From Herbidospora sakaeratensis (GTDB taxonomy: Bacteria; Actinomycetota; Actinomycetes; Streptosporangiales; Streptosporangiaceae): a DNA stretch of 64,000 nt. A program made the translations under genes and the position numbers. Below, piece by piece: positions 1-64,000 of the stretch. The stretch covers positions 314,576 to 378,575 of the forward strand of contig NZ_BBXC01000012.1 in NCBI RefSeq assembly GCF_001570525.1, read 5' to 3'. The notes under the pieces are model-generated. The model searched no databases and was not told where the DNA came from. It worked only from the letters and a program-made list of their open reading frames with translations. The first letter of the stretch is position 1. Every line of letters begins with the position of its first letter.

Positions 1-968
1 GTCACCAGCGGGCCGTCGGGCGTGGGCAGCACGTCGTAGAAGTCGCCGCCGATCAGGGCGGTCTGCTGGGCGGCGCGCAGTGAACCGGCCAGTTCAAGGC
101 CGTCGACCGCGGGCAGCGGCGGCGGCCGCAGGTCGCCCGCGAGGATCGCGTTGGTCGCGCTCTGCTCCTGGTAGAGCACCGCGGCCGAGATCGCCGCGCC
201 GGCGCGGGCGGCGAACACCCGCACCAGCGTCTCGGTCTCGTCGTCGAAACCGGCGCCGCCTTCACGGCGGGCCAGCACCAGCGCGCCGGCGGGCACGCCG
301 TTGCCGGGCAGCGGGGTCACCAGCAGGTGGCCGACGGGCCCGAAACCGGCCGGCAGCAGCCACTCGGGCGCCTGGTTCGGGTCGAGCCAGCGGCTGGGCA
401 CCGGCGGGAAGCCCGCCAGCGCCTCGGCCAGGCCCGGCACCTGGTCGGCGTGGGCGACCGGCATGTCGCCCTCTTCGAGGCCCGCCTCGGAGGACCGCAA
501 CCAGGCGGTGCGCCGCAGGCCCCCCGGCGGCAGCACGACCATCGCCGCGTCGGCCAGCAGACCGGTCGCGAGCTCGGCGGTGGCGCGGGCGCACCGGCGG
601 GTGTTGAGCGAGGCCGACAGCCGGCGGCCGGCCTCGACGAGGAACTGGGCGCGCTCGCGCTCGGCCCGCAGGGCGTCGGCCCGCGCGGTCTCGTTGGTGA
701 CGTCGCGCAGATACCAGGCCTGGTGGACGATGCCGAAGATCTCCCGGCGGACCCGCAGCAGCCGGTCGCCCAGCGCCGTCTCGTAGGTCTCCCCGGGTTC
801 GCGGCCGCGGTCGAGCAGGCTGGTCACCTCGCCCGGGATCATCTCCCTGGCGGCGGCGTTGACCAGCACGACGGCGCCGTCGGCGTCGCACAGGACGACT
901 CCGTCGGCGGCCGCTTCCACTATCGCCCGCAGCACCTCTGTCGAGGGCGCATGCGTTACCGAATCCAT
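1..968 (-). CDS. PAS-GAF-SpoIIE (PP2C) phosphatase, 3' end outside window
   Basis: The protein (about 322 codons visible) starts at an ATG preceded by GAAAGGG on the minus strand. Residues about 10-100 form a PAS-like domain (DGVVLCDADGAVVLVNAAA), about 125-265 a GAF-like domain, and from about 280 a PP2C/SpoIIE domain containing ALIGGDFYDVLP, the conserved metal-binding GGDFYD motif. Such proteins dephosphorylate anti-sigma-factor antagonists in partner-switching pathways, with PAS and GAF as sensory inputs. The next gene, transcribed divergently, is an RsbW-type kinase, which fits a shared pathway; no antagonist gene (STAS) is visible here. The gene runs off the left edge, so the catalytic domain is incomplete in this window. 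Confidence 0.85.
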   Translation of the reverse strand, partial: MDSVTHAPSTEVLRAIVEAAADGVVLCDADGAVVLVNAAAREMIPGEVTSLLDRGREPGETYETALGDRLLRVRREIFGIVHQAWYLRDVTNETARADALRAERERAQFLVEAGRRLSASLNTRRCARATAELATGLLADAAMVVLPPGGLRRTAWLRSSEAGLEEGDMPVAHADQVPGLAEALAGFPPVPSRWLDPNQAPEWLLPAGFGPVGHLLVTPLPGNGVPAGALVLARREGGAGFDDETETLVRVFAARAGAAISAAVLYQEQSATNAILAGDLRPPPLPAVDGLELAGSLRAAQQTALIGGDFYDVLPTPDGPLV

Positions 969-1128
969 CACCGGCCCTTTCGCGCGAGGATCGCTCAACT
1001 TTACCCGCACGGGTCATCCACGACGCGTGCCAGCGATATTGCCCCTAAAGACAGCAATCATGCAGGTTGTGAATTGACCGGCGGGTGCCGGGTAGTTAGC
1101 GTGCGACGAGCTAGCACAGGGGGACGGA
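969..1128. promoter_or_regulatory. divergent intergenic region of phosphatase and RsbW-like genes
   Basis: This 160-bp spacer separates the divergent SpoIIE-type phosphatase and RsbW-like kinase genes and must carry both promoters. A GGGGGACGGA ribosome-binding site precedes the kinase GTG. I could not assign convincing -35/-10 pairs. Confidence 0.4.
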
Positions 1129-1527
1129 GTGAACACCGACCAGCATCTCCGGTGGGCGATCACCACCGACCTGATCGGCCTGCGCGGCCGGGTGTCCGGC
1201 GTGGCCACCGAGGCAGGTCTGCGTGGCCACCGACTGAACGACCTGGTCACGGCGGTCAACGAGGCCGTGATCAACGTACTGGAACACGGCGGCGGCGATG
1301 GCCTCGTCGAGATCTGGTACGACGCCGACGGCATCACCGTCGAGGTGACCGACTCGGCCGGCACCCTCAAGCCGCAGGACATCCACCGCAGCCGCCCCTC
1401 GTCGAGCACGCCGCGCGGCTTCGGCCTGTGGCTGATGGGCCAGCTGTGCGACGAGTTCAGCATCTCCCAGATGGTCGGCCGATCCCGCATCCGGCTGCGG
1501 ATGACCCTTGCCCAGTCACCCCGCTAG
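1129..1527 (+). CDS. RsbW/SpoIIAB-like anti-sigma factor kinase (GHKL ATPase)
   Basis: This 132-residue protein has the layout of serine kinases that sequester sigma factors. The N box reads NEAVINVLEHG (residues about 45-55), a short G1 box reads VTDSAG (about 79-84), and the G2 region reads RGFGLWLMGQLCDEF (about 97-111). Its length is typical of single-domain anti-sigma kinases. The GTG start has a strong GGGGGACGGA site. The divergent PAS-GAF-PP2C phosphatase suggests a partner-switching module in which kinase and phosphatase act on an unlinked STAS antagonist. Target sigma factor unknown; a signalling ATPase outside sigma control is the alternative. Confidence 0.8.
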   Translation: MNTDQHLRWAITTDLIGLRGRVSGVATEAGLRGHRLNDLVTAVNEAVINVLEHGGGDGLVEIWYDADGITVEVTDSAGTLKPQDIHRSRPSSSTPRGFGLWLMGQLCDEFSISQMVGRSRIRLRMTLAQSPR

Positions 1528-1550
1528 CCGCGTCCGACCGGCGGGCGTAG

Positions 1551-1567
1551 GCTCACGACACGTGAGC
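1551..1567. repeat. inverted repeat upstream of unknown gene
   Basis: GCTCACG-ACA-CGTGAGC is a perfect 7-bp inverted repeat with a 3-base loop. It lies 24 bases after the RsbW-like gene and 54 bases before the next start. It could be a weak terminator hairpin or an operator; no T-run follows. Confidence 0.45.
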
Positions 1568-1620
1568 GAGCGAGCCGTCAGGCACACGAGCCGGAAGCAC
1601 CTGCCGACGGAGGAGACCGC

Positions 1621-2769
1621 GTGAGCGTCGATCTGGACTTCGCGGCTCGTCACGCGGGCCGGCCCGCGCGCGAACTGACCCGCCGCGACGTCGCCCGCGC
1701 CCTGCTGGCCGTGCCCTCGGGGCAGGCCCTGGTGTCGCTGCCCGAGCTGCGCCGCGATCTGATGGCGGCCGGCAACCCGCTCACGGTCGTGTTCTGGGAG
1801 TCGGCCAAGTCGACCCTGACCCGCATCGAGTCGGGCGTGGCCACCGTCGGCGACGTCCAGCGCTGGCTAGAGTCGACCGGCACCGAGCCGATCCTGCTGA
1901 CCCGCAGCTACTTCGTCTGGCCCGACGAGAGCGAGCGCGGCCCGGTGGCCACCGAGATGTACGGCCGCCTCGTCGCCCACCTGGAGGAGCTCGTCGAGGC
2001 GGGGGTGATCGACCCCGACGCGCTCGCCCAGGGCGACGTGACCTCGCGGCAGGCGTACGAGGAGCTGCAGGAGCGCTGGCTCACGGCCGGGCTGCCCGAC
2101 GGGCGGGTGCCGGGCGTCTCGGTGAGCGAGGAGCAGGACGCCGAGCTCTACGCCGCCTGGGACGAAGAGGAGGCCTACGCCCTCCAGGAGCTCAGAAGGG
2201 CCCTCGACGACCTGCCCGAGCCGCCCTTCCCGGCAGGCGACCTGAAGGCGGCGGCCGACCGGCTGCGGCGCTCGCTGGTCTCTCCCGGGTTCCCCGGCAA
2301 CGTGCTGCGGGCCTGCGCCGGCCTCGACGAAGACCGGCTGCCCGACGCCGACGAAGACCTGTGGTTGCGGGTGGCGGCGGGCATCGCCGCGCCCATCTCC
2401 GACCTGCCCGACGAGGAAGACGCCGCCCGGTTCTTCGACCTCGACGGCGAGCTCAGCCACGAAGACTCGGTGCTGGCCTCGTTGTGCGCGATCCACCACG
2501 CCGACTGGCTGGCCGCGATCGTCGCGCTGACCCGCTACGGCCCCGGGGTGCTGGCCTCTCCCGAGCGCATCGCCCGGTTCATCGCCGACTCGGAAGACCT
2601 GGTGAGCGAGCCCGACGACCCCGAGGAGCTCGAGGCGACCGAGATGTTGTTCACCTCGGTCACCCCGTTGTGGGCCCATCTCGGGATCGTCGACAAGGCC
2701 GAGGTGCTCACGCCGCTCGGCTGGTGGGGCCTGCCCAAGGCCCTCGAACGCGCCTGGTCAGGCGACTAG
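1621..2769 (+). CDS. conserved-looking acidic protein of unknown function
   Basis: I do not recognise this 382-residue protein. It has no signal peptide or membrane segment and is strongly acidic, with Asp/Glu runs through the middle (around residues 175-195 and 235-280). The N-terminal third contains an all-alpha LTRRDVARALLAVPSG segment. It starts at GTG after a GGAGGAGA site. It lies on the same strand as the RsbW-like kinase, 93 bases downstream, with an inverted repeat between, so cotranscription is uncertain. Its end overlaps the convergent acetyltransferase gene by 12 bp. Codon use matches its neighbours, so I consider it a genuine cytoplasmic protein without assignable function. Confidence 0.75.
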   Translation: MSVDLDFAARHAGRPARELTRRDVARALLAVPSGQALVSLPELRRDLMAAGNPLTVVFWESAKSTLTRIESGVATVGDVQRWLESTGTEPILLTRSYFVWPDESERGPVATEMYGRLVAHLEELVEAGVIDPDALAQGDVTSRQAYEELQERWLTAGLPDGRVPGVSVSEEQDAELYAAWDEEEAYALQELRRALDDLPEPPFPAGDLKAAADRLRRSLVSPGFPGNVLRACAGLDEDRLPDADEDLWLRVAAGIAAPISDLPDEEDAARFFDLDGELSHEDSVLASLCAIHHADWLAAIVALTRYGPGVLASPERIARFIADSEDLVSEPDDPEELEATEMLFTSVTPLWAHLGIVDKAEVLTPLGWWGLPKALERAWSGD

Positions 2770-3036
2770 GTCGGCGTATTCGGGGTGGCGGTCGATGTAG
2801 CCCTTGATGAACGGGCACATCGGCACCACCTCGAGGCCCCGCTCGCGGGCCGAGTCGAGCACCGCGCGGGCCAGCTTCGAGCCGAGCCCCTTGCCCTCGT
2901 GGGCCGGATCGATCTCGGTGTGCACGAACACGATCCGGCCGGGCCGAGGCAGGCGGTATTTCACGAAGCCGGCGACCGCGCCGTCGACGCTGATCTCGAA
3001 GCGTTCGGTCTCGGCGTTGTCGGCGACGTCAGTCAC
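2758..3036 (-). CDS. small GNAT-type N-acetyltransferase (YidJ-like)
   Basis: This 92-residue protein matches the short GNAT subfamily lacking the N-terminal half of the fold. The acetyl-CoA binding stretch is HEGKGLGSKLARAVLD (residues about 46-61, with the R/Q-x-x-G-x-G/A pattern degenerate but recognisable), followed by VPMCPFIKGYIDRHPEY, characteristic of this subfamily. Its GTG start overlaps the stop of the upstream small membrane gene by 8 bp (GTGACTGA arrangement), indicating translational coupling. It is the last gene of a presumed mca operon. Substrate unknown. Confidence 0.82.
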   Translation of the reverse strand: MTDVADNAETERFEISVDGAVAGFVKYRLPRPGRIVFVHTEIDPAHEGKGLGSKLARAVLDSARERGLEVVPMCPFIKGYIDRHPEYADLVA

Positions 3037-3196
3037 TTTTGGACCCCTCGTGGGGCACCTCGATCTTCGCGATCTGCCGGTTCATCGACTTGATCAGGAA
3101 GAACAGGGCCACACCGATGGAGGCGACGACGATGAACCCCAGCAGGCCGGGGCCGATTGCCGTCGGGTCGGTGGCGGGAGTGGCGATCGAAATCAC
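3029..3196 (-). CDS. small single-pass membrane protein in mca operon
   Basis: This 55-codon gene encodes one hydrophobic segment (residues about 17-36, GLLGFIVVASIGVALFFLIK) followed by a short basic then acidic tail ending SKSD. The start is a GTG 10 bases after the mca stop. Its TGA overlaps the GTG of the acetyltransferase gene. The same-strand tight spacing on both sides makes it a credible member of the mca operon. Topology is probably N-out with a 20-residue cytoplasmic tail. No function known to me. Confidence 0.75.
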   Translation of the reverse strand: MISIATPATDPTAIGPGLLGFIVVASIGVALFFLIKSMNRQIAKIEVPHEGSKSD

Positions 3197-3206
3197 GGTA
3201 TGCAGT

Positions 3207-4097
3207 CTACGAGCAGGGGGCGGCGCCGGTTCCGGCGGGGACCTGGATGCCGGTGAACAGGTCGTCCTCCGGGAGGGTCACGTCGACCAGTGAACGGGCC
3301 AGGTGGTAGTCCTCCGTCGGCCAGACCTCCTGCTGGATCTCGCGCGGGCAGGCGAACCAGAAGCCGTCGGGGTCGACCTGGGTGGCGTGGGCCATCAGGG
3401 CGCGGTCGCGGGTCTCGAAGTAGTCGCCGCAGGGGATGCGGGTGGTGACCTCCCACTTCTGCGGGCGGTCCTCCCAGCGGGCGATCCAGTCGGCGTAGGG
3501 GGAGCCCAGGCCGCGGCTGGTCATGGCCTCGTGGAGGGTCTCGAACCGCGCCTTGGTGAAGCCCGAGTGGAAGTACATCTTGAGCGGCTGCCACGGCTCG
3601 CCGGTGCCCGGGTAGCGGTCGGGGTCGCCCGCCGCGTCGAAGGCCTCCACCGACACCCGGTTGGTCTTGATGTGGTCGGGGTGCGGGTAGCCGCCGTCGT
3701 CGTCGTAGGTGAGGATCACATGGGGGCGGAACTCGCGGACAGCGGCCACGAGCGGCGCCGACGCCACCTCGATGGGCTGCAGGGCGAAGCAGCCCTCGGG
3801 CAGCGGCTCGTTCTCGTCTTCGGGCAGGCCCGAGTCGACGAAGCCCAGGAACCGCTGGTCCACGCCGAGGATCTCCCTCGCGCGCTCCATCTCCAGGCGG
3901 CGGACCTCGCCCATGTTCTCGAGGATGTCGGGCCGGTCCATCTTGGGGTTCAGGATCGAACCGCGTTCCCCGCCGGTACAGGTCACGACGAGGACCTCGA
4001 CGCCCTCGGCGGCGTACCGGGCCATCGTCGCGGCGCCCTTGCTCGACTCGTCGTCGGGGTGCGCGTGCACGGCCATCAGCCTCAGCGCGTTCGTCAC
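3207..4097 (-). CDS. mca: mycothiol S-conjugate amidase
   Basis: Mca hydrolyses mycothiol-toxin S-conjugates to a mercapturic acid, which is exported, and GlcN-inositol, which is recycled. The 296-residue protein belongs to the GlcNAc-PI de-N-acetylase (LmbE) family. Near the N-terminus it has AHPDDE, whose His13 and Asp16 are expected zinc ligands, and PHPDH near residues 143-147 supplies the third. Length and the ERGSILNP and FHSGFTK segments favour Mca over the related deacetylase MshB. An in-frame GTG 15 bases upstream exists, but AAGGAG sits directly before the GTG at 4097. It heads an operon with a small membrane protein and a GNAT enzyme. Confidence 0.92.
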   Translation of the reverse strand: MTNALRLMAVHAHPDDESSKGAATMARYAAEGVEVLVVTCTGGERGSILNPKMDRPDILENMGEVRRLEMERAREILGVDQRFLGFVDSGLPEDENEPLPEGCFALQPIEVASAPLVAAVREFRPHVILTYDDDGGYPHPDHIKTNRVSVEAFDAAGDPDRYPGTGEPWQPLKMYFHSGFTKARFETLHEAMTSRGLGSPYADWIARWEDRPQKWEVTTRIPCGDYFETRDRALMAHATQVDPDGFWFACPREIQQEVWPTEDYHLARSLVDVTLPEDDLFTGIQVPAGTGAAPCS

Positions 4098-4178
4098 GGC
4101 TCTCCTTGTCACAGCATCCAATAGCGTTGGTGAGAATTGTCTCGGACAACGCCGGGACCTCGCAGGGAGATTCCTTTC

Positions 4179-4592
4179 ATGTCGGCACCAGCTCCGCGCC
4201 CGATCCTGGGCACCCCCGACGAGTTCCCGCCCAGGCCGCCCATGGGGCGCAGCCGGTTCGTCGTGTACGCCGTCATGGCCGTCGTCGTCGCGGTCGTGGC
4301 CGGCGGATGGGGTTACGTGATCCTGTCGGCGCGGGGCAACCCGGAGGTGCGGGCCGACGTCATGACCTTCGACACCAGCCGCCCCGATTCCGCGGAGATC
4401 ACCTTCATGGTGCACAAGCCCGACGACCGCGCGGCGACGTGCCGTCTGCGCGCCGTCGACGTCCATCACGTCGAGGTCGGCACCCGGGAGATCACCATTC
4501 CCCCGGGCGACGGTGACGTCACCCTCACCGAACAGGTGAGGATCAACGCGCAAGCCACAAGCGTAGATGTTCAGGGCTGCTCCCTCGTATAG
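4179..4592 (+). CDS. DUF4307-type membrane-anchored protein
   Basis: This 137-residue protein has a Pro-rich cytoplasmic N-terminus (residues 1-24), one transmembrane helix (about 27-49, YAVMAVVVAVVAGGWGYVIL), and an extracytoplasmic beta-rich domain with two cysteines (CRLRAVDV and VQGCSLV) that may form a disulfide. DUF4307 proteins are commonly found next to mca in actinobacteria, as here, where the two genes diverge. I chose the ATG with AGGGAGA eight bases upstream; an in-frame ATG at 4137 would add 14 residues but lacks a ribosome site. Function unknown. Confidence 0.8.
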   Translation: MSAPAPRPILGTPDEFPPRPPMGRSRFVVYAVMAVVVAVVAGGWGYVILSARGNPEVRADVMTFDTSRPDSAEITFMVHKPDDRAATCRLRAVDVHHVEVGTREITIPPGDGDVTLTEQVRINAQATSVDVQGCSLV

Positions 4593-4671
4593 ACTGGAAT
4601 CTTTGGGGAAGCGTTCGAAGGCGTTAACTTGTTAGCCCTTCGATTCACCTAGGGAAGCAAGGAGAACCCGC
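4593..4671 (+). promoter_or_regulatory. greA leader
   Basis: The spacer between the DUF4307 gene and greA contains an imperfect hairpin (CGAAGG at 4616-4621 against CCTTCG at 4637-4642) and an AAGGAG ribosome site just before the greA GTG. The TATAGACT at the end of the upstream gene could serve as a -10. Function of the hairpin is not clear. Confidence 0.35.
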
Positions 4672-5172
4672 GTGGCCGTCTCCCACAACGAGAACGTCAC
4701 CTGGCTGACGCAGGAGGCGTACGACCGCCTCAAAGAGGAGTACGACCGCCTTTCTGGCCCGGGTCGGATCGAGATCGCCAAGAAGATCGAGGCCGCCCGC
4801 GAGGAGGGCGACCTGAAGGAGAACGGCGGCTACCACGCCGCCAAGGACGAACAGGGCAAGATGGAGGCCCGGATCTTCCACCTCCGGCAGATCCTCGACA
4901 CCGCGAAGGTGGGCGAGGCGCCCCGCACCGAGGGTGTGGTGGGTCCCGGCATGACGGTGACGATCCGGTTCGAGGGTGACGACGAAGAGGTCACCTTCCT
5001 GCTCGCCTCCCGCGAGGAGAGCGGTTCGCCGATCGACGTCTACTCGCCGAAGTCGCCGCTGGGGGCTGCGATCAACGGCAAGAAGATCGGCGAGAAGGCC
5101 AGCTACACCATGCCCAACGGTCGCTCGATCACCGTCGAGGTGCTGGAGGCGGTTCCCTACATCGGGAGCTGA
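4672..5172 (+). CDS. greA: transcription elongation factor GreA
   Basis: GreA binds the secondary channel of RNA polymerase and stimulates cleavage of the 3' end of backtracked RNA. The 166-residue protein is full length. It has an N-terminal antiparallel coiled coil (about 1-80) including REEGDLKENGGYHAAKDEQG, whose acidic tip residues D and E stimulate the polymerase active site, and a C-terminal FKBP-like domain (about 90-160) with SPLGAAINGKKIGEKASY. GTG start with AAGGAG eight bases upstream. It is monocistronic: a perfect hairpin follows 18 bases after the stop. Confidence 0.95.
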   Translation: MAVSHNENVTWLTQEAYDRLKEEYDRLSGPGRIEIAKKIEAAREEGDLKENGGYHAAKDEQGKMEARIFHLRQILDTAKVGEAPRTEGVVGPGMTVTIRFEGDDEEVTFLLASREESGSPIDVYSPKSPLGAAINGKKIGEKASYTMPNGRSITVEVLEAVPYIGS

Positions 5173-5190
5173 CGCGTTCGTCTGACATCG

Positions 5191-5223
5191 AATCCGCCGG
5201 AGAAACGAGCTCCGGCGGATTTT
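5191..5223 (+). terminator. intrinsic terminator of greA
   Basis: AATCCGCCGGAG (5191-5202) and CTCCGGCGGATT (5210-5221) form a perfect 12-bp stem with a 7-base loop, followed by a short T stretch. It lies 18 bases after the greA stop. Confidence 0.88.
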
Positions 5224-5296
5224 GACTTCTCGGGCCTCATTGGGCACAGTCGTGGAACGGGACAGCCCGATGAACGTCTTCGGAGGGAGTGGTGGC

Positions 5297-6538
5297 GTGC
5301 CCCTGCGGGTCGGAGGCTTCCTCCACGAAGCCCGTCAGGATCTCGCGTTCCGCCCCCGGCTGCGCCGCCCCCACCTCGCCCGGCGGGCGATCCCCGTCAT
5401 CGGGGTCGCGCTCGCGGTGGTGCTGATCACCGACTTACTCGTGCTCGCCGGGCTCGACGGGGTGCAGGAACGGGCCGCCCTCGATCTGCCCCGCCCGCCC
5501 GCCGCCGGCGACTACGTCGCGGCCAGCGGTCAGGTCCCCTCCAACGCGGTCGCCCCCCTGGGCAAACTGGCCCGCCCCCACCTCTTCGTCGTCGCCCCCG
5601 CGGCGCTCAAGCCCGAGCAGGTCGACGAGGTCCGCCGTCAGAAGGGCGTGAAGGCGGTCGAGCTCGCCGACGCCGCCGACGTGAACCTGGGCGGCTGGCG
5701 GGTGCCGACCATGGGCGTCGACCCCTCGACGTTCCGCCGGTTCACCCCGAAGAAGACCGCCTCCTCCGATGAGCTCTGGACCAACGTGGCCGCCGGCGAC
5801 GTCGTGGTCTCCTACGAGTTCGGCAAGGAGGGCGGCCTCAAGCTGGGCGGCGACGTGCGCAGCCCCGGGGCCGCCCTGCGGGTGGGCGCCTACGCGACGG
5901 TCGGCATGGGGTCGATCCACGCCGTGGTCTCCCGCGACACCGCGACCCGGCTCGGGCTGCCCCACGGCAACGCCATGGTGGTGAGCGCGCCCAGCGTCGA
6001 CTCCGCCAAGCTGCGCAAGGCGCTGCTGAAGGTGCTGCCGGGCAGCCAGATCGCCACGATCAACCCGGTCGTGGTCGCGCCGCCGCGCCAGCACATCACC
6101 CAGCCCCGGCAGGTCGTGCAGTGGCCGGCCTCGGCGTTCATGACCAGCCCGCAGACCCAGACCGCGCTCCAGGCGGCCGTCTCGAAGCTCGGCAGCCGTT
6201 ATGTCTGGGGCGCCGAGGGGCCCGACACGTTCGACTGCTCCGGCCTGGTGCAGTGGGCCTTCGCCCAGGCCGGCATCAAGATGCCGCGGGTGACCAACCA
6301 GCAGTGGGCGACCGGGCCGCAGGTCTCGCTCGCCCAGGCCCAGCCGGGCGACCTGTTGTTCTGGCGCAGCGACCCGACCAACCCGGGCTACATCTCCCAC
6401 GTGGCCATCTACTGGGGCGACGGGAAGATGCTCCACTCGCCGCGCACCGGCGACGTCGTGAAGATCGCCCCGATCAACATGCGCAACCTCGCCGGAGTGG
6501 TGCGGGTCAGCCCTCAGGTCGCGGCGCAGGTTCGATAG
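5297..6538 (+). CDS. membrane-anchored NlpC/P60 peptidoglycan endopeptidase
   Basis: This 413-residue protein has a basic N-terminus, one transmembrane segment (residues about 34-54, AIPVIGVALAVVLITDLLVL), a roughly 230-residue extracytoplasmic region of unknown fold, and a C-terminal NlpC/P60 domain (about 295-400). The catalytic Cys is in FDCSGLVQWAF and the His in SHVAIYWG, followed by MLHSP for the third polar residue. Such enzymes cut cell-wall peptide stems. I chose GTG 5297 because GGAGGGAG lies seven bases upstream; in-frame starts at 5222 and 5270 exist. The 3' end overlaps the convergent TetR gene by 32 bp. Confidence 0.85.
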   Translation: MPLRVGGFLHEARQDLAFRPRLRRPHLARRAIPVIGVALAVVLITDLLVLAGLDGVQERAALDLPRPPAAGDYVAASGQVPSNAVAPLGKLARPHLFVVAPAALKPEQVDEVRRQKGVKAVELADAADVNLGGWRVPTMGVDPSTFRRFTPKKTASSDELWTNVAAGDVVVSYEFGKEGGLKLGGDVRSPGAALRVGAYATVGMGSIHAVVSRDTATRLGLPHGNAMVVSAPSVDSAKLRKALLKVLPGSQIATINPVVVAPPRQHITQPRQVVQWPASAFMTSPQTQTALQAAVSKLGSRYVWGAEGPDTFDCSGLVQWAFAQAGIKMPRVTNQQWATGPQVSLAQAQPGDLLFWRSDPTNPGYISHVAIYWGDGKMLHSPRTGDVVKIAPINMRNLAGVVRVSPQVAAQVR

Positions 6539-7118
6539 GCAGGCCGGTCTCCAGCAGGGCGAAGGCCTCGTCGACCATGTCGGCGAACGGGATGTCCTCC
6601 TCGGCGGTCGCCCAGGTCTGCAGCACGGGGATGATCGTGCCCATGACCGCGCCGATGAGCACGCGTACCGGGAACGAGGCGGGGTCGGCGCCGGTCCGGG
6701 CGGCGACGCCCTCGGCGAGCAGGTCCATCGTGTCGAGCATGTTCTGGAAGATCCGGGCCCTGATCGCCGGTACGCCCATCTGGAGGCGGGCGCGGGCCCG
6801 GATCTCGGCCAGTTCCTGGTCGGGGATGCCCCGCATGGCCTCGCCGAAGGCGTTGCGCAGGGCCCTGAGCGGGGGCACCTCCGGCGGCTGGGCGGTCAGG
6901 CGTTCGACCAGCAGCGGGTCGTAGTCGTCCTGGACGACGATGTCTTCCTTGGTGGGGAAGTAGCGGAACAGGGTGCTGGGCGACACCTCGGCGGCCTCGG
7001 CGATCTGCTCGATCGTGGTCGCGTCGTAGCCCTGCTCGGCGAACAACCGCAGGGCGTGTTCCTGGATCGTCCGCCGAGTCTTCTCCTTCTTGCGTTCACG
7101 CAGTCCCGGCGAGTTCAT
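6507..7118 (-). CDS. TetR-family repressor of the adjacent efflux pump
   Basis: The 203-residue protein has a canonical N-terminal TetR helix-turn-helix (TTIEQIAEAAEVSPSTLFRYFPTKEDIV, split here as residues about 34-61) and a divergent ligand-binding C-terminus. It overlaps the upstream DHA2 transporter gene by 23 bp on the same strand, so the two are translationally coupled. This is the standard arrangement of a drug-responsive repressor with its pump. A plausible target is the AGTA-N2-TACT palindrome in the transporter promoter (8711-8720). The ligand is unknown. Confidence 0.88.
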   Translation of the reverse strand: MNSPGLRERKKEKTRRTIQEHALRLFAEQGYDATTIEQIAEAAEVSPSTLFRYFPTKEDIVVQDDYDPLLVERLTAQPPEVPPLRALRNAFGEAMRGIPDQELAEIRARARLQMGVPAIRARIFQNMLDTMDLLAEGVAARTGADPASFPVRVLIGAVMGTIIPVLQTWATAEEDIPFADMVDEAFALLETGLPIEPAPRPEG

Positions 7119-8688
7119 GGGTCGATTCTCCCGCCGGTTCCGCGGGAGCGGAACGCATGAACGTCACGATCAGCAGCGCGGCGAGGGCCATCAGGCCGCC
7201 GCAGGCCCACAACACGGCGTCCATGGCGTCGGCGAAGGCCGCGCGGCCGGCGTCGGCCCAGCCCGGCACACGCACCGCCGTCGCCACCGAGTCGCGCACC
7301 GGGGCGGGGGCGGCCGGGGGGAGCGCGTGGACGTACACGGAGGAGAGCAGGCTGCCCAGCCCGGCCACCCCGAACGCGCCGCCGGTCTGGCGGAGGGCCT
7401 GCAGGACGCCGTTGCCCATGCCGGTGCGGTCGGGCGGGAGGAGGGCGAGCAGGCCGTCCATGGCCGGGACCATGGTCAGGCCCACGCCGGCCCCGGCGAG
7501 GGCGAGCCAGGTCGCGGTGTACGGATAGTCGCCCGGCAGCACCGCCCCCGCCATCAGCCCGGCCGCCAGCAGGAGCAGGCCGGCGGCCATGATGACCCGC
7601 AGGCTCAGCCGCCTGATCAGGCGTTCGCCGGCCAGGCCGCCCGCCATCAGCCCGGCGACCATGGGCACGATGCGCAGCCCGGTGCCCATCGCGTCGAAGC
7701 CCTGGACGGCCTGGAGGTAGAGCGGCGCGACGAACAGCACGCCCATCATGCCGAGCGAGACCACGGTCGCGCCGAGGGCGCCCCAGACGAAGGTGCGGTC
7801 GCGGAACAGCCCCAGGTCCATCATCGGGGCCTGGGCGCGGGCCTCCACGCGTACGAAGAGAAAGAGGAGGAGGACCCCGGCGGCGATCGGCCCGAGCACC
7901 AGGGGAGAGCCCCAGCCCCGCACCGGCGCCTCGATGACGCCGAAGACCAGCGCGGCGAGGCCGGTCACCGACAGCAGGGTGCCGGGGACGTCGGCGGCCT
8001 TCTTCTGCGGATTGCGCGACTCCGGCACCAGGACCACCACCGCGACCAGCGCGATCACCACGGCGGGCAGGTTGATCAGGAAGATCGAGCCCCACCAGAA
8101 GTGGTCGAGCAGGTAGCCGCCGACGATCGGGCCGAGCGGCAGGCCCACGGCCATGCCGGCGGTGAAGACGGCGATCGCCCTGGCCCGCTCGGCGGGCGGG
8201 AAGATCGTCGGCAGGATCGACGTCGACAGCGGCGTGATCAGGGCCGCGCCCGCGCCCATGAGCGCCCGCCCGGCGATCAGCCACCCGGTCGAGTCGGCCA
8301 GCATCGCCATGGCCGACGCGACCCCGAACGCCACCAGCCCCGCGACCAGCAGCTTCTTGCGGCCGAACCGGTCGCCGAAGACCCCGGCGGGCAGCAGCAG
8401 GGCGGCGAACACGACGAGGTAGGCGTCGACGATCCACTGGAGTTCACCGGTGGTCGCGCCGAGGTCGACGGCGAGGGTGGGCAGCGCGACGTTGAGCACG
8501 GTCGCGTCGAGCCCGATCACGAGGACGGAGAGAACCAGGGCTGCGAGAGCCATGTACGGCCGAAGGCCGGGCTTGGCTCGAGTCTGGAACCTGCCGGAAG
8601 ACAGGGACCACCATCTGGAAGCGAGACGCTGGCGGCCGGAGGCCGACTGTGGCTCGCGTTCGGGAATCTGCCTAAAGGAAGTCGCCAT
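7096..8688 (-). CDS. DHA2-type MFS multidrug efflux transporter (14 helices)
   Basis: The protein (530 residues from this start) has about 14 hydrophobic helices. It carries the DHA2 hallmarks LVIGLDATVLNVALPTL at the first helix, ELQWIVDAYLV, motif A GDRFGRKKLLVAG, and the motif C-like GLPLGPIVGGYLL. Such transporters export drugs with the proton gradient. The first helix begins at an internal ATG at 8553. The ATG at 8688 follows a TTGACA/TACTAT promoter by six bases and would be a leaderless start, but the 45 extra residues are encoded by a hairpin repeat (8558-8676) and show no family resemblance. Both starts are possible; 8553 lacks a ribosome site. Cotranscribed with the overlapping TetR gene. 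Confidence 0.88.
   Translation of the reverse strand: MATSFRQIPEREPQSASGRQRLASRWWSLSSGRFQTRAKPGLRPYMALAALVLSVLVIGLDATVLNVALPTLAVDLGATTGELQWIVDAYLVVFAALLLPAGVFGDRFGRKKLLVAGLVAFGVASAMAMLADSTGWLIAGRALMGAGAALITPLSTSILPTIFPPAERARAIAVFTAGMAVGLPLGPIVGGYLLDHFWWGSIFLINLPAVVIALVAVVVLVPESRNPQKKAADVPGTLLSVTGLAALVFGVIEAPVRGWGSPLVLGPIAAGVLLLFLFVRVEARAQAPMMDLGLFRDRTFVWGALGATVVSLGMMGVLFVAPLYLQAVQGFDAMGTGLRIVPMVAGLMAGGLAGERLIRRLSLRVIMAAGLLLLAAGLMAGAVLPGDYPYTATWLALAGAGVGLTMVPAMDGLLALLPPDRTGMGNGVLQALRQTGGAFGVAGLGSLLSSVYVHALPPAAPAPVRDSVATAVRVPGWADAGRAAFADAMDAVLWACGGLMALAALLIVTFMRSAPAEPAGESTHELAGTA
8558..8600 (+). repeat. degenerate copy of hairpin repeat (copy C)
   Basis: GGCCGAAGGCC followed by TTGGCTCGAG, GGAACCTGCC resembles the adjacent copy A (8623-8676) in order and spacing of its blocks. 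It ends just upstream of the internal ATG of the efflux gene. Relationship to copy A is an inference from by-eye alignment. Confidence 0.45.
8623..8676 (+). repeat. 54-bp dispersed hairpin repeat (copy A)
   Basis: GAGACGC, then CGGCC-GGA-GGCCG (a perfect 5-bp hairpin), then GTGGCTCGCG and GGAATCTGCC. It matches 36855-36907 (copy B) at nearly 90 percent of positions by eye. Both copies lie at the 5' end of an MFS transporter gene in the same orientation relative to the gene. Confidence 0.8.
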
Positions 8689-8725
8689 AATTTGATAGTA
8701 GCTCTCAAAAAGTAGTTACTGTCAA
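8689..8725 (-). promoter_or_regulatory. leaderless promoter and TetR-type operator of efflux gene
   Basis: On the minus strand, TTGACA (8725-8720) and TACTAT (8700-8695) are separated by 19 bases, and the ATG at 8688 follows the -10 by six bases, so the transcript would begin at or near the start codon. Between the hexamers, next to the -35, lies the palindrome AGTA-GT-TACT (8711-8720), with a related AGTA-GC-TCTC half beside it (8697-8706). This is a good candidate operator for the TetR repressor. Confidence 0.6.
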
Positions 8726-8749
8726 TATCGGCCTGCGTCGTAAGCAACG

Positions 8750-8767
8750 ATGTAATGTTGATTACAT
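8750..8767. promoter_or_regulatory. palindromic operator overlapping a start codon
   Basis: ATGTAAT-GTTG-ATTACAT is a perfect 7-bp inverted repeat with a 4-base spacer. It overlaps the first two bases of the ATG of the following gene and contains a -10-like TAATGT seven bases before it. A bound protein would block both transcription and a leaderless start. Confidence 0.65.
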
Positions 8768-9275
8768 GAGTGCAGAAGCCGAGTGGTTCGCCCACCGCCT
8801 CCCCGAGACCTGGTTCACCGAGCGCCCCGAGGTCGTCGTCGACCGCGAGGAGATCACCGTCATCGGCGCGCTTCCCCCGCTGACCGTGACCGAGGGTCTG
8901 CCCGACCCCGAGCGGGCCGCCGCCGAGGAGGGCTACGTCGAGCGCTTCCGCGAGGAGACCCGCGAGCGCCGCATCGAGATCGCCCGCCAGGCCGAGCACC
9001 GCTTCCGCCGGAAGGTCTCCTGGGGGGTGCAGATCGGCGGCGACGTCGTGATGTTCACCACACTCTCCGTCCCGGTCATGACCCGGCTGCGGCAGGGCGA
9101 ACGGCAGGTGCTCGACACGCTCGTCGCCGCCGGGGTCGCGCGCAGCCGCTCCGACGCCCTCGCCTGGTGTGTGCGCCTGGTCGGCCGCCACACCGACACC
9201 TGGCTCGCTGACCTGCGCGATGCCCTTCAGGCGGTCGACCGCGTGCGGGCCGCGGGCCCCGGCGGAGTGGACTGA
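8766..9275 (+). CDS. unknown protein with ribbon-helix-helix-like C-terminus
   Basis: The 169-residue protein is rich in Arg and Glu in the middle (residues about 45-80, likely helical). Its C-terminal third contains VMFTTLSVPVM, a possible beta strand, followed by LDTLVAAGVARSRSDALAWC, which resembles the helix-turn-helix of CopG/MetJ-type repressors. There is no ribosome site; the ATG follows a -10-like TAATGT by seven bases, so it is probably leaderless. A perfect palindrome covers the start, which suggests autoregulation. It diverges from the efflux pump operon across only 77 bp. The DNA-binding role is inferred, not shown. Confidence 0.65.
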   Translation: MSAEAEWFAHRLPETWFTERPEVVVDREEITVIGALPPLTVTEGLPDPERAAAEEGYVERFREETRERRIEIARQAEHRFRRKVSWGVQIGGDVVMFTTLSVPVMTRLRQGERQVLDTLVAAGVARSRSDALAWCVRLVGRHTDTWLADLRDALQAVDRVRAAGPGGVD

Positions 9276-9287
9276 ACCAATTCGTCG

Positions 9288-9303
9288 AATGGTCTAAACC
9301 ATT
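9288..9303. promoter_or_regulatory. DasR-box-like (dre) site 1
   Basis: AATGGTCTAAACCATT is an inverted repeat that matches 13 of 16 positions of the published DasR consensus ACTGGTCTAGACCACT. DasR is a GntR/HutC-family repressor that responds to amino-sugar phosphates in streptomycetes. The core GTCTAAAC also fits the general HutC pattern GTNTANAC. Confidence 0.5.
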
Positions 9304-9308
9304 CATTA

Positions 9309-9320
9309 TGGCCTATACCA
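9309..9320. promoter_or_regulatory. degenerate DasR-box-like site 2
   Basis: TGGCCTATACCA matches 10 of 12 core positions of TGGTCTAGACCA. Its core starts 19 bases after that of site 1, about two helical turns, which would place bound dimers on the same DNA face. Confidence 0.35.
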
Positions 9321-9436
9321 ATGTTTAGTCGGGTATCTACGGGAAAGAGGGTGGCCGCACAATTTGAAATGGTTCGTCAGGGGTAAGCTCCTCCCATCAT
9401 CCACTCGCTGACCAGCGGTTGTGGTGGCGAATACGC

Positions 9437-9452
9437 ACTGGTCCACACCAAT
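9437..9452. promoter_or_regulatory. DasR-box-like (dre) site 3
   Basis: ACTGGTCCACACCAAT matches 13 of 16 positions of the DasR consensus and lies 65 bases before the pckG start, near where a promoter or early leader would be. Confidence 0.45.
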
Positions 9453-9517
9453 TGGATTTAGTGGGTAATCGTCGCGGATGATGAATTGGCCCTGACGTAC
9501 ATTAAGGAGCCGACCTC

Positions 9518-11311
<1,794 letters not shown>

Positions 11312-11360
11312 CCCACCGAGCAGGAGTCCCGCCAACGACGTCGGGCCTCCCCCATTACGA

Positions 11361-11392
11361 ACGGCCCGCGCCGCCACGGCGGCGCGGGCCGT
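11361..11392 (+). terminator. GC-rich terminator hairpin after pckG
   Basis: ACGGCCCGCGCCGCC (11361-11375) and GGCGGCGCGGGCCGT (11378-11392) are perfectly complementary over 15 bases. The nominal 2-base spacer means the innermost pairs open to form the loop. There is no T-run, as is common in high-GC actinomycetes. Confidence 0.75.
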
Positions 11393-11506
11393 CTCGTGCT
11401 TGGGAGGGAGACGATCGCCCGCATTTAGGCTGATGCGCGAACCGCAGCCCCCATGGGATCGTCTAATCGGTTGAACTCTCCCTCGGAGTCGTCCCCTGGA
11501 GGCGGC

Positions 11507-12460
11507 ATGGGCTCCCTTTTGCTCTTCATCCTCGCGTCCGTCGCGTCCGTCGTGGTCTTCCGTCAGGCGGGACGGGTGAAGAAGGAACAGCGCCGGGTCA
11601 AAGCCGGCGGCTACCATCCCGCGGGCCCCCTCGACCCCTACTCGCTGGCCTTTCTCGCCGGCGGCCCGCGCCGGGTGGTGAACACGGCGGTCGCCGTGCT
11701 CGTGTCCCAGGGGCGGGTGCGCATCTCCCGCGACGGGACCGTCACGGCGGTGCGGGGCATCGCCGGGGCGCCCGCCGAGCGGATCGAGCAGGAGGTGCTC
11801 GATCTGGCGGCCGGGACCAACGGGCGGTCGCTGGCCGACGTCCGGCGGACCGCCGCCGTGGGCCCGGCCGTGACGGGCATCGACTACGGGCTGCGCGGCC
11901 AGGGCCTCGTGGTGGCCGAGTCGGCGCTCACGCTGGCCCGGCGGGCCAACTCCAAGTTGCGCTGGATGGTGGCCATCCCAGGACTGTTCGTGCCGGTCAG
12001 CATCGTGACGATGGTGCTGGGCTGGTTCGACGCCCTGGTCTGGAACGTGCTGACGCTGGTGATCTCGACGCTGACGTGGATCATCGCGCTGGCGATCTCG
12101 TCCGGGCACGCCAAGGAGAACCGCAGCGTGCTGACCGACGCCGGGCACGCCGCGCTCAAGTCAGCCATGGCGCGCTACCCGCGCACCCGTGAACTCGCCT
12201 ACGCCCACAACAGCGGCAACGACAGCACCCTCGCCCTCTACGGCATCGCCATCTACACCGGGCCGGGCCACGCCGAACTCCAGAACGGCAGCGGGTGCGG
12301 GGCCGGGGCGTGCGGCGGGCCGTCCGGCTCCGACTCCGGGTGGGGTTCGGGCTCCGACTTCGGCGGCGGCGACTTCGGCGGCGGCGGTGGGGGCGACTCC
12401 GGTGGCGGGTCGAGCTGCGGCGGTGGTGGTTGCGGCGGAGGCTGCGGTGGCGGCAGCTGA
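11507..12460 (+). CDS. TIGR04222-type membrane protein with Gly/Cys-rich tail
   Basis: This 317-residue protein has an N-terminal hydrophobic segment (about 3-18), the family segment [21 protein letters not shown] (split around residues 45-65), two further membrane helices (about 150-190), and a C-terminal tail of about 60 residues made almost entirely of Gly, Ser, Asp and Cys, with five cysteines ([11 protein letters not shown] and [16 protein letters not shown]). I chose the ATG preceded by GGAGG; an in-frame ATG lies at 11453. Its 3' end overlaps the DUF692 gene by 14 bp. The tail resembles a RiPP core, so this protein may be the substrate of the DUF692 enzyme; that is inference from context. 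Confidence 0.8.
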
Positions 12461-13259
12461 CCGGCTCGGGGTCGGCATCGGCTGGCGGTCGGAAATCGAC
12501 CTGACCGTCGAGCACCTGCCCGGGGTCGAGTTCACCGAGGTCATCGCCGAGACGGTCAACCCCGGCCGGGTGCCCGAATCGTTGCGGGTGCTGCGCGCCC
12601 GGGGCGTCCCGGTGATCCCCCACGGGGTGGCGCTCGGCCTCGGCGGAGCCGAACGGCCCGACCAGTCCCGGCTCGACCATCTGGCCGCCGCCGCCCAGGC
12701 CCTCGGGTCTCCGCTGGTGTCCGAGCATCTCGCGTACGTCCGCTCGGGCGACCTCGAAGCCGGGCACCTGCTGCCGGTGCCGCGCACCCGCGACGCGCTG
12801 GCCGTGATCGTGGAGAACGTGCGGATCGCCCTCGACTGCCTGCCGGTGCCGCTGGCCCTGGAGAACGTCGCGGCCCTGTTCGGCTGGCCCGGCGACGAGC
12901 TGACCGAGGCCCAGTTCCTCGGCGAGCTGGTCGAGCGGACCGGGGTGAAGCTGCTGATCGACGTGGCCAACCTCTACACCAACCAGGTCAACCTGGGCCT
13001 CGACGCGGTCAAGGCCCTCGACGCGCTGCCGCTCGAACACGTCGCCTACGTCCACGTCGCCGGCGGCCACGGCCACGGCGACGTGTGGCACGACACCCAC
13101 ACGGCCTCCCCGCCGGAGGAGGTCCTCGACCTGCTGGCCGAACTCTGCGCCCGGCACCGGCCCCCGGGCGCCCTGCTCGAATGGGACGCCGACTATCCGA
13201 GCGACGCCGATCTGTCGGCCGAACTCGACCGCATCAGGGCGGCGATGGGCCGTGGCTGA
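12447..13259 (+). CDS. DUF692 (MNIO) multinuclear iron oxidative enzyme
   Basis: DUF692 enzymes such as MbnB, TglH and BufB use two or three irons to oxidatively remodel cysteines or other residues of peptides. The 270-residue TIM-barrel-type protein keeps the expected ligand-bearing motifs: E35 in EVIAETV, H59 in [10 protein letters not shown]94 in [38 protein letters not shown] and [10 protein letters not shown]. The GTG start has GGAGG six bases upstream, inside the end of the TIGR04222 gene, so the two are translationally coupled. A small third gene follows 41 bases later. MNIO enzymes usually need a partner protein for substrate recognition, which the third gene may supply. Confidence 0.88.
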
Positions 13260-13300
13260 GCGAAACAGGCGGCCGGGCGGAGCCGTAACGGAGCGGACGA

Positions 13301-13663
13301 ATGCATGACCCCCGCGCCCGGCTCGCCGAGCAGCAGAGAGCCCTGCTGTCGGCCCTGGTCGCCGGGGCCGCGCCGCCCGAGGGGTTCGACGCCGAGCGGC
13401 TGCGGATCCAGGCCGGAAGCCTGATCGCCAAGCGGCGGGGGCTGGTCGCGGTGGCCCGGCCCGAGGTGGTCGAGGCGCTCGGGGGCGCCTTCGCCCGGGA
13501 GTTCCACGCCTACGCTTCCGGTCGGCCGAAACCCCAGGGCGGCTCGCGGGCCGACGCGGCGGCGTTCGCCGACTGGTTGCGAGGCCGCGGGCTCCTCGAT
13601 TTGGAGCCCCAGCAAAAGAGACACTGGTGGCGTCTCACCTCAAAAAGGGATCAATCACGGTAG
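13301..13663 (+). CDS. small partner-like protein downstream of DUF692 gene
   Basis: This 120-residue protein begins RARLAEQQRALLSALVAG and has AERLRIQAGSLIAKRR (about 38-53) and a Trp-rich basic end (KRHWWRLTSKRDQSR). The LAEQQ..LL.ALV pattern and the following helix resemble the N-terminal part of DUF2063-type proteins, which act as substrate-binding partners of MNIO enzymes; similarity is by eye only. It starts at ATG with GGAG seven bases upstream and lies 41 bases after the DUF692 stop on the same strand. No membrane segment. I infer a role as the third component of the TIGR04222/DUF692 system. Confidence 0.7.
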   Translation: MHDPRARLAEQQRALLSALVAGAAPPEGFDAERLRIQAGSLIAKRRGLVAVARPEVVEALGGAFAREFHAYASGRPKPQGGSRADAAAFADWLRGRGLLDLEPQQKRHWWRLTSKRDQSR

Positions 13664-13703
13664 AACCGGTTTGCGGGGGTCCGCCCGGGATACCCTCTGT
13701 GGC

Positions 13704-14264
13704 GTGGGTGGACTACGGTGCGTTGATGGGTCGTACCTGACGGTTGATCCCGTGGCATGCCGCGACAGCGCCGGGGTGCCCTACGAGGTCACGCTGGAGT
13801 TGTTCCGCGACGGCGTGGCCTACGGCTCGGTCGGGGAGCGCTGCGGCTGGTTCCTGGCCCGCCTGGCCCGGTCGGTGGCCGAGGCCCGGGAGTGCCAGCT
13901 CGCCTGGAGCGATCCCGACGACCGGTTTCCCGGAGAGGCCGACGAGGCGGAGCTGTTCGGGTTCCGCTACCGGAGCCGCACCGACGTCGTGGGCGGCGGG
14001 GAGCTGCGCTGCCAGCTGCGGCTCATCCCCGTCTGGGTGCCCGGCCGGGGTTCGACCGGCCGCTGGCGGCTGACCCGGCGGGCCTGTGTCGAGGCGTGGG
14101 GCGCTCCGGGCGTCGGGCTGCGCGCGGTGGTCACTTCCGGAGAACTCCTGATGTTCCTGATGTCTCTCGTGACAGAAGCAGAAGTCCGGCTTGGCGCCCA
14201 ATATGGGATGGAACGTAACAGCTCCCTCATTTCGGGAGCGGGGATGGCATCTCGCCCCCGATAA
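13704..14264 (+). CDS. hypothetical cytoplasmic protein
   Basis: I do not recognise this protein of about 186 residues. The frame stays open from at least 13671. No start has a ribosome site; I chose the GTG that lies seven bases after TACCCT, a possible -10, as a leaderless start. The body (SAGVPYEVTLELFRDGVAYG, WFLARLARSVAEARECQLAW) alternates beta and helix patterns; there is no membrane segment. It lies 40 bases downstream of the DUF692 partner gene on the same strand but appears to have its own promoter. Function unknown. Confidence 0.55.
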   Translation: MGGLRCVDGSYLTVDPVACRDSAGVPYEVTLELFRDGVAYGSVGERCGWFLARLARSVAEARECQLAWSDPDDRFPGEADEAELFGFRYRSRTDVVGGGELRCQLRLIPVWVPGRGSTGRWRLTRRACVEAWGAPGVGLRAVVTSGELLMFLMSLVTEAEVRLGAQYGMERNSSLISGAGMASRPR

Positions 14265-14320
14265 TTGCTTGACCATGTCTGTCATGCGACAGCGGGCTCA
14301 GGCGAATCACCGGGGGAGTC

Positions 14321-15082
14321 ATGGACCTGCGCGATCTTGTTTACAAGGTGTACGAACGCAGGCTCGAACGAAAGCTCACCTCGATCCAGGCCCCCCGCCA
14401 CGTCGGCGTGATCGTCGACGGCAACCGCCGCTGGGCCCGCTCGAACGGCCATGAGGACGTCCGCCACGGCCACCAGAAGGGCGCCGACAAGATCTCCGAG
14501 CTCCTCGTGTGGTGCAAGGAGGCCGGCGTCGAATACGTCACCCTGTGGCTCCTGTCGACCGACAACCTCTCGCGGGACAAGAAGGAGCTCGAACCGCTCC
14601 TCCAGGTGATCGAGAACCTGGTCGACGACCTGGTCGAGCAGGGGTGGCACGTCAAGCCCATGGGATCGCTGGACCTGCTGCCCGATCACACGGCCCATGT
14701 CCTGAAAAATGCGAAAGAGGCAACATCACACCGGCCTGGGCTGATTGTGAACGTGGCCGTTGGGTATGGAGGAAGACGTGAGATCGCTGATGCGGTGCGC
14801 TCCCTCCTCCAGGAGCACGCCAGCAAGGGGGCGAGCATCGAAGACCTCGTGGAGGTCCTCGATGTGGAGCACATCGCTGAGCATCTCTACACGCGCGGCC
14901 TGCCCGATCCGGATCTTGTCATCCGGACCTCGGGAGAGCAGCGACTCTCCGGATTCCTGCTGTGGCAGAGTGCCCACTCCGAGTTCTACTTCTGCGAGGC
15001 CTACTGGCCCGATTTCCGCAGAGTGGACTTTCTGCGCGCACTCCGCGCCTACGCCGCGCGTAACCGTCGGTACGGCTCCTGA
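14321..15082 (+). CDS. uppS: cis-prenyl diphosphate synthase (UppS family)
   Basis: The enzyme condenses isopentenyl diphosphate onto an allylic diphosphate with cis geometry to make polyprenyl carriers for cell-wall synthesis, or a short Z,E precursor. The 253-residue protein has VDGNRRWARSNG with catalytic Asp33, the hydrophobic tunnel segment EYVTLWLLSTDNLSR, and the C-terminal signature DLVIRTSGEQRLSGFLLWQ. Actinobacteria often encode two such enzymes, a long-chain synthase and a Z-farnesyl diphosphate synthase like Rv1086; which this is cannot be decided here. ATG start with GGGGGAG upstream. The PIN-PhoH gene follows on the same strand. Confidence 0.88.
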   Translation: MDLRDLVYKVYERRLERKLTSIQAPRHVGVIVDGNRRWARSNGHEDVRHGHQKGADKISELLVWCKEAGVEYVTLWLLSTDNLSRDKKELEPLLQVIENLVDDLVEQGWHVKPMGSLDLLPDHTAHVLKNAKEATSHRPGLIVNVAVGYGGRREIADAVRSLLQEHASKGASIEDLVEVLDVEHIAEHLYTRGLPDPDLVIRTSGEQRLSGFLLWQSAHSEFYFCEAYWPDFRRVDFLRALRAYAARNRRYGS

Positions 15083-15315
15083 AACGGCACGTGAACACCC
15101 CCTTTCGGACAGGATTGGAGCGTTGGCGCGGGGGGATTCAGGACGTACCGTAAGACGTGAGCATCCACGCTCACCTCGGGAGAGGGCCCGTTCTTGCGTC
15201 TTGATGACTTCGCAGGTGGGGCCGGTTCCCGGCACCGCCGTGAAGGCGTCCGGGCCCGGTCCGTTCACCACCAGTCAAGGCAGGGCGCCGACCCCCGGCG
15301 CCCGGGGGAGAACGC
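15083..15315 (+). promoter_or_regulatory. spacer upstream of PIN-PhoH gene
   Basis: These 233 bases contain an inverted repeat GTGAGC (15157-15162) / GCTCAC (15169-15174) and the GGGGGAG ribosome site of the PhoH gene. In mycobacteria a small antitoxin gene sits here; I find only weak candidate frames (for example one starting at 15194) and none I can support. Confidence 0.35.
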
Positions 15316-16650
15316 GTGGCATTGTCCAACCCGTCCATGTCCGGTCACTCGTCTGGCACCTCCCGGCGCACGTACATCCTGGACACCTCTGTCCTGCTCG
15401 CCGACCCGGCCGCGATGAGCCGGTTCGACGAACATGAAGTGGTGCTCCCCGTTGTCGTGATCACAGAGCTGGAAGGTAAGCGGCACCATCCCGAACTGGG
15501 ATACTTCGCCCGCAAAGCCCTGCGATTCCTGGACGATCTGCGTGTCCAGCACGGCCGTCTCGACGAGCCGATCCCGATGGGTGAGGGAACCATCAGGGTC
15601 GAGCTCAACCACAGCGACCCGTCCGGCCTGCCGGCCGGGTTCCGGCTGGGCGACAACGACACGCGCATCCTCACCGTCGCGCAGAACCTGGCGTCCGAGG
15701 GCTACGACGTCGTGCTGGTCTCCAAAGACCTGCCGATGCGCATCAAGGCCGCCTCGATCGGCCTGGCCGCCGAGGAATACCGAGCAGAGCTGGTCGCCGA
15801 GTCCGATGAGAGCTGGACCGGCATGGACGAGCTCCAGGTCACCACGGAAGACGTGGAGGCGCTCTTCGAACACGGCTCGACCGAGCTCGAAGAGGCCCGC
15901 GACCTGCCGACCCACACGGGTCTGCGGCTGCTGACCAGCAAGGGTTCCGCGCTCGGCAGGGTGCTCCCGGACAAGTCGGTGCGCCTGGTGCGCGGCGACC
16001 GCGAGGTGTTCGGCCTCCACGGCCGCAGCGCCGAGCAGCGCATCGCGCTCGACCTGCTGATGGACCCGGAGATCGGGATCGTCTCGCTGGGCGGCCGGGC
16101 CGGCACCGGCAAGTCGGCGCTGGCGCTCTGCGCCGGTCTCGAGGCCGTGCTCGAACGCCGGCAGCACCGCAAGGTCATCGTCTTCCGCCCGCTCTACGCG
16201 GTCGGCGGCCAGGACCTCGGCTACCTGCCCGGCACCGAGAACGAGAAGATGGGCCCGTGGGCCCAGGCCGTCTACGACACCCTGGGCGCGGTGACCACGC
16301 CCGAGGTGATCGAGGAGGTCCTCGACCGGGGCATGCTGGAAGTGCTGCCGCTGACCCACATCCGCGGCCGGTCGCTCCACGACGCGTTCGTGATCGTCGA
16401 CGAGGCGCAGTCGCTGGAACGCGGCGTGCTGCTGACGGTGTTGTCCCGCATCGGCGCCAACTCGCGGGTCGTGCTGACCCACGACATCGCCCAGCGCGAC
16501 AACCTGCGGGTCGGCCGCCACGACGGCGTGGTCGCCGTGGTCGAGAAGCTGAAGGGCCACCCGCTCTTCGCCCACGTCACCCTGACGCGTTCGGAACGCT
16601 CCCCGATCGCCGCCCTGGTGACCGAGATGCTCGAAGACATCACCCCGTAG
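15316..16650 (+). CDS. phoH2: PIN-PhoH fusion protein (PhoH2 type)
   Basis: PhoH2 proteins join an N-terminal PIN ribonuclease to a PhoH helicase-like ATPase; the mycobacterial homologue unwinds and cleaves RNA and acts as a toxin. In this 444-residue protein, the PIN domain (about 18-150) shows acidic residues in [23 protein letters not shown] and [12 protein letters not shown]. The ATPase (about 240-440) has Walker [13 protein letters not shown] near residue 260 and Walker [11 protein letters not shown]. The GTG start has GGGGGAG five bases upstream. No convincing antitoxin gene precedes it. Confidence 0.92.
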
Positions 16651-16652
16651 GA

Positions 16653-17177
16653 CTAACGGGGAAGTTGCCGGCCCGGGGCCGCGAGGTGCCAGAAATCGCG
16701 GCAGGTGTGCTCACCGTAGGACACCGGGCCGGTGACGTCGGTCCTGGTGATCGTGACGGCCCAGATGTCCTGCCGCTGCCGCATGGCGGTGCAGGTCATC
16801 TGGGCCTGCGCCGTCTTGGTGACCGGCCGTCCGCCGTTGACGAACAGCGACAACCGGAAGCCGTCGGCGTTGTCGGGGTCGTTGCGGACCGTGCCGAAGC
16901 GGGTGAGCTGGCTGGTCTGCCACGACAGGCCGGTGAGCTGGGTGGTGAGGCCGGCGGTCGAGCGGGCGCCCGCCTCGAACAGGGCGGCCATCACGTTGTC
17001 CATCGAGTGTGAGGCGACCGCGACGCTGCTGGGCTCCAGCTTGCCGTCACGCAGCAGGTAGACCGTCGCGACGGCCGCCTTGGGGCTGATCACCGGCGGC
17101 GGGCCGCCGTCCTGGACGCCCGTCGGGGTGACCCCGCACGCGGCGACCAGCATCAGGACTGGGAGCAGTTTCCTCAT
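16653..17177 (-). CDS. GerMN-like lipoprotein of two-component operon
   Basis: The 174-residue protein begins MRKLLPVLMLVAACGVTP, a lipoprotein signal with lipobox LVAAC (Cys15). The mature part contains ATVYLLRDGKLEP and a following beta/alpha pattern resembling the GerMN domain of LpqB. The ATG overlaps the TGA of the histidine kinase gene (ATGA), so expression is coupled. The RR-HK-lipoprotein order copies mtrA-mtrB-lpqB, but this protein is far shorter than LpqB (no propeller). It probably modulates the kinase at the outer face of the membrane. Confidence 0.8.
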   Translation of the reverse strand: MRKLLPVLMLVAACGVTPTGVQDGGPPPVISPKAAVATVYLLRDGKLEPSSVAVASHSMDNVMAALFEAGARSTAGLTTQLTGLSWQTSQLTRFGTVRNDPDNADGFRLSLFVNGGRPVTKTAQAQMTCTAMRQRQDIWAVTITRTDVTGPVSYGEHTCRDFWHLAAPGRQLPR

Positions 17178-18595
17178 GGGCGCGGTATCCACAACGTGAA
17201 CTGGGTGCCGGGGTCGGCGAGCTTGACGGTGATCGTGCCGCGGTGGAGTTCGGCGTTGGCCTTGGCGATCGACAGGCCGAGGCCGCTGCCGCCCGAGCGG
17301 GCCCGGTTGGCGCCGGTCTTGAAGAAGCGGTCGAAGACGTGCGGCAGGTCCTCGCGGGGGATGCCGGCGCCGTGGTCCCTGACGCGGACCTCCAGGCCGC
17401 TGGGCAGCACCTTGGCGGTCACCGTCACCGGACGTTCGCCGTGCTTGAGGGCGTTGCCGACCAGGTTGGCGACGATCACGTCGAAGCGGCGCGGGTCGAG
17501 CTGGTAGGTCAGGCCCTCGGGCACCCGCAGGGTCACCTGGTCGGTCCAGCCGCGGATCTCCAGGCACTCGGTCAGCTCGTCGCCGACGTCGACGGTCTCG
17601 CGCCGGAGCACGGCCGCGCCGGAGTCGAAGCGGCTGACCTCGATCAGGTCGTCGACCAGCGAGCGCAGCCGCTCGATCTCGGCGACCACCAGGTGGACCG
17701 CCTGCCCGGCGTCGGGCGGCAGGCGTTCGGCCTCGTCGGAGAGCATGTCGGTGACGGCGGTCATGGTGGTCAGCGGGGTGCGCAGCTCGTGGGAGACGTC
17801 GGCGACGAACCGCCGCGACATGGCCTCCAGCGTCGAGAGCTCCTGGACGGTCTGCTCCAGCGCCTGCGCCGTCTCGTTGAACGTGGCGGTGAGCTCGGCC
17901 AGTTCGTCGCGGCCGTGGACCGGGAGCCGGGTGTCGAGCTTGCCGGCGCCCAGGGCGCGGGCGGCCTCGCCGAGGCGGCGTACCGGGAGAAGGACCTGGC
18001 GGGCCGACAGCAGCGCGACGGTGAGCGCGATGACCAGGGTGAGCGAGCCGGCCTGGAGCAGGGCGGCGCGCAGGTTGGCGAGCACCCGGTCGACGTCGGT
18101 CATGGAGACGAACACGAAGATCGACATGCCGGTGGAGCGGACCGCGCCGCTGCCGGTCTGGCGTTTGACGTCGGTGCCGACCACGAGGGTCGGCTGGTCG
18201 GCGATGGTCATGGTCCGGTAGGCGATCCGGGTGCGCGCGGCGGCCCGCAGGTCGTCGGGGATGTCGGCCGGGGTGACCAGCGCGCTCTCGGAGAACCTGG
18301 GGGGTTCCTGGCCGTACTCGACGATCACCTGGCGGTCGGGGCCGCTGAGGCTGGCGACGAGGTTGCTGAGGTCGTCGTCGGTGACCGAGGCGTCGTTGGG
18401 CCACAGCAGGTCGCTGGTGCCGATGGGGAGGGTCAGCCGGTCCATGGTGTCGCGGACGTCGTCGATCGCGCTCGACTCGGCCCGCCGCAGCAGCTCGCCC
18501 CGGACGATCTGGTAGCCGATCCCGGCGACCATGAACGAGGCCGTCACCGCCACGACCGTGAAGGTGACGACGAGCCGCTTGCGCAGACTGCTCAC
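17174..18595 (-). CDS. membrane sensor histidine kinase
   Basis: This 473-residue protein has a first membrane helix (about 10-30), an extracytoplasmic sensor of about 120 residues, a second helix (about 155-177), a HAMP linker, and a transmitter domain. The phosphorylated His lies in DVSHELRTPLTTMTAV (about residue 270). The ATP-binding motifs follow: VANLVGNALKHG (N box), RDHGAGIPREDLPHVFDRFF (G1/F) and SGGSGLGLSIAKA (G2). It follows the response regulator gene by seven bases and overlaps the lipoprotein gene. Overall it resembles the CseC/MtrB type kinases that monitor the envelope; the signal is unknown. Confidence 0.92.
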   Translation of the reverse strand: MSSLRKRLVVTFTVVAVTASFMVAGIGYQIVRGELLRRAESSAIDDVRDTMDRLTLPIGTSDLLWPNDASVTDDDLSNLVASLSGPDRQVIVEYGQEPPRFSESALVTPADIPDDLRAAARTRIAYRTMTIADQPTLVVGTDVKRQTGSGAVRSTGMSIFVFVSMTDVDRVLANLRAALLQAGSLTLVIALTVALLSARQVLLPVRRLGEAARALGAGKLDTRLPVHGRDELAELTATFNETAQALEQTVQELSTLEAMSRRFVADVSHELRTPLTTMTAVTDMLSDEAERLPPDAGQAVHLVVAEIERLRSLVDDLIEVSRFDSGAAVLRRETVDVGDELTECLEIRGWTDQVTLRVPEGLTYQLDPRRFDVIVANLVGNALKHGERPVTVTAKVLPSGLEVRVRDHGAGIPREDLPHVFDRFFKTGANRARSGGSGLGLSIAKANAELHRGTITVKLADPGTQFTLWIPRP

Positions 18596-18602
18596 GTAAG
18601 GC

Positions 18603-19277
18603 TCACGGGCCGCTGAAGCGGTAGCCGAACCCCCGCACCGTGTGGATGTAGACGGGGTCGCCCGGGGTGGGCTCGATCTTGGCCCGGATGCGCTGCACGC
18701 ACGCGTCGACGAGCCGGGAGTCGGCCACGTGGGTGTGGTCCCACACCGAGCGCAGCAGGTAGCGCCGGTTGAGCACCTGGCCGGGGTGGCGCACGAGTTC
18801 GAGCAGCAGCCGCAGCTCGGTCGGGGTGAGGTGGACCTCGCGGCCGTCGAGGGTGACCTTGAGCGCGCCGCGGTCGATCATCAGGTCGCCGAAGGTGATC
18901 CGGTCGGTGGACGCCGACTCCATGCGGCGCAGGATCGCCCGGATGCGGGCGTCGAGCACGCGCGGCTCGACCGGCTTGACCACGTAGTCGTCGGCGCCGG
19001 CCTCCAGGCCGACCACCACGTCGAGGTCGTCGCCCAGCGCGGTCAGCAGGATGATCGGCAGCGAGTCGAGTTTGCGGATGCGCCGGCAGACCTCCACGCC
19101 GTCGATCCCGGGCAGCATCACGTCGAGGATGACGATCTCGGGCCGCCGCGCGCGGATGTGCTCCAGGGCCTCCTCGCCCGTGCCGAACGCGGTGATCGAG
19201 TGACCCTGGCGGGCGAGCGCGAGCTCCAGTCCGGTCCGGACCGAAGGGTCGTCTTCTACGAGGAGGATGCCTGCCAT
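18603..19277 (-). CDS. OmpR-family response regulator (CseB/MtrA-like)
   Basis: The 224-residue protein has a receiver domain (about 1-118) with VEDD acidic pair, phosphoacceptor Asp52 in VILDVMLPGIDG, and Lys in YVVKPV, then a winged-helix DNA-binding domain (about 128-222) with LTPTELRLLLELVRHPG and VRGFGYRF. The ADDYVVKPVEPRVLDARIRA stretch resembles CseB. I chose the ATG starting MAGILLVEDD; upstream, CATAAT lies seven bases before it and no ribosome site is seen, so it is likely leaderless. First gene of an RR-HK-lipoprotein operon. Confidence 0.92.
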   Translation of the reverse strand: MAGILLVEDDPSVRTGLELALARQGHSITAFGTGEEALEHIRARRPEIVILDVMLPGIDGVEVCRRIRKLDSLPIILLTALGDDLDVVVGLEAGADDYVVKPVEPRVLDARIRAILRRMESASTDRITFGDLMIDRGALKVTLDGREVHLTPTELRLLLELVRHPGQVLNRRYLLRSVWDHTHVADSRLVDACVQRIRAKIEPTPGDPVYIHTVRGFGYRFSGP

Positions 19278-19458
19278 CCGGTCATTATGCGGCCTTACCG
19301 GACCGGAAGAAGCTGGCATAAGGCGACGAAATCGGGTGTGAGCAAAATCACAACAGCGAAGAAAGTGCTTGTTAGACCCCTTTGTCTAAAGAAGTGGTCA
19401 AGCGGGTTTCGCGAATCGGTTGCGGACCACCCACCCCCGCACGGCAAGCTCATAGGTC
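19278..19458. promoter_or_regulatory. divergent spacer of two-component operon and transglycosylase-like gene
   Basis: This 181-bp AT-richer spacer carries the divergent promoters. CATAAT near 19283-19288 on the minus strand fits a -10 for the response regulator. No ribosome site precedes the GTG at 19459. No small gene was seen. Confidence 0.4.
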
Positions 19459-20238
19459 GTGAGTTCTGGTCAGCCTGTCAGGGAACGCCGCCCCGGGGCC
19501 CGTCGTGCCCGCCGGTCCGCGTCGCCGACGACACCCCCGCCGCCGCCGTCCCAGCCGAGGCTGTCGGAAGAGCCTCCGCCGCCCCCGAAACGGCCCAAGG
19601 GGCCGTTGTTCACCCCCAAGCGCCTGGTGATCACCGGCGTGACGGTCGCTCTGATCGCCGGGTTCACCACCTTCCTGGTCCGCACCGCGATCGACAACGC
19701 CAACCAGCCGAAGACGCCGATCGACATCCTCGGGTTCAACCCCGACATCATCGGCAACGACCCCCGGATCGACGCGCTCAAGGCCGACGCCGCCTCGGCG
19801 ATGCAGGAGGAGAAGCTCGCCAGCGGCCGTGAGGGCCGCAAGCCCTTCGGTCCCGACGACAGCGTCGAGATCCCGAAGGAGGCGCCCGGCGGCGGCGGTT
19901 TCCTGCCGGCCGACTTCCCGCCCGGCTCCTCGCCCGACCCCGGCTCCAACAAGGCCCTCGGCAAGCAGATGAACGCCGCCATGGGCTGGGAGGGCGAGTG
20001 GGGCTGCCTGGAGAAGTTGTGGGACAAGGAGAGCCACTGGAACGAGCGGGCGATGAACCGCTACTCCGGGGCCTACGGCATCCCGCAGTCGCTGCCCGGC
20101 AGCAAGATGGCCAGCGCGGGCTCCGACTGGCAGACCAACCCGGCCACCCAGATCAAGTGGGGTCTGGGCTACATCAAGGGCCGTTACGGCTCACCTTGTG
20201 GCGCCTGGGGGCACAGCCAGCGGGTGGGCTGGTACTAG
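19459..20238 (+). CDS. membrane-anchored transglycosylase-like protein
   Basis: The 259-residue protein has a cytoplasmic Arg/Pro-rich N-terminus (about 1-50), one membrane helix (about 55-77, LVITGVTVALIAGFTTFLV), a linker of about 90 residues, and a C-terminal lytic-transglycosylase-like domain beginning WGCLEKLWDKESHWNERA, where Glu in KESHW is the expected catalytic acid, followed by YSGAYGIPQSLPG and GLGYIKGRYGSPCGAW. It probably cleaves glycan strands at the outer face of the membrane. The GTG start lacks a ribosome site. A strong hairpin 38 bases after the stop probably ends the transcript. Confidence 0.83.
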   Translation: MSSGQPVRERRPGARRARRSASPTTPPPPPSQPRLSEEPPPPPKRPKGPLFTPKRLVITGVTVALIAGFTTFLVRTAIDNANQPKTPIDILGFNPDIIGNDPRIDALKADAASAMQEEKLASGREGRKPFGPDDSVEIPKEAPGGGGFLPADFPPGSSPDPGSNKALGKQMNAAMGWEGEWGCLEKLWDKESHWNERAMNRYSGAYGIPQSLPGSKMASAGSDWQTNPATQIKWGLGYIKGRYGSPCGAWGHSQRVGWY

Positions 20239-20275
20239 GTAAGGAATGGCCATCCTTCGGCAAGGCTGATCAGCG

Positions 20276-20315
20276 CCTTGGCGCATCCCCCGCACGCTGG
20301 GGGGATGCGCCAAGG
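20276..20315 (+). terminator. 16-bp perfect hairpin spanning next start codon
   Basis: CCTTGGCGCATCCCCC (20276-20291) and GGGGGATGCGCCAAGG (20300-20315) pair perfectly with an 8-base loop. It sits 38 bases after the transglycosylase-like gene and would work as a terminator, but the right arm also contains the G-rich run and the ATG (20305) of the following glycosyltransferase gene, so it could also regulate translation. There is no T-run. Confidence 0.7.
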
Positions 20316-22203
20316 GCTGAAAGTCTCCGTCGCGGTCCCTGTCGGAAATGCCGGGCCCGCCAGCGACTCGTTCGACGCGTGCGTGCGCTCGCTGCTGGAG
20401 CTCCCGCCGGACGAGTACGAAGTGATCTTCGCCGACGACGGGTCGACCGACGGGACCCGTAAGCGCCTCGACGCCCTCGCGGCCACGCGGTCGAACGTGC
20501 GGGTGCTGCACCTCGACCGCACCGGCGATCCGGCCCGGGGCCGCAACGCCGCGTTGTCGGTGGCGCTGGGCGAGTTCGTGTTCCTGATGAACGCGCACGA
20601 CCGGCTGGAGCCGGGCGCGCTGCAGCGGCTGTTCGAGCGGGCCAAGGAGACCGAGGCCGACGTGCTGGTCGGGCGGCTGAGCGGCGACGGGCCCGTCGCC
20701 GCCGCGTTCACCCGCGACCGCGACCGGGCCGACCTGCTCCGCGACCGGCTGCTCACCGCCGTGACCGCGCACAAGCTGTTCCGGCGCGAGTTCCTGGAGA
20801 CCCACCAGCTCCGCTTCGCCGACCGCGCGCTGTCGGAGCAGGCGTTCGTGTTGCGGGCCTACCTGTCGGCGAAGGTGATCGCGGTCGCGGCCGGGCACGT
20901 GGTCTGCCACGTCGCGCCGACAGGCGAGGCCGAGCCGGGGGACTGGGACCTCGTCGCCGGGCTGAGCGCGATCATGGACATCGTCGAGGCCCAGACCGAG
21001 CCGGGCGGGCAGCGCGACCGCATCGCCGCCCACTTCTTCCGCAGCGTCGCCCTGCGCCGCCTCGGCCCGCCGTTCCTCGGCCTGCCGGCCGAGCGTCAGG
21101 AGCTCCTGTACGGCCACCTCAAGGCCATCACCGCCGCCCGGTTCCCCGAGACCCTCGACACCCATCTGCCGGTCCACCTGAGGGCCAGGGCGGCGTTGTT
21201 GCGTACCGGGGACACCAAGGGGATCGTCGACCTGGCCGCCGCGGCCCAGGGGACCCGGCTCGACGCCGAGCTGGGCGACCTGCGCTGGGAGGGCCACGTG
21301 TTGTCGCTCGCCCTGACGGCCGAGCTGGTCGCCGCCGACGGCACGCCCATGGTGTTCGCGGCCGACGGCGACCGGGTCTGGTGGGTGCCGCCGTCGCGGG
21401 TCGACCGGCTCGACCCCGCCCTGCGCGAGATCACCGACGCGGCCGAGGAGGTGCGGATGGAGGTGTACGTCCGCCACTCCGAGACCGGCGAGATGCACTT
21501 CCTGCCGGTCACCGGCGAGCTGCGGCGGTTGCCCGTCGAGGGCGGCGTGCGGCTGCGCGCCTCCGGCGACGCCCGGTTCGACGTCGGCACCGCCGCCTTC
21601 GGCCGCCCGCTCGACCCGGGCGTGTGGGAGGTGCACGTGCGCATGCGCGGCGTGAACCCGGCCCGGACCCGGGTCATGCGTCCCGACCGGGGGGTCACCT
21701 CGGCCGGGATGATGGCCGAGTTCCCCCGGCGGCTCGTGGTGCCGTGCTGGTCGGACAAGGGCGAGCTGAGCGTCTGCGTCGAACCCCGCTCGTTCGCCGA
21801 GTCGATCGCGCTGGTCTCCCAGGCGGCCACGGTCTCGGCGCACGACGGCGCGGTGTTCGTGTCGGTCCCGGTGCCCTACGTGCCGCCCAACGGTGGCCCG
21901 TCGGCGGAACTGGTGCTGCGCCGGGTCGGCGGCAAGACGGTCGTGGCGCCCGCCCTGATCGAGCCGGGCGAGCCGGGCAAGTTCGCCGGTCAGCTCATCG
22001 CCAAGCTGCCCGCCGGGCGCGGTGGCCTCACCCGGGGGGTCTGGCGGCCCAAGCTGCGCATGGACGGCAGCCTCGTCGACCTCCGCTTCGCGGTCGAGAC
22101 GCAGCGCGGCAGGGCGGTCGTGCGGACGCTGGAGACCCCGCGCCCGCCCACCGGCTGGAAGCGCATGACCGACTCGCTCAAGCGGCGTTACGGAATGCTC
22201 TAA
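20305..22203 (+). CDS. family 2 glycosyltransferase with C-terminal extension
   Basis: The 632-residue protein begins RQGLKVSVAVPVGNAG, the GT-A nucleotide-binding strand. It has FADDGSTDGTRKRLD, and at residues about 85-105 GRNAALSVALGEFVFLMNAHDRLEP, in which NAHD replaces the usual DxD. The remaining 400 residues form beta-rich modules of the type attached to TagF-like and other wall-polymer transferases. It probably adds sugars to a cell-surface polymer. The ATG lies within the right arm of a strong hairpin, so its translation may be controlled; a start further upstream (20278) would be inside the left arm. Altered metal motif noted. Confidence 0.85.
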   Translation: MRQGLKVSVAVPVGNAGPASDSFDACVRSLLELPPDEYEVIFADDGSTDGTRKRLDALAATRSNVRVLHLDRTGDPARGRNAALSVALGEFVFLMNAHDRLEPGALQRLFERAKETEADVLVGRLSGDGPVAAAFTRDRDRADLLRDRLLTAVTAHKLFRREFLETHQLRFADRALSEQAFVLRAYLSAKVIAVAAGHVVCHVAPTGEAEPGDWDLVAGLSAIMDIVEAQTEPGGQRDRIAAHFFRSVALRRLGPPFLGLPAERQELLYGHLKAITAARFPETLDTHLPVHLRARAALLRTGDTKGIVDLAAAAQGTRLDAELGDLRWEGHVLSLALTAELVAADGTPMVFAADGDRVWWVPPSRVDRLDPALREITDAAEEVRMEVYVRHSETGEMHFLPVTGELRRLPVEGGVRLRASGDARFDVGTAAFGRPLDPGVWEVHVRMRGVNPARTRVMRPDRGVTSAGMMAEFPRRLVVPCWSDKGELSVCVEPRSFAESIALVSQAATVSAHDGAVFVSVPVPYVPPNGGPSAELVLRRVGGKTVVAPALIEPGEPGKFAGQLIAKLPAGRGGLTRGVWRPKLRMDGSLVDLRFAVETQRGRAVVRTLETPRPPTGWKRMTDSLKRRYGML

Positions 22204-23192
22204 CCCAGGTGCTTGCGGAGCGCCTCGCGGAACTCCTCGGGCTTCTCGATGTGCGGGCTGTGGCCGCAGTCGTCGATGACGACCTCGGTGTGGTTCCCGT
22301 ACGCCTCCAGGAACGCCCTGGTCTGGCCGATCATCGGCTGGGCCGGGATGCCAGGGGAGCCGGGGATCGCGCCGAGGGCGCCCAGGTGGGCCAGGTCGAA
22401 CAGCGAGGCGTCCGAGACGATCACGTCGTCGGCGCCGCGCAGCCACAGGATCGGCGGCTTCGGGTCGACGCCGCTCAGGTCGATGCGGAAGTGCGCGGGC
22501 GACAGGGTGTTCAGCACGCCCCGGGTGCCGGGCCCGACACCGGGCCAGTTGTCCGAGGGGGCCGCGTCGCCCGGGTAGTGGTCGTCGCCGATGCGGGTGG
22601 TCAGCATCGAGGCGACCCAGCGCTCCTCGCCGGGCACGGGGTTCTTCACGTACGTCGTGCGGAAGACCCGCAACGGTGTCACCGGGCCGTCGCCGGTGTC
22701 GCCGTTGGCCAGGGCCGAGACGAAGTCGGGGTTGGCGCCGCCGGCGCCGCTGCCCGCGTGGTCGGCGTGGGTGACCGTGCCCGCGACGTCGTGGGTGCCG
22801 CCGAAGCCGTACGGCGAGACCGGGTTGACCAGCGTCACGCTCGCCACGACCGACGGGCGGTCCATGAGCGCCTGGAGCACCACGCCGCCGCCCAGGCTCC
22901 AGCCGACCAGGTGCACCCGGTCGATCTCCAGCGCGTCGAGCAGCGCCAGCACATCGTCGCTGTAGTCGCGCACCCCGCGCGAGGCGTCGACCGGCTCGGG
23001 GTCGGTGTCGCCGAAGCCGCGCAGGTCGACCGCGAGCGGCCGGTGGGTGGCGGCGAACGCCGTGAGGGTGTCCTCCCAGAAGGCGCCGGACGACACATTG
23101 CCGTGCACGAACAGCACCGCTTCGCCCTCGGCGCCGGGCACCGACCGGACGTTCTGCGTCAACCTCGCGGTGCTGATTCGTTCCATGTTCAT
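22200..23192 (-). CDS. alpha/beta hydrolase
   Basis: The protein of 330 residues has the oxyanion-hole motif FVHGNVSSGAFW, the nucleophile elbow VGWSLGGG (Ser about residue 101), a catalytic-triad His in DCGHSPHIEKPEEF near the end, and an Asp-containing strand ILWLRGADDVIV. A long insertion (about 125-230) forms the lid. The substrate cannot be predicted. I chose ATG 23192, six bases after a TAGGTT -10-like hexamer; a GTG at 23198 is in frame. The 3' end overlaps the end of the glycosyltransferase gene by four bases. It may share control with the upstream PucR regulator gene. Confidence 0.85.
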   Translation of the reverse strand: MNMERISTARLTQNVRSVPGAEGEAVLFVHGNVSSGAFWEDTLTAFAATHRPLAVDLRGFGDTDPEPVDASRGVRDYSDDVLALLDALEIDRVHLVGWSLGGGVVLQALMDRPSVVASVTLVNPVSPYGFGGTHDVAGTVTHADHAGSGAGGANPDFVSALANGDTGDGPVTPLRVFRTTYVKNPVPGEERWVASMLTTRIGDDHYPGDAAPSDNWPGVGPGTRGVLNTLSPAHFRIDLSGVDPKPPILWLRGADDVIVSDASLFDLAHLGALGAIPGSPGIPAQPMIGQTRAFLEAYGNHTEVVIDDCGHSPHIEKPEEFREALRKHLG

Positions 23193-23244
23193 GCTCACAA
23201 CCTAGGGAGTGACGCCCATCACAACCATGGGCGTACCGCACATA
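23193..23244 (-). promoter_or_regulatory. promoter region of hydrolase gene
   Basis: On the minus strand TGGTTG and TAGGTT are spaced 17 bases, with the ATG six bases after the latter. GGTTGTGA occurs twice as a direct repeat, and GTGA-TGGGCG-TCAC forms a small inverted repeat between them, a possible operator. Confidence 0.4.
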
Positions 23245-25104
23245 TCACCGGCCGCCCGGATGGCGGAAGGCGCTACCGAGCCGCAGCGCGAGCTGGATCT
23301 CCAGCGCCCGCTCCGGCTCCTGCCAGTCGTCGCCGAGCAGCCGCCTGATCCGGTCGAGCCGCTGGGTGACCGTGTTGACGTGGATGTGCAGGGCCTCGGC
23401 GGTCCTGGTCAGCTGCCCGCCGCAGGCGAAGTAGGCGACCAGGGTCTGGACGAGCTGGGTGCCCTTCTTCTCGTCGTAGTCGCCGACCGCCCCGATCGTG
23501 CCGTGCACGAACCCCGCCACGTCGCGTCCCTCGCCGATCACCAGGCCGACGAAGCCGAGTTCGGCCGCGCCCGCGCCGTCGCCCGCCCGGCCGAGCGCCA
23601 GCAGGGCCGCCGCGCACCGGCGGGCCTCCTCGTAGGCGGCGGCCACGTCGGACCCCGCCTGCGCCGCGCCCGCGGTGGCCGGCCGGCCCAGGCTGGCCGA
23701 CAGTTCGGCGGCCACCCGTTTGGCCGTCACGCCCGGTTTGTCGCCCGGGAGCAGCAGCACCACCTCGTCGCCGCGCGCGGTCGCCAGGCCGCCCGTGAGG
23801 GCCGCCTCCGACGACGCCCAGAACGCGGCCCGCTCCCGCTGCCCGTCGTGGCTGACGGTCACCAGCACGTGGGGCTCACCCAGGTCGACGCCCAGGCGGC
23901 GGGCCCGCTCGGGCAGCCCGGCCAGGTCGGGCCGGGCGATCAGGTCGTCGAGCAGCTCGCCGCGCACCCGGCCCTCGGCGTCGGCCACGCTGCGGCGGAA
24001 CAGCAGCAGCAGCGCGGTCACCAGGGCGGCCCGCTCCAGGATGCGCCGGTCGGTGTCGGCCACCGGCCCGGCCGTGCGCAGCACCAGCGTGCACAGCGGC
24101 GCGCTCTCCGAGCCGCCCACGTCGACCGAGGCGATCAGGTTCCGGCCGCGCTCCACCGACCGGCCCAGCGCCCGGGAGGCCCGCGCGGCGTCGGGCACGG
24201 CCGGGTCGACGTCGCCCGGATCGCCCACCAGGGGCTCGCCGGCGCCGTCGAGCACGGTCAGCTTGCCGCCGATGACCTCGGTGACCACCGCCGCGACGTC
24301 CTCGACCCCGCCGCCCCGCAGCACCAGGCCGGTCATCCGGTCGTGCGCGTCGGCGGCCCGCTCGATGGCCGTGGAGTGGTTGCGGATCAGCCGGTTGGCC
24401 TCGCTCAGCTCGGTCAGCGCGGCCCGGGTCTCCTCCAGCAGCCGCGCGGTGTCGATGGCGACCGAGGCGTGCGCGGCCAGCGACGACAACAACGCGATCT
24501 CCTCCCGCGCGAACGGCCGCGCGCCCCGGTCGGCCGCGAACAACACGCCGATGACCTGGCCGCCCAGCCGCAGCGGCACGCCCAGGATCGCCACCAGGCC
24601 CTCTTCGGTGACGGCGTCGTCGATCGGGATCGTGTGCCGGAACCGTTCGTCGGCGAAGTAGTCGGAGGTCGCGTATCCCTCGCCCGTCTGGGCCACCAGG
24701 CCGCCGAGGCCGGCGCCGAGAGGGAGGCGTACGGAACGGAACCGGGCGGTGATCACGCCGTCGGTGACCCGCATGTACGTGTCGCCCTGCTCGGCGTCGT
24801 TGAGCGTCAGGTAGGCCACGTCGGTGCCGAGCAGCCCGCGCGCCCGGCGCACGATGGCGGCCAGGACGGCGTCGATGTCACGCAGGCCCGCGAGGTCCTT
24901 GGCGGTGTCGAACAGCGCCGACAACTCCGCCTCGCGGCGGGCCCGGCGGCGCATCACGGCCCTGATCCGCAGCGCGGCGACCTTCTCGCGCTCCAGCTCC
25001 TCCAGCGTGGCCGGGTCGGCGCCGGCCGCCCGCGCCTGCAGCACCGGCCCCTCGAACTCGACGGCCGAGGCCTCCCTGGCCAGCAGTTCCAGGAAGACGT
25101 TCAT
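23245..25104 (-). CDS. GAF-PucR family transcriptional regulator
   Basis: The 619-residue protein has an N-terminal helical region, a GAF domain (about 75-215, with DVAYLTLND and VAILGVPLRLGGQVIGVLFAAD), a long middle region of the CdaR/GGDEF-like type, and a C-terminal PucR-type helix-turn-helix (about 555-610, LTRTAEALHIHVNTVTQRLDRI). Such regulators typically activate catabolic genes in response to a small molecule. It starts at the ATG directly after the TAG of the 3-hydroxybutyrate dehydrogenase gene, with no gap, so the two are cotranscribed and functionally linked. Confidence 0.9.
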   Translation of the reverse strand: MNVFLELLAREASAVEFEGPVLQARAAGADPATLEELEREKVAALRIRAVMRRRARREAELSALFDTAKDLAGLRDIDAVLAAIVRRARGLLGTDVAYLTLNDAEQGDTYMRVTDGVITARFRSVRLPLGAGLGGLVAQTGEGYATSDYFADERFRHTIPIDDAVTEEGLVAILGVPLRLGGQVIGVLFAADRGARPFAREEIALLSSLAAHASVAIDTARLLEETRAALTELSEANRLIRNHSTAIERAADAHDRMTGLVLRGGGVEDVAAVVTEVIGGKLTVLDGAGEPLVGDPGDVDPAVPDAARASRALGRSVERGRNLIASVDVGGSESAPLCTLVLRTAGPVADTDRRILERAALVTALLLLFRRSVADAEGRVRGELLDDLIARPDLAGLPERARRLGVDLGEPHVLVTVSHDGQRERAAFWASSEAALTGGLATARGDEVVLLLPGDKPGVTAKRVAAELSASLGRPATAGAAQAGSDVAAAYEEARRCAAALLALGRAGDGAGAAELGFVGLVIGEGRDVAGFVHGTIGAVGDYDEKKGTQLVQTLVAYFACGGQLTRTAEALHIHVNTVTQRLDRIRRLLGDDWQEPERALEIQLALRLGSAFRHPGGR

Positions 25105-25869
25105 CTATCGCGCGCTCCAGCCTCCGTCGAGTGGAATGGACACCCCCGTGATGAACGATCCCGCAGGGCCGCACAGATAGGCGACCATCTCGGCCACCTC
25201 TTCGGGTTCGACCAGCCGTTTGATCGCGGCCGGTTGCAACATGATGCGCTCGACGACCTCTTCGGGCGAGATCCGGTGCGCCTCCGCCTGCGCGGCGATC
25301 TGGTTCTCGACGAGCGGCGTGCGCACGTAGGCCGGGCAGACACAGGTCGAGGTGATCCCGTAGGGCGCCCCTTCGAGGGCGATCACCTTCGACAGCCCTT
25401 CGAGGGCGTGCTTGGCCGTCACGTAGGCCACCTTGAACGGCGAGGCCCGCAGCCCGTGCACCGAGGAGATGTTCACCACCCGGCCGAACCGGTTCTCCTT
25501 CATGGACGACATCGCCGCGCGCACCAGCCGGAAGGGCGCCTCCACCTGCACCGACAGGAGACGGGAGAAGACCTCCGGCGGGAACTCCTCGATGGGTGCG
25601 ACGTGCTGGAACCCGGCGTTGTTGACGATCACGTCGGCCCGGGCCGCGTGCTCGATGAGCGGCCCGTCCTCGTAGGCGGCCGGATCGGCCAGGTCGGCCG
25701 TGACCGCGACGCCTCCGATCATGGCCGCGGTCTCGGCCGCCTCGTGTTCCCGCAGGTCGGCGACGACCACGTGGGCCCCCGCCGCCGCCAGCCTGATCGC
25801 GCACGCCCGTCCGATGCCGCTGCCCGCGCCCGTCACCAGGGCCGTCCGCCCGGCGAGGTCTTTCGTCAT
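25105..25869 (-). CDS. 3-hydroxybutyrate dehydrogenase (SDR family)
   Basis: The 254-residue classical short-chain dehydrogenase has the NAD motif VTGAGSGIGRACA (about 12-24), NNAGFQHVAPIEEFP (about 87-101), catalytic Ser in NISSVHGL, and YVTAKHALEG with the catalytic Tyr-x3-Lys. The FQHVAPIEEFP and HGLRASPFK segments and the C-terminal GGWSAR are typical of D-3-hydroxybutyrate dehydrogenase, which oxidises 3-hydroxybutyrate to acetoacetate in ketone-body or PHB turnover. Eleven bases separate it from the fumC stop, and the PucR regulator follows at once, suggesting an operon. Substrate assignment is by motif resemblance. Confidence 0.87.
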   Translation of the reverse strand: MTKDLAGRTALVTGAGSGIGRACAIRLAAAGAHVVVADLREHEAAETAAMIGGVAVTADLADPAAYEDGPLIEHAARADVIVNNAGFQHVAPIEEFPPEVFSRLLSVQVEAPFRLVRAAMSSMKENRFGRVVNISSVHGLRASPFKVAYVTAKHALEGLSKVIALEGAPYGITSTCVCPAYVRTPLVENQIAAQAEAHRISPEEVVERIMLQPAAIKRLVEPEEVAEMVAYLCGPAGSFITGVSIPLDGGWSAR

Positions 25870-25880
25870 GTGACCCGAAT

Positions 25881-27320
25881 CTACGGGGTGGGTTCCCCGC
25901 CGCCCATGTGGGGATCCGACATAACGGCCTTTTCGGGTATGTGCCCGGTCATGGGGAGCACGTCGAGGAGGTCGTCCAGCTGTTCCTCGGTGAGCGTGCC
26001 ATTGGCGACGTGCCCTCGCTGGACGACGACCTCCCGGATGGTCTTCCGCTCCTGGAGCGCCTGCTTCGCGATGCGGGCGGCCTCCTCGTAGCCGACGTAC
26101 CGGTTCAGCGGGGTGACGATCGAGGGGGACGACTCGGCGTACTCCCGCAGCCGGTCGGCGTTGGCCGTGACGCCGCGCACGCAGCGGTCGGCCAGCAGCC
26201 GCGACACGTTCCCGAGCAGCCTGATCGACTCCAGCAGGTTCCGCGCGATCACCGGCATCTGCACGTTCAGCTCGAACGAGCCCGACGCCCCCGCCATGGT
26301 GATCGTCGCGTCGTTCCCGACGACCTGCGCGGCGACCATCGTCACCGCCTCGGGCACGACCGGGTTGACCTTCCCCGGCATGATCGACGACCCCGGCTGG
26401 AGGTCGGGCAGGTTGAGCTCGCCCAGCCCCGTCCGCGGCCCCGACCCCATCCACCGCAGGTCATTGGCGATCTTGTTGAGCGAGACCGCGATCGTCTTCA
26501 GCACCCCCGACGCCTCGACGAGGGCGTCACGCGCCCCCTGGGCCTCGAAGTGGTTCCTGGCCTCGGTGAACGGCAGGCCGGTGGCGCGGGAGATCTCCGC
26601 GATCACCTTCCCGGCCCACTCGCGGTCGGGGGTGTTGACGCCGGTGCCGACGGCGGTCCCGCCCAGCGGCAACTCGGCCACCCTCGGGAGGGCCGACTGC
26701 AGCCGCTCGATGCCGAGCTCGATCTGGGCGGCGTACCCGCCGAACTCCTGGCCGAGGGTGACCGGGGTGGCGTCCATGAGATGGGTCCGTCCCGACTTCA
26801 CCACCTCGGCGAACTCGACGGACTTCGACTCCAGCGCGGTGGCCAGATGTTCCAGCGCCGGGGTGAGGTTCCTCGTCAGCTCGATCACGGCGGCGACGTG
26901 GATGGAGGAGGGGAACACGTCGTTGGACGACTGCGCGGCGTTGACGTGGTCGTTCGGGTGCACCGCCCGCCCCAGCCGCTCCTCGGCCAGCGTCGCGATC
27001 ACCTCGTTGGCGTTCATGTTCGACGAGGTGCCCGAGCCGGTCTGGAAGACGTCGACCGGGAAGTGCTCGTCCCACTTGTTCGCGGCCACCTCACCGGCCG
27101 CCTCGGCGATCACCGCCGCCATGTCGGCCTCCAGCAGGCCGTAGGAGGCGTTCACCACGGCCGCGGCGGCCTTGACCGTGCCCAGCGCGGAGATGTGCGC
27201 CGGCTCCAGCCCCCGGCCGGAGACCGGGAAGTTCTCCACCGCACGCTGCGTCTGCGCCCGCCACTTGGCGAGATCGGGGACCTCGACCTCGCCCATGGAG
27301 TCATGCTCGATGCGCGTCAT
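25881..27320 (-). CDS. fumC: fumarate hydratase, class II
   Basis: FumC interconverts fumarate and L-malate in the TCA cycle without an iron-sulfur cluster. The 479-residue protein has the superfamily signature [11 protein letters not shown] near residues 325-335, [22 protein letters not shown] and [17 protein letters not shown], all substrate-binding loops. Length is normal for the homotetrameric class II enzyme. The gene lies 32 bases downstream of a receptor-type Ser/Thr kinase gene and 11 bases upstream of the dehydrogenase gene on the same strand. A class I iron-sulfur fumarase is encoded 4.3 kb away (31598-33241), so the organism has both types. Confidence 0.96.
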
Positions 27321-27352
27321 ACCCCCAGTCTGTCCTCAGACGGGCGGATGAT

Positions 27353-30307
27353 TCAGCCGGGGTGCCGCTGGAACCGGAACGAGGCGAAAACGGCGTCCCG
27401 CTGCTTCTTGGACTTGGCCCACTGCGCTTCGGGAACCGCGTAGTAGATCGCGAACGCCCCTTCGTCGGGCACGTCGACCCACCGGGCCACGACGTGGACC
27501 AGCCCGGTCTTGCCCTCGTAGGCGTACTCCCACTCGGCCGTGTCGGCCCCCTTGTAAGGGGAGGTCTCCAGCGGCGCGATCCGGATGAGCTCGTAGCCGT
27601 CATAGGGCTGCTTCGCCTCGGCGGCCTCGATCGACTTCAGCAGATCGGTGGTGATCTGAACCCTGGCCACCCGGATGGTGGCCTTGCCCTTGGCCGAGAA
27701 GGAGACCTGGGTTCCCTTCTCTGTACGGATGAAGCCCGCCGGAACGTCGATGGTGTACCCCTCGCCCTGCTGCCGCTCGGTGCCCTTGGCGGCAGCCGGG
27801 GCCGGAGGCTCCGGCGGGTAGGTGGCCGCAGTGGGGCTGGGCGGGATGATCCGCCCGGCGGTCCTGACCGGCGCGGCCGAGTTGGCCCCGAACGCCGAGA
27901 CGGCCACGACGGCCAGCGCCACGAACGCGACGAACGCCAGCACCAGCAGCAGGACCAGCCGGCCCTTGCCCTTCGGCTTGGTGGCCGGAGGGGGCGGGGT
28001 GCGCTGCATCGAGAAGATGTCGGTGCCCAGACCCCGGGGGACGGCCTGGGTGACGTTGGGATCGGGCTCGGGGTAGGGCTGGGCGTGGGGGAAGCCGGGG
28101 CCCGGGGGAGGTTGCGGCGGCGGGTAGTTGGCGGGCGGCGGAGCCCAGTGCTGCTGCGGGGGTTGTGGCGGGTGGGGCGGCAACGGGAGGGCCGAGGGGG
28201 GAGTGGCGTCGGTGTCGACGTCGAGACGACGGGCGCCGGGGTCGGGCGGGTAGACGCGCCTGCCGGGGAGCTGGCCTTGGACGACGGTGACGTCGTCGGC
28301 CAGACCGGCGGGGTCGGATTTGACGACGACGACGGTCTGGTCATCGGAGACGGCGGGCCGGCGGAAACGAGTGGCATCGGGATCCTCGAAGTCCGCGGAC
28401 CCAGGCCCACCAACGCCGGAGCCACCCACGCCGGAGCCACCGACGCCGGGACCGCCAGCACCTCGGCCTGCGGCACTGGGACCTGCGATGCCCGGACCTG
28501 CGGCGCGTGGGCTGCCTGCGCCTGGCGCACCTGCGACCGGTCCACCTGCACCCGGGCCACTTCCGCCGGTGCCACCTGCTCCAGGGTGGGCATTTGCTGA
28601 ATCCGGCCAACCGGCAGGACCCTGACTATCTGCTGCGCCTGGCCCATGTGGGGAACCCGGAGCGCCGGAGGGGCGCGAGCTCACGAAGCCGGATACCGAA
28701 ACATCGGGACCTGCCCACGTGGGGTGAACGTCTGCGGCGAAGTCGCTTGGGACTCCGCCTGCTGGTGGGGCTCCGGCTCCAGATCCGGAAATTTCGGCAT
28801 CTGGGGTGGCCGTGTGGCCGCCTGATCCCCAACCCGGCTGGCCAGAGCCCGGCCCCGCAGAACCCGGAGCGCCAGCACCCGGTCCGCCAGCACCCGGTCC
28901 GCCAGCACCCGGTCCACCAGCACCCGGTCCACCAGAACCTGGAGCGTCAGAGCCCGGGGCGCCCAAACTTGGGCCGCCGGAACCGGGAGCGCCGGAGACG
29001 GGTGCGATCGAGCCAAGGCCGCCCGACTCCCGACTGCCGGAACCAGGGCCACCGGAACCAGGGCCACCAGCTACCGAAATTTCGGGATCTGGGGTCGGCG
29101 CGCCACGTTCCTGCGCCCGTCCGCCACGTCCCGAGGGAGTGCCCGCGTCGCCTGCTCCCGCGCCTGGCCTTCCCCCGTCCACGTCATATGGCGTGATCCC
29201 GAGATGGCTGCCGCCGGGACCCGGAGTCGCCGGGCCGGCAGGCCGGGGTGCCCCTGGATGCCCGCCGCCCGGAGTCGCGCCTCCCCGTCCGGAAACCTCG
29301 GAAGCGGGTGTGGGCGTCGTCGTCCGGTTCGGGTCTGGCGGGGCCGCAGCGCTGCCCAGCACCGGCCGGGGGACGCCGAACGGGCGGTCGACGCTCGGGT
29401 CGCGGCCGCTGTCTCCGTAGGGCGAGACCGCGTCGGGGGCGAAGGCCCCGCCGGTCGGCCTGGGGGCGGCCGTCGTCGGGAACTGGGTCATCGTCGGGGT
29501 GTCGGCGACGGCGCGGAGCAGGACTGAGGCGCGTTCGGCCGTGATGCGCTTCGTGTGGTCCTTCTCCAGCATCGCCTCCAGGACCGGCCGCAGCTGGCCG
29601 GCGTTCCTGGGCGGGTCGCACACCTCGGTCATCAGGGCGGCCAGGGTCTCGGCGATCGAGCGGCGTTCGTACGCCGGCCGGGCCTCCACCGCGAAATAGA
29701 GGGTCGCGCCCAACGACCACAGGTCGGATTCCGGCCCGGTGTAGTCGCCCCGGGCCCGCTCGGGGGCCGTGTAGCCGGGAGAGCCGATGACCATGCCGGT
29801 CTGGGTCAGGGCCGAGTCGCCGCGGGACTTGGCGATGCCGAAGTCGGTCAGGACCACCCGCCCCGAGTGGGTGATCAGCACGTTGCTCGGCTTCACGTCG
29901 CGGTGCAGGATGTCGGACGCGTGGGCGGCGCGCAGGGCGCCCAGCAGGTCGGCGCCGATCTCGGCGACCAGGCGGGGCGGGAGCGGGCCGTCCTCGTCCA
30001 CGACCTGTTCGAGGGAGCGGCCCTCGACGAGTTCCATGATGATCCACGGCACGCCGCCGACCTCGATGGCGTCGAAGATCGTCGCGACGGAGGGGTGGTG
30101 GACGCGCGCGGCGGCGCGGCCTTCGCGGATCATGCGTTCGCGGAGTTCGGTGCGCTGCTCCTGGGTCAGCCCGGGATCCTGGCGGATCTCCTTGACCGCC
30201 ACGTCACGCCCCAGCGTCCGGTCGACGGCACGCCAGACGGTGCCCATCGTGCCGCGCCCGAGGGGAGATATCAGTTCGTAGCGCTCGGCCAGCAGCCTGC
30301 TCTGCAT
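27353..30307 (-). CDS. receptor-type Ser/Thr protein kinase with giant Gly/Pro/Ala linker
   Basis: The 984-residue protein has an N-terminal kinase (about 1-275): LGRGTMGTVWRA, VAVKEI (catalytic Lys), HRDVKPSNVLI, TDFGIAKS and APERARGDYTG. A repetitive Gly/Pro/Ala/Ser linker of roughly 460 residues follows, then a Pro-rich patch, one membrane helix (about 779-800, RLVLLLVLAFVAFVALAVVAV), and an extracytoplasmic domain of about 170 residues lacking PASTA repeats. The kinase therefore senses something outside through an unknown domain. Minus-strand -10-like TATCTT lies close to the ATG and no ribosome site is visible. fumC follows 32 bases later. Confidence 0.9.
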   Translation of the reverse strand: MQSRLLAERYELISPLGRGTMGTVWRAVDRTLGRDVAVKEIRQDPGLTQEQRTELRERMIREGRAAARVHHPSVATIFDAIEVGGVPWIIMELVEGRSLEQVVDEDGPLPPRLVAEIGADLLGALRAAHASDILHRDVKPSNVLITHSGRVVLTDFGIAKSRGDSALTQTGMVIGSPGYTAPERARGDYTGPESDLWSLGATLYFAVEARPAYERRSIAETLAALMTEVCDPPRNAGQLRPVLEAMLEKDHTKRITAERASVLLRAVADTPTMTQFPTTAAPRPTGGAFAPDAVSPYGDSGRDPSVDRPFGVPRPVLGSAAAPPDPNRTTTPTPASEVSGRGGATPGGGHPGAPRPAGPATPGPGGSHLGITPYDVDGGRPGAGAGDAGTPSGRGGRAQERGAPTPDPEISVAGGPGSGGPGSGSRESGGLGSIAPVSGAPGSGGPSLGAPGSDAPGSGGPGAGGPGAGGPGAGGPGAGAPGSAGPGSGQPGWGSGGHTATPDAEISGSGAGAPPAGGVPSDFAADVHPTWAGPDVSVSGFVSSRPSGAPGSPHGPGAADSQGPAGWPDSANAHPGAGGTGGSGPGAGGPVAGAPGAGSPRAAGPGIAGPSAAGRGAGGPGVGGSGVGGSGVGGPGSADFEDPDATRFRRPAVSDDQTVVVVKSDPAGLADDVTVVQGQLPGRRVYPPDPGARRLDVDTDATPPSALPLPPHPPQPPQQHWAPPPANYPPPQPPPGPGFPHAQPYPEPDPNVTQAVPRGLGTDIFSMQRTPPPPATKPKGKGRLVLLLVLAFVAFVALAVVAVSAFGANSAAPVRTAGRIIPPSPTAATYPPEPPAPAAAKGTERQQGEGYTIDVPAGFIRTEKGTQVSFSAKGKATIRVARVQITTDLLKSIEAAEAKQPYDGYELIRIAPLETSPYKGADTAEWEYAYEGKTGLVHVVARWVDVPDEGAFAIYYAVPEAQWAKSKKQRDAVFASFRFQRHPG
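28871..28930 (-). repeat. 15-bp tandem repeat in kinase linker
   Basis: Four near-identical 15-bp units (GCCAGCACCCGGTCC on the plus strand, the last with ACCAG) encode GPGAG-type pentapeptides. Degenerate copies extend on both sides over about 28390-29080. They account for the spurious long frames in this stretch. Confidence 0.85.
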
Positions 30308-30350
30308 GACTAGAAAGATAGCGTCCTAGGCCTTGAGGAACGCTTTAGGT

Positions 30351-30596
30351 TCACTTGCGAAATTTCTTCGGCCAGAACCGCCGGGGCAGCACTATCCGGA
30401 CGAAGTTCCAGAAGCTCCGGGTCAGCGGGCCGATGGGTGCGTCGTAGGTGGCCGGCTTCCGGTGTGAGCCTTCGGCCGGCCGGCGTCGCTGCGCCGGGAC
30501 GGGCACCGCCTGGAACTCCCCGGTCGGGTGGGGCTCGCGGGGGAAGACGTGGGGGCTCTGCGGCCTCGGGACGGCCGGGCGGTTGTCGGCCCGGTG
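30351..30596 (-). pseudogene. 81-codon in-frame continuation of kinase beyond TAG
   Basis: After the TAG of the next kinase gene (30597-30599) the same frame stays open for 81 codons to a TGA at 30351-30353. The translation is Pro-rich and ends in an aromatic and strongly basic segment (SFWNFVRIVLPRRFWPKKFRK, here residues about 60-81, read as two parts SFWNFVRIVL and PRRFWPKKFRK). Base composition by codon position looks like coding sequence. It is either the separated tail of the kinase after a nonsense mutation, or a tail made by UAG readthrough. Confidence 0.5.
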
Positions 30597-31517
30597 CTAG
30601 CCCCGATGGGGCGGCTTGCGGACGGGCGGCGGTGCGAACGCGGGCGGCGGCGACGGCCTGACCGGGGGCCGGTGCACCGCGATGGGCTCCTCGGCCGTGC
30701 CGCCCGCGGCGATCCTGGCCAGCATCAACGCGGCCCGCACGCCGTCGAGCCGGACCGCCGGGTCGATCTGCAGCAGGCCGCGGAGCACGGGGGCCAGCGC
30801 GCCGGCGTTGTCCATCGGTATGGGGGCGCCGCTCGTGAGGGCGGCCAGCGCGGCGGCGGCGGTGCGGCGGCCGTGGAGGCCCCGGCCTTCGACGGCGGTG
30901 TAGAGGGTGGCCCCGAGCGACCACAGATCGGCGGCGGGGGACGCCTTGTCACCCAGGACGCGCTCGGGCGCGATGTAACCGGCGGAGCCCAGGACGATGC
31001 CCGCCTGGGTAATGGAAACGTCACCTTCGAGTGCGGCCAGTCCGAAGTCGGTGAGCACCGCCCGGTCGTCGGTGACGAGCACGTTGCTGGGCTTCACGTC
31101 GCGGTGGAGGATGCCCTTCGCGTGGACGGCGCGCAGCGCGCCGAGCACCTGCCGGCCGATCTCGGCGACCCTGATGGGGTGTTGCGGGCCCTGGGCTTTG
31201 ACCAGCTCTTCGAGCGACTGGGCCTTCAGCAGCTCCATGACGATCCACGGGCGGTCGTCTTCGGTGACGACGTCGTAGACGGTGATCACCGAGGGGTGGG
31301 CGACCATCGCGGTGGCCCGGCCTTCGCGTTCGGTGCGGGCGCACAGCTCGGCCCGCAGTTCCTCGTCGAGGACGAGGGGCAGCCGCACCTCCTTGACCGC
31401 CACATCGCGGTCGAGAAGCTCGTCACGCGCACGCCACACCGTGCCCATGCCGCCGCGGCCTACCGGCTGGAGGAGCCGGTAGCGCGCGGCTAACTGGTAT
31501 CCGGACGGCGCACGCAT
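30597..31517 (-). CDS. cytoplasmic Ser/Thr protein kinase, possibly TAG-truncated
   Basis: The 306-residue protein is a complete Hanks-type kinase (about 10-270): VGRGGMGTVWRA, DVAVKEV with the catalytic Lys, HRDVKPSNVLV, TDFGLAAL and APERVLGDKAS, then a short Pro-rich tail ending in TAG. It has no membrane segment. It is closely related to the adjacent receptor-type kinase and probably arose by duplication. The reading frame continues in phase for 81 further codons after the TAG. It lies between fumA and the second kinase on the same strand, with an 80-bp gap after fumA. Confidence 0.88.
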   Translation of the reverse strand: MRAPSGYQLAARYRLLQPVGRGGMGTVWRARDELLDRDVAVKEVRLPLVLDEELRAELCARTEREGRATAMVAHPSVITVYDVVTEDDRPWIVMELLKAQSLEELVKAQGPQHPIRVAEIGRQVLGALRAVHAKGILHRDVKPSNVLVTDDRAVLTDFGLAALEGDVSITQAGIVLGSAGYIAPERVLGDKASPAADLWSLGATLYTAVEGRGLHGRRTAAAALAALTSGAPIPMDNAGALAPVLRGLLQIDPAVRLDGVRAALMLARIAAGGTAEEPIAVHRPPVRPSPPPAFAPPPVRKPPHRG

Positions 31518-31597
31518 GGGTGGCAGCTTACCGATTTGTGTACGAGTGCCTGTAGAGACCGGGCCGATTCGTTGTCGAGAACTTTTGTCAAACTCGG

Positions 31598-33241
<1,644 letters not shown>

Positions 33242-33343
33242 GGGGTCGAGCCTCCGTTGATCACGCCGGTGTGAGTCTGCAAAGACTGTACGGCAACCGC
33301 CCGACACCCCCGCCCGAAGGGACAAATAGTGAGAAACTAGACA

Positions 33344-34324
33344 TTAGACCTGAACGCGGGAGGAATCATGGCCATCATCGCGCTGGGCATCATCGGTGTC
33401 GTCGTGATCGTGGGCGCCCTGGTCTTCATGCTGATCCGGTCCGTCCGGAAGAACATGGACGACCCGCACCCGCACTGGCCGATCGGGTAGCAGCCCGACC
33501 ACGATGCCGCCCACGACGATCGCGGCGCCGGCCAGTTCGGCGCCCGAGGGCAGGCCCAGCCCGATGAGGGTCCCGGTCGTGATCGCGCCGACCGGGATCA
33601 CGCCGGCGAACAACCCGGCCCGGCCGGGCCCCAGTCGCGGGAGAGCGGTGTACCAGAGGAAGAACGCGCCACACGTCACCACCGAGGCGAGATAGGCGAA
33701 GCCCAGCGCCTCGGGGACCGTCGGCACGCGCAGGAACGCCGCGCCGTCGACGGCCAGCCCCGTCACGGCCAGCAGCGGCACGGCCAGCGCCACCGACCAG
33801 GCCGTCACCCCCACCGCCCCCAGTTTCGGCAGCAGCGGCAGCGCCAGCAGCGAGAAGCAGACCTCGCAGGCGACCGCCCCCAGCGCCCAGAGCAGCGAGT
33901 CGACCCCGCCCCCGCCGAGCCCGGTCGCCAGCAGCGCCCCGGCCACCACGATCCCCGCAGCCACGACCAGCCGGGGTCTGGGCCTGCGTGTGGTCACCAC
34001 CGCCATCACCAGGGGCACCGTCGCCAGCATGGTCCCCACGAGCGCCGGTCCGGCTCCCCTGGTCGACTCGACCACGCAGACGTTGAACAGCACCAGGCCG
34101 GTCAGCGCGAGTGCGACCAGGAGCCCGAAATCCTTTACCGTGAGGTGGGCCACGGTCCTGGAACTCGTCTTCATGATCACGAACATGATCAGGGCGGCGA
34201 CGGCGTAACGCACCGTTTGCCCGCCGTAGAGGGGATAGTCCTTGATCAGGTCACTCACCGCGGCGAGAGTGCCCACCAGGAACATCGCCCCCGCCGCCGC
34301 GGCCACCGTCGTGCCTCTGCTCAT
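33344..34324 (-). CDS. EamA/DMT-family transporter
   Basis: The 326-residue protein has about ten hydrophobic helices in two EamA repeats and the usual small-residue motifs (GVDSLLWALGAVACEVCFSLL, split around residue 145; GELAGAAIVVGG near residue 275). It likely exports or imports an amino acid or related metabolite. The true helix bundle ends near LLPDRPV; the last 38 residues are His/Asp-rich and antisense to a small membrane-protein gene on the other strand. Divergent from the MocR regulator gene, which probably controls it. Confidence 0.85.
   Translation of the reverse strand: MSRGTTVAAAAGAMFLVGTLAAVSDLIKDYPLYGGQTVRYAVAALIMFVIMKTSSRTVAHLTVKDFGLLVALALTGLVLFNVCVVESTRGAGPALVGTMLATVPLVMAVVTTRRPRPRLVVAAGIVVAGALLATGLGGGGVDSLLWALGAVACEVCFSLLALPLLPKLGAVGVTAWSVALAVPLLAVTGLAVDGAAFLRVPTVPEALGFAYLASVVTCGAFFLWYTALPRLGPGRAGLFAGVIPVGAITTGTLIGLGLPSGAELAGAAIVVGGIVVGLLPDRPVRVRVVHVLPDGPDQHEDQGAHDHDDTDDAQRDDGHDSSRVQV
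33368..33490 (+). CDS. 40-residue single-pass membrane protein
   Basis: ATG with GGAGG five bases upstream begins MAIIALGIIGVVVIVGAL, a membrane helix (about 2-22), followed by IRSVRKNMDDPHPHWPIG. Length 40 residues, ending TAG. Good ribosome site, hydrophobic helix and positive-inside tail support it. It lies wholly inside the antisense 3' end of the EamA transporter gene and divergent to fumA. Function unknown. Confidence 0.65.
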   Translation: MAIIALGIIGVVVIVGALVFMLIRSVRKNMDDPHPHWPIG

Positions 34325-34395
34325 GACGATGGATGCTAGGAATGAAATGGTTCACAGAATCAGTCCAATCCCTCCGGTAAAACGAGGACCAATCG
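34325..34395. promoter_or_regulatory. divergent promoter region of EamA and MocR genes
   Basis: The 71-bp spacer between divergent transporter and MocR regulator genes must hold both promoters and probably the regulator sites. TTGGAC on the minus strand is a candidate -35 for the transporter. No clear MocR direct repeat was identified. Confidence 0.4.
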
Positions 34396-35712
34396 TTGGC
34401 CGACCTGCATCTCTCCCTTGACCGCCAGGCCGGCGGTCTCGCCCGCCAGGTGGCCGGCGAACTCCGCGAGGCGGTGCGAACCGGCCGGCTGCCCGCGGGC
34501 ACCCGGCTCCCGGCGAGCCGTGATCTGGCGCGGGATCTGGCGGTCTCGCGGGGGGTGGTCGTCGAGGCGTACGAGCAGCTCGTCGCCGAGGGCTTCCTGG
34601 AGTCGCGGATCGGGGCCGGGACCACCGTGGCGGCCGTCACGATCGAGGAACCGGCCTCACCGGCCGACGCGGCGGGGGAGTTCGGCGGCCGGCCGACCTC
34701 GCCCGACCTGGGGGCCTTCCCCCGGCAGGCGTGGAGCGCCTCCTACCGCCACGTGCTGGCCACGCTGCCGCACGACGCGCTCGACTACGGCGATCCCGGC
34801 GGCGTGCCCGAGCTGCGCGGCGAGCTCGCGGCCTACCTGCGGCGGGTCCGGGCGGCGCGGGCCGAGCCCGAGAACGTCGTGGTGGTCACCGGGGTGGCGC
34901 AGGGGTTGTCGCTGGTCGTCCAGGCGCTCGGGCCGTTGCGGCTGGCCACCGAGCTGCCCACCAGCGAGCGGCAGACGCCGCTGCTCCGCAGGGCGGGGGC
35001 CGAGCTGGTCGGGATCCCGGTCGACGACGAGGGCATCGACGTCGCCGAACTGGCCCGCAGCGGCGCCACCGCGGTGCTGCTGACCCCGGCCCACCACTAT
35101 CCGACCGGGGTGGTGTTGTCGCCGCGCCGCCGGGCCGAGCTGATCTCCTGGGCCGCCCGGACCGGCGCGACCGTGCTCGAGGACGACTACGACGCCGAGT
35201 TCCGGTTCGACCGCGAACCCGTCGGCTGCCTCCAGGGGCTCGCCCCCGGCCGGGTGGTGCTGGCCGGGAGCGTCAGCAAGGCCCTCGCGCCGGGCCTGCG
35301 GCTGGGCTGGCTGGTCGCGCCCGCCTCGCTCGCCGCCGAGTTGCGGAAGTTCCGGGGTGAGTTCGACCTGGGGTCACCGGTGCTCGACCAGTACACCCTC
35401 GCCCACTTCATCGCCACCGGCGCCTACGACCGCCACCTGCGGCGGATGCGGCGCGAATACCGCGCCCGCCGCGACGCCCTGGTGGGCGCGCTGGCCGAGC
35501 GGTTCCCCGAGGTGAAGGTCTGCGGCATCTCGGCCGGGCTGCACCTGTTCGCCGAACTGCCGCCCGACTGGGACGCCCGCGCGTTCGCCGCCCAGGCGGT
35601 CGCCGCCGGTCTGGCCGCCGAGCCGGTCGACGGCCCGGCGGTGGTCATCGGTTTCGCCCGGTGGCCCGGCCATCGGCTCGCGGGAGCCGTACGGGAGATG
35701 CGAAGCCCCTAG
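34396..35712 (+). CDS. MocR/PdxR-family PLP-binding regulator
   Basis: This 438-residue protein fuses a GntR winged-helix DNA-binding domain (about 1-70, LPASRDLARDLAVSRGVVVEAYEQL split around residue 45) to an aminotransferase-like domain (about 90-435). The PLP lysine is in GSVSKALAPGLRLGW (Lys about 295), with the Asp of DDYDAEFRF and Tyr/Arg positions conserved. Such proteins sense PLP or amino metabolites and regulate adjacent genes. The start is TTG with GAGGA seven bases upstream. It diverges from the EamA transporter gene. The 3' end overlaps the convergent MFS gene by 68 bp. Confidence 0.9.
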   Translation: MADLHLSLDRQAGGLARQVAGELREAVRTGRLPAGTRLPASRDLARDLAVSRGVVVEAYEQLVAEGFLESRIGAGTTVAAVTIEEPASPADAAGEFGGRPTSPDLGAFPRQAWSASYRHVLATLPHDALDYGDPGGVPELRGELAAYLRRVRAARAEPENVVVVTGVAQGLSLVVQALGPLRLATELPTSERQTPLLRRAGAELVGIPVDDEGIDVAELARSGATAVLLTPAHHYPTGVVLSPRRRAELISWAARTGATVLEDDYDAEFRFDREPVGCLQGLAPGRVVLAGSVSKALAPGLRLGWLVAPASLAAELRKFRGEFDLGSPVLDQYTLAHFIATGAYDRHLRRMRREYRARRDALVGALAERFPEVKVCGISAGLHLFAELPPDWDARAFAAQAVAAGLAAEPVDGPAVVIGFARWPGHRLAGAVREMRSP

Positions 35713-36832
35713 CCAGCACCACGATGCCGCCGGCCAGGATCAGCGGCGCGAGGAAGGCGGCCTGGAACCCGGCGGCGTCGCCGATGCCGCCGACCAGCGC
35801 GGCCCCGACGATGAAGCCGACGTAGTTGAACATGTTGACCCGGGCGATGGCCACCCCGGTCCCGGCCGGGTCGAGCCGCCCGGCCGCCGAGAACGACTGC
35901 GGCGCGACCACCGACAACCCGACCCCGGTCAGCGCGAACCCGGCGATCGCCGCCGCCTCGTTGGGCGCGACCACGATCAGCAGGAAGCCCAGCGCCGCGA
36001 CCAGCCCGCCGGCCCGCACGATCGTGGCGGGCCCGAACCGGCTGACCGCCGCGTCGCCGCCCACCCGGACGATGAAGGTCGTCGCCTGGTAGGCGCCCAG
36101 CGCCCACGGGGCCAGCCACGCCTCGGCGGCGAGCGCCTGGTCGAAGTAGACCGACCCGAAGTTCGACACCGACGCGTCGCCGACGTAGAGGAACGCCATC
36201 GCCAGGCACAGCGGCAGGATCGGCCGCCACGGGATCGTGACCGGGCCGGTGTCCACGGCCGTCTCGACGTGCTCCTCGGCCGGGCCGAACAACCACCGGT
36301 TGGCGGCCAGCGAGATCACCGCGGCCGGGATCATCACGACCGTGAACGCCGGCCCCAGGTCGAGGCCGAGCCCCGCCGCGTTCGACGCCCACGCGGCCCC
36401 GATCACCGCCGCCAGGCTCCACAACGCGTGGAACCCCGTCATGACCGGCCGGGCGTAGCGCCGCTCGACGGCGGTGCCCTGCATGTTCATCCCGGCGTCG
36501 ACCCCGCCCAGGCCCAGCCCGAACAGCACCAGCGCCGCCACCAGGACCGGCACGCTCGCCGCCCACCCGCTGAACGCGACGGCGGCGCAGGCGAGCGGCT
36601 GGACGTACAGGAGCATGAACCGGCTGCCCCACCGGGCCGCCACCTGGCCCGCGACGACGCTGCCCACGCCCGCGATGACCGGCACGACCAGCAGGAGGAG
36701 GGTCAGCTGGCCGTCGTCGAGGCCGTGTTTGCGCTGCAGCGCCGCGACCTGGGTGAGCAGCGTCGAGAACGTGAGGCCCTGCACGAAGAACACCGCGAAC
36801 GTGGCGAGGCGGGCCTGCCGGTCACGAGGCAC
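35645..36832 (-). CDS. MFS transporter (12 helices)
   Basis: The 395-residue protein has about 12 helices, beginning RLATFAVFFVQGLTFSTLLTQ, with AGVGSVVAGQVAARWGSRFML (motif A region) and ALVLFGLGLGGVDAGMNMQG, which is typical of the YbjJ/Bcr-like group of sugar or drug transporters. The GTG start has GGAGG upstream. Copy B of the 54-bp hairpin repeat lies 23 bases before the start. The last codons overlap the convergent MocR gene by 68 bp. Substrate unknown. Confidence 0.85.
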   Translation of the reverse strand: MPRDRQARLATFAVFFVQGLTFSTLLTQVAALQRKHGLDDGQLTLLLLVVPVIAGVGSVVAGQVAARWGSRFMLLYVQPLACAAVAFSGWAASVPVLVAALVLFGLGLGGVDAGMNMQGTAVERRYARPVMTGFHALWSLAAVIGAAWASNAAGLGLDLGPAFTVVMIPAAVISLAANRWLFGPAEEHVETAVDTGPVTIPWRPILPLCLAMAFLYVGDASVSNFGSVYFDQALAAEAWLAPWALGAYQATTFIVRVGGDAAVSRFGPATIVRAGGLVAALGFLLIVVAPNEAAAIAGFALTGVGLSVVAPQSFSAAGRLDPAGTGVAIARVNMFNYVGFIVGAALVGGIGDAAGFQAAFLAPLILAGGIVVLARGFASPVRLPRADGRATGRNR

Positions 36833-36854
36833 GAGAGCCTCCGAACATGAGGGT

Positions 36855-36907
36855 GAGACGCGGGCGGCCGGAGGCCGACCGTGGCTCGCGCCAGGAATCT
36901 GCCCAAA
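36855..36907 (+). repeat. 54-bp dispersed hairpin repeat (copy B)
   Basis: GAGACGC, then CGGCC-GGA-GGCCG, GTGGCTCGCG and GGAATCTGCC as in copy A at 8623-8676, with one single-base deletion. Here the repeat is clearly non-coding, upstream of the MFS gene ribosome site. Confidence 0.8.
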
Positions 36908-36933
36908 TGAACAGGGCTCATATTTCGCTCAGG

Positions 36934-37482
36934 CTAGGGGCGGGCCTGCTCCAGGTCAACAATCTCCCGGACGGTGGCCGCGAAGGCGATCAGGATGATC
37001 ACCGCCGAGACCGGCAGCAGGTCGAGGTTGAACGCGGGAAGCACGCTGGCCACCAGCACGGCGACCGGGATCCAGAAGGGAATCCGGCGCTGGCTCGCGA
37101 GGTGGGTCATGATCGCGAACAGGGCGAGGTAGAACAGCGGCGGACCGGCCTGCCGCACGAGCAGGTCCAGGCCCGGGGTGTCGTAGACCCGGCCGAACAG
37201 GTCGCTCATCTCCGCCCGGTCGGCGGCCATGAAGCCCACCACGAGGTCGATGACGAACTGCGCCGCGAAGGCGAGCAGCCCGGCGAAGCCCACGACGGTG
37301 AAGCCGGTGAAGGTGTGCCGGTCGAGCTGGATCAGCACCACGCCGTAGAGGCCGAGGGCGACCAGGAAGGCGATGTGGCCGGTGGTCCAGCCGAGGCCGG
37401 GACCGTGCTCGCTCAGCAGGCGGATCACCCCGTAGACGAGGGTGAGCAGAGGCGCGCCGATGAAGGCGATGCGGGGATTCAT
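36934..37482 (-). CDS. unknown polytopic membrane protein
   Basis: The 182-residue protein has about five hydrophobic segments (IAFLVALGLYGVVLIQL, FAGLLAFAAQFVIDLVVGFM, PLFYLALFAIMTHLA, IPVAVLVASVLPAF, VSAVIILIAFAATV) separated by short loops. No motif points to a function. It lies between the MFS gene and the ECF sigma/sensor pair on the minus strand, 91 bases downstream of the sensor gene. It starts MNPRIAFIGAPLL at ATG. Treat as a hypothetical inner-membrane protein. Confidence 0.75.
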   Translation of the reverse strand: MNPRIAFIGAPLLTLVYGVIRLLSEHGPGLGWTTGHIAFLVALGLYGVVLIQLDRHTFTGFTVVGFAGLLAFAAQFVIDLVVGFMAADRAEMSDLFGRVYDTPGLDLLVRQAGPPLFYLALFAIMTHLASQRRIPFWIPVAVLVASVLPAFNLDLLPVSAVIILIAFAATVREIVDLEQARP

Positions 37483-37573
37483 GGGTTCAGCGTCGCCCCC
37501 GTGGACGCCGCCGTAATCGGCGGAAAGGCCGATCCGGGACCTCCTCCGTGCGGCGGAGATCCCGGAGCGGCGA

Positions 37574-38662
37574 CTAGGGGTTCACCCCGGGTACCGCCGC
37601 CAGGTCGACGATCACCAGACGGCCGCCCTTCACGTAGGTCAGCGCTTTCATGCGGTAGTCGAGCACCGGGTTGTCCTCGGCGGCCAGGTCGATGGTCCGT
37701 CCGGTGGCCAGGTCGATCAGACCCCTGCCCGGGGTGCGCGGGAGCACGAAGCGGTCGAGAGCGGGCGGGTCGGCCAGGAACATCTGCGGCACCGCCCTGA
37801 CCCGGGTGCCGTCGCGCAGTCCGACCCGGTCGCGGGACATGCACCAGGTCACCGAACACTGGGCGGGGGCGCTCCAGCCCGAGGTGGTGCGCCGCTCGCC
37901 CGTCAGGGCGTTGAGGATCTCGCCGTTGACGATGGCGGGCTTCTTCTGGCGGAACGGCGGGGTGCCGACCCACGGCCATTGCAGCATGTGCATGCCCTCG
38001 GTGCCCTTGACCAGCCTCGGGACGCCGCCCGAGAGCGGCACCTCGTAGACGCCGCCGGTGCCGCCCGGCGACCAGATGACCTTGCCGTCGGCGATCGTGT
38101 GGTCGAGCGGGGAGCCGGGGGCCTCGGCCACCACCCGCTGCCGGCCGCCGGTCACGGGCGCGGCGAAGAACGTGGTGGTCATCTTCCCCTTGACCTTCCG
38201 GGACGTCCACCAGACGAGCTGACCCTCCCCGACGGCGGCCGACCAGAAGTTGATCACACTGCCCTTGGGCGTCGACACCGCGACCAGGCGCTTCGGCCGC
38301 CCGGTGGCCAGGTCGAGGGACCACAACCCGTCGGTGCGGTCGCGCTCACCCGTGCGGATGAGCGCGTGACCCCGGTCGATCATGGCCACGACGTCGTAAC
38401 GGCGGCCGTCCGGCATCAGCAGGGGCACCGAGTGGGACGCCTTCTCGATGTCGGGGCGCGGGGCGGGGCCACCGCCGGGGGAGGTGACGATCACGCCCGT
38501 CCCCACGAGCGCGCCCGTCGTCACGAACGCCGCCAGCGCCTTCCACCAGCGCCGGGGACGGCGGGCCCGCACTCGTGCCATCAGGTCGGGCGGGGCGGTC
38601 GGGGCGCGGTCGGCCAGGAGCCGGAGGCCGGACTCCAGGCGCTGTTCGAAGTCGTCGCGCAT
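37574..38662 (-). CDS. single-pass membrane protein coupled to ECF sigma factor
   Basis: The 362-residue protein has a cytoplasmic N-terminus of about 40 residues (MRDDFEQRLESGLRLLADRAP and an Arg-rich stretch), one membrane helix (about 41-60, WKALAAFVTTGALVGTGVIV), and a large extracytoplasmic region of beta-propeller character (repeated WSLDLATGRP, VWWTSRKV, VIWSPGGTGG). The ATG shares one base with the sigma factor TGA, so translation is coupled. In this family the downstream protein typically acts as the anti-sigma factor or sensor. No zinc-binding HXXXCXXC motif is present, so inhibition, if any, uses another contact. Confidence 0.75.
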   Translation of the reverse strand: MRDDFEQRLESGLRLLADRAPTAPPDLMARVRARRPRRWWKALAAFVTTGALVGTGVIVTSPGGGPAPRPDIEKASHSVPLLMPDGRRYDVVAMIDRGHALIRTGERDRTDGLWSLDLATGRPKRLVAVSTPKGSVINFWSAAVGEGQLVWWTSRKVKGKMTTTFFAAPVTGGRQRVVAEAPGSPLDHTIADGKVIWSPGGTGGVYEVPLSGGVPRLVKGTEGMHMLQWPWVGTPPFRQKKPAIVNGEILNALTGERRTTSGWSAPAQCSVTWCMSRDRVGLRDGTRVRAVPQMFLADPPALDRFVLPRTPGRGLIDLATGRTIDLAAEDNPVLDYRMKALTYVKGGRLVIVDLAAVPGVNP

Positions 38663-39147
38663 CAGACCCTCCTGAACCCGTCGGACTTCAGCTGCCCGCG
38701 CAGCCGCGCCAGCGCGCGGAACGCCTGGCTGCGCACGGTGCCCCGCGAGACGCCGAGTGTGGCGGCGATCTCCTCGTCGGTCAGGCCCGTGTAGTAGCGC
38801 AGCACGATCACCGCCCGCTGCCGCCGGGGCAGCGCGGCCAGCGCGTCGCCGAGGTCGGAGGTCTCGTCGTAGACCGGCGGCGTGCCCCGGTCGGGCGGTT
38901 CGGCGGTCGGGCGCTCCCGGCTGCGCAGCCGCCACTGGCGCAGGTGGAGGCGGGTCATGGTGGTGCGCACGTAGCGTTCGGGGTCGTCCTTGCGCTGGAC
39001 CCGGTGCCAGGAGGCGCGTAATCGGGCCAGCGCCTCTTGGACGAGGTCGGCGGCGTCGTGCGGGTCGCCGGACAGGACGTAGCCGAAGCGCAGCAGCGCG
39101 TCGGCCCGCCCGTCGGCGAACTTCTCGAACTGGTCGTCTTCCCGCAT
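38662..39147 (-). CDS. ECF sigma factor (SigE-family)
   Basis: This 161-residue sigma factor has region 2 (about 10-80, RADALLRFGYVLSGDPHDAADLVQEAL around residues 14-40, RYVRTTMTRLHL) and region 4 (about 105-158, LPRRQRAVIVLRYYTGLTDEEIAATLGVSRGTVRSQ read across residues 108-143). It directs RNA polymerase to a small regulon, often envelope-stress genes. The membrane protein gene overlaps its stop by one base, forming a sigma/sensor pair. ATG start MREDDQFEKFAD. No autoregulatory promoter was resolved upstream. Confidence 0.9.
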   Translation of the reverse strand: MREDDQFEKFADGRADALLRFGYVLSGDPHDAADLVQEALARLRASWHRVQRKDDPERYVRTTMTRLHLRQWRLRSRERPTAEPPDRGTPPVYDETSDLGDALAALPRRQRAVIVLRYYTGLTDEEIAATLGVSRGTVRSQAFRALARLRGQLKSDGFRRV

Positions 39148-39235
39148 GTCCCTTAGAGCGCGTCAGGGCCGGAGCCGTTGCATGTCCGGGTCAGTCCCTG
39201 GTGGGGATCGGCCGGGCGCGCCGTAATCTCAAGGG

Positions 39236-39859
39236 GTGAGTAGCGACTTCCGCGAATGGATCGCCGCCCTGGTCACCCCCAGGGAAGCCCAGTCGGGCCC
39301 CCGGCCCGAGGAGCTGCGGGCCTCCGACGCCGACCGTGAGCACGTCATCGCCGTGCTCACCGAGGCCGCCGCCGACGGGCGGTTGTCCCGCCTCGAACAC
39401 GAGGAACGCGTCGACGCCGCCTACCGCTCCCAGACGCTCGGGCAGCTCACGACGCTCACCCGGGATCTGCTGCCGCCCGACCAGCAGCCGTTCGCCCTGC
39501 ACAGCCGGCCCGTCGCGGCCGTCTTCCGCAACGAGTCGCGCGGCGGCCGGTGGGTGGTGCCCTCGACCGTGCCGGTCAGCTCGATCGGCGGCAAGGTCGA
39601 CCTCGACCTGCGCGAGGCGCTGCTCCAGTCGCGCCGGATCGTCGTGCAGCTGGCCGTCGTGGCCGGCACGGTCAACATGACCGTGCCCGAGGGGGTGCGC
39701 ATCGTGGTCGCGTCCGGGGCCCGGATCAACCAGTTCAAGGACCAGACGCGGGCACCCGCCGACCCCGACTGCCCGGTCATCGAACTGGCCGGGTACGTCT
39801 GGGGCGGACGGGTGATCGCCAAGTCGCCGAAGCCGCCCAAGAAGGGCCGCCGGCGTTAG
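39236..39859 (+). CDS. DUF1707-domain protein with LiaF-like C-terminus
   Basis: The 207-residue protein has an N-terminal DUF1707 domain (about 26-75, [15 protein letters not shown] and [21 protein letters not shown] around residue 50-70), a linker, and a C-terminal beta-helix-like region ([35 protein letters not shown]) as in cell-envelope stress proteins. There is no membrane segment. The GTG start lies six bases after TAATCT, a leaderless arrangement. The last four bases overlap the convergent glpX gene. Confidence 0.82.
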
Positions 39860-40908
39860 AGGGCGGTGTCGAAGTTGATCGCGCTGTAGGCGCCCAGCTT
39901 CCAGAGCTGGTGCTCGCTCTCGATCCGCCTTATGGTGCCCGACCGGCCGCGCATGACCAGTGAGTGGGTGTGCGCCACGCCGCCCCTGTTGCGCAGGCCG
40001 CCCTGGTAGCGCACCCCGTTCATCAGCTCGCCGTCGGTCACGCCGGTGGCGGCGAAGAACACGTCGTCGGAGCTCACCAGGTCGTCGGTGGTGAGCACCC
40101 GGTTCAGGTCGAGGCCCGCGTCGAGGGCGCGCTGACGCTCGGCGTCGTCCTGGGGCCACAACTTGCCCTGGATGACGCCGCCCAGGCACTTCATCGCGCA
40201 GGCCGCGACGGTGCCCTCGGGGGTGCCGCCGACGCCGAGCATCAGGTCGACGCCGGTGCCCGGCTGGGCGGCCATGATCGCGCCCGCGACGTCGCCGTCG
40301 GTGATGAACTTGATGCGCGCGCCGGTCTCCCGGATCTCCCGCACGATCGTCTCGTGCCGGGGGCGGTCGAGGATGACCACGGTCACGTCGGACGCCTTGC
40401 CGCCCTTCGCCTTGGCCACCGCGGCCACGTTGTGGGCCACCGGCGCCTCGATGTCGACCACGCCGGCCGCCTCGGCGCCCGTGACGAGCTTCTCCATGTA
40501 GAAGACGGCGCTGGAGTCGTACATCGACCCCCGGGGGCTCACCGCGATCACCGAGATGGCGTTGTTCATGCCCAGGGCGCACAACCGGGTGCCGTCGATC
40601 GGGTCGACCGCCACGTCGCACTCGGCGCCGGTGCCGTCGCCGACCTCCTCGCCGTTGAACAACATCGGGGCCTGGTCCTTCTCGCCCTCGCCGATCACCA
40701 CCTTGCCGCGCATCGACACCGTGTTGATCAACTGCCGCATCGCGCTGACCGCCGCCCCGTCGGCGCCGTTCTTGTCACCGCGGCCGACCCAGCGGGCGCT
40801 GGCCATCGCCGCCGCCTCGGTAACCCTGACCAGTTCGAGGGCCAGGTTGCGGTCGGGCGCGTGGCGGTCGGTGGCAAGCGGCGGCGGTACGGACTGGTCT
40901 GAGTTCAT
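39856..40908 (-). CDS. glpX: fructose-1,6-bisphosphatase, class II
   Basis: GlpX hydrolyses fructose-1,6-bisphosphate to fructose-6-phosphate in gluconeogenesis. The 350-residue protein contains [25 protein letters not shown] (Li-sensitive phosphatase metal site: Asp, Asp and Gly-Thr), [19 protein letters not shown] and [11 protein letters not shown], all diagnostic of class II. Length is as expected. ATG start. It is monocistronic between a convergent DUF1707 gene and a divergent TetR gene. Together with pckG it indicates gluconeogenic capability. Confidence 0.95.
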
Positions 40909-41007
40909 CGTGTCTCCTCGAGGTATGACACTGCCTTACCCGGTATCGCCCGTTGATTCTGCGTGAGTCGTGCCACACCACCCGGCTCCATCGATAATCT
41001 CGCCTGC
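40909..41007. promoter_or_regulatory. divergent spacer of glpX and TetR gene
   Basis: This 99-bp spacer holds the divergent promoters. GATAAT (40993-40998) ten bases before the TetR ATG is a good -10, giving a leaderless or nearly leaderless start. An AGGAGACAC site precedes glpX. No palindromic TetR operator was identified. Confidence 0.45.
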
Positions 41008-41601
41008 ATGAGCGGCGACAACATCAAGGAGACCGGCCGGGGCACCTCGGAAAGAGGCGCGGCGACCCGGGTCGCCCTTCTCGACGCCGCCCGCGACGTG
41101 TTCATCACCCAAGGGTTCGCCGAGGCCGGGGTCACCGAGGTGGTCCAGCGGGCCGGGGCCAGCGTCGGCAGCCTCTACCACCACTTCTCCGGCAAGGCCG
41201 ACCTCTACCGGGCGCTGTTCGACGAGTTCCAGGATCGGCAGGCACAGCGCACCAAGACCGCCGTCCACGACGCCCGGACCGAGGGCGAGACCGAGCCGAT
41301 GAAGCTCTTCCTGGCCGGGGCGCGGGCCTACCTCGACGGCTGCGTGCAGGAACGCGACCTGGCGGCGCTGTTCCTGCGCGGCGACGGGCCGCCCGGCTTC
41401 GAGGTCGTCATCCGCGAGCGGCTGCGCACCTGGGCCCGCCGCAACGCCTCGCTCTTCGAGCACGAAGACGCGCTGGTGGTGGTGATCACCGGGGCGCTGG
41501 CGGCGGTCGTCCAGGAACTGACGCTCTCGGCCGACCTCGACGCGGCCCGGCTGATGGCCGATCAGGCCCTCGGCATCATCGGCCGGATCAGGAACCCCTG
41601 A
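41008..41601 (+). CDS. TetR-family transcriptional regulator
   Basis: The 197-residue protein has the N-terminal helix-turn-helix VTEVVQRAGASVGSLYHHFSGKADLYRALF (around residues 38-67) and a C-terminal ligand domain (about 70-195) with few recognisable features. I chose the ATG following a GATAAT -10 by about nine bases; the frame is open to 40963. It diverges from glpX and precedes the DUF4245 gene by 23 bases on the same strand. The target and ligand are unknown. Confidence 0.85.
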   Translation: MSGDNIKETGRGTSERGAATRVALLDAARDVFITQGFAEAGVTEVVQRAGASVGSLYHHFSGKADLYRALFDEFQDRQAQRTKTAVHDARTEGETEPMKLFLAGARAYLDGCVQERDLAALFLRGDGPPGFEVVIRERLRTWARRNASLFEHEDALVVVITGALAAVVQELTLSADLDAARLMADQALGIIGRIRNP

Positions 41602-41624
41602 CCCGAGCCGGTAGTCTCGGGGAC

Positions 41625-42149
41625 GTGCGCCGATTCACCCAGGGCCTCTACGGCTACGCCTTCGCGCTGCTCGTCTGCTTCGCCGGCGTCGGCCTGTTCC
41701 TGCTGATCACGCCGCAGAGCCGGACCGAGCACATCCCGCGCGTCGACTTCGCCATCGACGCCGACAACGCCGCCCGCGCGGCCGGGTTCCCGGTCGCGGT
41801 GCCCGAGCCGGTGCTGGCGAACTGGGTGCCGACCAGCTCCCGGCTGACCAACACCAAGGGCGTGGTGACCTGGCGGCTGGGCTTCGCCACCGGCAAGCGC
41901 ATGCACGCCATGCTGGCCCAGAGCAACGAACAGCCCACGACCGGCTTCGCCAACCGCCTGGCCAACACCGAGACCTCGATCGGCACCGAGGTGATCAAGG
42001 GCACGACCTGGGAGAAGCGCTTCCGCGAAGACAAGAACCAGCGGTCGCTGGTCCGCGTCGCCGACGGCCGCACCGTGGTCGTCACCGGCTCGGCCGACTG
42101 GCCGGAGCTGGGCGCGCTCGCGGCCAGCCTGGTCGAGCGGGACGTCTAG
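41625..42149 (+). CDS. DUF4245-type membrane-anchored protein
   Basis: The 174-residue protein has one N-terminal membrane helix (about 8-30, YGYAFALLVCFAGVGLFLLI) and an extracytoplasmic domain with VRVADGRTVVVTGSADWPEL at the end. DUF4245 proteins in actinobacteria lie near xseB/xseA, as here, where the genes are convergent and overlap by four bases. GTG start; TAGTCT lies seven bases upstream, again a leaderless pattern. Function unknown. Confidence 0.8.
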   Translation: MRRFTQGLYGYAFALLVCFAGVGLFLLITPQSRTEHIPRVDFAIDADNAARAAGFPVAVPEPVLANWVPTSSRLTNTKGVVTWRLGFATGKRMHAMLAQSNEQPTTGFANRLANTETSIGTEVIKGTTWEKRFREDKNQRSLVRVADGRTVVVTGSADWPELGALAASLVERDV

Positions 42150-42385
42150 AACGGGGCCTCGTCGGAGGCGGGTTCGGGGCGGCGTTCGGCCATCGCGGCG
42201 GCCAGCTTGACCCGGGCGCCCTGGAGCCAGTTCTCGCAAATCGCGGCCAGCTTCTCGCCGCGCTCCCACAGTTCGATCGACTGCTCCAGGGTCAGGCCGC
42301 CCGCTTCCAGGCGGCGCACCACCTCGGTCAGCTCCTCGCGCGCCTTCTCGTAGGACGGCGTCTTCTCGTCAGCCACGCTGCCCAC
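42146..42385 (-). CDS. xseB: exonuclease VII small subunit
   Basis: XseB associates with XseA to form exonuclease VII, which degrades single-stranded DNA from both ends. The 79-residue protein has the family pattern SYEKAREELTEVVRRLE and GLTLEQSIELWERGEKLAAICE. The start is either GTG 42385 (as given) or GTG 42376, which has AGGGTGGG five bases upstream and is likely. It follows xseA after one base, so both are translated from one message. The last four bases overlap the convergent DUF4245 gene. Confidence 0.92.
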   Translation of the reverse strand: MGSVADEKTPSYEKAREELTEVVRRLEAGGLTLEQSIELWERGEKLAAICENWLQGARVKLAAAMAERRPEPASDEAPF

Positions 42386-42386
42386 C

Positions 42387-43592
42387 CTAAAGGCCGGTGA
42401 CCTCGACCCCGACCCGATCGTCGGGGAACCGGACCGTGAGCGCCTCGCCCTCGGTCAGGTCGGCGGCCTTCCTGACCACCTCGCCCGAGGGCTTCTGCAC
42501 GATCGCGTAGCCCCGTTCGAGGGTCGCGGCGGGCGAGAGGGCCACCAGCCGGGCTCTGAGGTGCTCCAGGCCGTCGGAGCTGCGGTGGAGGGAGTGGTCG
42601 AGCACCCGCCGGGCCCGGTCGCGCAGCTGGTCGACCTGCTCGGCGCGGCGGTCGATCTCGCGTACGGGATCGGCCAGCGACGGCCGCGAGCGCACCGCGT
42701 GCACCCACGCGAGCTCCCGCTCCAGCCAGCCCCCCATGACGCGCCTGCCCCGGTCGCGCAGCTGGTGGACCAGCGCGAGCTGCTCGCCCACGTCGGGCAC
42801 CACCTTCTTGGCGGCGTCGGTGGGGGTGGACGCCCGCAGGTCGGCCACCAGGTCGAGCAGCGGCGAGTCCTGCTCGTGGCCGATCGCGCTCACCACCGGC
42901 GTGCGGCACGCCGCGACCGCCCTGACCAGCGACTCGTCGGAGAACGGCAGCAGGTCTTCGAGCGATCCGCCGCCCCGGGCCACGATGATCACGTCGACCT
43001 CGCGGTCGGCGTCGAGCCGGTGCAGCGCGTCGGTCACCTCGGCGACCGCCAGCCCGCCCTGCACCGCCACCTGCTCGACCTTGAACCGGACGGCCGGCCA
43101 CCGGCGCCGCGCGTTCTCCAGCACGTCGCGCTCGGCCGCCGAGTCGCGCCCGCAGACCAGCCCGACCGTTCCGGGGAGGAACGGCAGCCGGCGCTTGCGG
43201 TCGTTGTTGAACAGCCCTTCGGCCGCCAGCACCTGCCGCAGCCGCTCCAGCCGGGCCAGCAGCTCGCCGACGCCGACGGGCCGGATCTCCATGGCGGTGA
43301 ACGCGAACGACCCCCGGTTGACCCAGAAGTCGGCCTTGACGTGCACCACCACCCGCGCGCCGTCGACCGGGCGCGGGAGGCTCGACTCGTAGACGTTGCG
43401 GGCGCAGGTCACCCGCGCCGACACGTTGGCGACCGGGTCGCGCAGGGTCATGAACACCGTGCCGCCCCGGGCGGTCAGCTCGGTGATCTGGCCTTCGACC
43501 CAGACCGTGCCGAGCTTCCCGATCCACTGGGCGACCATCTGCAGCACCGACCTGACGGGCAGGGGCGCCTCGGGGGAGGTCTTCGCGCTCAC
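42387..43592 (-). CDS. xseA: exonuclease VII large subunit
   Basis: The catalytic subunit of exonuclease VII has an N-terminal OB fold that binds single-stranded DNA (about 10-110, [21 protein letters not shown] around residue 32-52) and a catalytic domain with [35 protein letters not shown] and [15 protein letters not shown]. The protein is 401 residues, close to family size. GTG start, four bases after the stop of the upstream Rv1109c-like gene. The gene order xseB-xseA-Rv1109c-like-ispH equals that of Mycobacterium Rv1107c-Rv1110. Confidence 0.95.
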
Positions 43593-43596
43593 CTGC

Positions 43597-44571
43597 TCAG
43601 CTTTCCAGCTTGGCCAGCCGGTTCTCGAACATCCGCAGCACCTCCGGGCGCGCCGTGCTCGCCTTCTCGTAGTCGATCCAGCTCTGGATCTCCTCCTTCG
43701 ACCGGCCGCGCATGCGCGCCCGGAGGGAGGCGAAGGTCAGGTCGGCGTAGCCGGGGATGGGCTCGGCCGGCAGGTCCCCGGCCGGGGGCTCCTCGGCGTG
43801 ACCGGGGACGACCTCGGGCACGGCCGTGTCGGTGACCGGCTCGCCGGGGGTCTTCTTCGCGGGCTTGGGCGCCGGCGGGATCTTCGACGGGACGGCCGGC
43901 TCGGAGGCCAGCGCGGGGTCGGAGGAGGGCTCGGTGGTCTTCTGCCCCTGCGGCTCGGCGGCGACGGGGGTGGGCTCCTCCTCCTGCTTCTCCTTGGCCT
44001 TCTCGGTCGCCTCGGGGGTGGCGGCCGGGGTGGTCGCCTCGTGGTCGGCGGTCTCGGCGACCTTCTCCTCGGTCTTGTCCTCTGTCTTGTCCTCGGTCTT
44101 CGCGGTCTTCTCGGGGTCAGCGGGGGCCGGGTCGGTCGCCGCGTGGGGGAGCGGTGTGGCTTCGCTCACAGGGGTCTCCTCTGCCTTCGCGCCCGAGGCG
44201 ACCAGGCGGTCGCCCTTGGGAGCGCTACCCCCGGGCTGGAAGATCACCGGTTCGGGCTTGTCGGCCTTGGCCGGGCGGGGCGCGAAGATGACCGGTTCGC
44301 GGCGGGGCTTGTCGTCGCCCTCGACCACGATGTCGGAGACCGACTTCACGCCGGGGCGGGAGGGGTCGGTGTGGGGCTCCTCGGCCGGGGCGTTGCCGGT
44401 GACCCGCTTCAGGGTGGTGCGGACCCGGTCACCGAGCAGGAGGGCCTGACCCACGCCGCTCAGCGCTCCCTGGAGCGCCATCATGGGCAGGTCTTTCACC
44501 TTCTGTGTTATCTCGTCACGGTTGTTATATGCCTCGCGAATGGGCTTCGTGATCGTTCGCAAGAGGGACAT
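43597..44571 (-). CDS. lipid-droplet-associated-type protein (Rv1109c-like) with expanded linker
   Basis: The 324-residue protein has an N-terminal segment of about 55 residues ([38 protein letters not shown]), a Pro/Glu/Lys/Thr/Ala-rich low-complexity linker of about 200 residues, and a conserved C-terminal helical domain ([41 protein letters not shown] split at residue 300). The tail and the location between xseA and ispH match the Rv1109c family, annotated as lipid-droplet associated. I chose the ATG after GGGAG. The linker is far longer than expected. Role in lipid storage is inferred. Confidence 0.75.
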
Positions 44572-44669
44572 GGGCAGCTCCCAGGAGATATTCCGTTGAT
44601 GTCGCAGTCTGGCAAGACTGGCGCGGGCGGAGGTCAAGCCACTGCAGACCATCCACGTAGCATGAGACC

Positions 44670-45644
44670 ATGACGTCACAGACCCCCGCGACCATTACAG
44701 ATCGCCGTCGTGTCCTGGTGGCGAAGCCGCGCGGTTACTGCGCCGGCGTCGACCGGGCGGTGGAGGCCGTGGAGCGGGCATTGGCGCAGTACGGCGCGCC
44801 GATCTACGTCCGTAAGCAGATCGTCCACAACACCTTCGTCGTCAAGACCCTCGAAGAGCGCGGCGCGATCTTCGTCGACGAGACCGAAGAGGTCCCCGAA
44901 GGGGCCATCGTCGTGTTCTCGGCCCACGGAGTCTCCCCGGCCGTCCACCAGGAGGCCGCCCAGCGCAGCCTGAAGACCATCGACGCCACCTGCCCGCTGG
45001 TCACCAAGGTCCACAACGAGGCCAAGCGCTTCGCCGCGCAAGACTACGACATCCTGCTGATCGGCCACGAGGGCCACGAGGAGGTCGAGGGCACGGCCGG
45101 CGAGGCGCCCGACCACGTCCGCCTGGTCGACGGCCTCGAAGGCGTCGAGACCGTCGAGGTGCGCGACCCGTCGAGGGTCGTGTGGTTGTCGCAGACCACC
45201 CTGTCGGTCGACGAGACCACCGAGACGGTCACCCGGCTCAAGAACCGCTTCCCGAACCTGATCGACCCGCCCAGCGACGACATCTGCTACGCGACGTCCA
45301 ACCGCCAGACGGCGGTCAAGGAGATCGCCGCCGAGGCGCAGCTGGTGATCGTGGTGGGGTCGTCGAACTCGTCCAACTCCAAGCGGCTGGTCGAGGTGGC
45401 CCTCGACTACGGCGCCGACGCCTCCTACCTCGTCGACGACGCCACGTTCGTCGACCCGGCCTGGCTCGACGGCGTCACCACGGTCGGCGTCACGAGCGGC
45501 GCGTCGGTGCCCGAGATCCTCGTCGAGGGCGTGCTGGCCAAGCTGGCCGCCCACGGCTTCGGCGACGTCGAGGAGATCGAGTCGGTCACCGAGAAGATGC
45601 GCTTCGCGCTGCCCCACGAGCTCCGCAAGGACCTGCGGGCCTGA
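44670..45644 (+). CDS. ispH: 4-hydroxy-3-methylbut-2-enyl diphosphate reductase
   Basis: IspH makes isopentenyl and dimethylallyl diphosphate in the last step of the MEP pathway, using an iron-sulfur cluster. The 324-residue protein has the three cluster cysteines: Cys24 in [17 protein letters not shown], one in [15 protein letters not shown] (about 110), and one in [11 protein letters not shown] (about 206). [11 protein letters not shown] and the substrate-binding [14 protein letters not shown] are also present. It diverges from the lipid-droplet-type gene and supplies precursors to the cis-prenyltransferase at 14.3 kb. Confidence 0.96.
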
Positions 45645-45663
45645 CGCGCCGCCCCCGGGCCGG

Positions 45664-46134
45664 TCAGGCCTGGGGGCGCTCTTCCTTCGCGGTGCCGTAG
45701 ACCTTGGGCTCGAAGTAGCCCTCTGGCTCGGCGTCGAACTCCTCTTTGCTCTTCCGGGGCGCCGGGACCCGGGTCTTCATGTCCTCACGGGTCGCCCGCA
45801 CACTCTGCGGCAAGCCCCGATACCAGGCCAGGCCCAGGGCCAGCGCCGATCCGGCGAACAACCACGGCGCGGCGGCCGACAGGGTGGTGAACATGCCCAG
45901 GCCCAGCGACTGCAGGGCCGAGTCGGCGCTCAGCGCGCTCAGGATCTCCACGATCAGGGCCGCCACGAAGAAGACCAGGGGCGGCGACACCACCAGGACC
46001 AGCAGGTCGCGGGGGTTCACCAGCCAGACCGCCGCCAGCACCCCCACGAGGAAGAACGGCCCCGGGAGGGTGAACTGTCCGAGCAGACAGACGAAGAACA
46101 ACAACGTGATGGCGCCGCGCGCGGTCACCTTCAT
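45664..46134 (-). CDS. DUF6542-like small membrane protein
   Basis: The 156-residue protein has about four hydrophobic segments (ITLLFFVCLLGQFTLPGPFFLVGVLAAVWLV around residues 10-40, LVVSPPLVFFVAALIVEIL, TLSAAAPWLFAGSALALGLAW) and a hydrophilic tail (YFEPKVYGTAKEERPQA). Its ATG overlaps the TGA of rmuC by four bases (ATGA), so it is coupled to rmuC. Homologues occupy the same place in related genomes (Rv1111c region). Function unknown. Confidence 0.75.
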   Translation of the reverse strand: MKVTARGAITLLFFVCLLGQFTLPGPFFLVGVLAAVWLVNPRDLLVLVVSPPLVFFVAALIVEILSALSADSALQSLGLGMFTTLSAAAPWLFAGSALALGLAWYRGLPQSVRATREDMKTRVPAPRKSKEEFDAEPEGYFEPKVYGTAKEERPQA

Positions 46135-47435
46135 CTCTCCGGCCCCCCTCCCTGGTGGCTCAAGCTACCGTCATATCCGGTGTCGTCCCCGACGAGTTCG
46201 GGCATCGACAACGACCGGGGCGACTCCTCGACCGGCTGCGGGGCCGGCAAAGGGGTCTCGACCAGGCCGAGGTCGGTCATCTTGCGGGCGCTCACCAGCA
46301 CGCGGCTCTCGAGAGAGCCGACCGTCCGGTTGTACGCCGCCACGGCCCGTGCCAGCGATCTTCCCAGACCGTCGACCTGACGGCCGAGACTGCCGAGCCG
46401 GTCGTACAACTCCTTGCCGAGGTCGAACACGGCCTTGGCGTTCTCGCTCAGCGCCGCCTGCTGCCAGGCGTAGCTCGCGGTGCGCAACATCGTGATCAGC
46501 GTGGTGGGGGTGGCGATGTGCACCCGGCGGTTCATCGCGTACTCGAGCAGCGCGGGGTCGCGCTCCAGCGCCGGGGCCAGGAACGCCTCGCCCGGGATGA
46601 ACAGCACCATGAACTCGGGCGCGGGGCTGAACGCCTGCCAGTAGGTCTTGGCGGCCAGCCGGTCGACGTGGTCGCGCAGGTGGCGGGCGTGCGCGTCGAG
46701 CCGGGCGCCGGCCAGGTCGGGGTCGCCCGCCTCCGACGCCTCCAGGTAGGCCGCCAGCGACACCTTCGAGTCGACGACGATGTTCTTGCCGCCGCTCAAC
46801 CTGACGATCATGTCGGGCCTGACCGGCCCGTCGGGGGTCGTCGCGGTGACCTGCTCGTCGAAGTCGCAGAACCGGGCCATGCCGGCGATCTCGGCCACCC
46901 GGCGCAGCTGCAGCTCGCCCCACCGTCCGCGCGCCTCGGGCCGCCGCAGCGCCCGCACCAGCGCGGAGGTCTGCGACTTGAGCTGCTCGGAGCTGAGCCG
47001 GACGAACTCCATCTGCTGGGCGAGCTCGGCGCGGGCCACCCGCGCCCCCGACTCGCTCTCGCGCAGCTGCTCCTCGACCTTGGCGAGGGTCTCGCGTAAC
47101 GGCCCGACGAGGTTCTCGACGGCCTCGCGGCGCAGGTCGAGGTCGCCGGCCGCCTCGGCCCGGGTCGTGTTCAGCCGGTTCTCGGCGAGTTCGAGGAAAC
47201 GCAGGTTGTTGACGTCGAGGGCGCGGGCCGACAGGGCCTGGAACCGCTCGGCGAGCTGCTCCTCGACGTACACCACCTTCTCTTCGGCCGCCCGGGCGCG
47301 CGCTTCGGCGTCGGCGAGCTTGACGGCGGCCTCGGCGTTCGCGCCCGCCGATCGGGCGCGCCCGACGACGAACCCGATGGCGAGCCCGGCCGCCAGGCCC
47401 ACCAGCAGTTGGAGAGCGAGAGCCAGGACATCCAC
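46131..47435 (-). CDS. rmuC: DNA recombination protein RmuC
   Basis: RmuC family proteins limit recombination between inverted repeats; the nuclease-like core suggests DNA cleavage. The 434-residue protein has an N-terminal membrane helix (about 3-22), a coiled coil (about 30-190), and the RmuC core (about 190-400, GRWGELQLRRVAEIAGM, FDEQVTATTPDGPVRPDMIV split around residue 205, VDSKVSLAAYLEA). The GTG at 47435 was chosen because the helix starts there; its ribosome site is weak. It overlaps the DUF6542-like gene by four bases. Confidence 0.85.
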   Translation of the reverse strand: MDVLALALQLLVGLAAGLAIGFVVGRARSAGANAEAAVKLADAEARARAAEEKVVYVEEQLAERFQALSARALDVNNLRFLELAENRLNTTRAEAAGDLDLRREAVENLVGPLRETLAKVEEQLRESESGARVARAELAQQMEFVRLSSEQLKSQTSALVRALRRPEARGRWGELQLRRVAEIAGMARFCDFDEQVTATTPDGPVRPDMIVRLSGGKNIVVDSKVSLAAYLEASEAGDPDLAGARLDAHARHLRDHVDRLAAKTYWQAFSPAPEFMVLFIPGEAFLAPALERDPALLEYAMNRRVHIATPTTLITMLRTASYAWQQAALSENAKAVFDLGKELYDRLGSLGRQVDGLGRSLARAVAAYNRTVGSLESRVLVSARKMTDLGLVETPLPAPQPVEESPRSLSMPELVGDDTGYDGSLSHQGGGPER

Positions 47436-47566
47436 GTCCTGGATGATCCCAGGCTTTTCCCGGCAGAAGAGGGAGGCTCGCCCTCCGCATACCCCGCCAC
47501 GACCCAGAGTTTGCCTGCGACGGGGTTTGACGAGCGGCGTACCGGATTCCAATAGACTCGAATTCC

Positions 47567-48643
<1,077 letters not shown>

Positions 48644-48659
48644 AAATCCTTTTCTTCCG

Positions 48660-49394
48660 TTACGCCTCCGGAGTGGCCAGCCACTCGTCGAAGGTCTGGG
48701 CGCCACGAGGTCCGGGGCCTGTCGGGAGCAGGCCCCCGGCACTCATCCCGCCGGGGAGATAGACGGGGAGCACCGGCCGCCTGCGCGCACCGCCCGCCGC
48801 GATGAGCCGGCGGGCCATGTCGGGCAGCGACTCGACCCGCGGCCCGGCGAGCTCCGGGGCCATCCCCCGCGGCGCTCCGAGCGCGAGGTCCGCGAGCGCC
48901 TCGCCCACCTCGTGGGCGGCGACGGGCTGCACCCGCCCGGTCGGCACCACCGCGACCGGGCCCGGGATCCCGCTGAGGAACTGGCCCGCGAACTCGTGGA
49001 ACTGGGTGGCCCGCAGGATCGTCCACGGCACCGCGCCCTCCCGCACGATCTCCTCCTGCCGTAGCTTCCCGGCGTAGTAGCCCAGCCTGACCCGGTCGAC
49101 CCCCACGATCGACAACGTCACGAGGTGCCGCACGCCGGCCCGTTCCGCCGCCGCGGCGAGGGTGCGGCCGGTCCTCTCGAAGAAGGTCACCGCCGCCTTC
49201 CTGCTCGCCGTGTCGATGTTGGCGACGTCGACGACCGTCTCGGCCCCGAGGAGGGCCGCGTCGAGCCCCGCTCCGCTCGCCAGGTCGACGCCGGTCGCCC
49301 GCGAGAGCACGGCGGGTTCGTACCCCCGCGCCCGCAGGGCCTCCACGACGTGCCGTCCGACCACTCCGGTGCCACCCGCGACCGCGATCCTCAT
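48660..49394 (-). CDS. NmrA-like NAD(P)-binding oxidoreductase
   Basis: The 244-residue atypical short-chain dehydrogenase has the dinucleotide motif VAGGTGVVGRHVVEALRARG (about 4-23), TLSIVGVDRVRLGYYAGKL with the Tyr-x3-Lys pair, and VPWTILRATQFHEF typical of NmrA/complex I NDUFA9-type proteins. The catalytic Ser is in LSIVG. Substrate unknown. ATG with AGGAGAGG upstream. It diverges from a small membrane-protein gene, with a 9-bp inverted repeat between them. Confidence 0.82.
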   Translation of the reverse strand: MRIAVAGGTGVVGRHVVEALRARGYEPAVLSRATGVDLASGAGLDAALLGAETVVDVANIDTASRKAAVTFFERTGRTLAAAAERAGVRHLVTLSIVGVDRVRLGYYAGKLRQEEIVREGAVPWTILRATQFHEFAGQFLSGIPGPVAVVPTGRVQPVAAHEVGEALADLALGAPRGMAPELAGPRVESLPDMARRLIAAGGARRRPVLPVYLPGGMSAGGLLPTGPGPRGAQTFDEWLATPEA

Positions 49395-49444
49395 CGGCCT
49401 CTCCTCTCGGTGCGTTCGGAGGGGGTGACGAGGAGCGGGCCGTC

Positions 49445-49495
49445 TTCGTGACATGGGCCGCCCGTGACAAGGCTCACAGCGTGTCGTGTCACGAA
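49445..49495. repeat. 9-bp inverted repeat between divergent genes
   Basis: TTCGTGACA (49445-49453) and TGTCACGAA (49487-49495) are perfect reverse complements 33 bases apart, and CGTGACA recurs at 49463-49469. This looks like an operator region for the oxidoreductase and membrane-protein genes. Confidence 0.5.
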
Positions 49496-49523
49496 CGACC
49501 CCGGCCGGGATGTCGCTCCGTGC

Positions 49524-49931
49524 ATGACTTCAACCGCCAAATGGCTGCGCGCCGGGGTGCTCGCCCTGGCCGCGCTGCAGACCCTCGTCTCGGTCTGGCA
49601 GTACGCGTTCACCCGCTCGTTCTTCGACGACTTCCCGACGGTGCGCCTCGATCCGCCGTACAACGAGCACCTGCTCTCCGACGTCGGCGGGCTCGGGCTC
49701 GCGCTGGCCGCCATGCTGATCTACGCCGCCGCCGTGATGGAGCGCAGGGTGGTCCTGCTGGCCCTGACCGGCTACGTGATCTACGCGGGCACGCACTTCC
49801 TCTTCCACGTCAGGCACTTCGACCACTTCTCGCTGCGCGACGCCATCGGGGTCGGGACCGGGCTCGGCCTGGAGTGGGCGCTCGCCCTGGTCCTGCTGTA
49901 CGTCGCCTGGCGACACCACCGCGCGTCCTAG
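49524..49931 (+). CDS. unknown four-helix membrane protein
   Basis: The 135-residue protein has about four membrane segments (AGVLALAALQTLVSVWQYAF, GGLGLALAAMLIYAAAVM, VVLLALTGYVIYAGTHFLF, GLEWALALVLLYVAW) with two conserved-looking His residues (FLFHVRHFDHFS). The His pairs could bind a metal or heme, but I do not recognise the family. Divergent from the NmrA-like oxidoreductase; a shared operator-like repeat lies between. No ribosome site at the ATG. Confidence 0.7.
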   Translation: MTSTAKWLRAGVLALAALQTLVSVWQYAFTRSFFDDFPTVRLDPPYNEHLLSDVGGLGLALAAMLIYAAAVMERRVVLLALTGYVIYAGTHFLFHVRHFDHFSLRDAIGVGTGLGLEWALALVLLYVAWRHHRAS

Positions 49932-50287
49932 CAGCGCCGCTCGGCGGCCTCGGCCACTAAGATGATCACGCGGCGGATTCTCTCCACTACGAGTGCGGGA
50001 TGCCGGACTGAGTGTCAGAGCCGTTTGGTTACCTCCTGATGGCTCGCGGGTTACATTTTGCCACGGTGGCCTGCGCAAACGTCGTTATGTAGTCATCCAT
50101 GCCGGTACGGGCACTCTCGGTGTCATGCACACTCGGTTTGGCCGGTTACGGCGATGCCTGCAGCATGGGCGTGGCTTTCCTGGAACAATTGGCGAGGCCG
50201 CTAAGGTGATTACTTCAACATGGATAACCGGATCGAGAGTAAGACGACACCGCGCCAGCCGGGGGGATCGGCGCGAGCGGAGGCGTG
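49932..50287. other. 356-bp spacer upstream of the Tcp-like operon
   Basis: No gene is evident. It is AT-richer than its surroundings and contains GGTTAC several times (50033-50151). A promoter-like TTGGCG (50189-50194) and TACTTC (50211-50216) spaced 16 bases lies about 70 bases before the operon. A GGAGG ribosome site (50279-50283) precedes the first gene. No tRNA gene or att-like direct repeats were noticed. Confidence 0.5.
50189..50216 (+). promoter_or_regulatory. candidate promoter of Tcp-like operon
   Basis: TTGGCG and TACTTC with a 16-base spacer, about 70 bases upstream of the first operon gene. Assigned by eye only. Confidence 0.35.
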
Positions 50288-51292
50288 ATGGCTCGCAGGT
50301 CAACCGTCCAGCAGGATCCTCGGATCGCTGGCGACCCAGAGTCATACCCTCCTACGGATCCGCCGTTGCCTGAGCGGGAGCCGATGCGGCGCAGGGGATG
50401 GAGCGGCGGCGGGGGCCGCTGGCTCGTCTGGACCGGCCGGGCCGTGCTCTGGGCGCTCATCGTGGTGATCGTCGTCAACGGGGTCAGGGCGCCGTTCGAG
50501 CGTTTCACGTCGAATCAGGGCGCCACCGGCGCACCGTCCGCACCGGCCGATTCCGGTTTCCCGGTGCAGCAGGGCGCGGCGTTCGCGAATCAGTTCGCCG
50601 CCGTTTATCTGAATTTCGACGCCACGAATCCAGAACAGCGCGACACCCGGCTCACCGATTTTCTCGCCGACGGCGTCGAAAGGCGATTCGGCTGGAATGG
50701 GTTCGGCCGCATGGCGGCCGGCGCCATTCAATTCCATTCGATCGAGGTCACCGACGCGAACAACGCGCGGGTGCAGGTCAGTTTCCAGTCGGGCGCGCGG
50801 CGCTGGCTGCTGTCGGTGCCGATCTACCAGGCCGACGGCCGGTTCGTCGTGTCCGGGCTGCCCGCCCTGCTGCCCTCCGGGGGCGCGGCCGGGTTGCCGG
50901 CCATCGCGGGCCCCGACCGCGACGCCAACCTCGAAGACCAGCTGCGCCAGACGCTCGAAGGCTTCTTCCGGGCCTACGCCTCCGGCAACGCCGCCGAGCT
51001 GAAGCTCTACGCCGCCGACGGGGCGACGATCGAGGGCCTCGGCGGGCAGTTCACCTTGGCCCAGCTCAACAGCGTGGTCGCGCCGCTCGGCGGGGAGACG
51101 GGCCGCGATGTCACCGTGTCGGTCACCTGGTCCATCACGGCGGCCGACGCCGCCGCGGTGCCGACCGCCGACCCAGCCGATCCGGCCGCGCAGCCCGCGC
51201 TGCTGGAGCAGGCCTACCAGCTCACCATGGAGAAGCAGGGCGACAAGTGGCTCGTCCGGCAGGTCCAGGGCGCGAGCCGGTCCGTGGGGTAG
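50288..51292 (+). CDS. TcpC/VirB8-like conjugal transfer protein
   Basis: The 334-residue protein has a short cytoplasmic N-terminus, one membrane helix (about 46-68, WLVWTGRAVLWALIVVIVV), and an extracytoplasmic region with two NTF2-like halves (about 90-200 and 215-330), the organisation of TcpC of Gram-positive conjugation systems, which is related to VirB8. FQSGARRWLLSVPIYQADGRFVVSGLP (around residues 165-190) and KQGDKWLVRQVQG near the end fit the fold. The ATG has GGAGG four bases upstream. First gene of a seven-gene operon; the protein should scaffold the translocation channel. Confidence 0.82.
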   Translation: MARRSTVQQDPRIAGDPESYPPTDPPLPEREPMRRRGWSGGGGRWLVWTGRAVLWALIVVIVVNGVRAPFERFTSNQGATGAPSAPADSGFPVQQGAAFANQFAAVYLNFDATNPEQRDTRLTDFLADGVERRFGWNGFGRMAAGAIQFHSIEVTDANNARVQVSFQSGARRWLLSVPIYQADGRFVVSGLPALLPSGGAAGLPAIAGPDRDANLEDQLRQTLEGFFRAYASGNAAELKLYAADGATIEGLGGQFTLAQLNSVVAPLGGETGRDVTVSVTWSITAADAAAVPTADPADPAAQPALLEQAYQLTMEKQGDKWLVRQVQGASRSVG

Positions 51293-51295
51293 CGC

Positions 51296-51346
51296 ATGAA
51301 CGACCACGAAGTCGCTGATCCACACCCCCGGGAGGGCGAGAATTGA
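51296..51346 (+). CDS. possible 16-codon coupling peptide
   Basis: ATG at 51296 opens a 16-residue frame (MNDHEVADPHPREGEN) whose TGA overlaps the TTG start of the next gene (TTGA). No good ribosome site. It might be a leader that couples translation, or chance. Confidence 0.3.
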   Translation: MNDHEVADPHPREGEN

Positions 51347-51633
51347 TTCTCCAAACGATTGTCGAGACCGTGACCGCGCTCGCGCCGTCCCCCGCGCCGG
51401 GGACCGGCACCGGGCTCAACACCGAAGGCCTGGCCGAGTTCCTGCGCCGTTTCTTCGCGCCGTTGTTCTTGGTGATCGTGTCGGTCGTGGCGCTGTTCTT
51501 CCTCTTCACCAGGGAGATCACGCGGTTCGTCCAGTTCATCATCCTGGCGATCGCCATCGGTGTGATCTTCTATGTGCCGAACATCATCGAGGTGACGGCC
51601 AAGGCGATCGCGGGGGCGCTCGGCATCCAGTGA
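51343..51633 (+). CDS. small membrane protein of Tcp-like operon
   Basis: The 96-residue protein has an extracytoplasmic or leader-like N-terminus (residues 1-37), then two membrane helices (about 40-58, FFAPLFLVIVSVVALFFLF; 65-85, FVQFIILAIAIGVIFYV) and an amphipathic C-terminus. Its size and topology match small transfer-channel subunits such as TcpD or VirB2/VirB3-like proteins. The start is TTG with GGAGGG six bases upstream. The next gene follows 30 bases later. Assignment by context and topology only. Confidence 0.75.
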   Translation: MILQTIVETVTALAPSPAPGTGTGLNTEGLAEFLRRFFAPLFLVIVSVVALFFLFTREITRFVQFIILAIAIGVIFYVPNIIEVTAKAIAGALGIQ

Positions 51634-51663
51634 CCTTGGCACGTTGCGGAGAGGAGGATTCGG

Positions 51664-54195
51664 GTGGATCTGCCTACATACACCAATATCTGGCGAATTG
51701 AGAAGCGGCTTTACAAGCTTTACGATCTCCGGCTGCCCATGCCGCTGCCCATCGTCTGGATCGGTGTCTTCGTCGGCGTCTCCGCCTTCTGGTGGGTCCT
51801 CCTCCAAGTGGTCGGTTTGCCCTTCGACGCGCCCTGGCATGTGATCTATCTGGTTCCGCCCGGGATCGTTACATGGTTGTCGACGCGTCCCGTGATCGAG
51901 GGCAAACGCCTGACCGAACTGCTCCAGTCGCAGACCCGCTACTTCTCCGAGCCCAAGACGTGGTGCCGCCTCGCGCCCTCGGGCGAGCCCGACGTGATCG
52001 ACTTCCAGGCCAAGGTCTGGCGGGCGAGCACCGAGCGGGTCCGGGTCAAGAAGCCCAAGCGCGCCCCCGAGCCCCAGCGCGCGACCGTCCGCCCGGCGGT
52101 GGCCGCCGCCGCCGCGGCCGCCGCGCCGGTGGTCGAGGAGATCCCGGTACGCGTGAAGCCCCCGCTGACCACCACGGCCACGGCCCACGCGGCTCCCGAA
52201 CCCGTCCGCCGGTTGATCGGCCACCCGGACGACAAGCAGACGGCCCTTCCCGAGGGCCGCCGCCCGGCGACGTTCGGCCAGCCCCCGCGCCTGATCCGCC
52301 CGGTGGGAGAACCCCCGGCCGACCCGGCGAAGGACCGCTCCCGCCCCCTCGCCGCCACCCCCCTCCGCCCGGCCCTCCTCGCCCACCCCTCCGACCAGCC
52401 CACGACCCCCGAAGCCCCCGAGTCCCCGACCCGCCCGCTCCGCCGGCCCGAGCCCCAGGTGGGCGAGACGCCTCCGCGCCCGCTTCAGCGGCCCGAGACC
52501 CCGGAGCGCGAGACGCGCCCACTCAGGCGGCCCGAGACCCCCGCGCGCGGGGAGACCGGGTCCCGGTCGCAGGGTCTCACCGTGCCGATGCGCCTGGTTC
52601 CCGGCGGCCCGGCCCGGCCGGGAGACGCCGGCGTGCCCACGCCCGCCGAGACCGGCCCCAAGCGGCAGGACTCCGACGTGGCCGCGCACACGGCGGCCGA
52701 AGCCCCGGCCCGTCCGGCGGAAGGCGGCGCCAAGCCGCAGACGCCCGAGGTGCCCGAGGTACCCGCCAAGCATCGGGCCGAGGAGTCTGCCCGCGCGCCG
52801 CGGGTCTCCGACGTGCCCGTGTGGCCGGTTCCCGACCACGAGGCACAGCCCGCTTCTGGTTCCGGGGCAGAGGGCGGGCCGACACCGCCTGCCGAAGTTC
52901 CCGCGCCCTCGCCCGCAGAGGCCGATGCCCCGGTTTCGCCGCAGTTCTCGTGGTCGCCGGTGGCCGAGGCCGAGCCTGTCGCAGCCGCCGGGCCTGACTC
53001 CGCCGAATCGGGCGCTGCCCAGTCCGTACAGGAAGAGGGCACGGCGCGGGTGGCCCGCCACTCCGGGGGTGAGGTCGCCGACGAGGAGTCCGCTTCGGCT
53101 CACGTGGGCAGGCATGCCGCGGCCGTGCCTCCCGCACGGGTGGAGCCGGAGCCCGCCGACGAGCCGGCCGAGGAGATCTCGTCGCCGCCGATACGGCCCG
53201 ATGCGTTGCGGAGACTGCGGAGGCTGGCGGCGTCCGCCGACTCCGCCGTCGAGCCCGAGGCGCCCGCGCCCGCGGTCGACTGGCAGAAGGAGCGGCTCCG
53301 CAAGGGGCAGCCGCCGGCGCCGTTCATCCCGGCGGAGCGGGGGTCGGAGGCCACGTGGCGGCGGGTGTCGCAGGTCGTCGCCGGGTCCGACGGCGACAAC
53401 GACGAAGACCGTGCCCGCACGACCATCAGCGGCAGCCGCCGCATCGTCGTGCTGGGCTGCACCGGCGGGGCGGGGCAGACGACGACCACGCTGCTCCTGG
53501 GGCACTCGCTGGCCCGCCTCAGGGAGGACGGGGTCGTCGTGGTCGACGCCAACTCCGGGGGCGACGGGCTCACCGGGCGCATCACGCCCGAGACGCCCGA
53601 GACGCTCAGCTCGTTCCTGACGGCGGTCGACGGCGTCGGCACCCGCGTGCGCGACTACACGACCCGGACCGACTCCGGGCTCGACGTGCTCGCCGCCGAC
53701 GTCGACCCCGGGGCCGAGCAGCGTATCGGCGATCGGGGCTGGTTCTCTGACCAGCGCATTGCCCGGGCGATGCGGCTGCTCGACCAGCAGTACCGGATCA
53801 TCCTGATGGACCCGGCCGCCGCGCTCGCGGCGCGGCTGCTGCCCTACGCCGACCAGCTCGTGCTGGTCGCGCCGGCCAGCGCCGACGCCCCCGACTCGGT
53901 CGCCATGACCTACGACTGGCTCGACGGGCACGGCTGCGCCGATCTGCGGCGCAGGGCCGTCGTGGTCATCAACGGCGTGTCGCGAAGGAGCATGGCCGAT
54001 GTCGAGCGGGCCGAGACGGTCGCGCGCGGAAGGTGCAGGGCGATCGTGAGGGTCCCATGGGAAGACGAGCTGGCCGAACCCGGACAAGTCGACCTCGATG
54101 ACCTTCGCAGCGGCGGCCGCAGGGCGTACGTTGCCCTTGCCGGGGTTGTCGCGAGCGGATTGACCACGGCGAGAGGGGAGAGCTTCGTTGGCTAG
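51664..54195 (+). CDS. TcpE-like domain fused to MinD/ParA-like ATPase
   Basis: The 843-residue protein has three parts. The N-terminus (about 1-120) resembles TcpE/VirB3: YTNIWRIEKRLYKLYDLRLP, two membrane helices (about 25-65), and KTWCRLAP. The middle (about 125-570) is Pro/Arg/Ala/Glu-rich low complexity. The C-terminus (about 590-840) is MinD/ParA-like: RRIVVLGCTGGAGQTTTTLLL, VVVDANSGGDGLTGR and IILMDPAAALAARLLPYADQ. Both P-loop lysines are missing: T at the signature position and Q in place of the usual GKT lysine. GTG start after GGAGGA. The VirB4-like gene overlaps by eight bases. Confidence 0.78.
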   Translation: MDLPTYTNIWRIEKRLYKLYDLRLPMPLPIVWIGVFVGVSAFWWVLLQVVGLPFDAPWHVIYLVPPGIVTWLSTRPVIEGKRLTELLQSQTRYFSEPKTWCRLAPSGEPDVIDFQAKVWRASTERVRVKKPKRAPEPQRATVRPAVAAAAAAAAPVVEEIPVRVKPPLTTTATAHAAPEPVRRLIGHPDDKQTALPEGRRPATFGQPPRLIRPVGEPPADPAKDRSRPLAATPLRPALLAHPSDQPTTPEAPESPTRPLRRPEPQVGETPPRPLQRPETPERETRPLRRPETPARGETGSRSQGLTVPMRLVPGGPARPGDAGVPTPAETGPKRQDSDVAAHTAAEAPARPAEGGAKPQTPEVPEVPAKHRAEESARAPRVSDVPVWPVPDHEAQPASGSGAEGGPTPPAEVPAPSPAEADAPVSPQFSWSPVAEAEPVAAAGPDSAESGAAQSVQEEGTARVARHSGGEVADEESASAHVGRHAAAVPPARVEPEPADEPAEEISSPPIRPDALRRLRRLAASADSAVEPEAPAPAVDWQKERLRKGQPPAPFIPAERGSEATWRRVSQVVAGSDGDNDEDRARTTISGSRRIVVLGCTGGAGQTTTTLLLGHSLARLREDGVVVVDANSGGDGLTGRITPETPETLSSFLTAVDGVGTRVRDYTTRTDSGLDVLAADVDPGAEQRIGDRGWFSDQRIARAMRLLDQQYRIILMDPAAALAARLLPYADQLVLVAPASADAPDSVAMTYDWLDGHGCADLRRRAVVVINGVSRRSMADVERAETVARGRCRAIVRVPWEDELAEPGQVDLDDLRSGGRRAYVALAGVVASGLTTARGESFVG

Positions 54196-56662
54196 GGCGT
54201 CGCGGGCGCGCAGTCGCCTGGCGGTCCGGTACTTCGACGACCGGATCCTCCTCACCGACTCCGCTGCCTGGGCCTACTTCCGGTTGCCCACGGTCAGCTA
54301 CGAGTTCATCACTCCCGAGGAGCGCGAGGCGCTCGCGAACAACATCACGATCGCGCTGGCCGCGATCCGGATGACCGACGCCGAGGTGCACCTGCGGGTG
54401 GCCCACCGCACCTACCCGGCGGCCGAGTGGGCGATGGCCCTCAACGCCACCTCCGACGAGGGGCCGGGCTGGCGCGACTACCTCGAGGAGATGTACCGCC
54501 ACGTCTGGGCCAAGGACTTCTGGTCCAAGGAGGTCTACCTCGGGGTGCGGCTCGGGCCGCGCGGCGCGCAACTCGGCGAGGGCGTGCTGGCGCAGCTGTT
54601 CGGCTTCTACCAGAAGACCGAGAAGAACCTCGGGCTCGACGACGACCACGTGCCGGAGAAGGAGGTCGCGAAGTGGACCGACGCGGCCGAGCGGCTCGGC
54701 CGCGCGCTCGCCTCCGGTTCGCTGTACGCGCGGCACGCCACCTCCGTCGAGGTCGCCTGGTTGTTCCAGCACGCCGCGACCGGCGCGCTCGGCGACCCGC
54801 CGGCGTCGGCGTCGAAGCGGCGCAAGTGGGGGCGCGGCGAGATCGAGGCCCTCGTCGAGGGGCAGATCCACAACGGCCGGTCGCTGCTGCGGATCGAGCA
54901 GCCCGGCGGCGACTCCTACGTCGCCCACCTGTCGTTCGCCCGGTTCCCCGACCTGATGCCGTTCCCCGACGGCGAGCCCTGGATGCACTTCGGCGACCAG
55001 CTCCCGTTCCCGGTCGAGATCTCCTCCCGGATGCGGCTCATCCCGCCCGTACGCGCCTCCCGCGACGTCGCCAGGAAGCTGGCCCACGCGCGCGACATGG
55101 ACATCCACATCCGCGAGGCGGGCGCCGAGGCGCCGCTGGCGCTGGCCGAGCAGATCGACGCCGCCCGCATGCTCGAACACGGCATCACGAAGGAGCGCCT
55201 GCCGTTCGTCTACGGCTGGCACCGCATGAGCGTGAGCGCGCCGACCGAGGAGATGTGCGTCCAGCGGGTCGAGGCGGTCATCGAGCACTACCGCGACATG
55301 GGCATCGACGTCGTCAACTCGACCGGCGACCAGTTCTCGTTGTTCTGCGAGGCGCTGCCGGGCGAGAAGGTCAGGGTGAACGCCTACGCCCAGCGGCAGC
55401 CGCTGCGCACCATCGCGGGCGGCATGGCGACCGCCACGGTCGACCTGGGCGACCGGGCCGACGAGGCGGGGTGGCTGGGGCCGTACATCGGGGAGACGCT
55501 GGGGCGGGCACGCTCCATCGTGCACTTCGACCCGCTGGTGGCGGCGACCAAGAACCGGCCGACGGCCATCGCGATCACCGGTGAGCCCGGCGGCGGCAAG
55601 ACCACGCTGGCGCTGCTGCTCATCTACCAGATGGCGCTGCGCGGGGTCACCGTCGCGGTCATCGACCCGAAGGGCGACGCCGAGTCGCTGGTGCAGCTGC
55701 TGCGGCGGCGCGGACGGCAGGCCCGCACGATCCCCCTCGGGTCGGCCGCGCCGGGGCTGCTCGACCCGTTCTCGTTCGGCGACGACCTGGCCGCCAAGAA
55801 GACGATGGCCACCGAGACGCTGCGGCTGCTGCTGCCGCGCATGTCGGAGGAGCGCGAGTCGGCCATGGTGCAGGCCGTCGCGGCCGTCGCCAACGAGCCC
55901 GACCCCTCGCTCGGGAAGGTGATCGACCACCTCGACCGGTCGGAGGACGCCGCGTCCAAGAACCTGGGCGCCGTGTTGCGGTCGATGTCTGAAATGCACC
56001 TTGCCCGGCTGTGCTTCGACCCCTCCGGCGGCGACCAGATCGACACCGAGGGCTGGACCACCGTGTTCACCCTGGGCGGTCTCACGCTGCCCGACGCGGC
56101 GACCGGGCGCGACGACTACTCCTACGAGCAGCGGCTGTCGGTCGCCCTGCTCTACCTGGTCTCGCAGTTCGCCCGGCGGCTGATGAACGGGCTCGACAGA
56201 CGTACCCCCAAAGCGATCTTCCTCGACGAGGCGTGGGCGATCACGTCCACGCCCGAGGGCGCCAAGCTGGTGCCCGAGGTGTCCCGCATGGGACGGTCGC
56301 GCAACACCGCACTCGTGCTGGTGTCCCAGAACGCGGGTGACCTGCTGAACGAGCAGGTCACCAACTGCCTTTCCTCGGTGTTCGCCTTCCGCTCGACCGA
56401 ACGGGTCGAGGTGGAGCACGTACTGGAGCTCCTGGGAGTCGATCCGAACGAGGAACACAAGGGCGTGCTGCGCTCGCTGCGCAACGGCGAGTGCGTCTTC
56501 CGCGACCTCGACGGTCGGGCGGGCCGGATCGGCGTCGACCTGATCTCCGAGGAGCTGCTGCGCTGGCTCGACACCAATCCGACGCACGCCAAGCCGGATG
56601 AGGTCGAGCAGGACAAGGTGGGTTCGGGTCGTTCGGGGGTCGCGCGGGAGGTGCGCTCGTGA
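54188..56662 (+). CDS. VirB4-like secretion/transfer ATPase
   Basis: The 824-residue protein has an N-terminal helical and beta domain (about 1-440) typical of VirB4/TraC proteins, then a P-loop ATPase (about 450-800) with Walker A TGEPGGGKTTLALLL (about residue 465) and Walker B KAIFLDEAWAITS, plus SQNAGDLLNEQV. VirB4 ATPases power type IV secretion and conjugation channels from the cytoplasmic face. The start is TTG or the ATG-like region at 54188, inside the end of the previous gene; the next gene overlaps its stop by four bases, so the whole operon is coupled. Confidence 0.9.
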   Translation: MARASRARSRLAVRYFDDRILLTDSAAWAYFRLPTVSYEFITPEEREALANNITIALAAIRMTDAEVHLRVAHRTYPAAEWAMALNATSDEGPGWRDYLEEMYRHVWAKDFWSKEVYLGVRLGPRGAQLGEGVLAQLFGFYQKTEKNLGLDDDHVPEKEVAKWTDAAERLGRALASGSLYARHATSVEVAWLFQHAATGALGDPPASASKRRKWGRGEIEALVEGQIHNGRSLLRIEQPGGDSYVAHLSFARFPDLMPFPDGEPWMHFGDQLPFPVEISSRMRLIPPVRASRDVARKLAHARDMDIHIREAGAEAPLALAEQIDAARMLEHGITKERLPFVYGWHRMSVSAPTEEMCVQRVEAVIEHYRDMGIDVVNSTGDQFSLFCEALPGEKVRVNAYAQRQPLRTIAGGMATATVDLGDRADEAGWLGPYIGETLGRARSIVHFDPLVAATKNRPTAIAITGEPGGGKTTLALLLIYQMALRGVTVAVIDPKGDAESLVQLLRRRGRQARTIPLGSAAPGLLDPFSFGDDLAAKKTMATETLRLLLPRMSEERESAMVQAVAAVANEPDPSLGKVIDHLDRSEDAASKNLGAVLRSMSEMHLARLCFDPSGGDQIDTEGWTTVFTLGGLTLPDAATGRDDYSYEQRLSVALLYLVSQFARRLMNGLDRRTPKAIFLDEAWAITSTPEGAKLVPEVSRMGRSRNTALVLVSQNAGDLLNEQVTNCLSSVFAFRSTERVEVEHVLELLGVDPNEEHKGVLRSLRNGECVFRDLDGRAGRIGVDLISEELLRWLDTNPTHAKPDEVEQDKVGSGRSGVAREVRS

Positions 56663-58941
56663 AACGCAGGGTCGCCCTGCTCATGCTGGTGTTCGTCACG
56701 TTCTTCGTGGCGTCGCCGGTCATCGTCGGGTCGTCGGTGGCACACGCCGACGGGATCTGTGACATGTCCGCCGCCCTCGCGCCGGAGGTGGTGGGCTCGG
56801 GCGTCGACGGGCTCGTCAAACCCCCGCCGCCCGATGTGGGCGACACCGGCGCCGCCGCCGGCGCCGGTCTCGGAGCGGGCGCCGGTACGTCGGTCAAGGC
56901 GCCCGAAGTGGCCCCGATGACCAACTACGAGACCTACGGCATGTCGGGCCAGTTCTGGCACACCTACGAGCTCGGCTGCTCCGACGTCGCGGCCGTCATC
57001 GGCAACGCCTGGGCCAACGCGATCTTCTCGTGGGCCAAGGCGGTCGACCGGCTGACCATCACGACGTACGAGGCCGCCGCGACCGAAGGTCCGCTGCTGC
57101 CCATCAAGAACGTCGTCGACGACATCGTCACCAACCTGGCCGACGCGATGTACTGGCCGTTCCTGCGGCCGATCGTGATCATCGCGGCGATCTGGCTGGC
57201 CTGGTACGGCCTGCTCCGCAAACGCGCCACCACGACCGCCGAGGCGGTCATCTGGATGGTCGTCGCGGTCACGGTCGCGACCTGGTTCTTCAGCCGTCCG
57301 CAAGACCTGACCGGCGTCGGCAAGACCATCACCGACAAGACGACCGAGATCGTCAACTCGGCCTTCGCCGGCCTGCCCGGCGCGGGCGGCGCGTCCTGCC
57401 TGCCGCCCCCCGCGACCACCCCGGCCGCCGCCGACGCCGCCACTCCGGCCACCCCGGCGGCCGCCCCGCCGGTCACCGGCGGCGGCTACGGGCAGCCGGG
57501 CACGCCGGGCGTGGCGCAGAACGCCGACGCGCTCTGGTCGACCCTGGTCTGCAAGCCGTGGCTGATGGGCATGTTCGGCACCGCCGACGCGGGCTCGCCG
57601 ATCGTGACGCAGTTCGGCGAGAAGGCCCTTTCGCTGCAGGCCCTCACCCAGGCCGAGCAGGCGGCCCGGCAGTCGCCCGGCGGCGACGCCCACCAGCGGG
57701 CCTGGGAGGAGCAGATCGCCGAGCCGCTGCGCGCCAGCCCGTCGTTCTACCTGCTCCAGGGCAAAGACTGGACCAGCCGTCTCGGCGTGGCGATCGGGGC
57801 GTTCATCGCGGCCATGGTCGCCGGGTTGCTGATCTTCCTGGTGGCGGTCTCGCTGCTGGTGCTGAAGGTCGGCTTCCTGTTGTTGCTGATCATGGGGCCG
57901 ATCTTCCTGCTGATCGGCGTCCATCCCGGCACCGGGCGCATCATCGCGATGCGCTGGGTGGAGATGCTCGTCGGCACGCTGCTGAGACAGGCCGTGCTCG
58001 CCCTCGTGCTGGGCGTGCTGGTCTACGGCTACGCCCTGATCATCTCCACGCCGCTGCCGTGGGGCATGCAGATCATGTTCATGGCGCTGCTGACGCTGGC
58101 GGTGTTCTTCTACCGCAGGCCGTTCCAGCACCTGTTCTCCTCGCTCAGCGGCTCCACCTTCACCACCCGCGTGCTCGGCGAGGCCGCCACGGCCCCGACG
58201 CTGCAGCGGGCCGCCGGGGCGCTGCCGCCGGTCGCCGCGGCCCGGGTGGGCCGCTGGGGGCTGCGCAAGGCCGAGCCGATGCTCAACGCCGCCGTCGCCG
58301 GCGCGTCCGGTGGCGCGGCCGGAGCCGCGCAGACGGCCGCCGGGGTCGCCCAGGGCAAGGTCCGGGGCGAGGAACGGGTCGGTGTGCGCGCCAACGGCCA
58401 GCCCGCGCCGCTGGAGAACCCGGAGCAGGCGGCCCGGCGCAAGACCGGGGTGCCCGCGCCCCGGACCGGCGCGGCCCCGCCGCTCAACCTGAGCCGTCCG
58501 CCGGCCACGACCCGCCCGCCCGCGCCCGCACCGGCCGCTCCCGCCCGCGCCTCGTCGGGCGGTGGAGGCGGTGGCGGAGGCGGCGGTGGCGGCGGCTGGT
58601 TCAGCGGCCGTTCGGGCGGCTGGGCCTCGCGGCCCTCGGCGTCTCGCGGATCGGGGGGCGGCATCCTCGGCGGCGGGTTCTTCGGCGGCGGCGGACGGTC
58701 GTCGTCGGGTTCGTCGTCGCGCCGGTCGGCGTCGCCTCCGCAGCGGCCCCGCCCCGAGCCGACCCGCGCGCCCCGGGCCGAGTCGTCCCGGCCGGCCGAG
58801 CGGCCCGGCCGCTCGTCCGACGCGCCGCCGTTGTGGTTGCCGGGCCGGTCCGACAGCGGTCGCGGTGGCAGTGGCGGCAGCGGGGGTGGCAGCGGTGACG
58901 GCGCCGCGCCGTTCTGGCTGCGGCCCCGCGACAAGGACTGA
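56659..58941 (+). CDS. VirB6/TrbL-like polytopic membrane protein
   Basis: The 760-residue protein has a signal peptide (about 1-30, VFVTFFVASPVIVGSSVAHA), an extracytoplasmic stretch, several membrane helices (for example IVIIAAIWLAWYGLL about 174-189, AVTVATWF, GVAIGAFIAAMVAGLLIFLVAVSLLVLKV around 375-400, QAVLALVLGVLVYGYALII), and a C-terminal Gly/Arg/Ser/Pro-rich tail from about 500. It fits the channel role of VirB6/TrbL/TcpH. GTG start overlaps the VirB4-like TGA (GTGA). The Gly-rich tail with poly-Gly runs is unusual. Confidence 0.83.
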   Translation: MKRRVALLMLVFVTFFVASPVIVGSSVAHADGICDMSAALAPEVVGSGVDGLVKPPPPDVGDTGAAAGAGLGAGAGTSVKAPEVAPMTNYETYGMSGQFWHTYELGCSDVAAVIGNAWANAIFSWAKAVDRLTITTYEAAATEGPLLPIKNVVDDIVTNLADAMYWPFLRPIVIIAAIWLAWYGLLRKRATTTAEAVIWMVVAVTVATWFFSRPQDLTGVGKTITDKTTEIVNSAFAGLPGAGGASCLPPPATTPAAADAATPATPAAAPPVTGGGYGQPGTPGVAQNADALWSTLVCKPWLMGMFGTADAGSPIVTQFGEKALSLQALTQAEQAARQSPGGDAHQRAWEEQIAEPLRASPSFYLLQGKDWTSRLGVAIGAFIAAMVAGLLIFLVAVSLLVLKVGFLLLLIMGPIFLLIGVHPGTGRIIAMRWVEMLVGTLLRQAVLALVLGVLVYGYALIISTPLPWGMQIMFMALLTLAVFFYRRPFQHLFSSLSGSTFTTRVLGEAATAPTLQRAAGALPPVAAARVGRWGLRKAEPMLNAAVAGASGGAAGAAQTAAGVAQGKVRGEERVGVRANGQPAPLENPEQAARRKTGVPAPRTGAAPPLNLSRPPATTRPPAPAPAAPARASSGGGGGGGGGGGGGWFSGRSGGWASRPSASRGSGGGILGGGFFGGGGRSSSGSSSRRSASPPQRPRPEPTRAPRAESSRPAERPGRSSDAPPLWLPGRSDSGRGGSGGSGGGSGDGAAPFWLRPRDKD

Positions 58942-58943
58942 TC

Positions 58944-59576
58944 ATGAACGACGGCCGGAGGAAGGGCCTGTTCGTCGCGGCCGTGGTCGTGCTGGCGGTG
59001 CTCGGGATCTACTTAACGACGCTGGGCGACGGCAGCGGCGAGGTCGGCACGGCCGATCCCGCCGCACCGGGAGCCACGCGCACGGTCACCGCGCCGCCGG
59101 TGGCCGTGCCGAGCCAGGTGGCGACCACGCCGTCGGCCGACTTCGACGTCTACTCCTACCTGCCGCTGTCGCGCGACCAGCTCGGCGCGGCGGCCGACCT
59201 GGCCCGCCGGTTCACCGCCGCGTACGGCACCTACAGCCACGACGACGCCGTGGGCCGGGCCGACCGGCTCAAGGCGTTCACCACGGTCGAGTTCGGCGAC
59301 GACCTCACCCGTACGGTCACCTCCCCGGCCGCCGTCGAGCACGACACGGCCGACCAGATCGTGTCGAAGGGGACGGCTCGCCTGAAGTCGATCCGCGACA
59401 TGTCGGCCAACTCGGTCGTCGTGGTCGTCGAGGGCACCGCCGAGATCACCGCGCTGAGCGGGGCCAAGGAGCAGATCGAGGACTACGCGGTCACCGTCGT
59501 CCAGGTCGGCGCCGACTGGCGGGTCTACGACCTGCAGCTGGCCGGCAGCGGCCAGGACGGGGACGTCACCCCGTGA
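58944..59576 (+). CDS. single-pass NTF2-like protein (VirB8-type)
   Basis: The 210-residue protein has one membrane helix (about 8-25, LFVAAVVVLAVLGIYLTTL), a Pro/Thr-rich linker, and a C-terminal domain (about 70-200) with YLPLSRDQLGAAADLARRF and DYAVTVVQVGADWRVYDLQL, consistent with an NTF2-like fold as in TcpC and VirB8. It starts at ATG two bases after the previous stop, and its TGA overlaps the next GTG (GTGA). It probably forms part of the periplasm-like side of the channel. Confidence 0.78.
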   Translation: MNDGRRKGLFVAAVVVLAVLGIYLTTLGDGSGEVGTADPAAPGATRTVTAPPVAVPSQVATTPSADFDVYSYLPLSRDQLGAAADLARRFTAAYGTYSHDDAVGRADRLKAFTTVEFGDDLTRTVTSPAAVEHDTADQIVSKGTARLKSIRDMSANSVVVVVEGTAEITALSGAKEQIEDYAVTVVQVGADWRVYDLQLAGSGQDGDVTP

Positions 59577-60649
59577 CCACGACCCGGCTCGCGAACTGGA
59601 AGTGGCTGGCCGGGCTGCTGGCGGTCATCGTGCCGCTGACCATGTTCGGCGCGATCGTGCTGATGACGCCGCTGCCCAACATCATGATGGGCGGCGGCTC
59701 GGCGGCCTGCGAGGTCGACACCTCCGACCTGTCGGAGACCGCGCAGGAGGACATCCCGCCGGAGATGCTGGAGCTCTACAAGCGGCACGGCGAGGCGATC
59801 GGCGTGCAGTGGAACGTGCTGGCCGCCGTCGGCAAACGCGAGACCGACCACGGCCGGTCGGAACTGCCCGGCGTGCAGAGCGGCACCAACTACGCGGGCG
59901 CGGCCGGGCCGATGCAGTTCCTCATCAGCACGTGGGGCGGCAAGGCGCGCATCCCGATCCCGTCGGAGTTCAACGGCTACGCCTCCGACGGCGACGACGA
60001 CGGCGTCGCCGACGTCTACAACCCCGCCGACGCCATCCTGGGCGCCGCCAAGATGCTCAAGCGCAACGGCGCGCCCGACGACCTGCGCAAGGCCCTGTTC
60101 GTCTACAACCGCGCCAACTGGTACGTCGACCAGGTGCTGGAGATCGCCGCCAAGTACGCCCAGTCGGGCTCGGTCGACGTGCCGCCGGAGGCCAACCCGG
60201 CCTGTGAGGTGGCCTACGACGCGCCGAACGCGGTGGTCGACAAGATCCTCGACTACGCCCTCGCGCAGCGCGGCAAACCCTATGTCTGGGGCGGCACCGG
60301 GCCCGACGGCTACGACTGCTCGGGGATCATCTACATGGCGTACCGGAACGCGGGCCTGAACATCCCCCGCACCACCTTCGGGCAGTGGCCGTTCGGGGTG
60401 CGCATCGACGCGGGCGAGGAGCAGGCGGGGGACCTGGTGTTCTTCAACTCCGGTCCCGGCACGTCGGCCGACAACCCCGGCCACGTGGGCATGATCGTGT
60501 CGCCGGGCAAGATGGTCGAGGCGCGCTGCACGCTCTGCGGGCCTATCAAGGTGACCACCTACCGCGACCGCGGGGCCATCGTCGGGTTCACGCGCCCGCT
60601 GCAGAATCCCGATGTGCTGGAGCAGCTGAAGCGTCAGGCCCTAACCTAG
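59573..60649 (+). CDS. bifunctional transglycosylase / NlpC-P60 hydrolase
   Basis: The 358-residue protein is built like the peptidoglycan hydrolases of Gram-positive conjugation systems (CwlT, TcpG). It has a membrane helix (about 10-30, WLAGLLAVIVPLTMFGAIVLM), an SLT-type transglycosylase domain (about 55-195) with the catalytic Glu in VGKRETDHGRSE and GPMQFLISTWGGK, and an NlpC/P60 domain (about 225-345) with Cys in GYDCSGIIYMAY and His in GHVGMIVS. It opens the wall so the channel can pass. GTG start overlaps the previous stop (GTGA). Last gene of the operon. Confidence 0.92.
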   Translation: MTTTRLANWKWLAGLLAVIVPLTMFGAIVLMTPLPNIMMGGGSAACEVDTSDLSETAQEDIPPEMLELYKRHGEAIGVQWNVLAAVGKRETDHGRSELPGVQSGTNYAGAAGPMQFLISTWGGKARIPIPSEFNGYASDGDDDGVADVYNPADAILGAAKMLKRNGAPDDLRKALFVYNRANWYVDQVLEIAAKYAQSGSVDVPPEANPACEVAYDAPNAVVDKILDYALAQRGKPYVWGGTGPDGYDCSGIIYMAYRNAGLNIPRTTFGQWPFGVRIDAGEEQAGDLVFFNSGPGTSADNPGHVGMIVSPGKMVEARCTLCGPIKVTTYRDRGAIVGFTRPLQNPDVLEQLKRQALT

Positions 60650-60655
60650 GCAGGC

Positions 60656-61048
60656 ATGACACAGGTCGTCGTAGGGGCCGCGATCATCGCGGACGGCCGT
60701 CTGCTGAGCGCTCAGCGGGCCGAACCGCCGGAACTGCGCGGCGGGTGGGAGTTTCCCGGCGGGAAGGTCGATCCGGGGGAGAGCGACCTCGACGCGCTCG
60801 TGCGCGAGTGCGAGGAGGAGCTCGGGGTCACGGTCGAGCCGGGCAAGAAGGTCGGCGGCGACTGGCCGCTCAGCAACGGCTACGTGTTGCGGATCTGGCT
60901 CTCGACCATCGTGTGCGGGCGCACGCCGGAGGCGCGGGAACACCTCGCCCTGCAGTGGCTGGAGCCGTTCGAGTTCGAGTCGGTGCCGTGGTTGCCCGCC
61001 GATCTGCCGATCGTCCGGGAGGTCCAAGATCTGCTCAAGGAGGGTTGA
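60656..61048 (+). CDS. MutT-type NUDIX hydrolase
   Basis: The 130-residue protein has the NUDIX box GGKVDPGESDLDALVRECEEELGV (Gx5Ex7REUxEExGU; residues about 37-60). Short NUDIX proteins starting VVVGAAIIADGRLL belong to the MutT 8-oxo-dGTPase group, which clears oxidised nucleotides and prevents mutation. ATG start six bases after the operon stop, so it may be read from the Tcp-like operon although it is not functionally related. Specific substrate uncertain. Confidence 0.9.
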   Translation: MTQVVVGAAIIADGRLLSAQRAEPPELRGGWEFPGGKVDPGESDLDALVRECEEELGVTVEPGKKVGGDWPLSNGYVLRIWLSTIVCGRTPEAREHLALQWLEPFEFESVPWLPADLPIVREVQDLLKEG

Positions 61049-61070
61049 GTCCCCCCTCTTCGTGCCATAA

Positions 61071-61089
61071 CGATTACTGAGAGTAATCG
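61071..61089. repeat. perfect palindrome upstream of secreted protein gene
   Basis: CGATTACT-GAG-AGTAATCG is an 8-bp inverted repeat with a 3-base loop, 15 bases before the GTG and just before the GGGAGGGA ribosome site. It could be an operator or a hairpin controlling initiation. Confidence 0.5.
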
Positions 61090-61103
61090 GGGGAGGGATT
61101 CTG

Positions 61104-62672
61104 GTGGTCGCTGGACGTGTGGTGTCCCTGGTCGGGGCCGGAATCCTGGCGCTGTCGGCCACACCGGCCGTGGCCTCGGAGGATCCCGGGCGGTGGATGA
61201 GAACGGGCGACGTCTGGCGGTTCCGCCTGGCGGCCCCCTGTGGTCACGCGGCGTGTTCGACGCCCGATGAGTCGACCGCGCCGGGGTGGCGCTGCCCGGT
61301 CCAAACGAGCCCCGTCCAGACGAGCCCCGACCAGACCATGACGGGCCCGGGCCTGTTCGTGGAGGCGCCGGCCGCGATGCGGCTGAACCTCGACACGGCC
61401 GAGCTGGCCCGCCGGGTGGCCGTCGTGTGCGCCCGCCTGAGCGCGCTGCCGCCCGGGAAGCTGAGCGCGCTCGCGTCGACGGGCGAACTGGCCGACGGCG
61501 TGACCCAGTCGGCCGAGTCGGCCGCCGTGGTCGACGCCGAGGCCCGCGCCCTGGCGGGGCAGTTCGCCGAGGAGGCCGCCCGGGTGACCGCCCAGAGCCA
61601 CTCCGTCTCCCTGGCGGAGAGCCAGGCGTTCGAGAGCATGGTCGCGCCGCCGATGCAGCCCTTCGAGGGGTACGCCTCCCCGGCGGAGGCGCCGGTCTAC
61701 GTTCCGGCCGACCCCTCGATCCGCGAGACCGCGTCGCGGCCCCGCACCCGGCAGGCCGAGGGCCGGCACCGGCCGAAGGCCCGGGACGCCGAAGCCCATG
61801 GACGCCAGAAGGCCCGCGGCGAGAAGCGGAACCGGCCCCGGGTCCGCGAGGCCGAGATGCAGAGCCGGCCCGAGATGCACGGCGGGTTCGAGCAGGGCCC
61901 GCCTCAGATGGGTGGCGGCTTCGAGCAGGGCCCGCCTCAGATGGGTGGCGGCTTCGAGCAGGGCCCGCCTCAGATGGGTGGCGGCTTCGAGCAGGGTCCG
62001 CCCGAGATGCGCGGGCGCGGCGAGCAGGGTCCGCCGCAGCTTCCCGGTGGGATGGAGCACGGGCCGAAGGGGCCGCAGCTGGTCGAGCCCATGGCGCAGC
62101 CGCAGGCCATGCCGGGCGTTCCGATGCCCGAGATGCCCGGTGGTGTCAACCCTGGTCAGAGCCCGCTCGTCGACGGTGCGCCGGGCCCGCAGCCGAACCT
62201 GCCCCCGGCGCCTCCGTCCGGTCAGGAGGTCCAGGTCGCCCCTGGTCAGGTGGCGATCGGTGAACCGCAGGCCCCGGGTGCTCCGGGCGTGCAGGCGGAG
62301 GTGCCGCAGCCGATGCCGAACGCGGCGCCCGCGCCCATGCCGGGCGACCTGATGCAGGAGCCGTTGTCAGGAGCGTTGTCGAATCTGCCGCCGCTGCCGC
62401 AGCTGCCGCCGGGCGGGCCGCTGCCGCCCGGGATGGTCGAGGGGGGCACGCCCCCGGAGCTGCTCATGCCGATGGCGACGCCCACGCCGAGCGGTCCGCC
62501 GCTGACCCGGTCGCTGAACAACACGCAGGCGATCGCGCAGGAGGACTCGGCGTTGGAGCTCGTCAAGGGCTGGCCCGGCGTGGTGGCCGCGATCGCGGCC
62601 CTGATCGCGGTGCTGGCGCTGCAGATGCGGCTCGGACGGCGCAAGGTCGTTTCCGACCCGCAATCAAAGTGA
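61104..62672 (+). CDS. secreted Pro/Gln-rich protein with 11-residue repeats and C-terminal anchor
   Basis: The 522-residue protein has a signal peptide (about 1-24, VVSLVGAGILALSATPAVAS), a domain of about 160 residues with a few Cys (CGHAACSTP), an Arg-rich stretch, four copies of an 11-residue repeat GGGFEQGPPQM (with a degenerate fifth copy), a long Pro/Gln-rich region, and a C-terminal membrane helix (about 490-508, GWPGVVAAIAALIAVLALQM). I do not recognise the N-terminal domain. It is probably displayed on the cell surface with its C-terminus anchored. It lies just after the Tcp-like operon. Confidence 0.7.
   Translation: MVAGRVVSLVGAGILALSATPAVASEDPGRWMRTGDVWRFRLAAPCGHAACSTPDESTAPGWRCPVQTSPVQTSPDQTMTGPGLFVEAPAAMRLNLDTAELARRVAVVCARLSALPPGKLSALASTGELADGVTQSAESAAVVDAEARALAGQFAEEAARVTAQSHSVSLAESQAFESMVAPPMQPFEGYASPAEAPVYVPADPSIRETASRPRTRQAEGRHRPKARDAEAHGRQKARGEKRNRPRVREAEMQSRPEMHGGFEQGPPQMGGGFEQGPPQMGGGFEQGPPQMGGGFEQGPPEMRGRGEQGPPQLPGGMEHGPKGPQLVEPMAQPQAMPGVPMPEMPGGVNPGQSPLVDGAPGPQPNLPPAPPSGQEVQVAPGQVAIGEPQAPGAPGVQAEVPQPMPNAAPAPMPGDLMQEPLSGALSNLPPLPQLPPGGPLPPGMVEGGTPPELLMPMATPTPSGPPLTRSLNNTQAIAQEDSALELVKGWPGVVAAIAALIAVLALQMRLGRRKVVSDPQSK
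61878..62042 (+). repeat. 33-bp tandem repeat
   Basis: Five units of 33 bp encode GGGFEQGPPQM-type peptides: 61878-61910, 61911-61943, 61944-61976, 61977-62009 and a degenerate 62010-62042. Units 2 and 3 are identical at the nucleotide level, suggesting recent expansion or slippage. Confidence 0.92.
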
Positions 62673-62744
62673 GGTTTGCCGTTACTTTGCCGGACTAGTA
62701 TTTGTTTGACGTACGGAGTCAGGCAAAAGCGGCGGAGGAACCCG

Positions 62745-63728
62745 GTGGTCGGTCGAGCGCCCAGGAGAGCCGCGGCGGTGCTCGCCGCGGTGGTCGGTTC
62801 GCTCGGCGTCGCCGTGATGGTGGCCGCCGGCGCGAGCGCGGCCAACCCGGTCGATCCCTGCGATGTGAACCAGTCGTGCGACACGGTGACCACGACGGTG
62901 ACCATGACGCCGTCGCCGACCCCGTCGGAGGCCGTGGTCACCGTCACCCAGACGGTCACCCCGACGCCGACGAAGAAGCCGACGACCCCGTCGGCGCAGC
63001 AGACGCAGGAGCAGGAGCCGACGCAGCAGCAGCCGGTCCCGACGGTGACGCAGGAGCAGCCGGTCGCGCCGCCCACCAACGACGTCCCGCCGCCGACGAA
63101 CGAGACGGCGCCGACCGAGCCCAGCGAGCCGGAGCCCGGCGTCACCCTGGCCCCGGCCGACCCGCCGGCGAGCACCCCGCCGTCCACGGGCATGAACCAG
63201 CCGGTGCCCGAGGCGGCCCAGGTGGAGATCCGCAACGCGACGCCCTACTTCGACGAGGTCACGCTCAGCCGCAAACTGGCCGTCCCGGCCGCGGTGCTGG
63301 TGCTGCTGGCGCTGCTCGCCTGGCTGATCTTCGAGGGCCGGCTGCGCCGCCTGGCCCACGCGGCGGCGGTCCGCAGGGCGGGTCCGCAGATGCCGCCGAA
63401 CATGGCGATGATGCCCTACCCGGGTTACCCGATGCAGCCCTACGGCCCCCAGCCCTACGCGCACCCCTATGCGCAACCGCCCTACGCGCAGCCCTACCCG
63501 CCGCAGCAGCCGCCGCCGCAGCAGGTCGTCAACTACGTGCCGGTGCCCTATCCGATGCCGTTCCCGACGCCGGCCGCGCCGCCGCAGGACTACACGCAGC
63601 CCTACGTCTACCAGCAGCAGCCCCCGTCGACGCCGCCGCCGGCGCCCGCGCCGCCGTCGCCGACCTACGCCAAGGGTTACGTCCTCGAGAGCTCCAACCA
63701 CCCGCCGGACGACGACCTGAAGCGCTGA
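62745..63728 (+). CDS. exported C-terminally anchored Thr/Pro-rich protein
   Basis: The 327-residue protein has a signal peptide (about 1-34, AAAVLAAVVGSLGVAVMVAAGASA, split around residue 20), a Thr/Pro/Gln-rich extracellular stalk of about 140 residues with two Cys at its start (PCDVNQSCDT), a membrane helix (about 184-201, AVPAAVLVLLALLAWLIF), and a Pro/Tyr-rich cytoplasmic tail (PYPGYPMQPYGPQPYA). GTG start with GGAGG upstream. The layout recalls surface stalk proteins. A strong terminator follows directly. Same strand as the preceding anchored protein, 72 bases apart. Confidence 0.72.
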   Translation: MVGRAPRRAAAVLAAVVGSLGVAVMVAAGASAANPVDPCDVNQSCDTVTTTVTMTPSPTPSEAVVTVTQTVTPTPTKKPTTPSAQQTQEQEPTQQQPVPTVTQEQPVAPPTNDVPPPTNETAPTEPSEPEPGVTLAPADPPASTPPSTGMNQPVPEAAQVEIRNATPYFDEVTLSRKLAVPAAVLVLLALLAWLIFEGRLRRLAHAAAVRRAGPQMPPNMAMMPYPGYPMQPYGPQPYAHPYAQPPYAQPYPPQQPPPQQVVNYVPVPYPMPFPTPAAPPQDYTQPYVYQQQPPSTPPPAPAPPSPTYAKGYVLESSNHPPDDDLKR

Positions 63729-63738
63729 GCCGGATCAG

Positions 63739-63771
63739 AAAACAGCCCTCCGATCGGAGGGCTGTTTTTTT
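63739..63771 (+). terminator. strong intrinsic terminator
   Basis: The arms AAAACAGCCCTCCGA (63739-63753) and TCGGAGGGCTGTTTT (63754-63768) are a perfect palindrome, ending in a run of seven T. It follows the stalk-protein gene by ten bases and is the most classical terminator in the window. Confidence 0.95.
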
Positions 63772-63855
63772 GTGCGCAGGATGCGTGGACGTGCAACACG
63801 CGGCTTCAAAGCGCGCAAGAAAGCGAGAGCGTTACGAAACTATTTCGCAGGGCTC

Positions 63856-63885
63856 TTGTGGAACGGGGCACGGGCGACCTACTGT
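63856..63885 (+). promoter_or_regulatory. promoter of right-edge gene
   Basis: TTGTGG (63856-63861) and TACTGT (63880-63885) with an 18-base spacer form a plausible housekeeping-sigma promoter, 45 bases before the ATG of the right-edge gene. Confidence 0.5.
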
Positions 63886-63930
63886 CACCTCACCCTCAGG
63901 TGTTCACCCCCCGACAGAAACGAGCACGAG

Positions 63931-64000
63931 ATGTCACGAAAAGTGGCGTTGGCGGCGGTCACCGCCGCCGCCGTGGGCTTAAGCCTGGTGGTGGCCGGCC
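63931..64000 (+). CDS. N-terminus of exported protein, truncated by window edge
   Basis: ATG at 63931 opens MSRKVALAAVTAAAVGLSLVVAG, a typical Sec signal peptide, and continues past the right edge. A promoter is visible upstream. Product cannot be identified from 23 codons. Confidence 0.6.
   Translation, partial: MSRKVALAAVTAAAVGLSLVVAG

Follow-up and report, generated by a model that had tools for sequence, protein, structure and literature searches.

TglHI and MbnBC each consist of an MNIO enzyme and a small partner protein, which together act on Cys of a peptide. The locus described here also combines an MNIO gene with that of a small putative partner, and the profile of its MNIO matches the solved structure 3bww, the TglH-entry chains (8hci, 8hi7) and the MbnB chains. 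It differs from TglHI and MbnBC in that their substrates are small peptides and not membrane proteins, and the similarity between the partners is weak. Bufferin systems have in common with this locus the MNIO superfamily, Cys-containing substrates (putative here) and the use of an enzyme with a partner. However, their partners are DUF2063 proteins of PME-type 1, and precursors of both bufferins and Buf_EGKCG carry a Sec signal peptide, as described by Antoine et al. (2025; PMC12452194); both features are absent from the window, i.e. the stretch of 64,000 nucleotides of DNA of the soil actinobacterium Herbidospora sakaeratensis that was analysed. According to the Discussion of the same paper, Cys-derived thiooxazoles of the Buf1 bufferin chelate copper.

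The closest described systems are gene clusters that pair MNIO enzymes with TIGR04222 membrane proteins. As reported by Antoine et al. (2025), TIGR04222 proteins often adjoin MNIO genes, and a subset has Ser/Gly-rich tails whose Cys residues are proposed to be MNIO substrates; more than one quarter of the family has no C-proximal Cys. Many of these clusters apparently have no partner gene, and at least 10% encode a short partner of PME-type 2. The tail was placed in the periplasm on the basis of the predicted topology of models. The Herbidospora locus shares with these clusters the membrane-protein family, the adjoining MNIO, the Ser/Gly-rich Cys tail and a short partner with no DUF2063 signature. 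It differs in three respects from the clusters as described there: of the 40 MNIO loci of the class that have a Cys-tailed TIGR04222 protein, 39 have a partner domain, which often shares the reading frame of the MNIO; anchors of other kinds bear the tail as well; and the tail probably faces inward.

The pairing of TIGR04222 and MNIO genes is already in print, and what appears to be new is a better-supported partner, a possibly portable tail and a likely inward orientation. The initial annotation of this DNA knew of no characterised example of the arrangement, which holds with respect to biochemistry but not with respect to the arrangement as such, as this was published in silico (Antoine et al., 2025). 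A literature search that covered mostly titles and abstracts found no report of a fusion of MNIO and partner, of alternative anchors or of a cytoplasmic tail. The reading we favour, and consider rather likely, is that the tail is tethered and cytoplasmic and that its Cys-Gly sites are modified by the MNIO and its partner, probably to bind metal.

The Herbidospora locus

Open reading frames and profile matches confirm the gene arrangement that was first noticed in the DNA, i.e. a membrane protein with a 60-residue tail containing five Cys, a complete DUF692 gene that overlaps it by 14 bp, and a small third gene (Table 1). The sequence ggagg is found 4 nt ahead of the ATG at 11507 of the TIGR04222 gene and again 5 nt upstream of the GTG at 12447 of the MNIO gene. 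A genome search gave one TIGR04222 and one MNIO match, both of which are the window genes. An additional open reading frame is present downstream of the third gene at 13671-14264, and neither Pfam nor NCBIfam gave a match to its segment 13737-14264.

Table 1. Positions in the 64-kb window of the three genes and of the features discussed in the text
Feature	Position	Strand	Basis
TIGR04222 membrane protein, 317 aa, likely substrate	11507..12460	+	NCBIfam TIGR04222, 106 bits vs cut-off 43; AlphaFold mean pLDDT 81.5
TM1, residues 1-19, with a strongly basic stretch after it	11507..11563	+	Hydropathy; AlphaFold helix 2-33
TM2-TM3 hairpin, residues 154-172 and 181-199	11966..12103	+	Hydropathy; AlphaFold helices 138-171 and 177-205
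Unstructured Gly/Ser/Asp/Cys tail with five Cys in the 60 C-terminal residues; candidate modification site, probably cytoplasmic	12278..12457	+	Sequence; pLDDT <50 for most of 264-317
ggagg, ribosome-binding-like site of the MNIO gene, within tail codons	12437..12441	+	Sequence
MNIO (DUF692) enzyme, 270 aa, GTG start	12447..13259	+	PF05114, 262.9 bits vs gathering score 25
Third gene, 120 aa, likely MNIO partner (PME-type-2-like), four-helix model	13301..13663	+	Homologous domain beside MNIO matches of the class; mean pLDDT 84.2

In an alignment of 19 rows, residues H51, H86, E131, D164, H195, D208, H210 and E237 of the window MNIO are invariant. We take these to be the metal ligands expected of an MNIO. 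The enzyme falls below the equivalog cut-offs for both BufB (NF050167, 181.1 bits vs 310) and MbnB (TIGR04159, 28.7 bits vs 325). Its closest named relatives, among the best 80 of 574 candidates, are from Herbidospora and show 94-97% identity. These 80, chosen by MNIO similarity, are the named loci referred to below, and the sample therefore leans to near relatives of the window.

The third gene as likely partner of the MNIO

The third-gene protein has no Pfam or NCBIfam match of its own. A profile was built starting with the window protein and two Streptomyces homologues that share a frame with the MNIO, and with it the domain was detected at 72 of 86 MNIO matches and in 70 of the 76 MNIO-containing genomes among 296 sampled from the class. 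(For the 86 matches, three pieces of one gene, G177:C116, were merged, and several are short fragments.) At 28 of these matches the domain is encoded by a separate gene. At the other 44 it is in the frame of the MNIO itself, downstream of the enzyme domain, which indirectly supports an MNIO-partner complex; because frames were read from one stop codon to the next, a few of the 44 may instead be separate genes that adjoin in the same frame. On a phylogenetic tree of the MNIO, at least nine changes between the fused and the separate state are needed. This tree has 71 rows and omits two short MNIO matches as well as MNIO matches with no partner, G291 excepted. The domain is also present at 48 of the 51 named loci that have a Cys-tailed TIGR04222 protein, and two of the three gaps are less than 200 bp from a sequence end. 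The gene neighbourhoods make it very likely that the third gene encodes the partner of the MNIO. A partner domain in one frame with the enzyme would also explain the apparent absence of partners from published TIGR04222-MNIO clusters.

The initial annotation was correct with respect to a small gene at this position, but its description of the protein as DUF2063-like finds little support in the sequence, as a DUF2063 hit is obtained with only three of the 33 family members in the alignment (best E 0.073). The third gene adjoins the MNIO gene and has no DUF2063 signature, the properties by which PME-type 2 partners are recognized. Likeness to DUF2063 is weak by Pfam, by PDB profile, by Foldseek and by hhalign; the latter gives a colinear alignment with three DUF2063 proteins at P 0.005 and a probability of 7%. 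A Foldseek comparison of the four-helix model with the PDB lists 18 weak matches, with the MbnC chain 7dz9_C at rank 8 (TM 0.34, E 6.3), and neither NGO1945 (3dee) nor TglI (8hi7) is among the matches listed. A search of the Herbidospora genome found no DUF2063 match, and only four of the 296 genomes of the class have one; three of the four are over the cut-off and are beside a separate, higher-scoring MNIO type. This distinct MNIO type, with PF05114 scores of 367-370 bits, adjoins the DUF2063 gene at L133, L134 and L135.

Co-occurrence of the Cys tail and the MNIO

A TIGR04222 protein was considered Cys-tailed when its final 60 residues contained three or more Cys and G/S/C made up 50% or more of its final 30. 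At least 109 of the 296 genomes have a TIGR04222 match; at most nine candidates were scored per genome, so some TIGR04222 genes can have been missed. The set that was analysed consists of matches over the cut-off and two just below it, i.e. 109 proteins from 86 genomes, and leaves aside 29 weaker matches and three second pieces of genes already counted.

Fifty-one of the 109 proteins are Cys-tailed, and 43 of these are encoded less than 2.5 kb from an MNIO match (35 within 650 bp and eight more within 2.5 kb). Six others are elsewhere in a genome with an MNIO, and the remaining two are in MNIO-less genomes, one of them at a contig edge (G067) and the other with a tail that is not like a real one (G162). 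Among the 58 proteins with no Cys tail, 19 are within 2.5 kb of an MNIO, 16 are elsewhere in an MNIO genome and 23 are in genomes with no MNIO. An MNIO is thus present in 45 of 47 genomes that have a Cys tail, vs 17 of 39 that have only tail-less TIGR04222 proteins (Fisher p 5.9e-8, with kinship ignored). In the tails, 209 of 244 Cys are followed by Gly, and Gly makes up 46% of the non-Cys tail residues.

For controls and for entire loci a general definition of the tail was used, i.e. at least three Cys in the last 40 residues with at least 65% G/S/C/H/D in this segment. The six-frame stop-to-stop reading frames of at least 60 codons in the window contain one such tail, that of the 11507-12460 protein itself. 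One tail, from a contig-edge gene, was found in 243 kb of TIGR04222 loci from genomes with no MNIO match, and one in the minus strand of MNIO gene neighbourhoods totalling 868 kb. With these near-zero counts, a low-complexity artefact of GC-rich DNA is ruled out.

The initial annotation suggested a check of whether a C-terminal Cys/Gly tail goes together with an adjacent DUF692 gene, and this is borne out in only part of the class. Among the named loci, a Cys-tailed TIGR04222 protein is present at 31 of 32 outside Streptomycetaceae but at 20 of 48 inside this family. In the class sample, MNIO-partner loci have a tail by the general definition in 40 of 46 cases outside the Streptomyces group and in nine of 26 inside it. 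(Streptomyces group here denotes genus code g30; the label was given on the basis of its likeness to named Streptomyces loci.) The other six loci outside the group have no tail within reach; two of them are short MNIO matches, and three of the six genomes (G085, G095 and G177) have a Cys tail elsewhere. At locus L085 a Cys-rich, tail-like open reading frame (6804-7163, + strand) is found in another frame just after a tail-less TIGR04222 gene.

The tail on other anchors

The tail is not confined to TIGR04222 proteins. Eight MNIO-partner loci with no TIGR04222 gene nearby encode a one-helix protein with a Gly/Ser/His/Cys tail (L139, L143, L144, L146, L148, L149, L152 and L154), and seven of the eight genes are situated between the MNIO and partner sequences. 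Two other loci, L142 and L145, have the tail on large non-TIGR04222 frames of 476 and 452 residues, respectively, with no Pfam match. The MNIO tree requires nine changes of anchor class, losses included; for the one-helix class, three changes are needed even when only starred branches are counted, and gains and losses are not distinguished in this number.

By this comparison of loci, the tail, and not TIGR04222, is the shared element. TIGR04222 as the associating unit is ruled out, as other anchors bear the tail and 23 of the 58 tail-less TIGR04222 proteins are from MNIO-less genomes. The co-occurrence of tail and MNIO, the one-frame partner domain and the same tail on unrelated anchors all support the initial proposal of a three-part system with the Cys tail as its likely substrate. 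A broader proposal, which is tentative and falls somewhat short of probable, is that the Gly/Ser/His/Cys tail represents a portable cassette for MNIO chemistry. The cassette would be carried on varied membrane anchors and large proteins at the inner face, where it would form a permanent, tethered metal site of modified Cys, i.e. a resident modification rather than a released product; the MNIO responsible for it and its partner would often form a single polypeptide.

Orientation of the tail

The topology was assessed by hydropathy and by counting charges. The assessment included 56 Cys-tailed proteins, 32 of which are clean three-TM cases and 24 of which are not. K+R counts in the clean cases average 3.53 for the 15 residues that follow TM1, 2.97 ahead of TM2 and 3.47 past TM3, compared with 0.53 for the TM2-TM3 loop and 0.00 ahead of TM1. 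By the positive-inside rule, loop 1 and the segment after TM3 are set inside, with the tail, in 31 of the 32. In the window protein, TM1 is followed by [14 protein letters not shown] and TM2 is preceded by [10 protein letters not shown]; the TM2-TM3 loop is free of K/R, and TM3 is followed by HAKENR. The eight one-helix anchors show a similar bias, with four to eight K/R in the 20 residues after the helix and, given the start codons chosen, none or one before it. Some relatives have no TM helices (L120, L124, L126 and L129), and by eye these also have no hydrophobic N-terminus. In the AlphaFold model, the segment ahead of the tail comes after the TM2-TM3 hairpin, and the tail and the soluble domain should therefore share one side of the membrane. 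The soluble domain has a weak Foldseek likeness to the cytosolic GOLPH3/Vps74 (E 0.21) and, by hhalign, a likeness to DUF2207_C (P about 1e-4, probability 57%).

The charge bias, the one-helix anchors and the TM-less relatives suggest that the tail is probably on the cytoplasmic face. This contradicts the periplasmic orientation published by Antoine et al. (2025), and it also goes against the initial description of the product as displayed on a membrane anchor, if display outside the cell was meant. A tail inside the cell could be reached by enzyme and partner with no export problem. In the published scheme, the tail would be the substrate of MNIO and partner and would then be moved across the membrane, to function as an anchored extracytoplasmic metal binder. 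Antoine et al. (2025) state this orientation from predicted topology, and the Sec signal peptides of the bufferin and Buf_EGKCG precursors fit with it. Hydropathy alone also predicts four segments in 31 of the 56 Cys-tailed proteins, with the extra one mostly near residues 230-250, and a fourth membrane span would turn the tail outward. However, this segment is modelled as two short helices and has positive apparent insertion energies, and it was rejected as a TM helix; should it be real in some relatives, the tail of those relatives would face outward. With the charge bias in nearly all clean cases, the Arg-rich C-terminal flanks of the one-helix anchors, the TM-less relatives and the likeness of the soluble part to GOLPH3/Vps74 and DUF2207_C also against it, an outward tail is considered unlikely.

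The Streptomyces group also has TM-less TIGR04222 relatives with a Gly-rich tail that contains a single Cys (L101, L120, L126 and L129), none of which lies close to an MNIO match.

Streptomyces-group loci without a tail

At 17 of the 26 Streptomyces-group MNIO-partner loci there is no tail nearby and the enzyme is kept. In the MNIO tree, 16 of these 17 form one clade (SH-aLRT 97) nested among tailed loci, and the absence of the tail there is therefore mostly one event. Searches with Cys-tailed Streptomyces TIGR04222 proteins, which would detect TIGR04222 relatives and not one-helix anchors, found a tailed relative elsewhere in none of the 17 genomes; a Cys-tailed TIGR04222 protein encoded at a distance is accordingly discounted.

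The named tail-less Streptomyces loci, a comparable set outside the MNIO tree, have intact MNIO ligand motifs in 19 of 19 checked. Their MNIO genes show a median dN/dS of 0.142 (78 pairs, 13 loci), which indicates purifying selection; the median in tailed named loci is 0.248 (78 pairs, 13 loci). Tail-less loci often retain a Cys-less TIGR04222 gene and sometimes a DUF4142 gene. The tail is absent and the enzyme is intact and constrained, so that the MNIO has another target, at least in these loci.

This raises the question of whether the MNIO acts elsewhere in general, i.e. on tail-less TIGR04222, on the DUF4142 protein or on an unlinked peptide, with the tail being a passive, unmodified segment that binds metal or is merely of low complexity. 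The conserved enzyme of the tail-less loci and the Cys-less TIGR04222 and occasional DUF4142 genes beside it would be accounted for in this way. Such a general explanation is nevertheless improbable: hardly any genome encodes a Cys-tailed TIGR04222 protein but no MNIO, the same tail is found next to the enzyme on unrelated anchors, and the tail-less loci go back mostly to one event.

Two neighbouring genes may be mentioned. Locus L045 has a DUF4142 gene (4103-4876) between the MNIO-partner gene and a Cys-less TIGR04222 gene, and at locus L054 a gene for the peptidyl-tRNA hydrolase PTH2 (1478-2191) is upstream of the MNIO.

Proposed mode of action

In the favoured reading, modification of a cytoplasmic tail that stays in place, the unit would encode a substrate protein, the modifying enzyme and the partner of that enzyme. 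The MNIO, presumably an iron enzyme, and the small third protein would work as one enzyme and oxidatively modify Cys residues, mostly those in Cys-Gly steps, within the unstructured tail at the C-terminus of the protein encoded beside them. This tail would be the module that counts and its carrier would vary, being a three-helix TIGR04222 protein here and a one-helix anchor or a large protein elsewhere. Most likely situated at the cytoplasmic face of the membrane, it would be accessible to enzyme and partner without export. The modified tail would remain tethered and would probably bind a metal, perhaps copper; by analogy with the copper-chelating thiooxazoles of Buf1, the product may be a metal site.

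If this is correct, an enzyme family known for small released peptides would also modify resident, membrane-bound proteins, and would do so inside the cell, and the orientation that underlies any experiment would change. The one-helix proteins, of roughly 85-115 residues, and the one-piece enzyme would make a small and easily tested pair of substrate and enzyme.

In the usual logic of RiPPs, the product is modified and released. A tail that is modified, cleaved and released as a small metallophore, with the TIGR04222 or one-helix part as leader or docking anchor, would agree with this logic and with anchors that are exchangeable. It is considered very improbable, although nothing speaks directly against it; the TIGR04222 protein is large and, apart from the tail, confidently folded in the model.

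As to the TIGR04222 domain itself, the scores for a GOLPH3-like or DUF2207_C-like origin are suggestive only, and the weak likeness to GOLPH3/Vps74 and DUF2207_C may hint at where the family came from.
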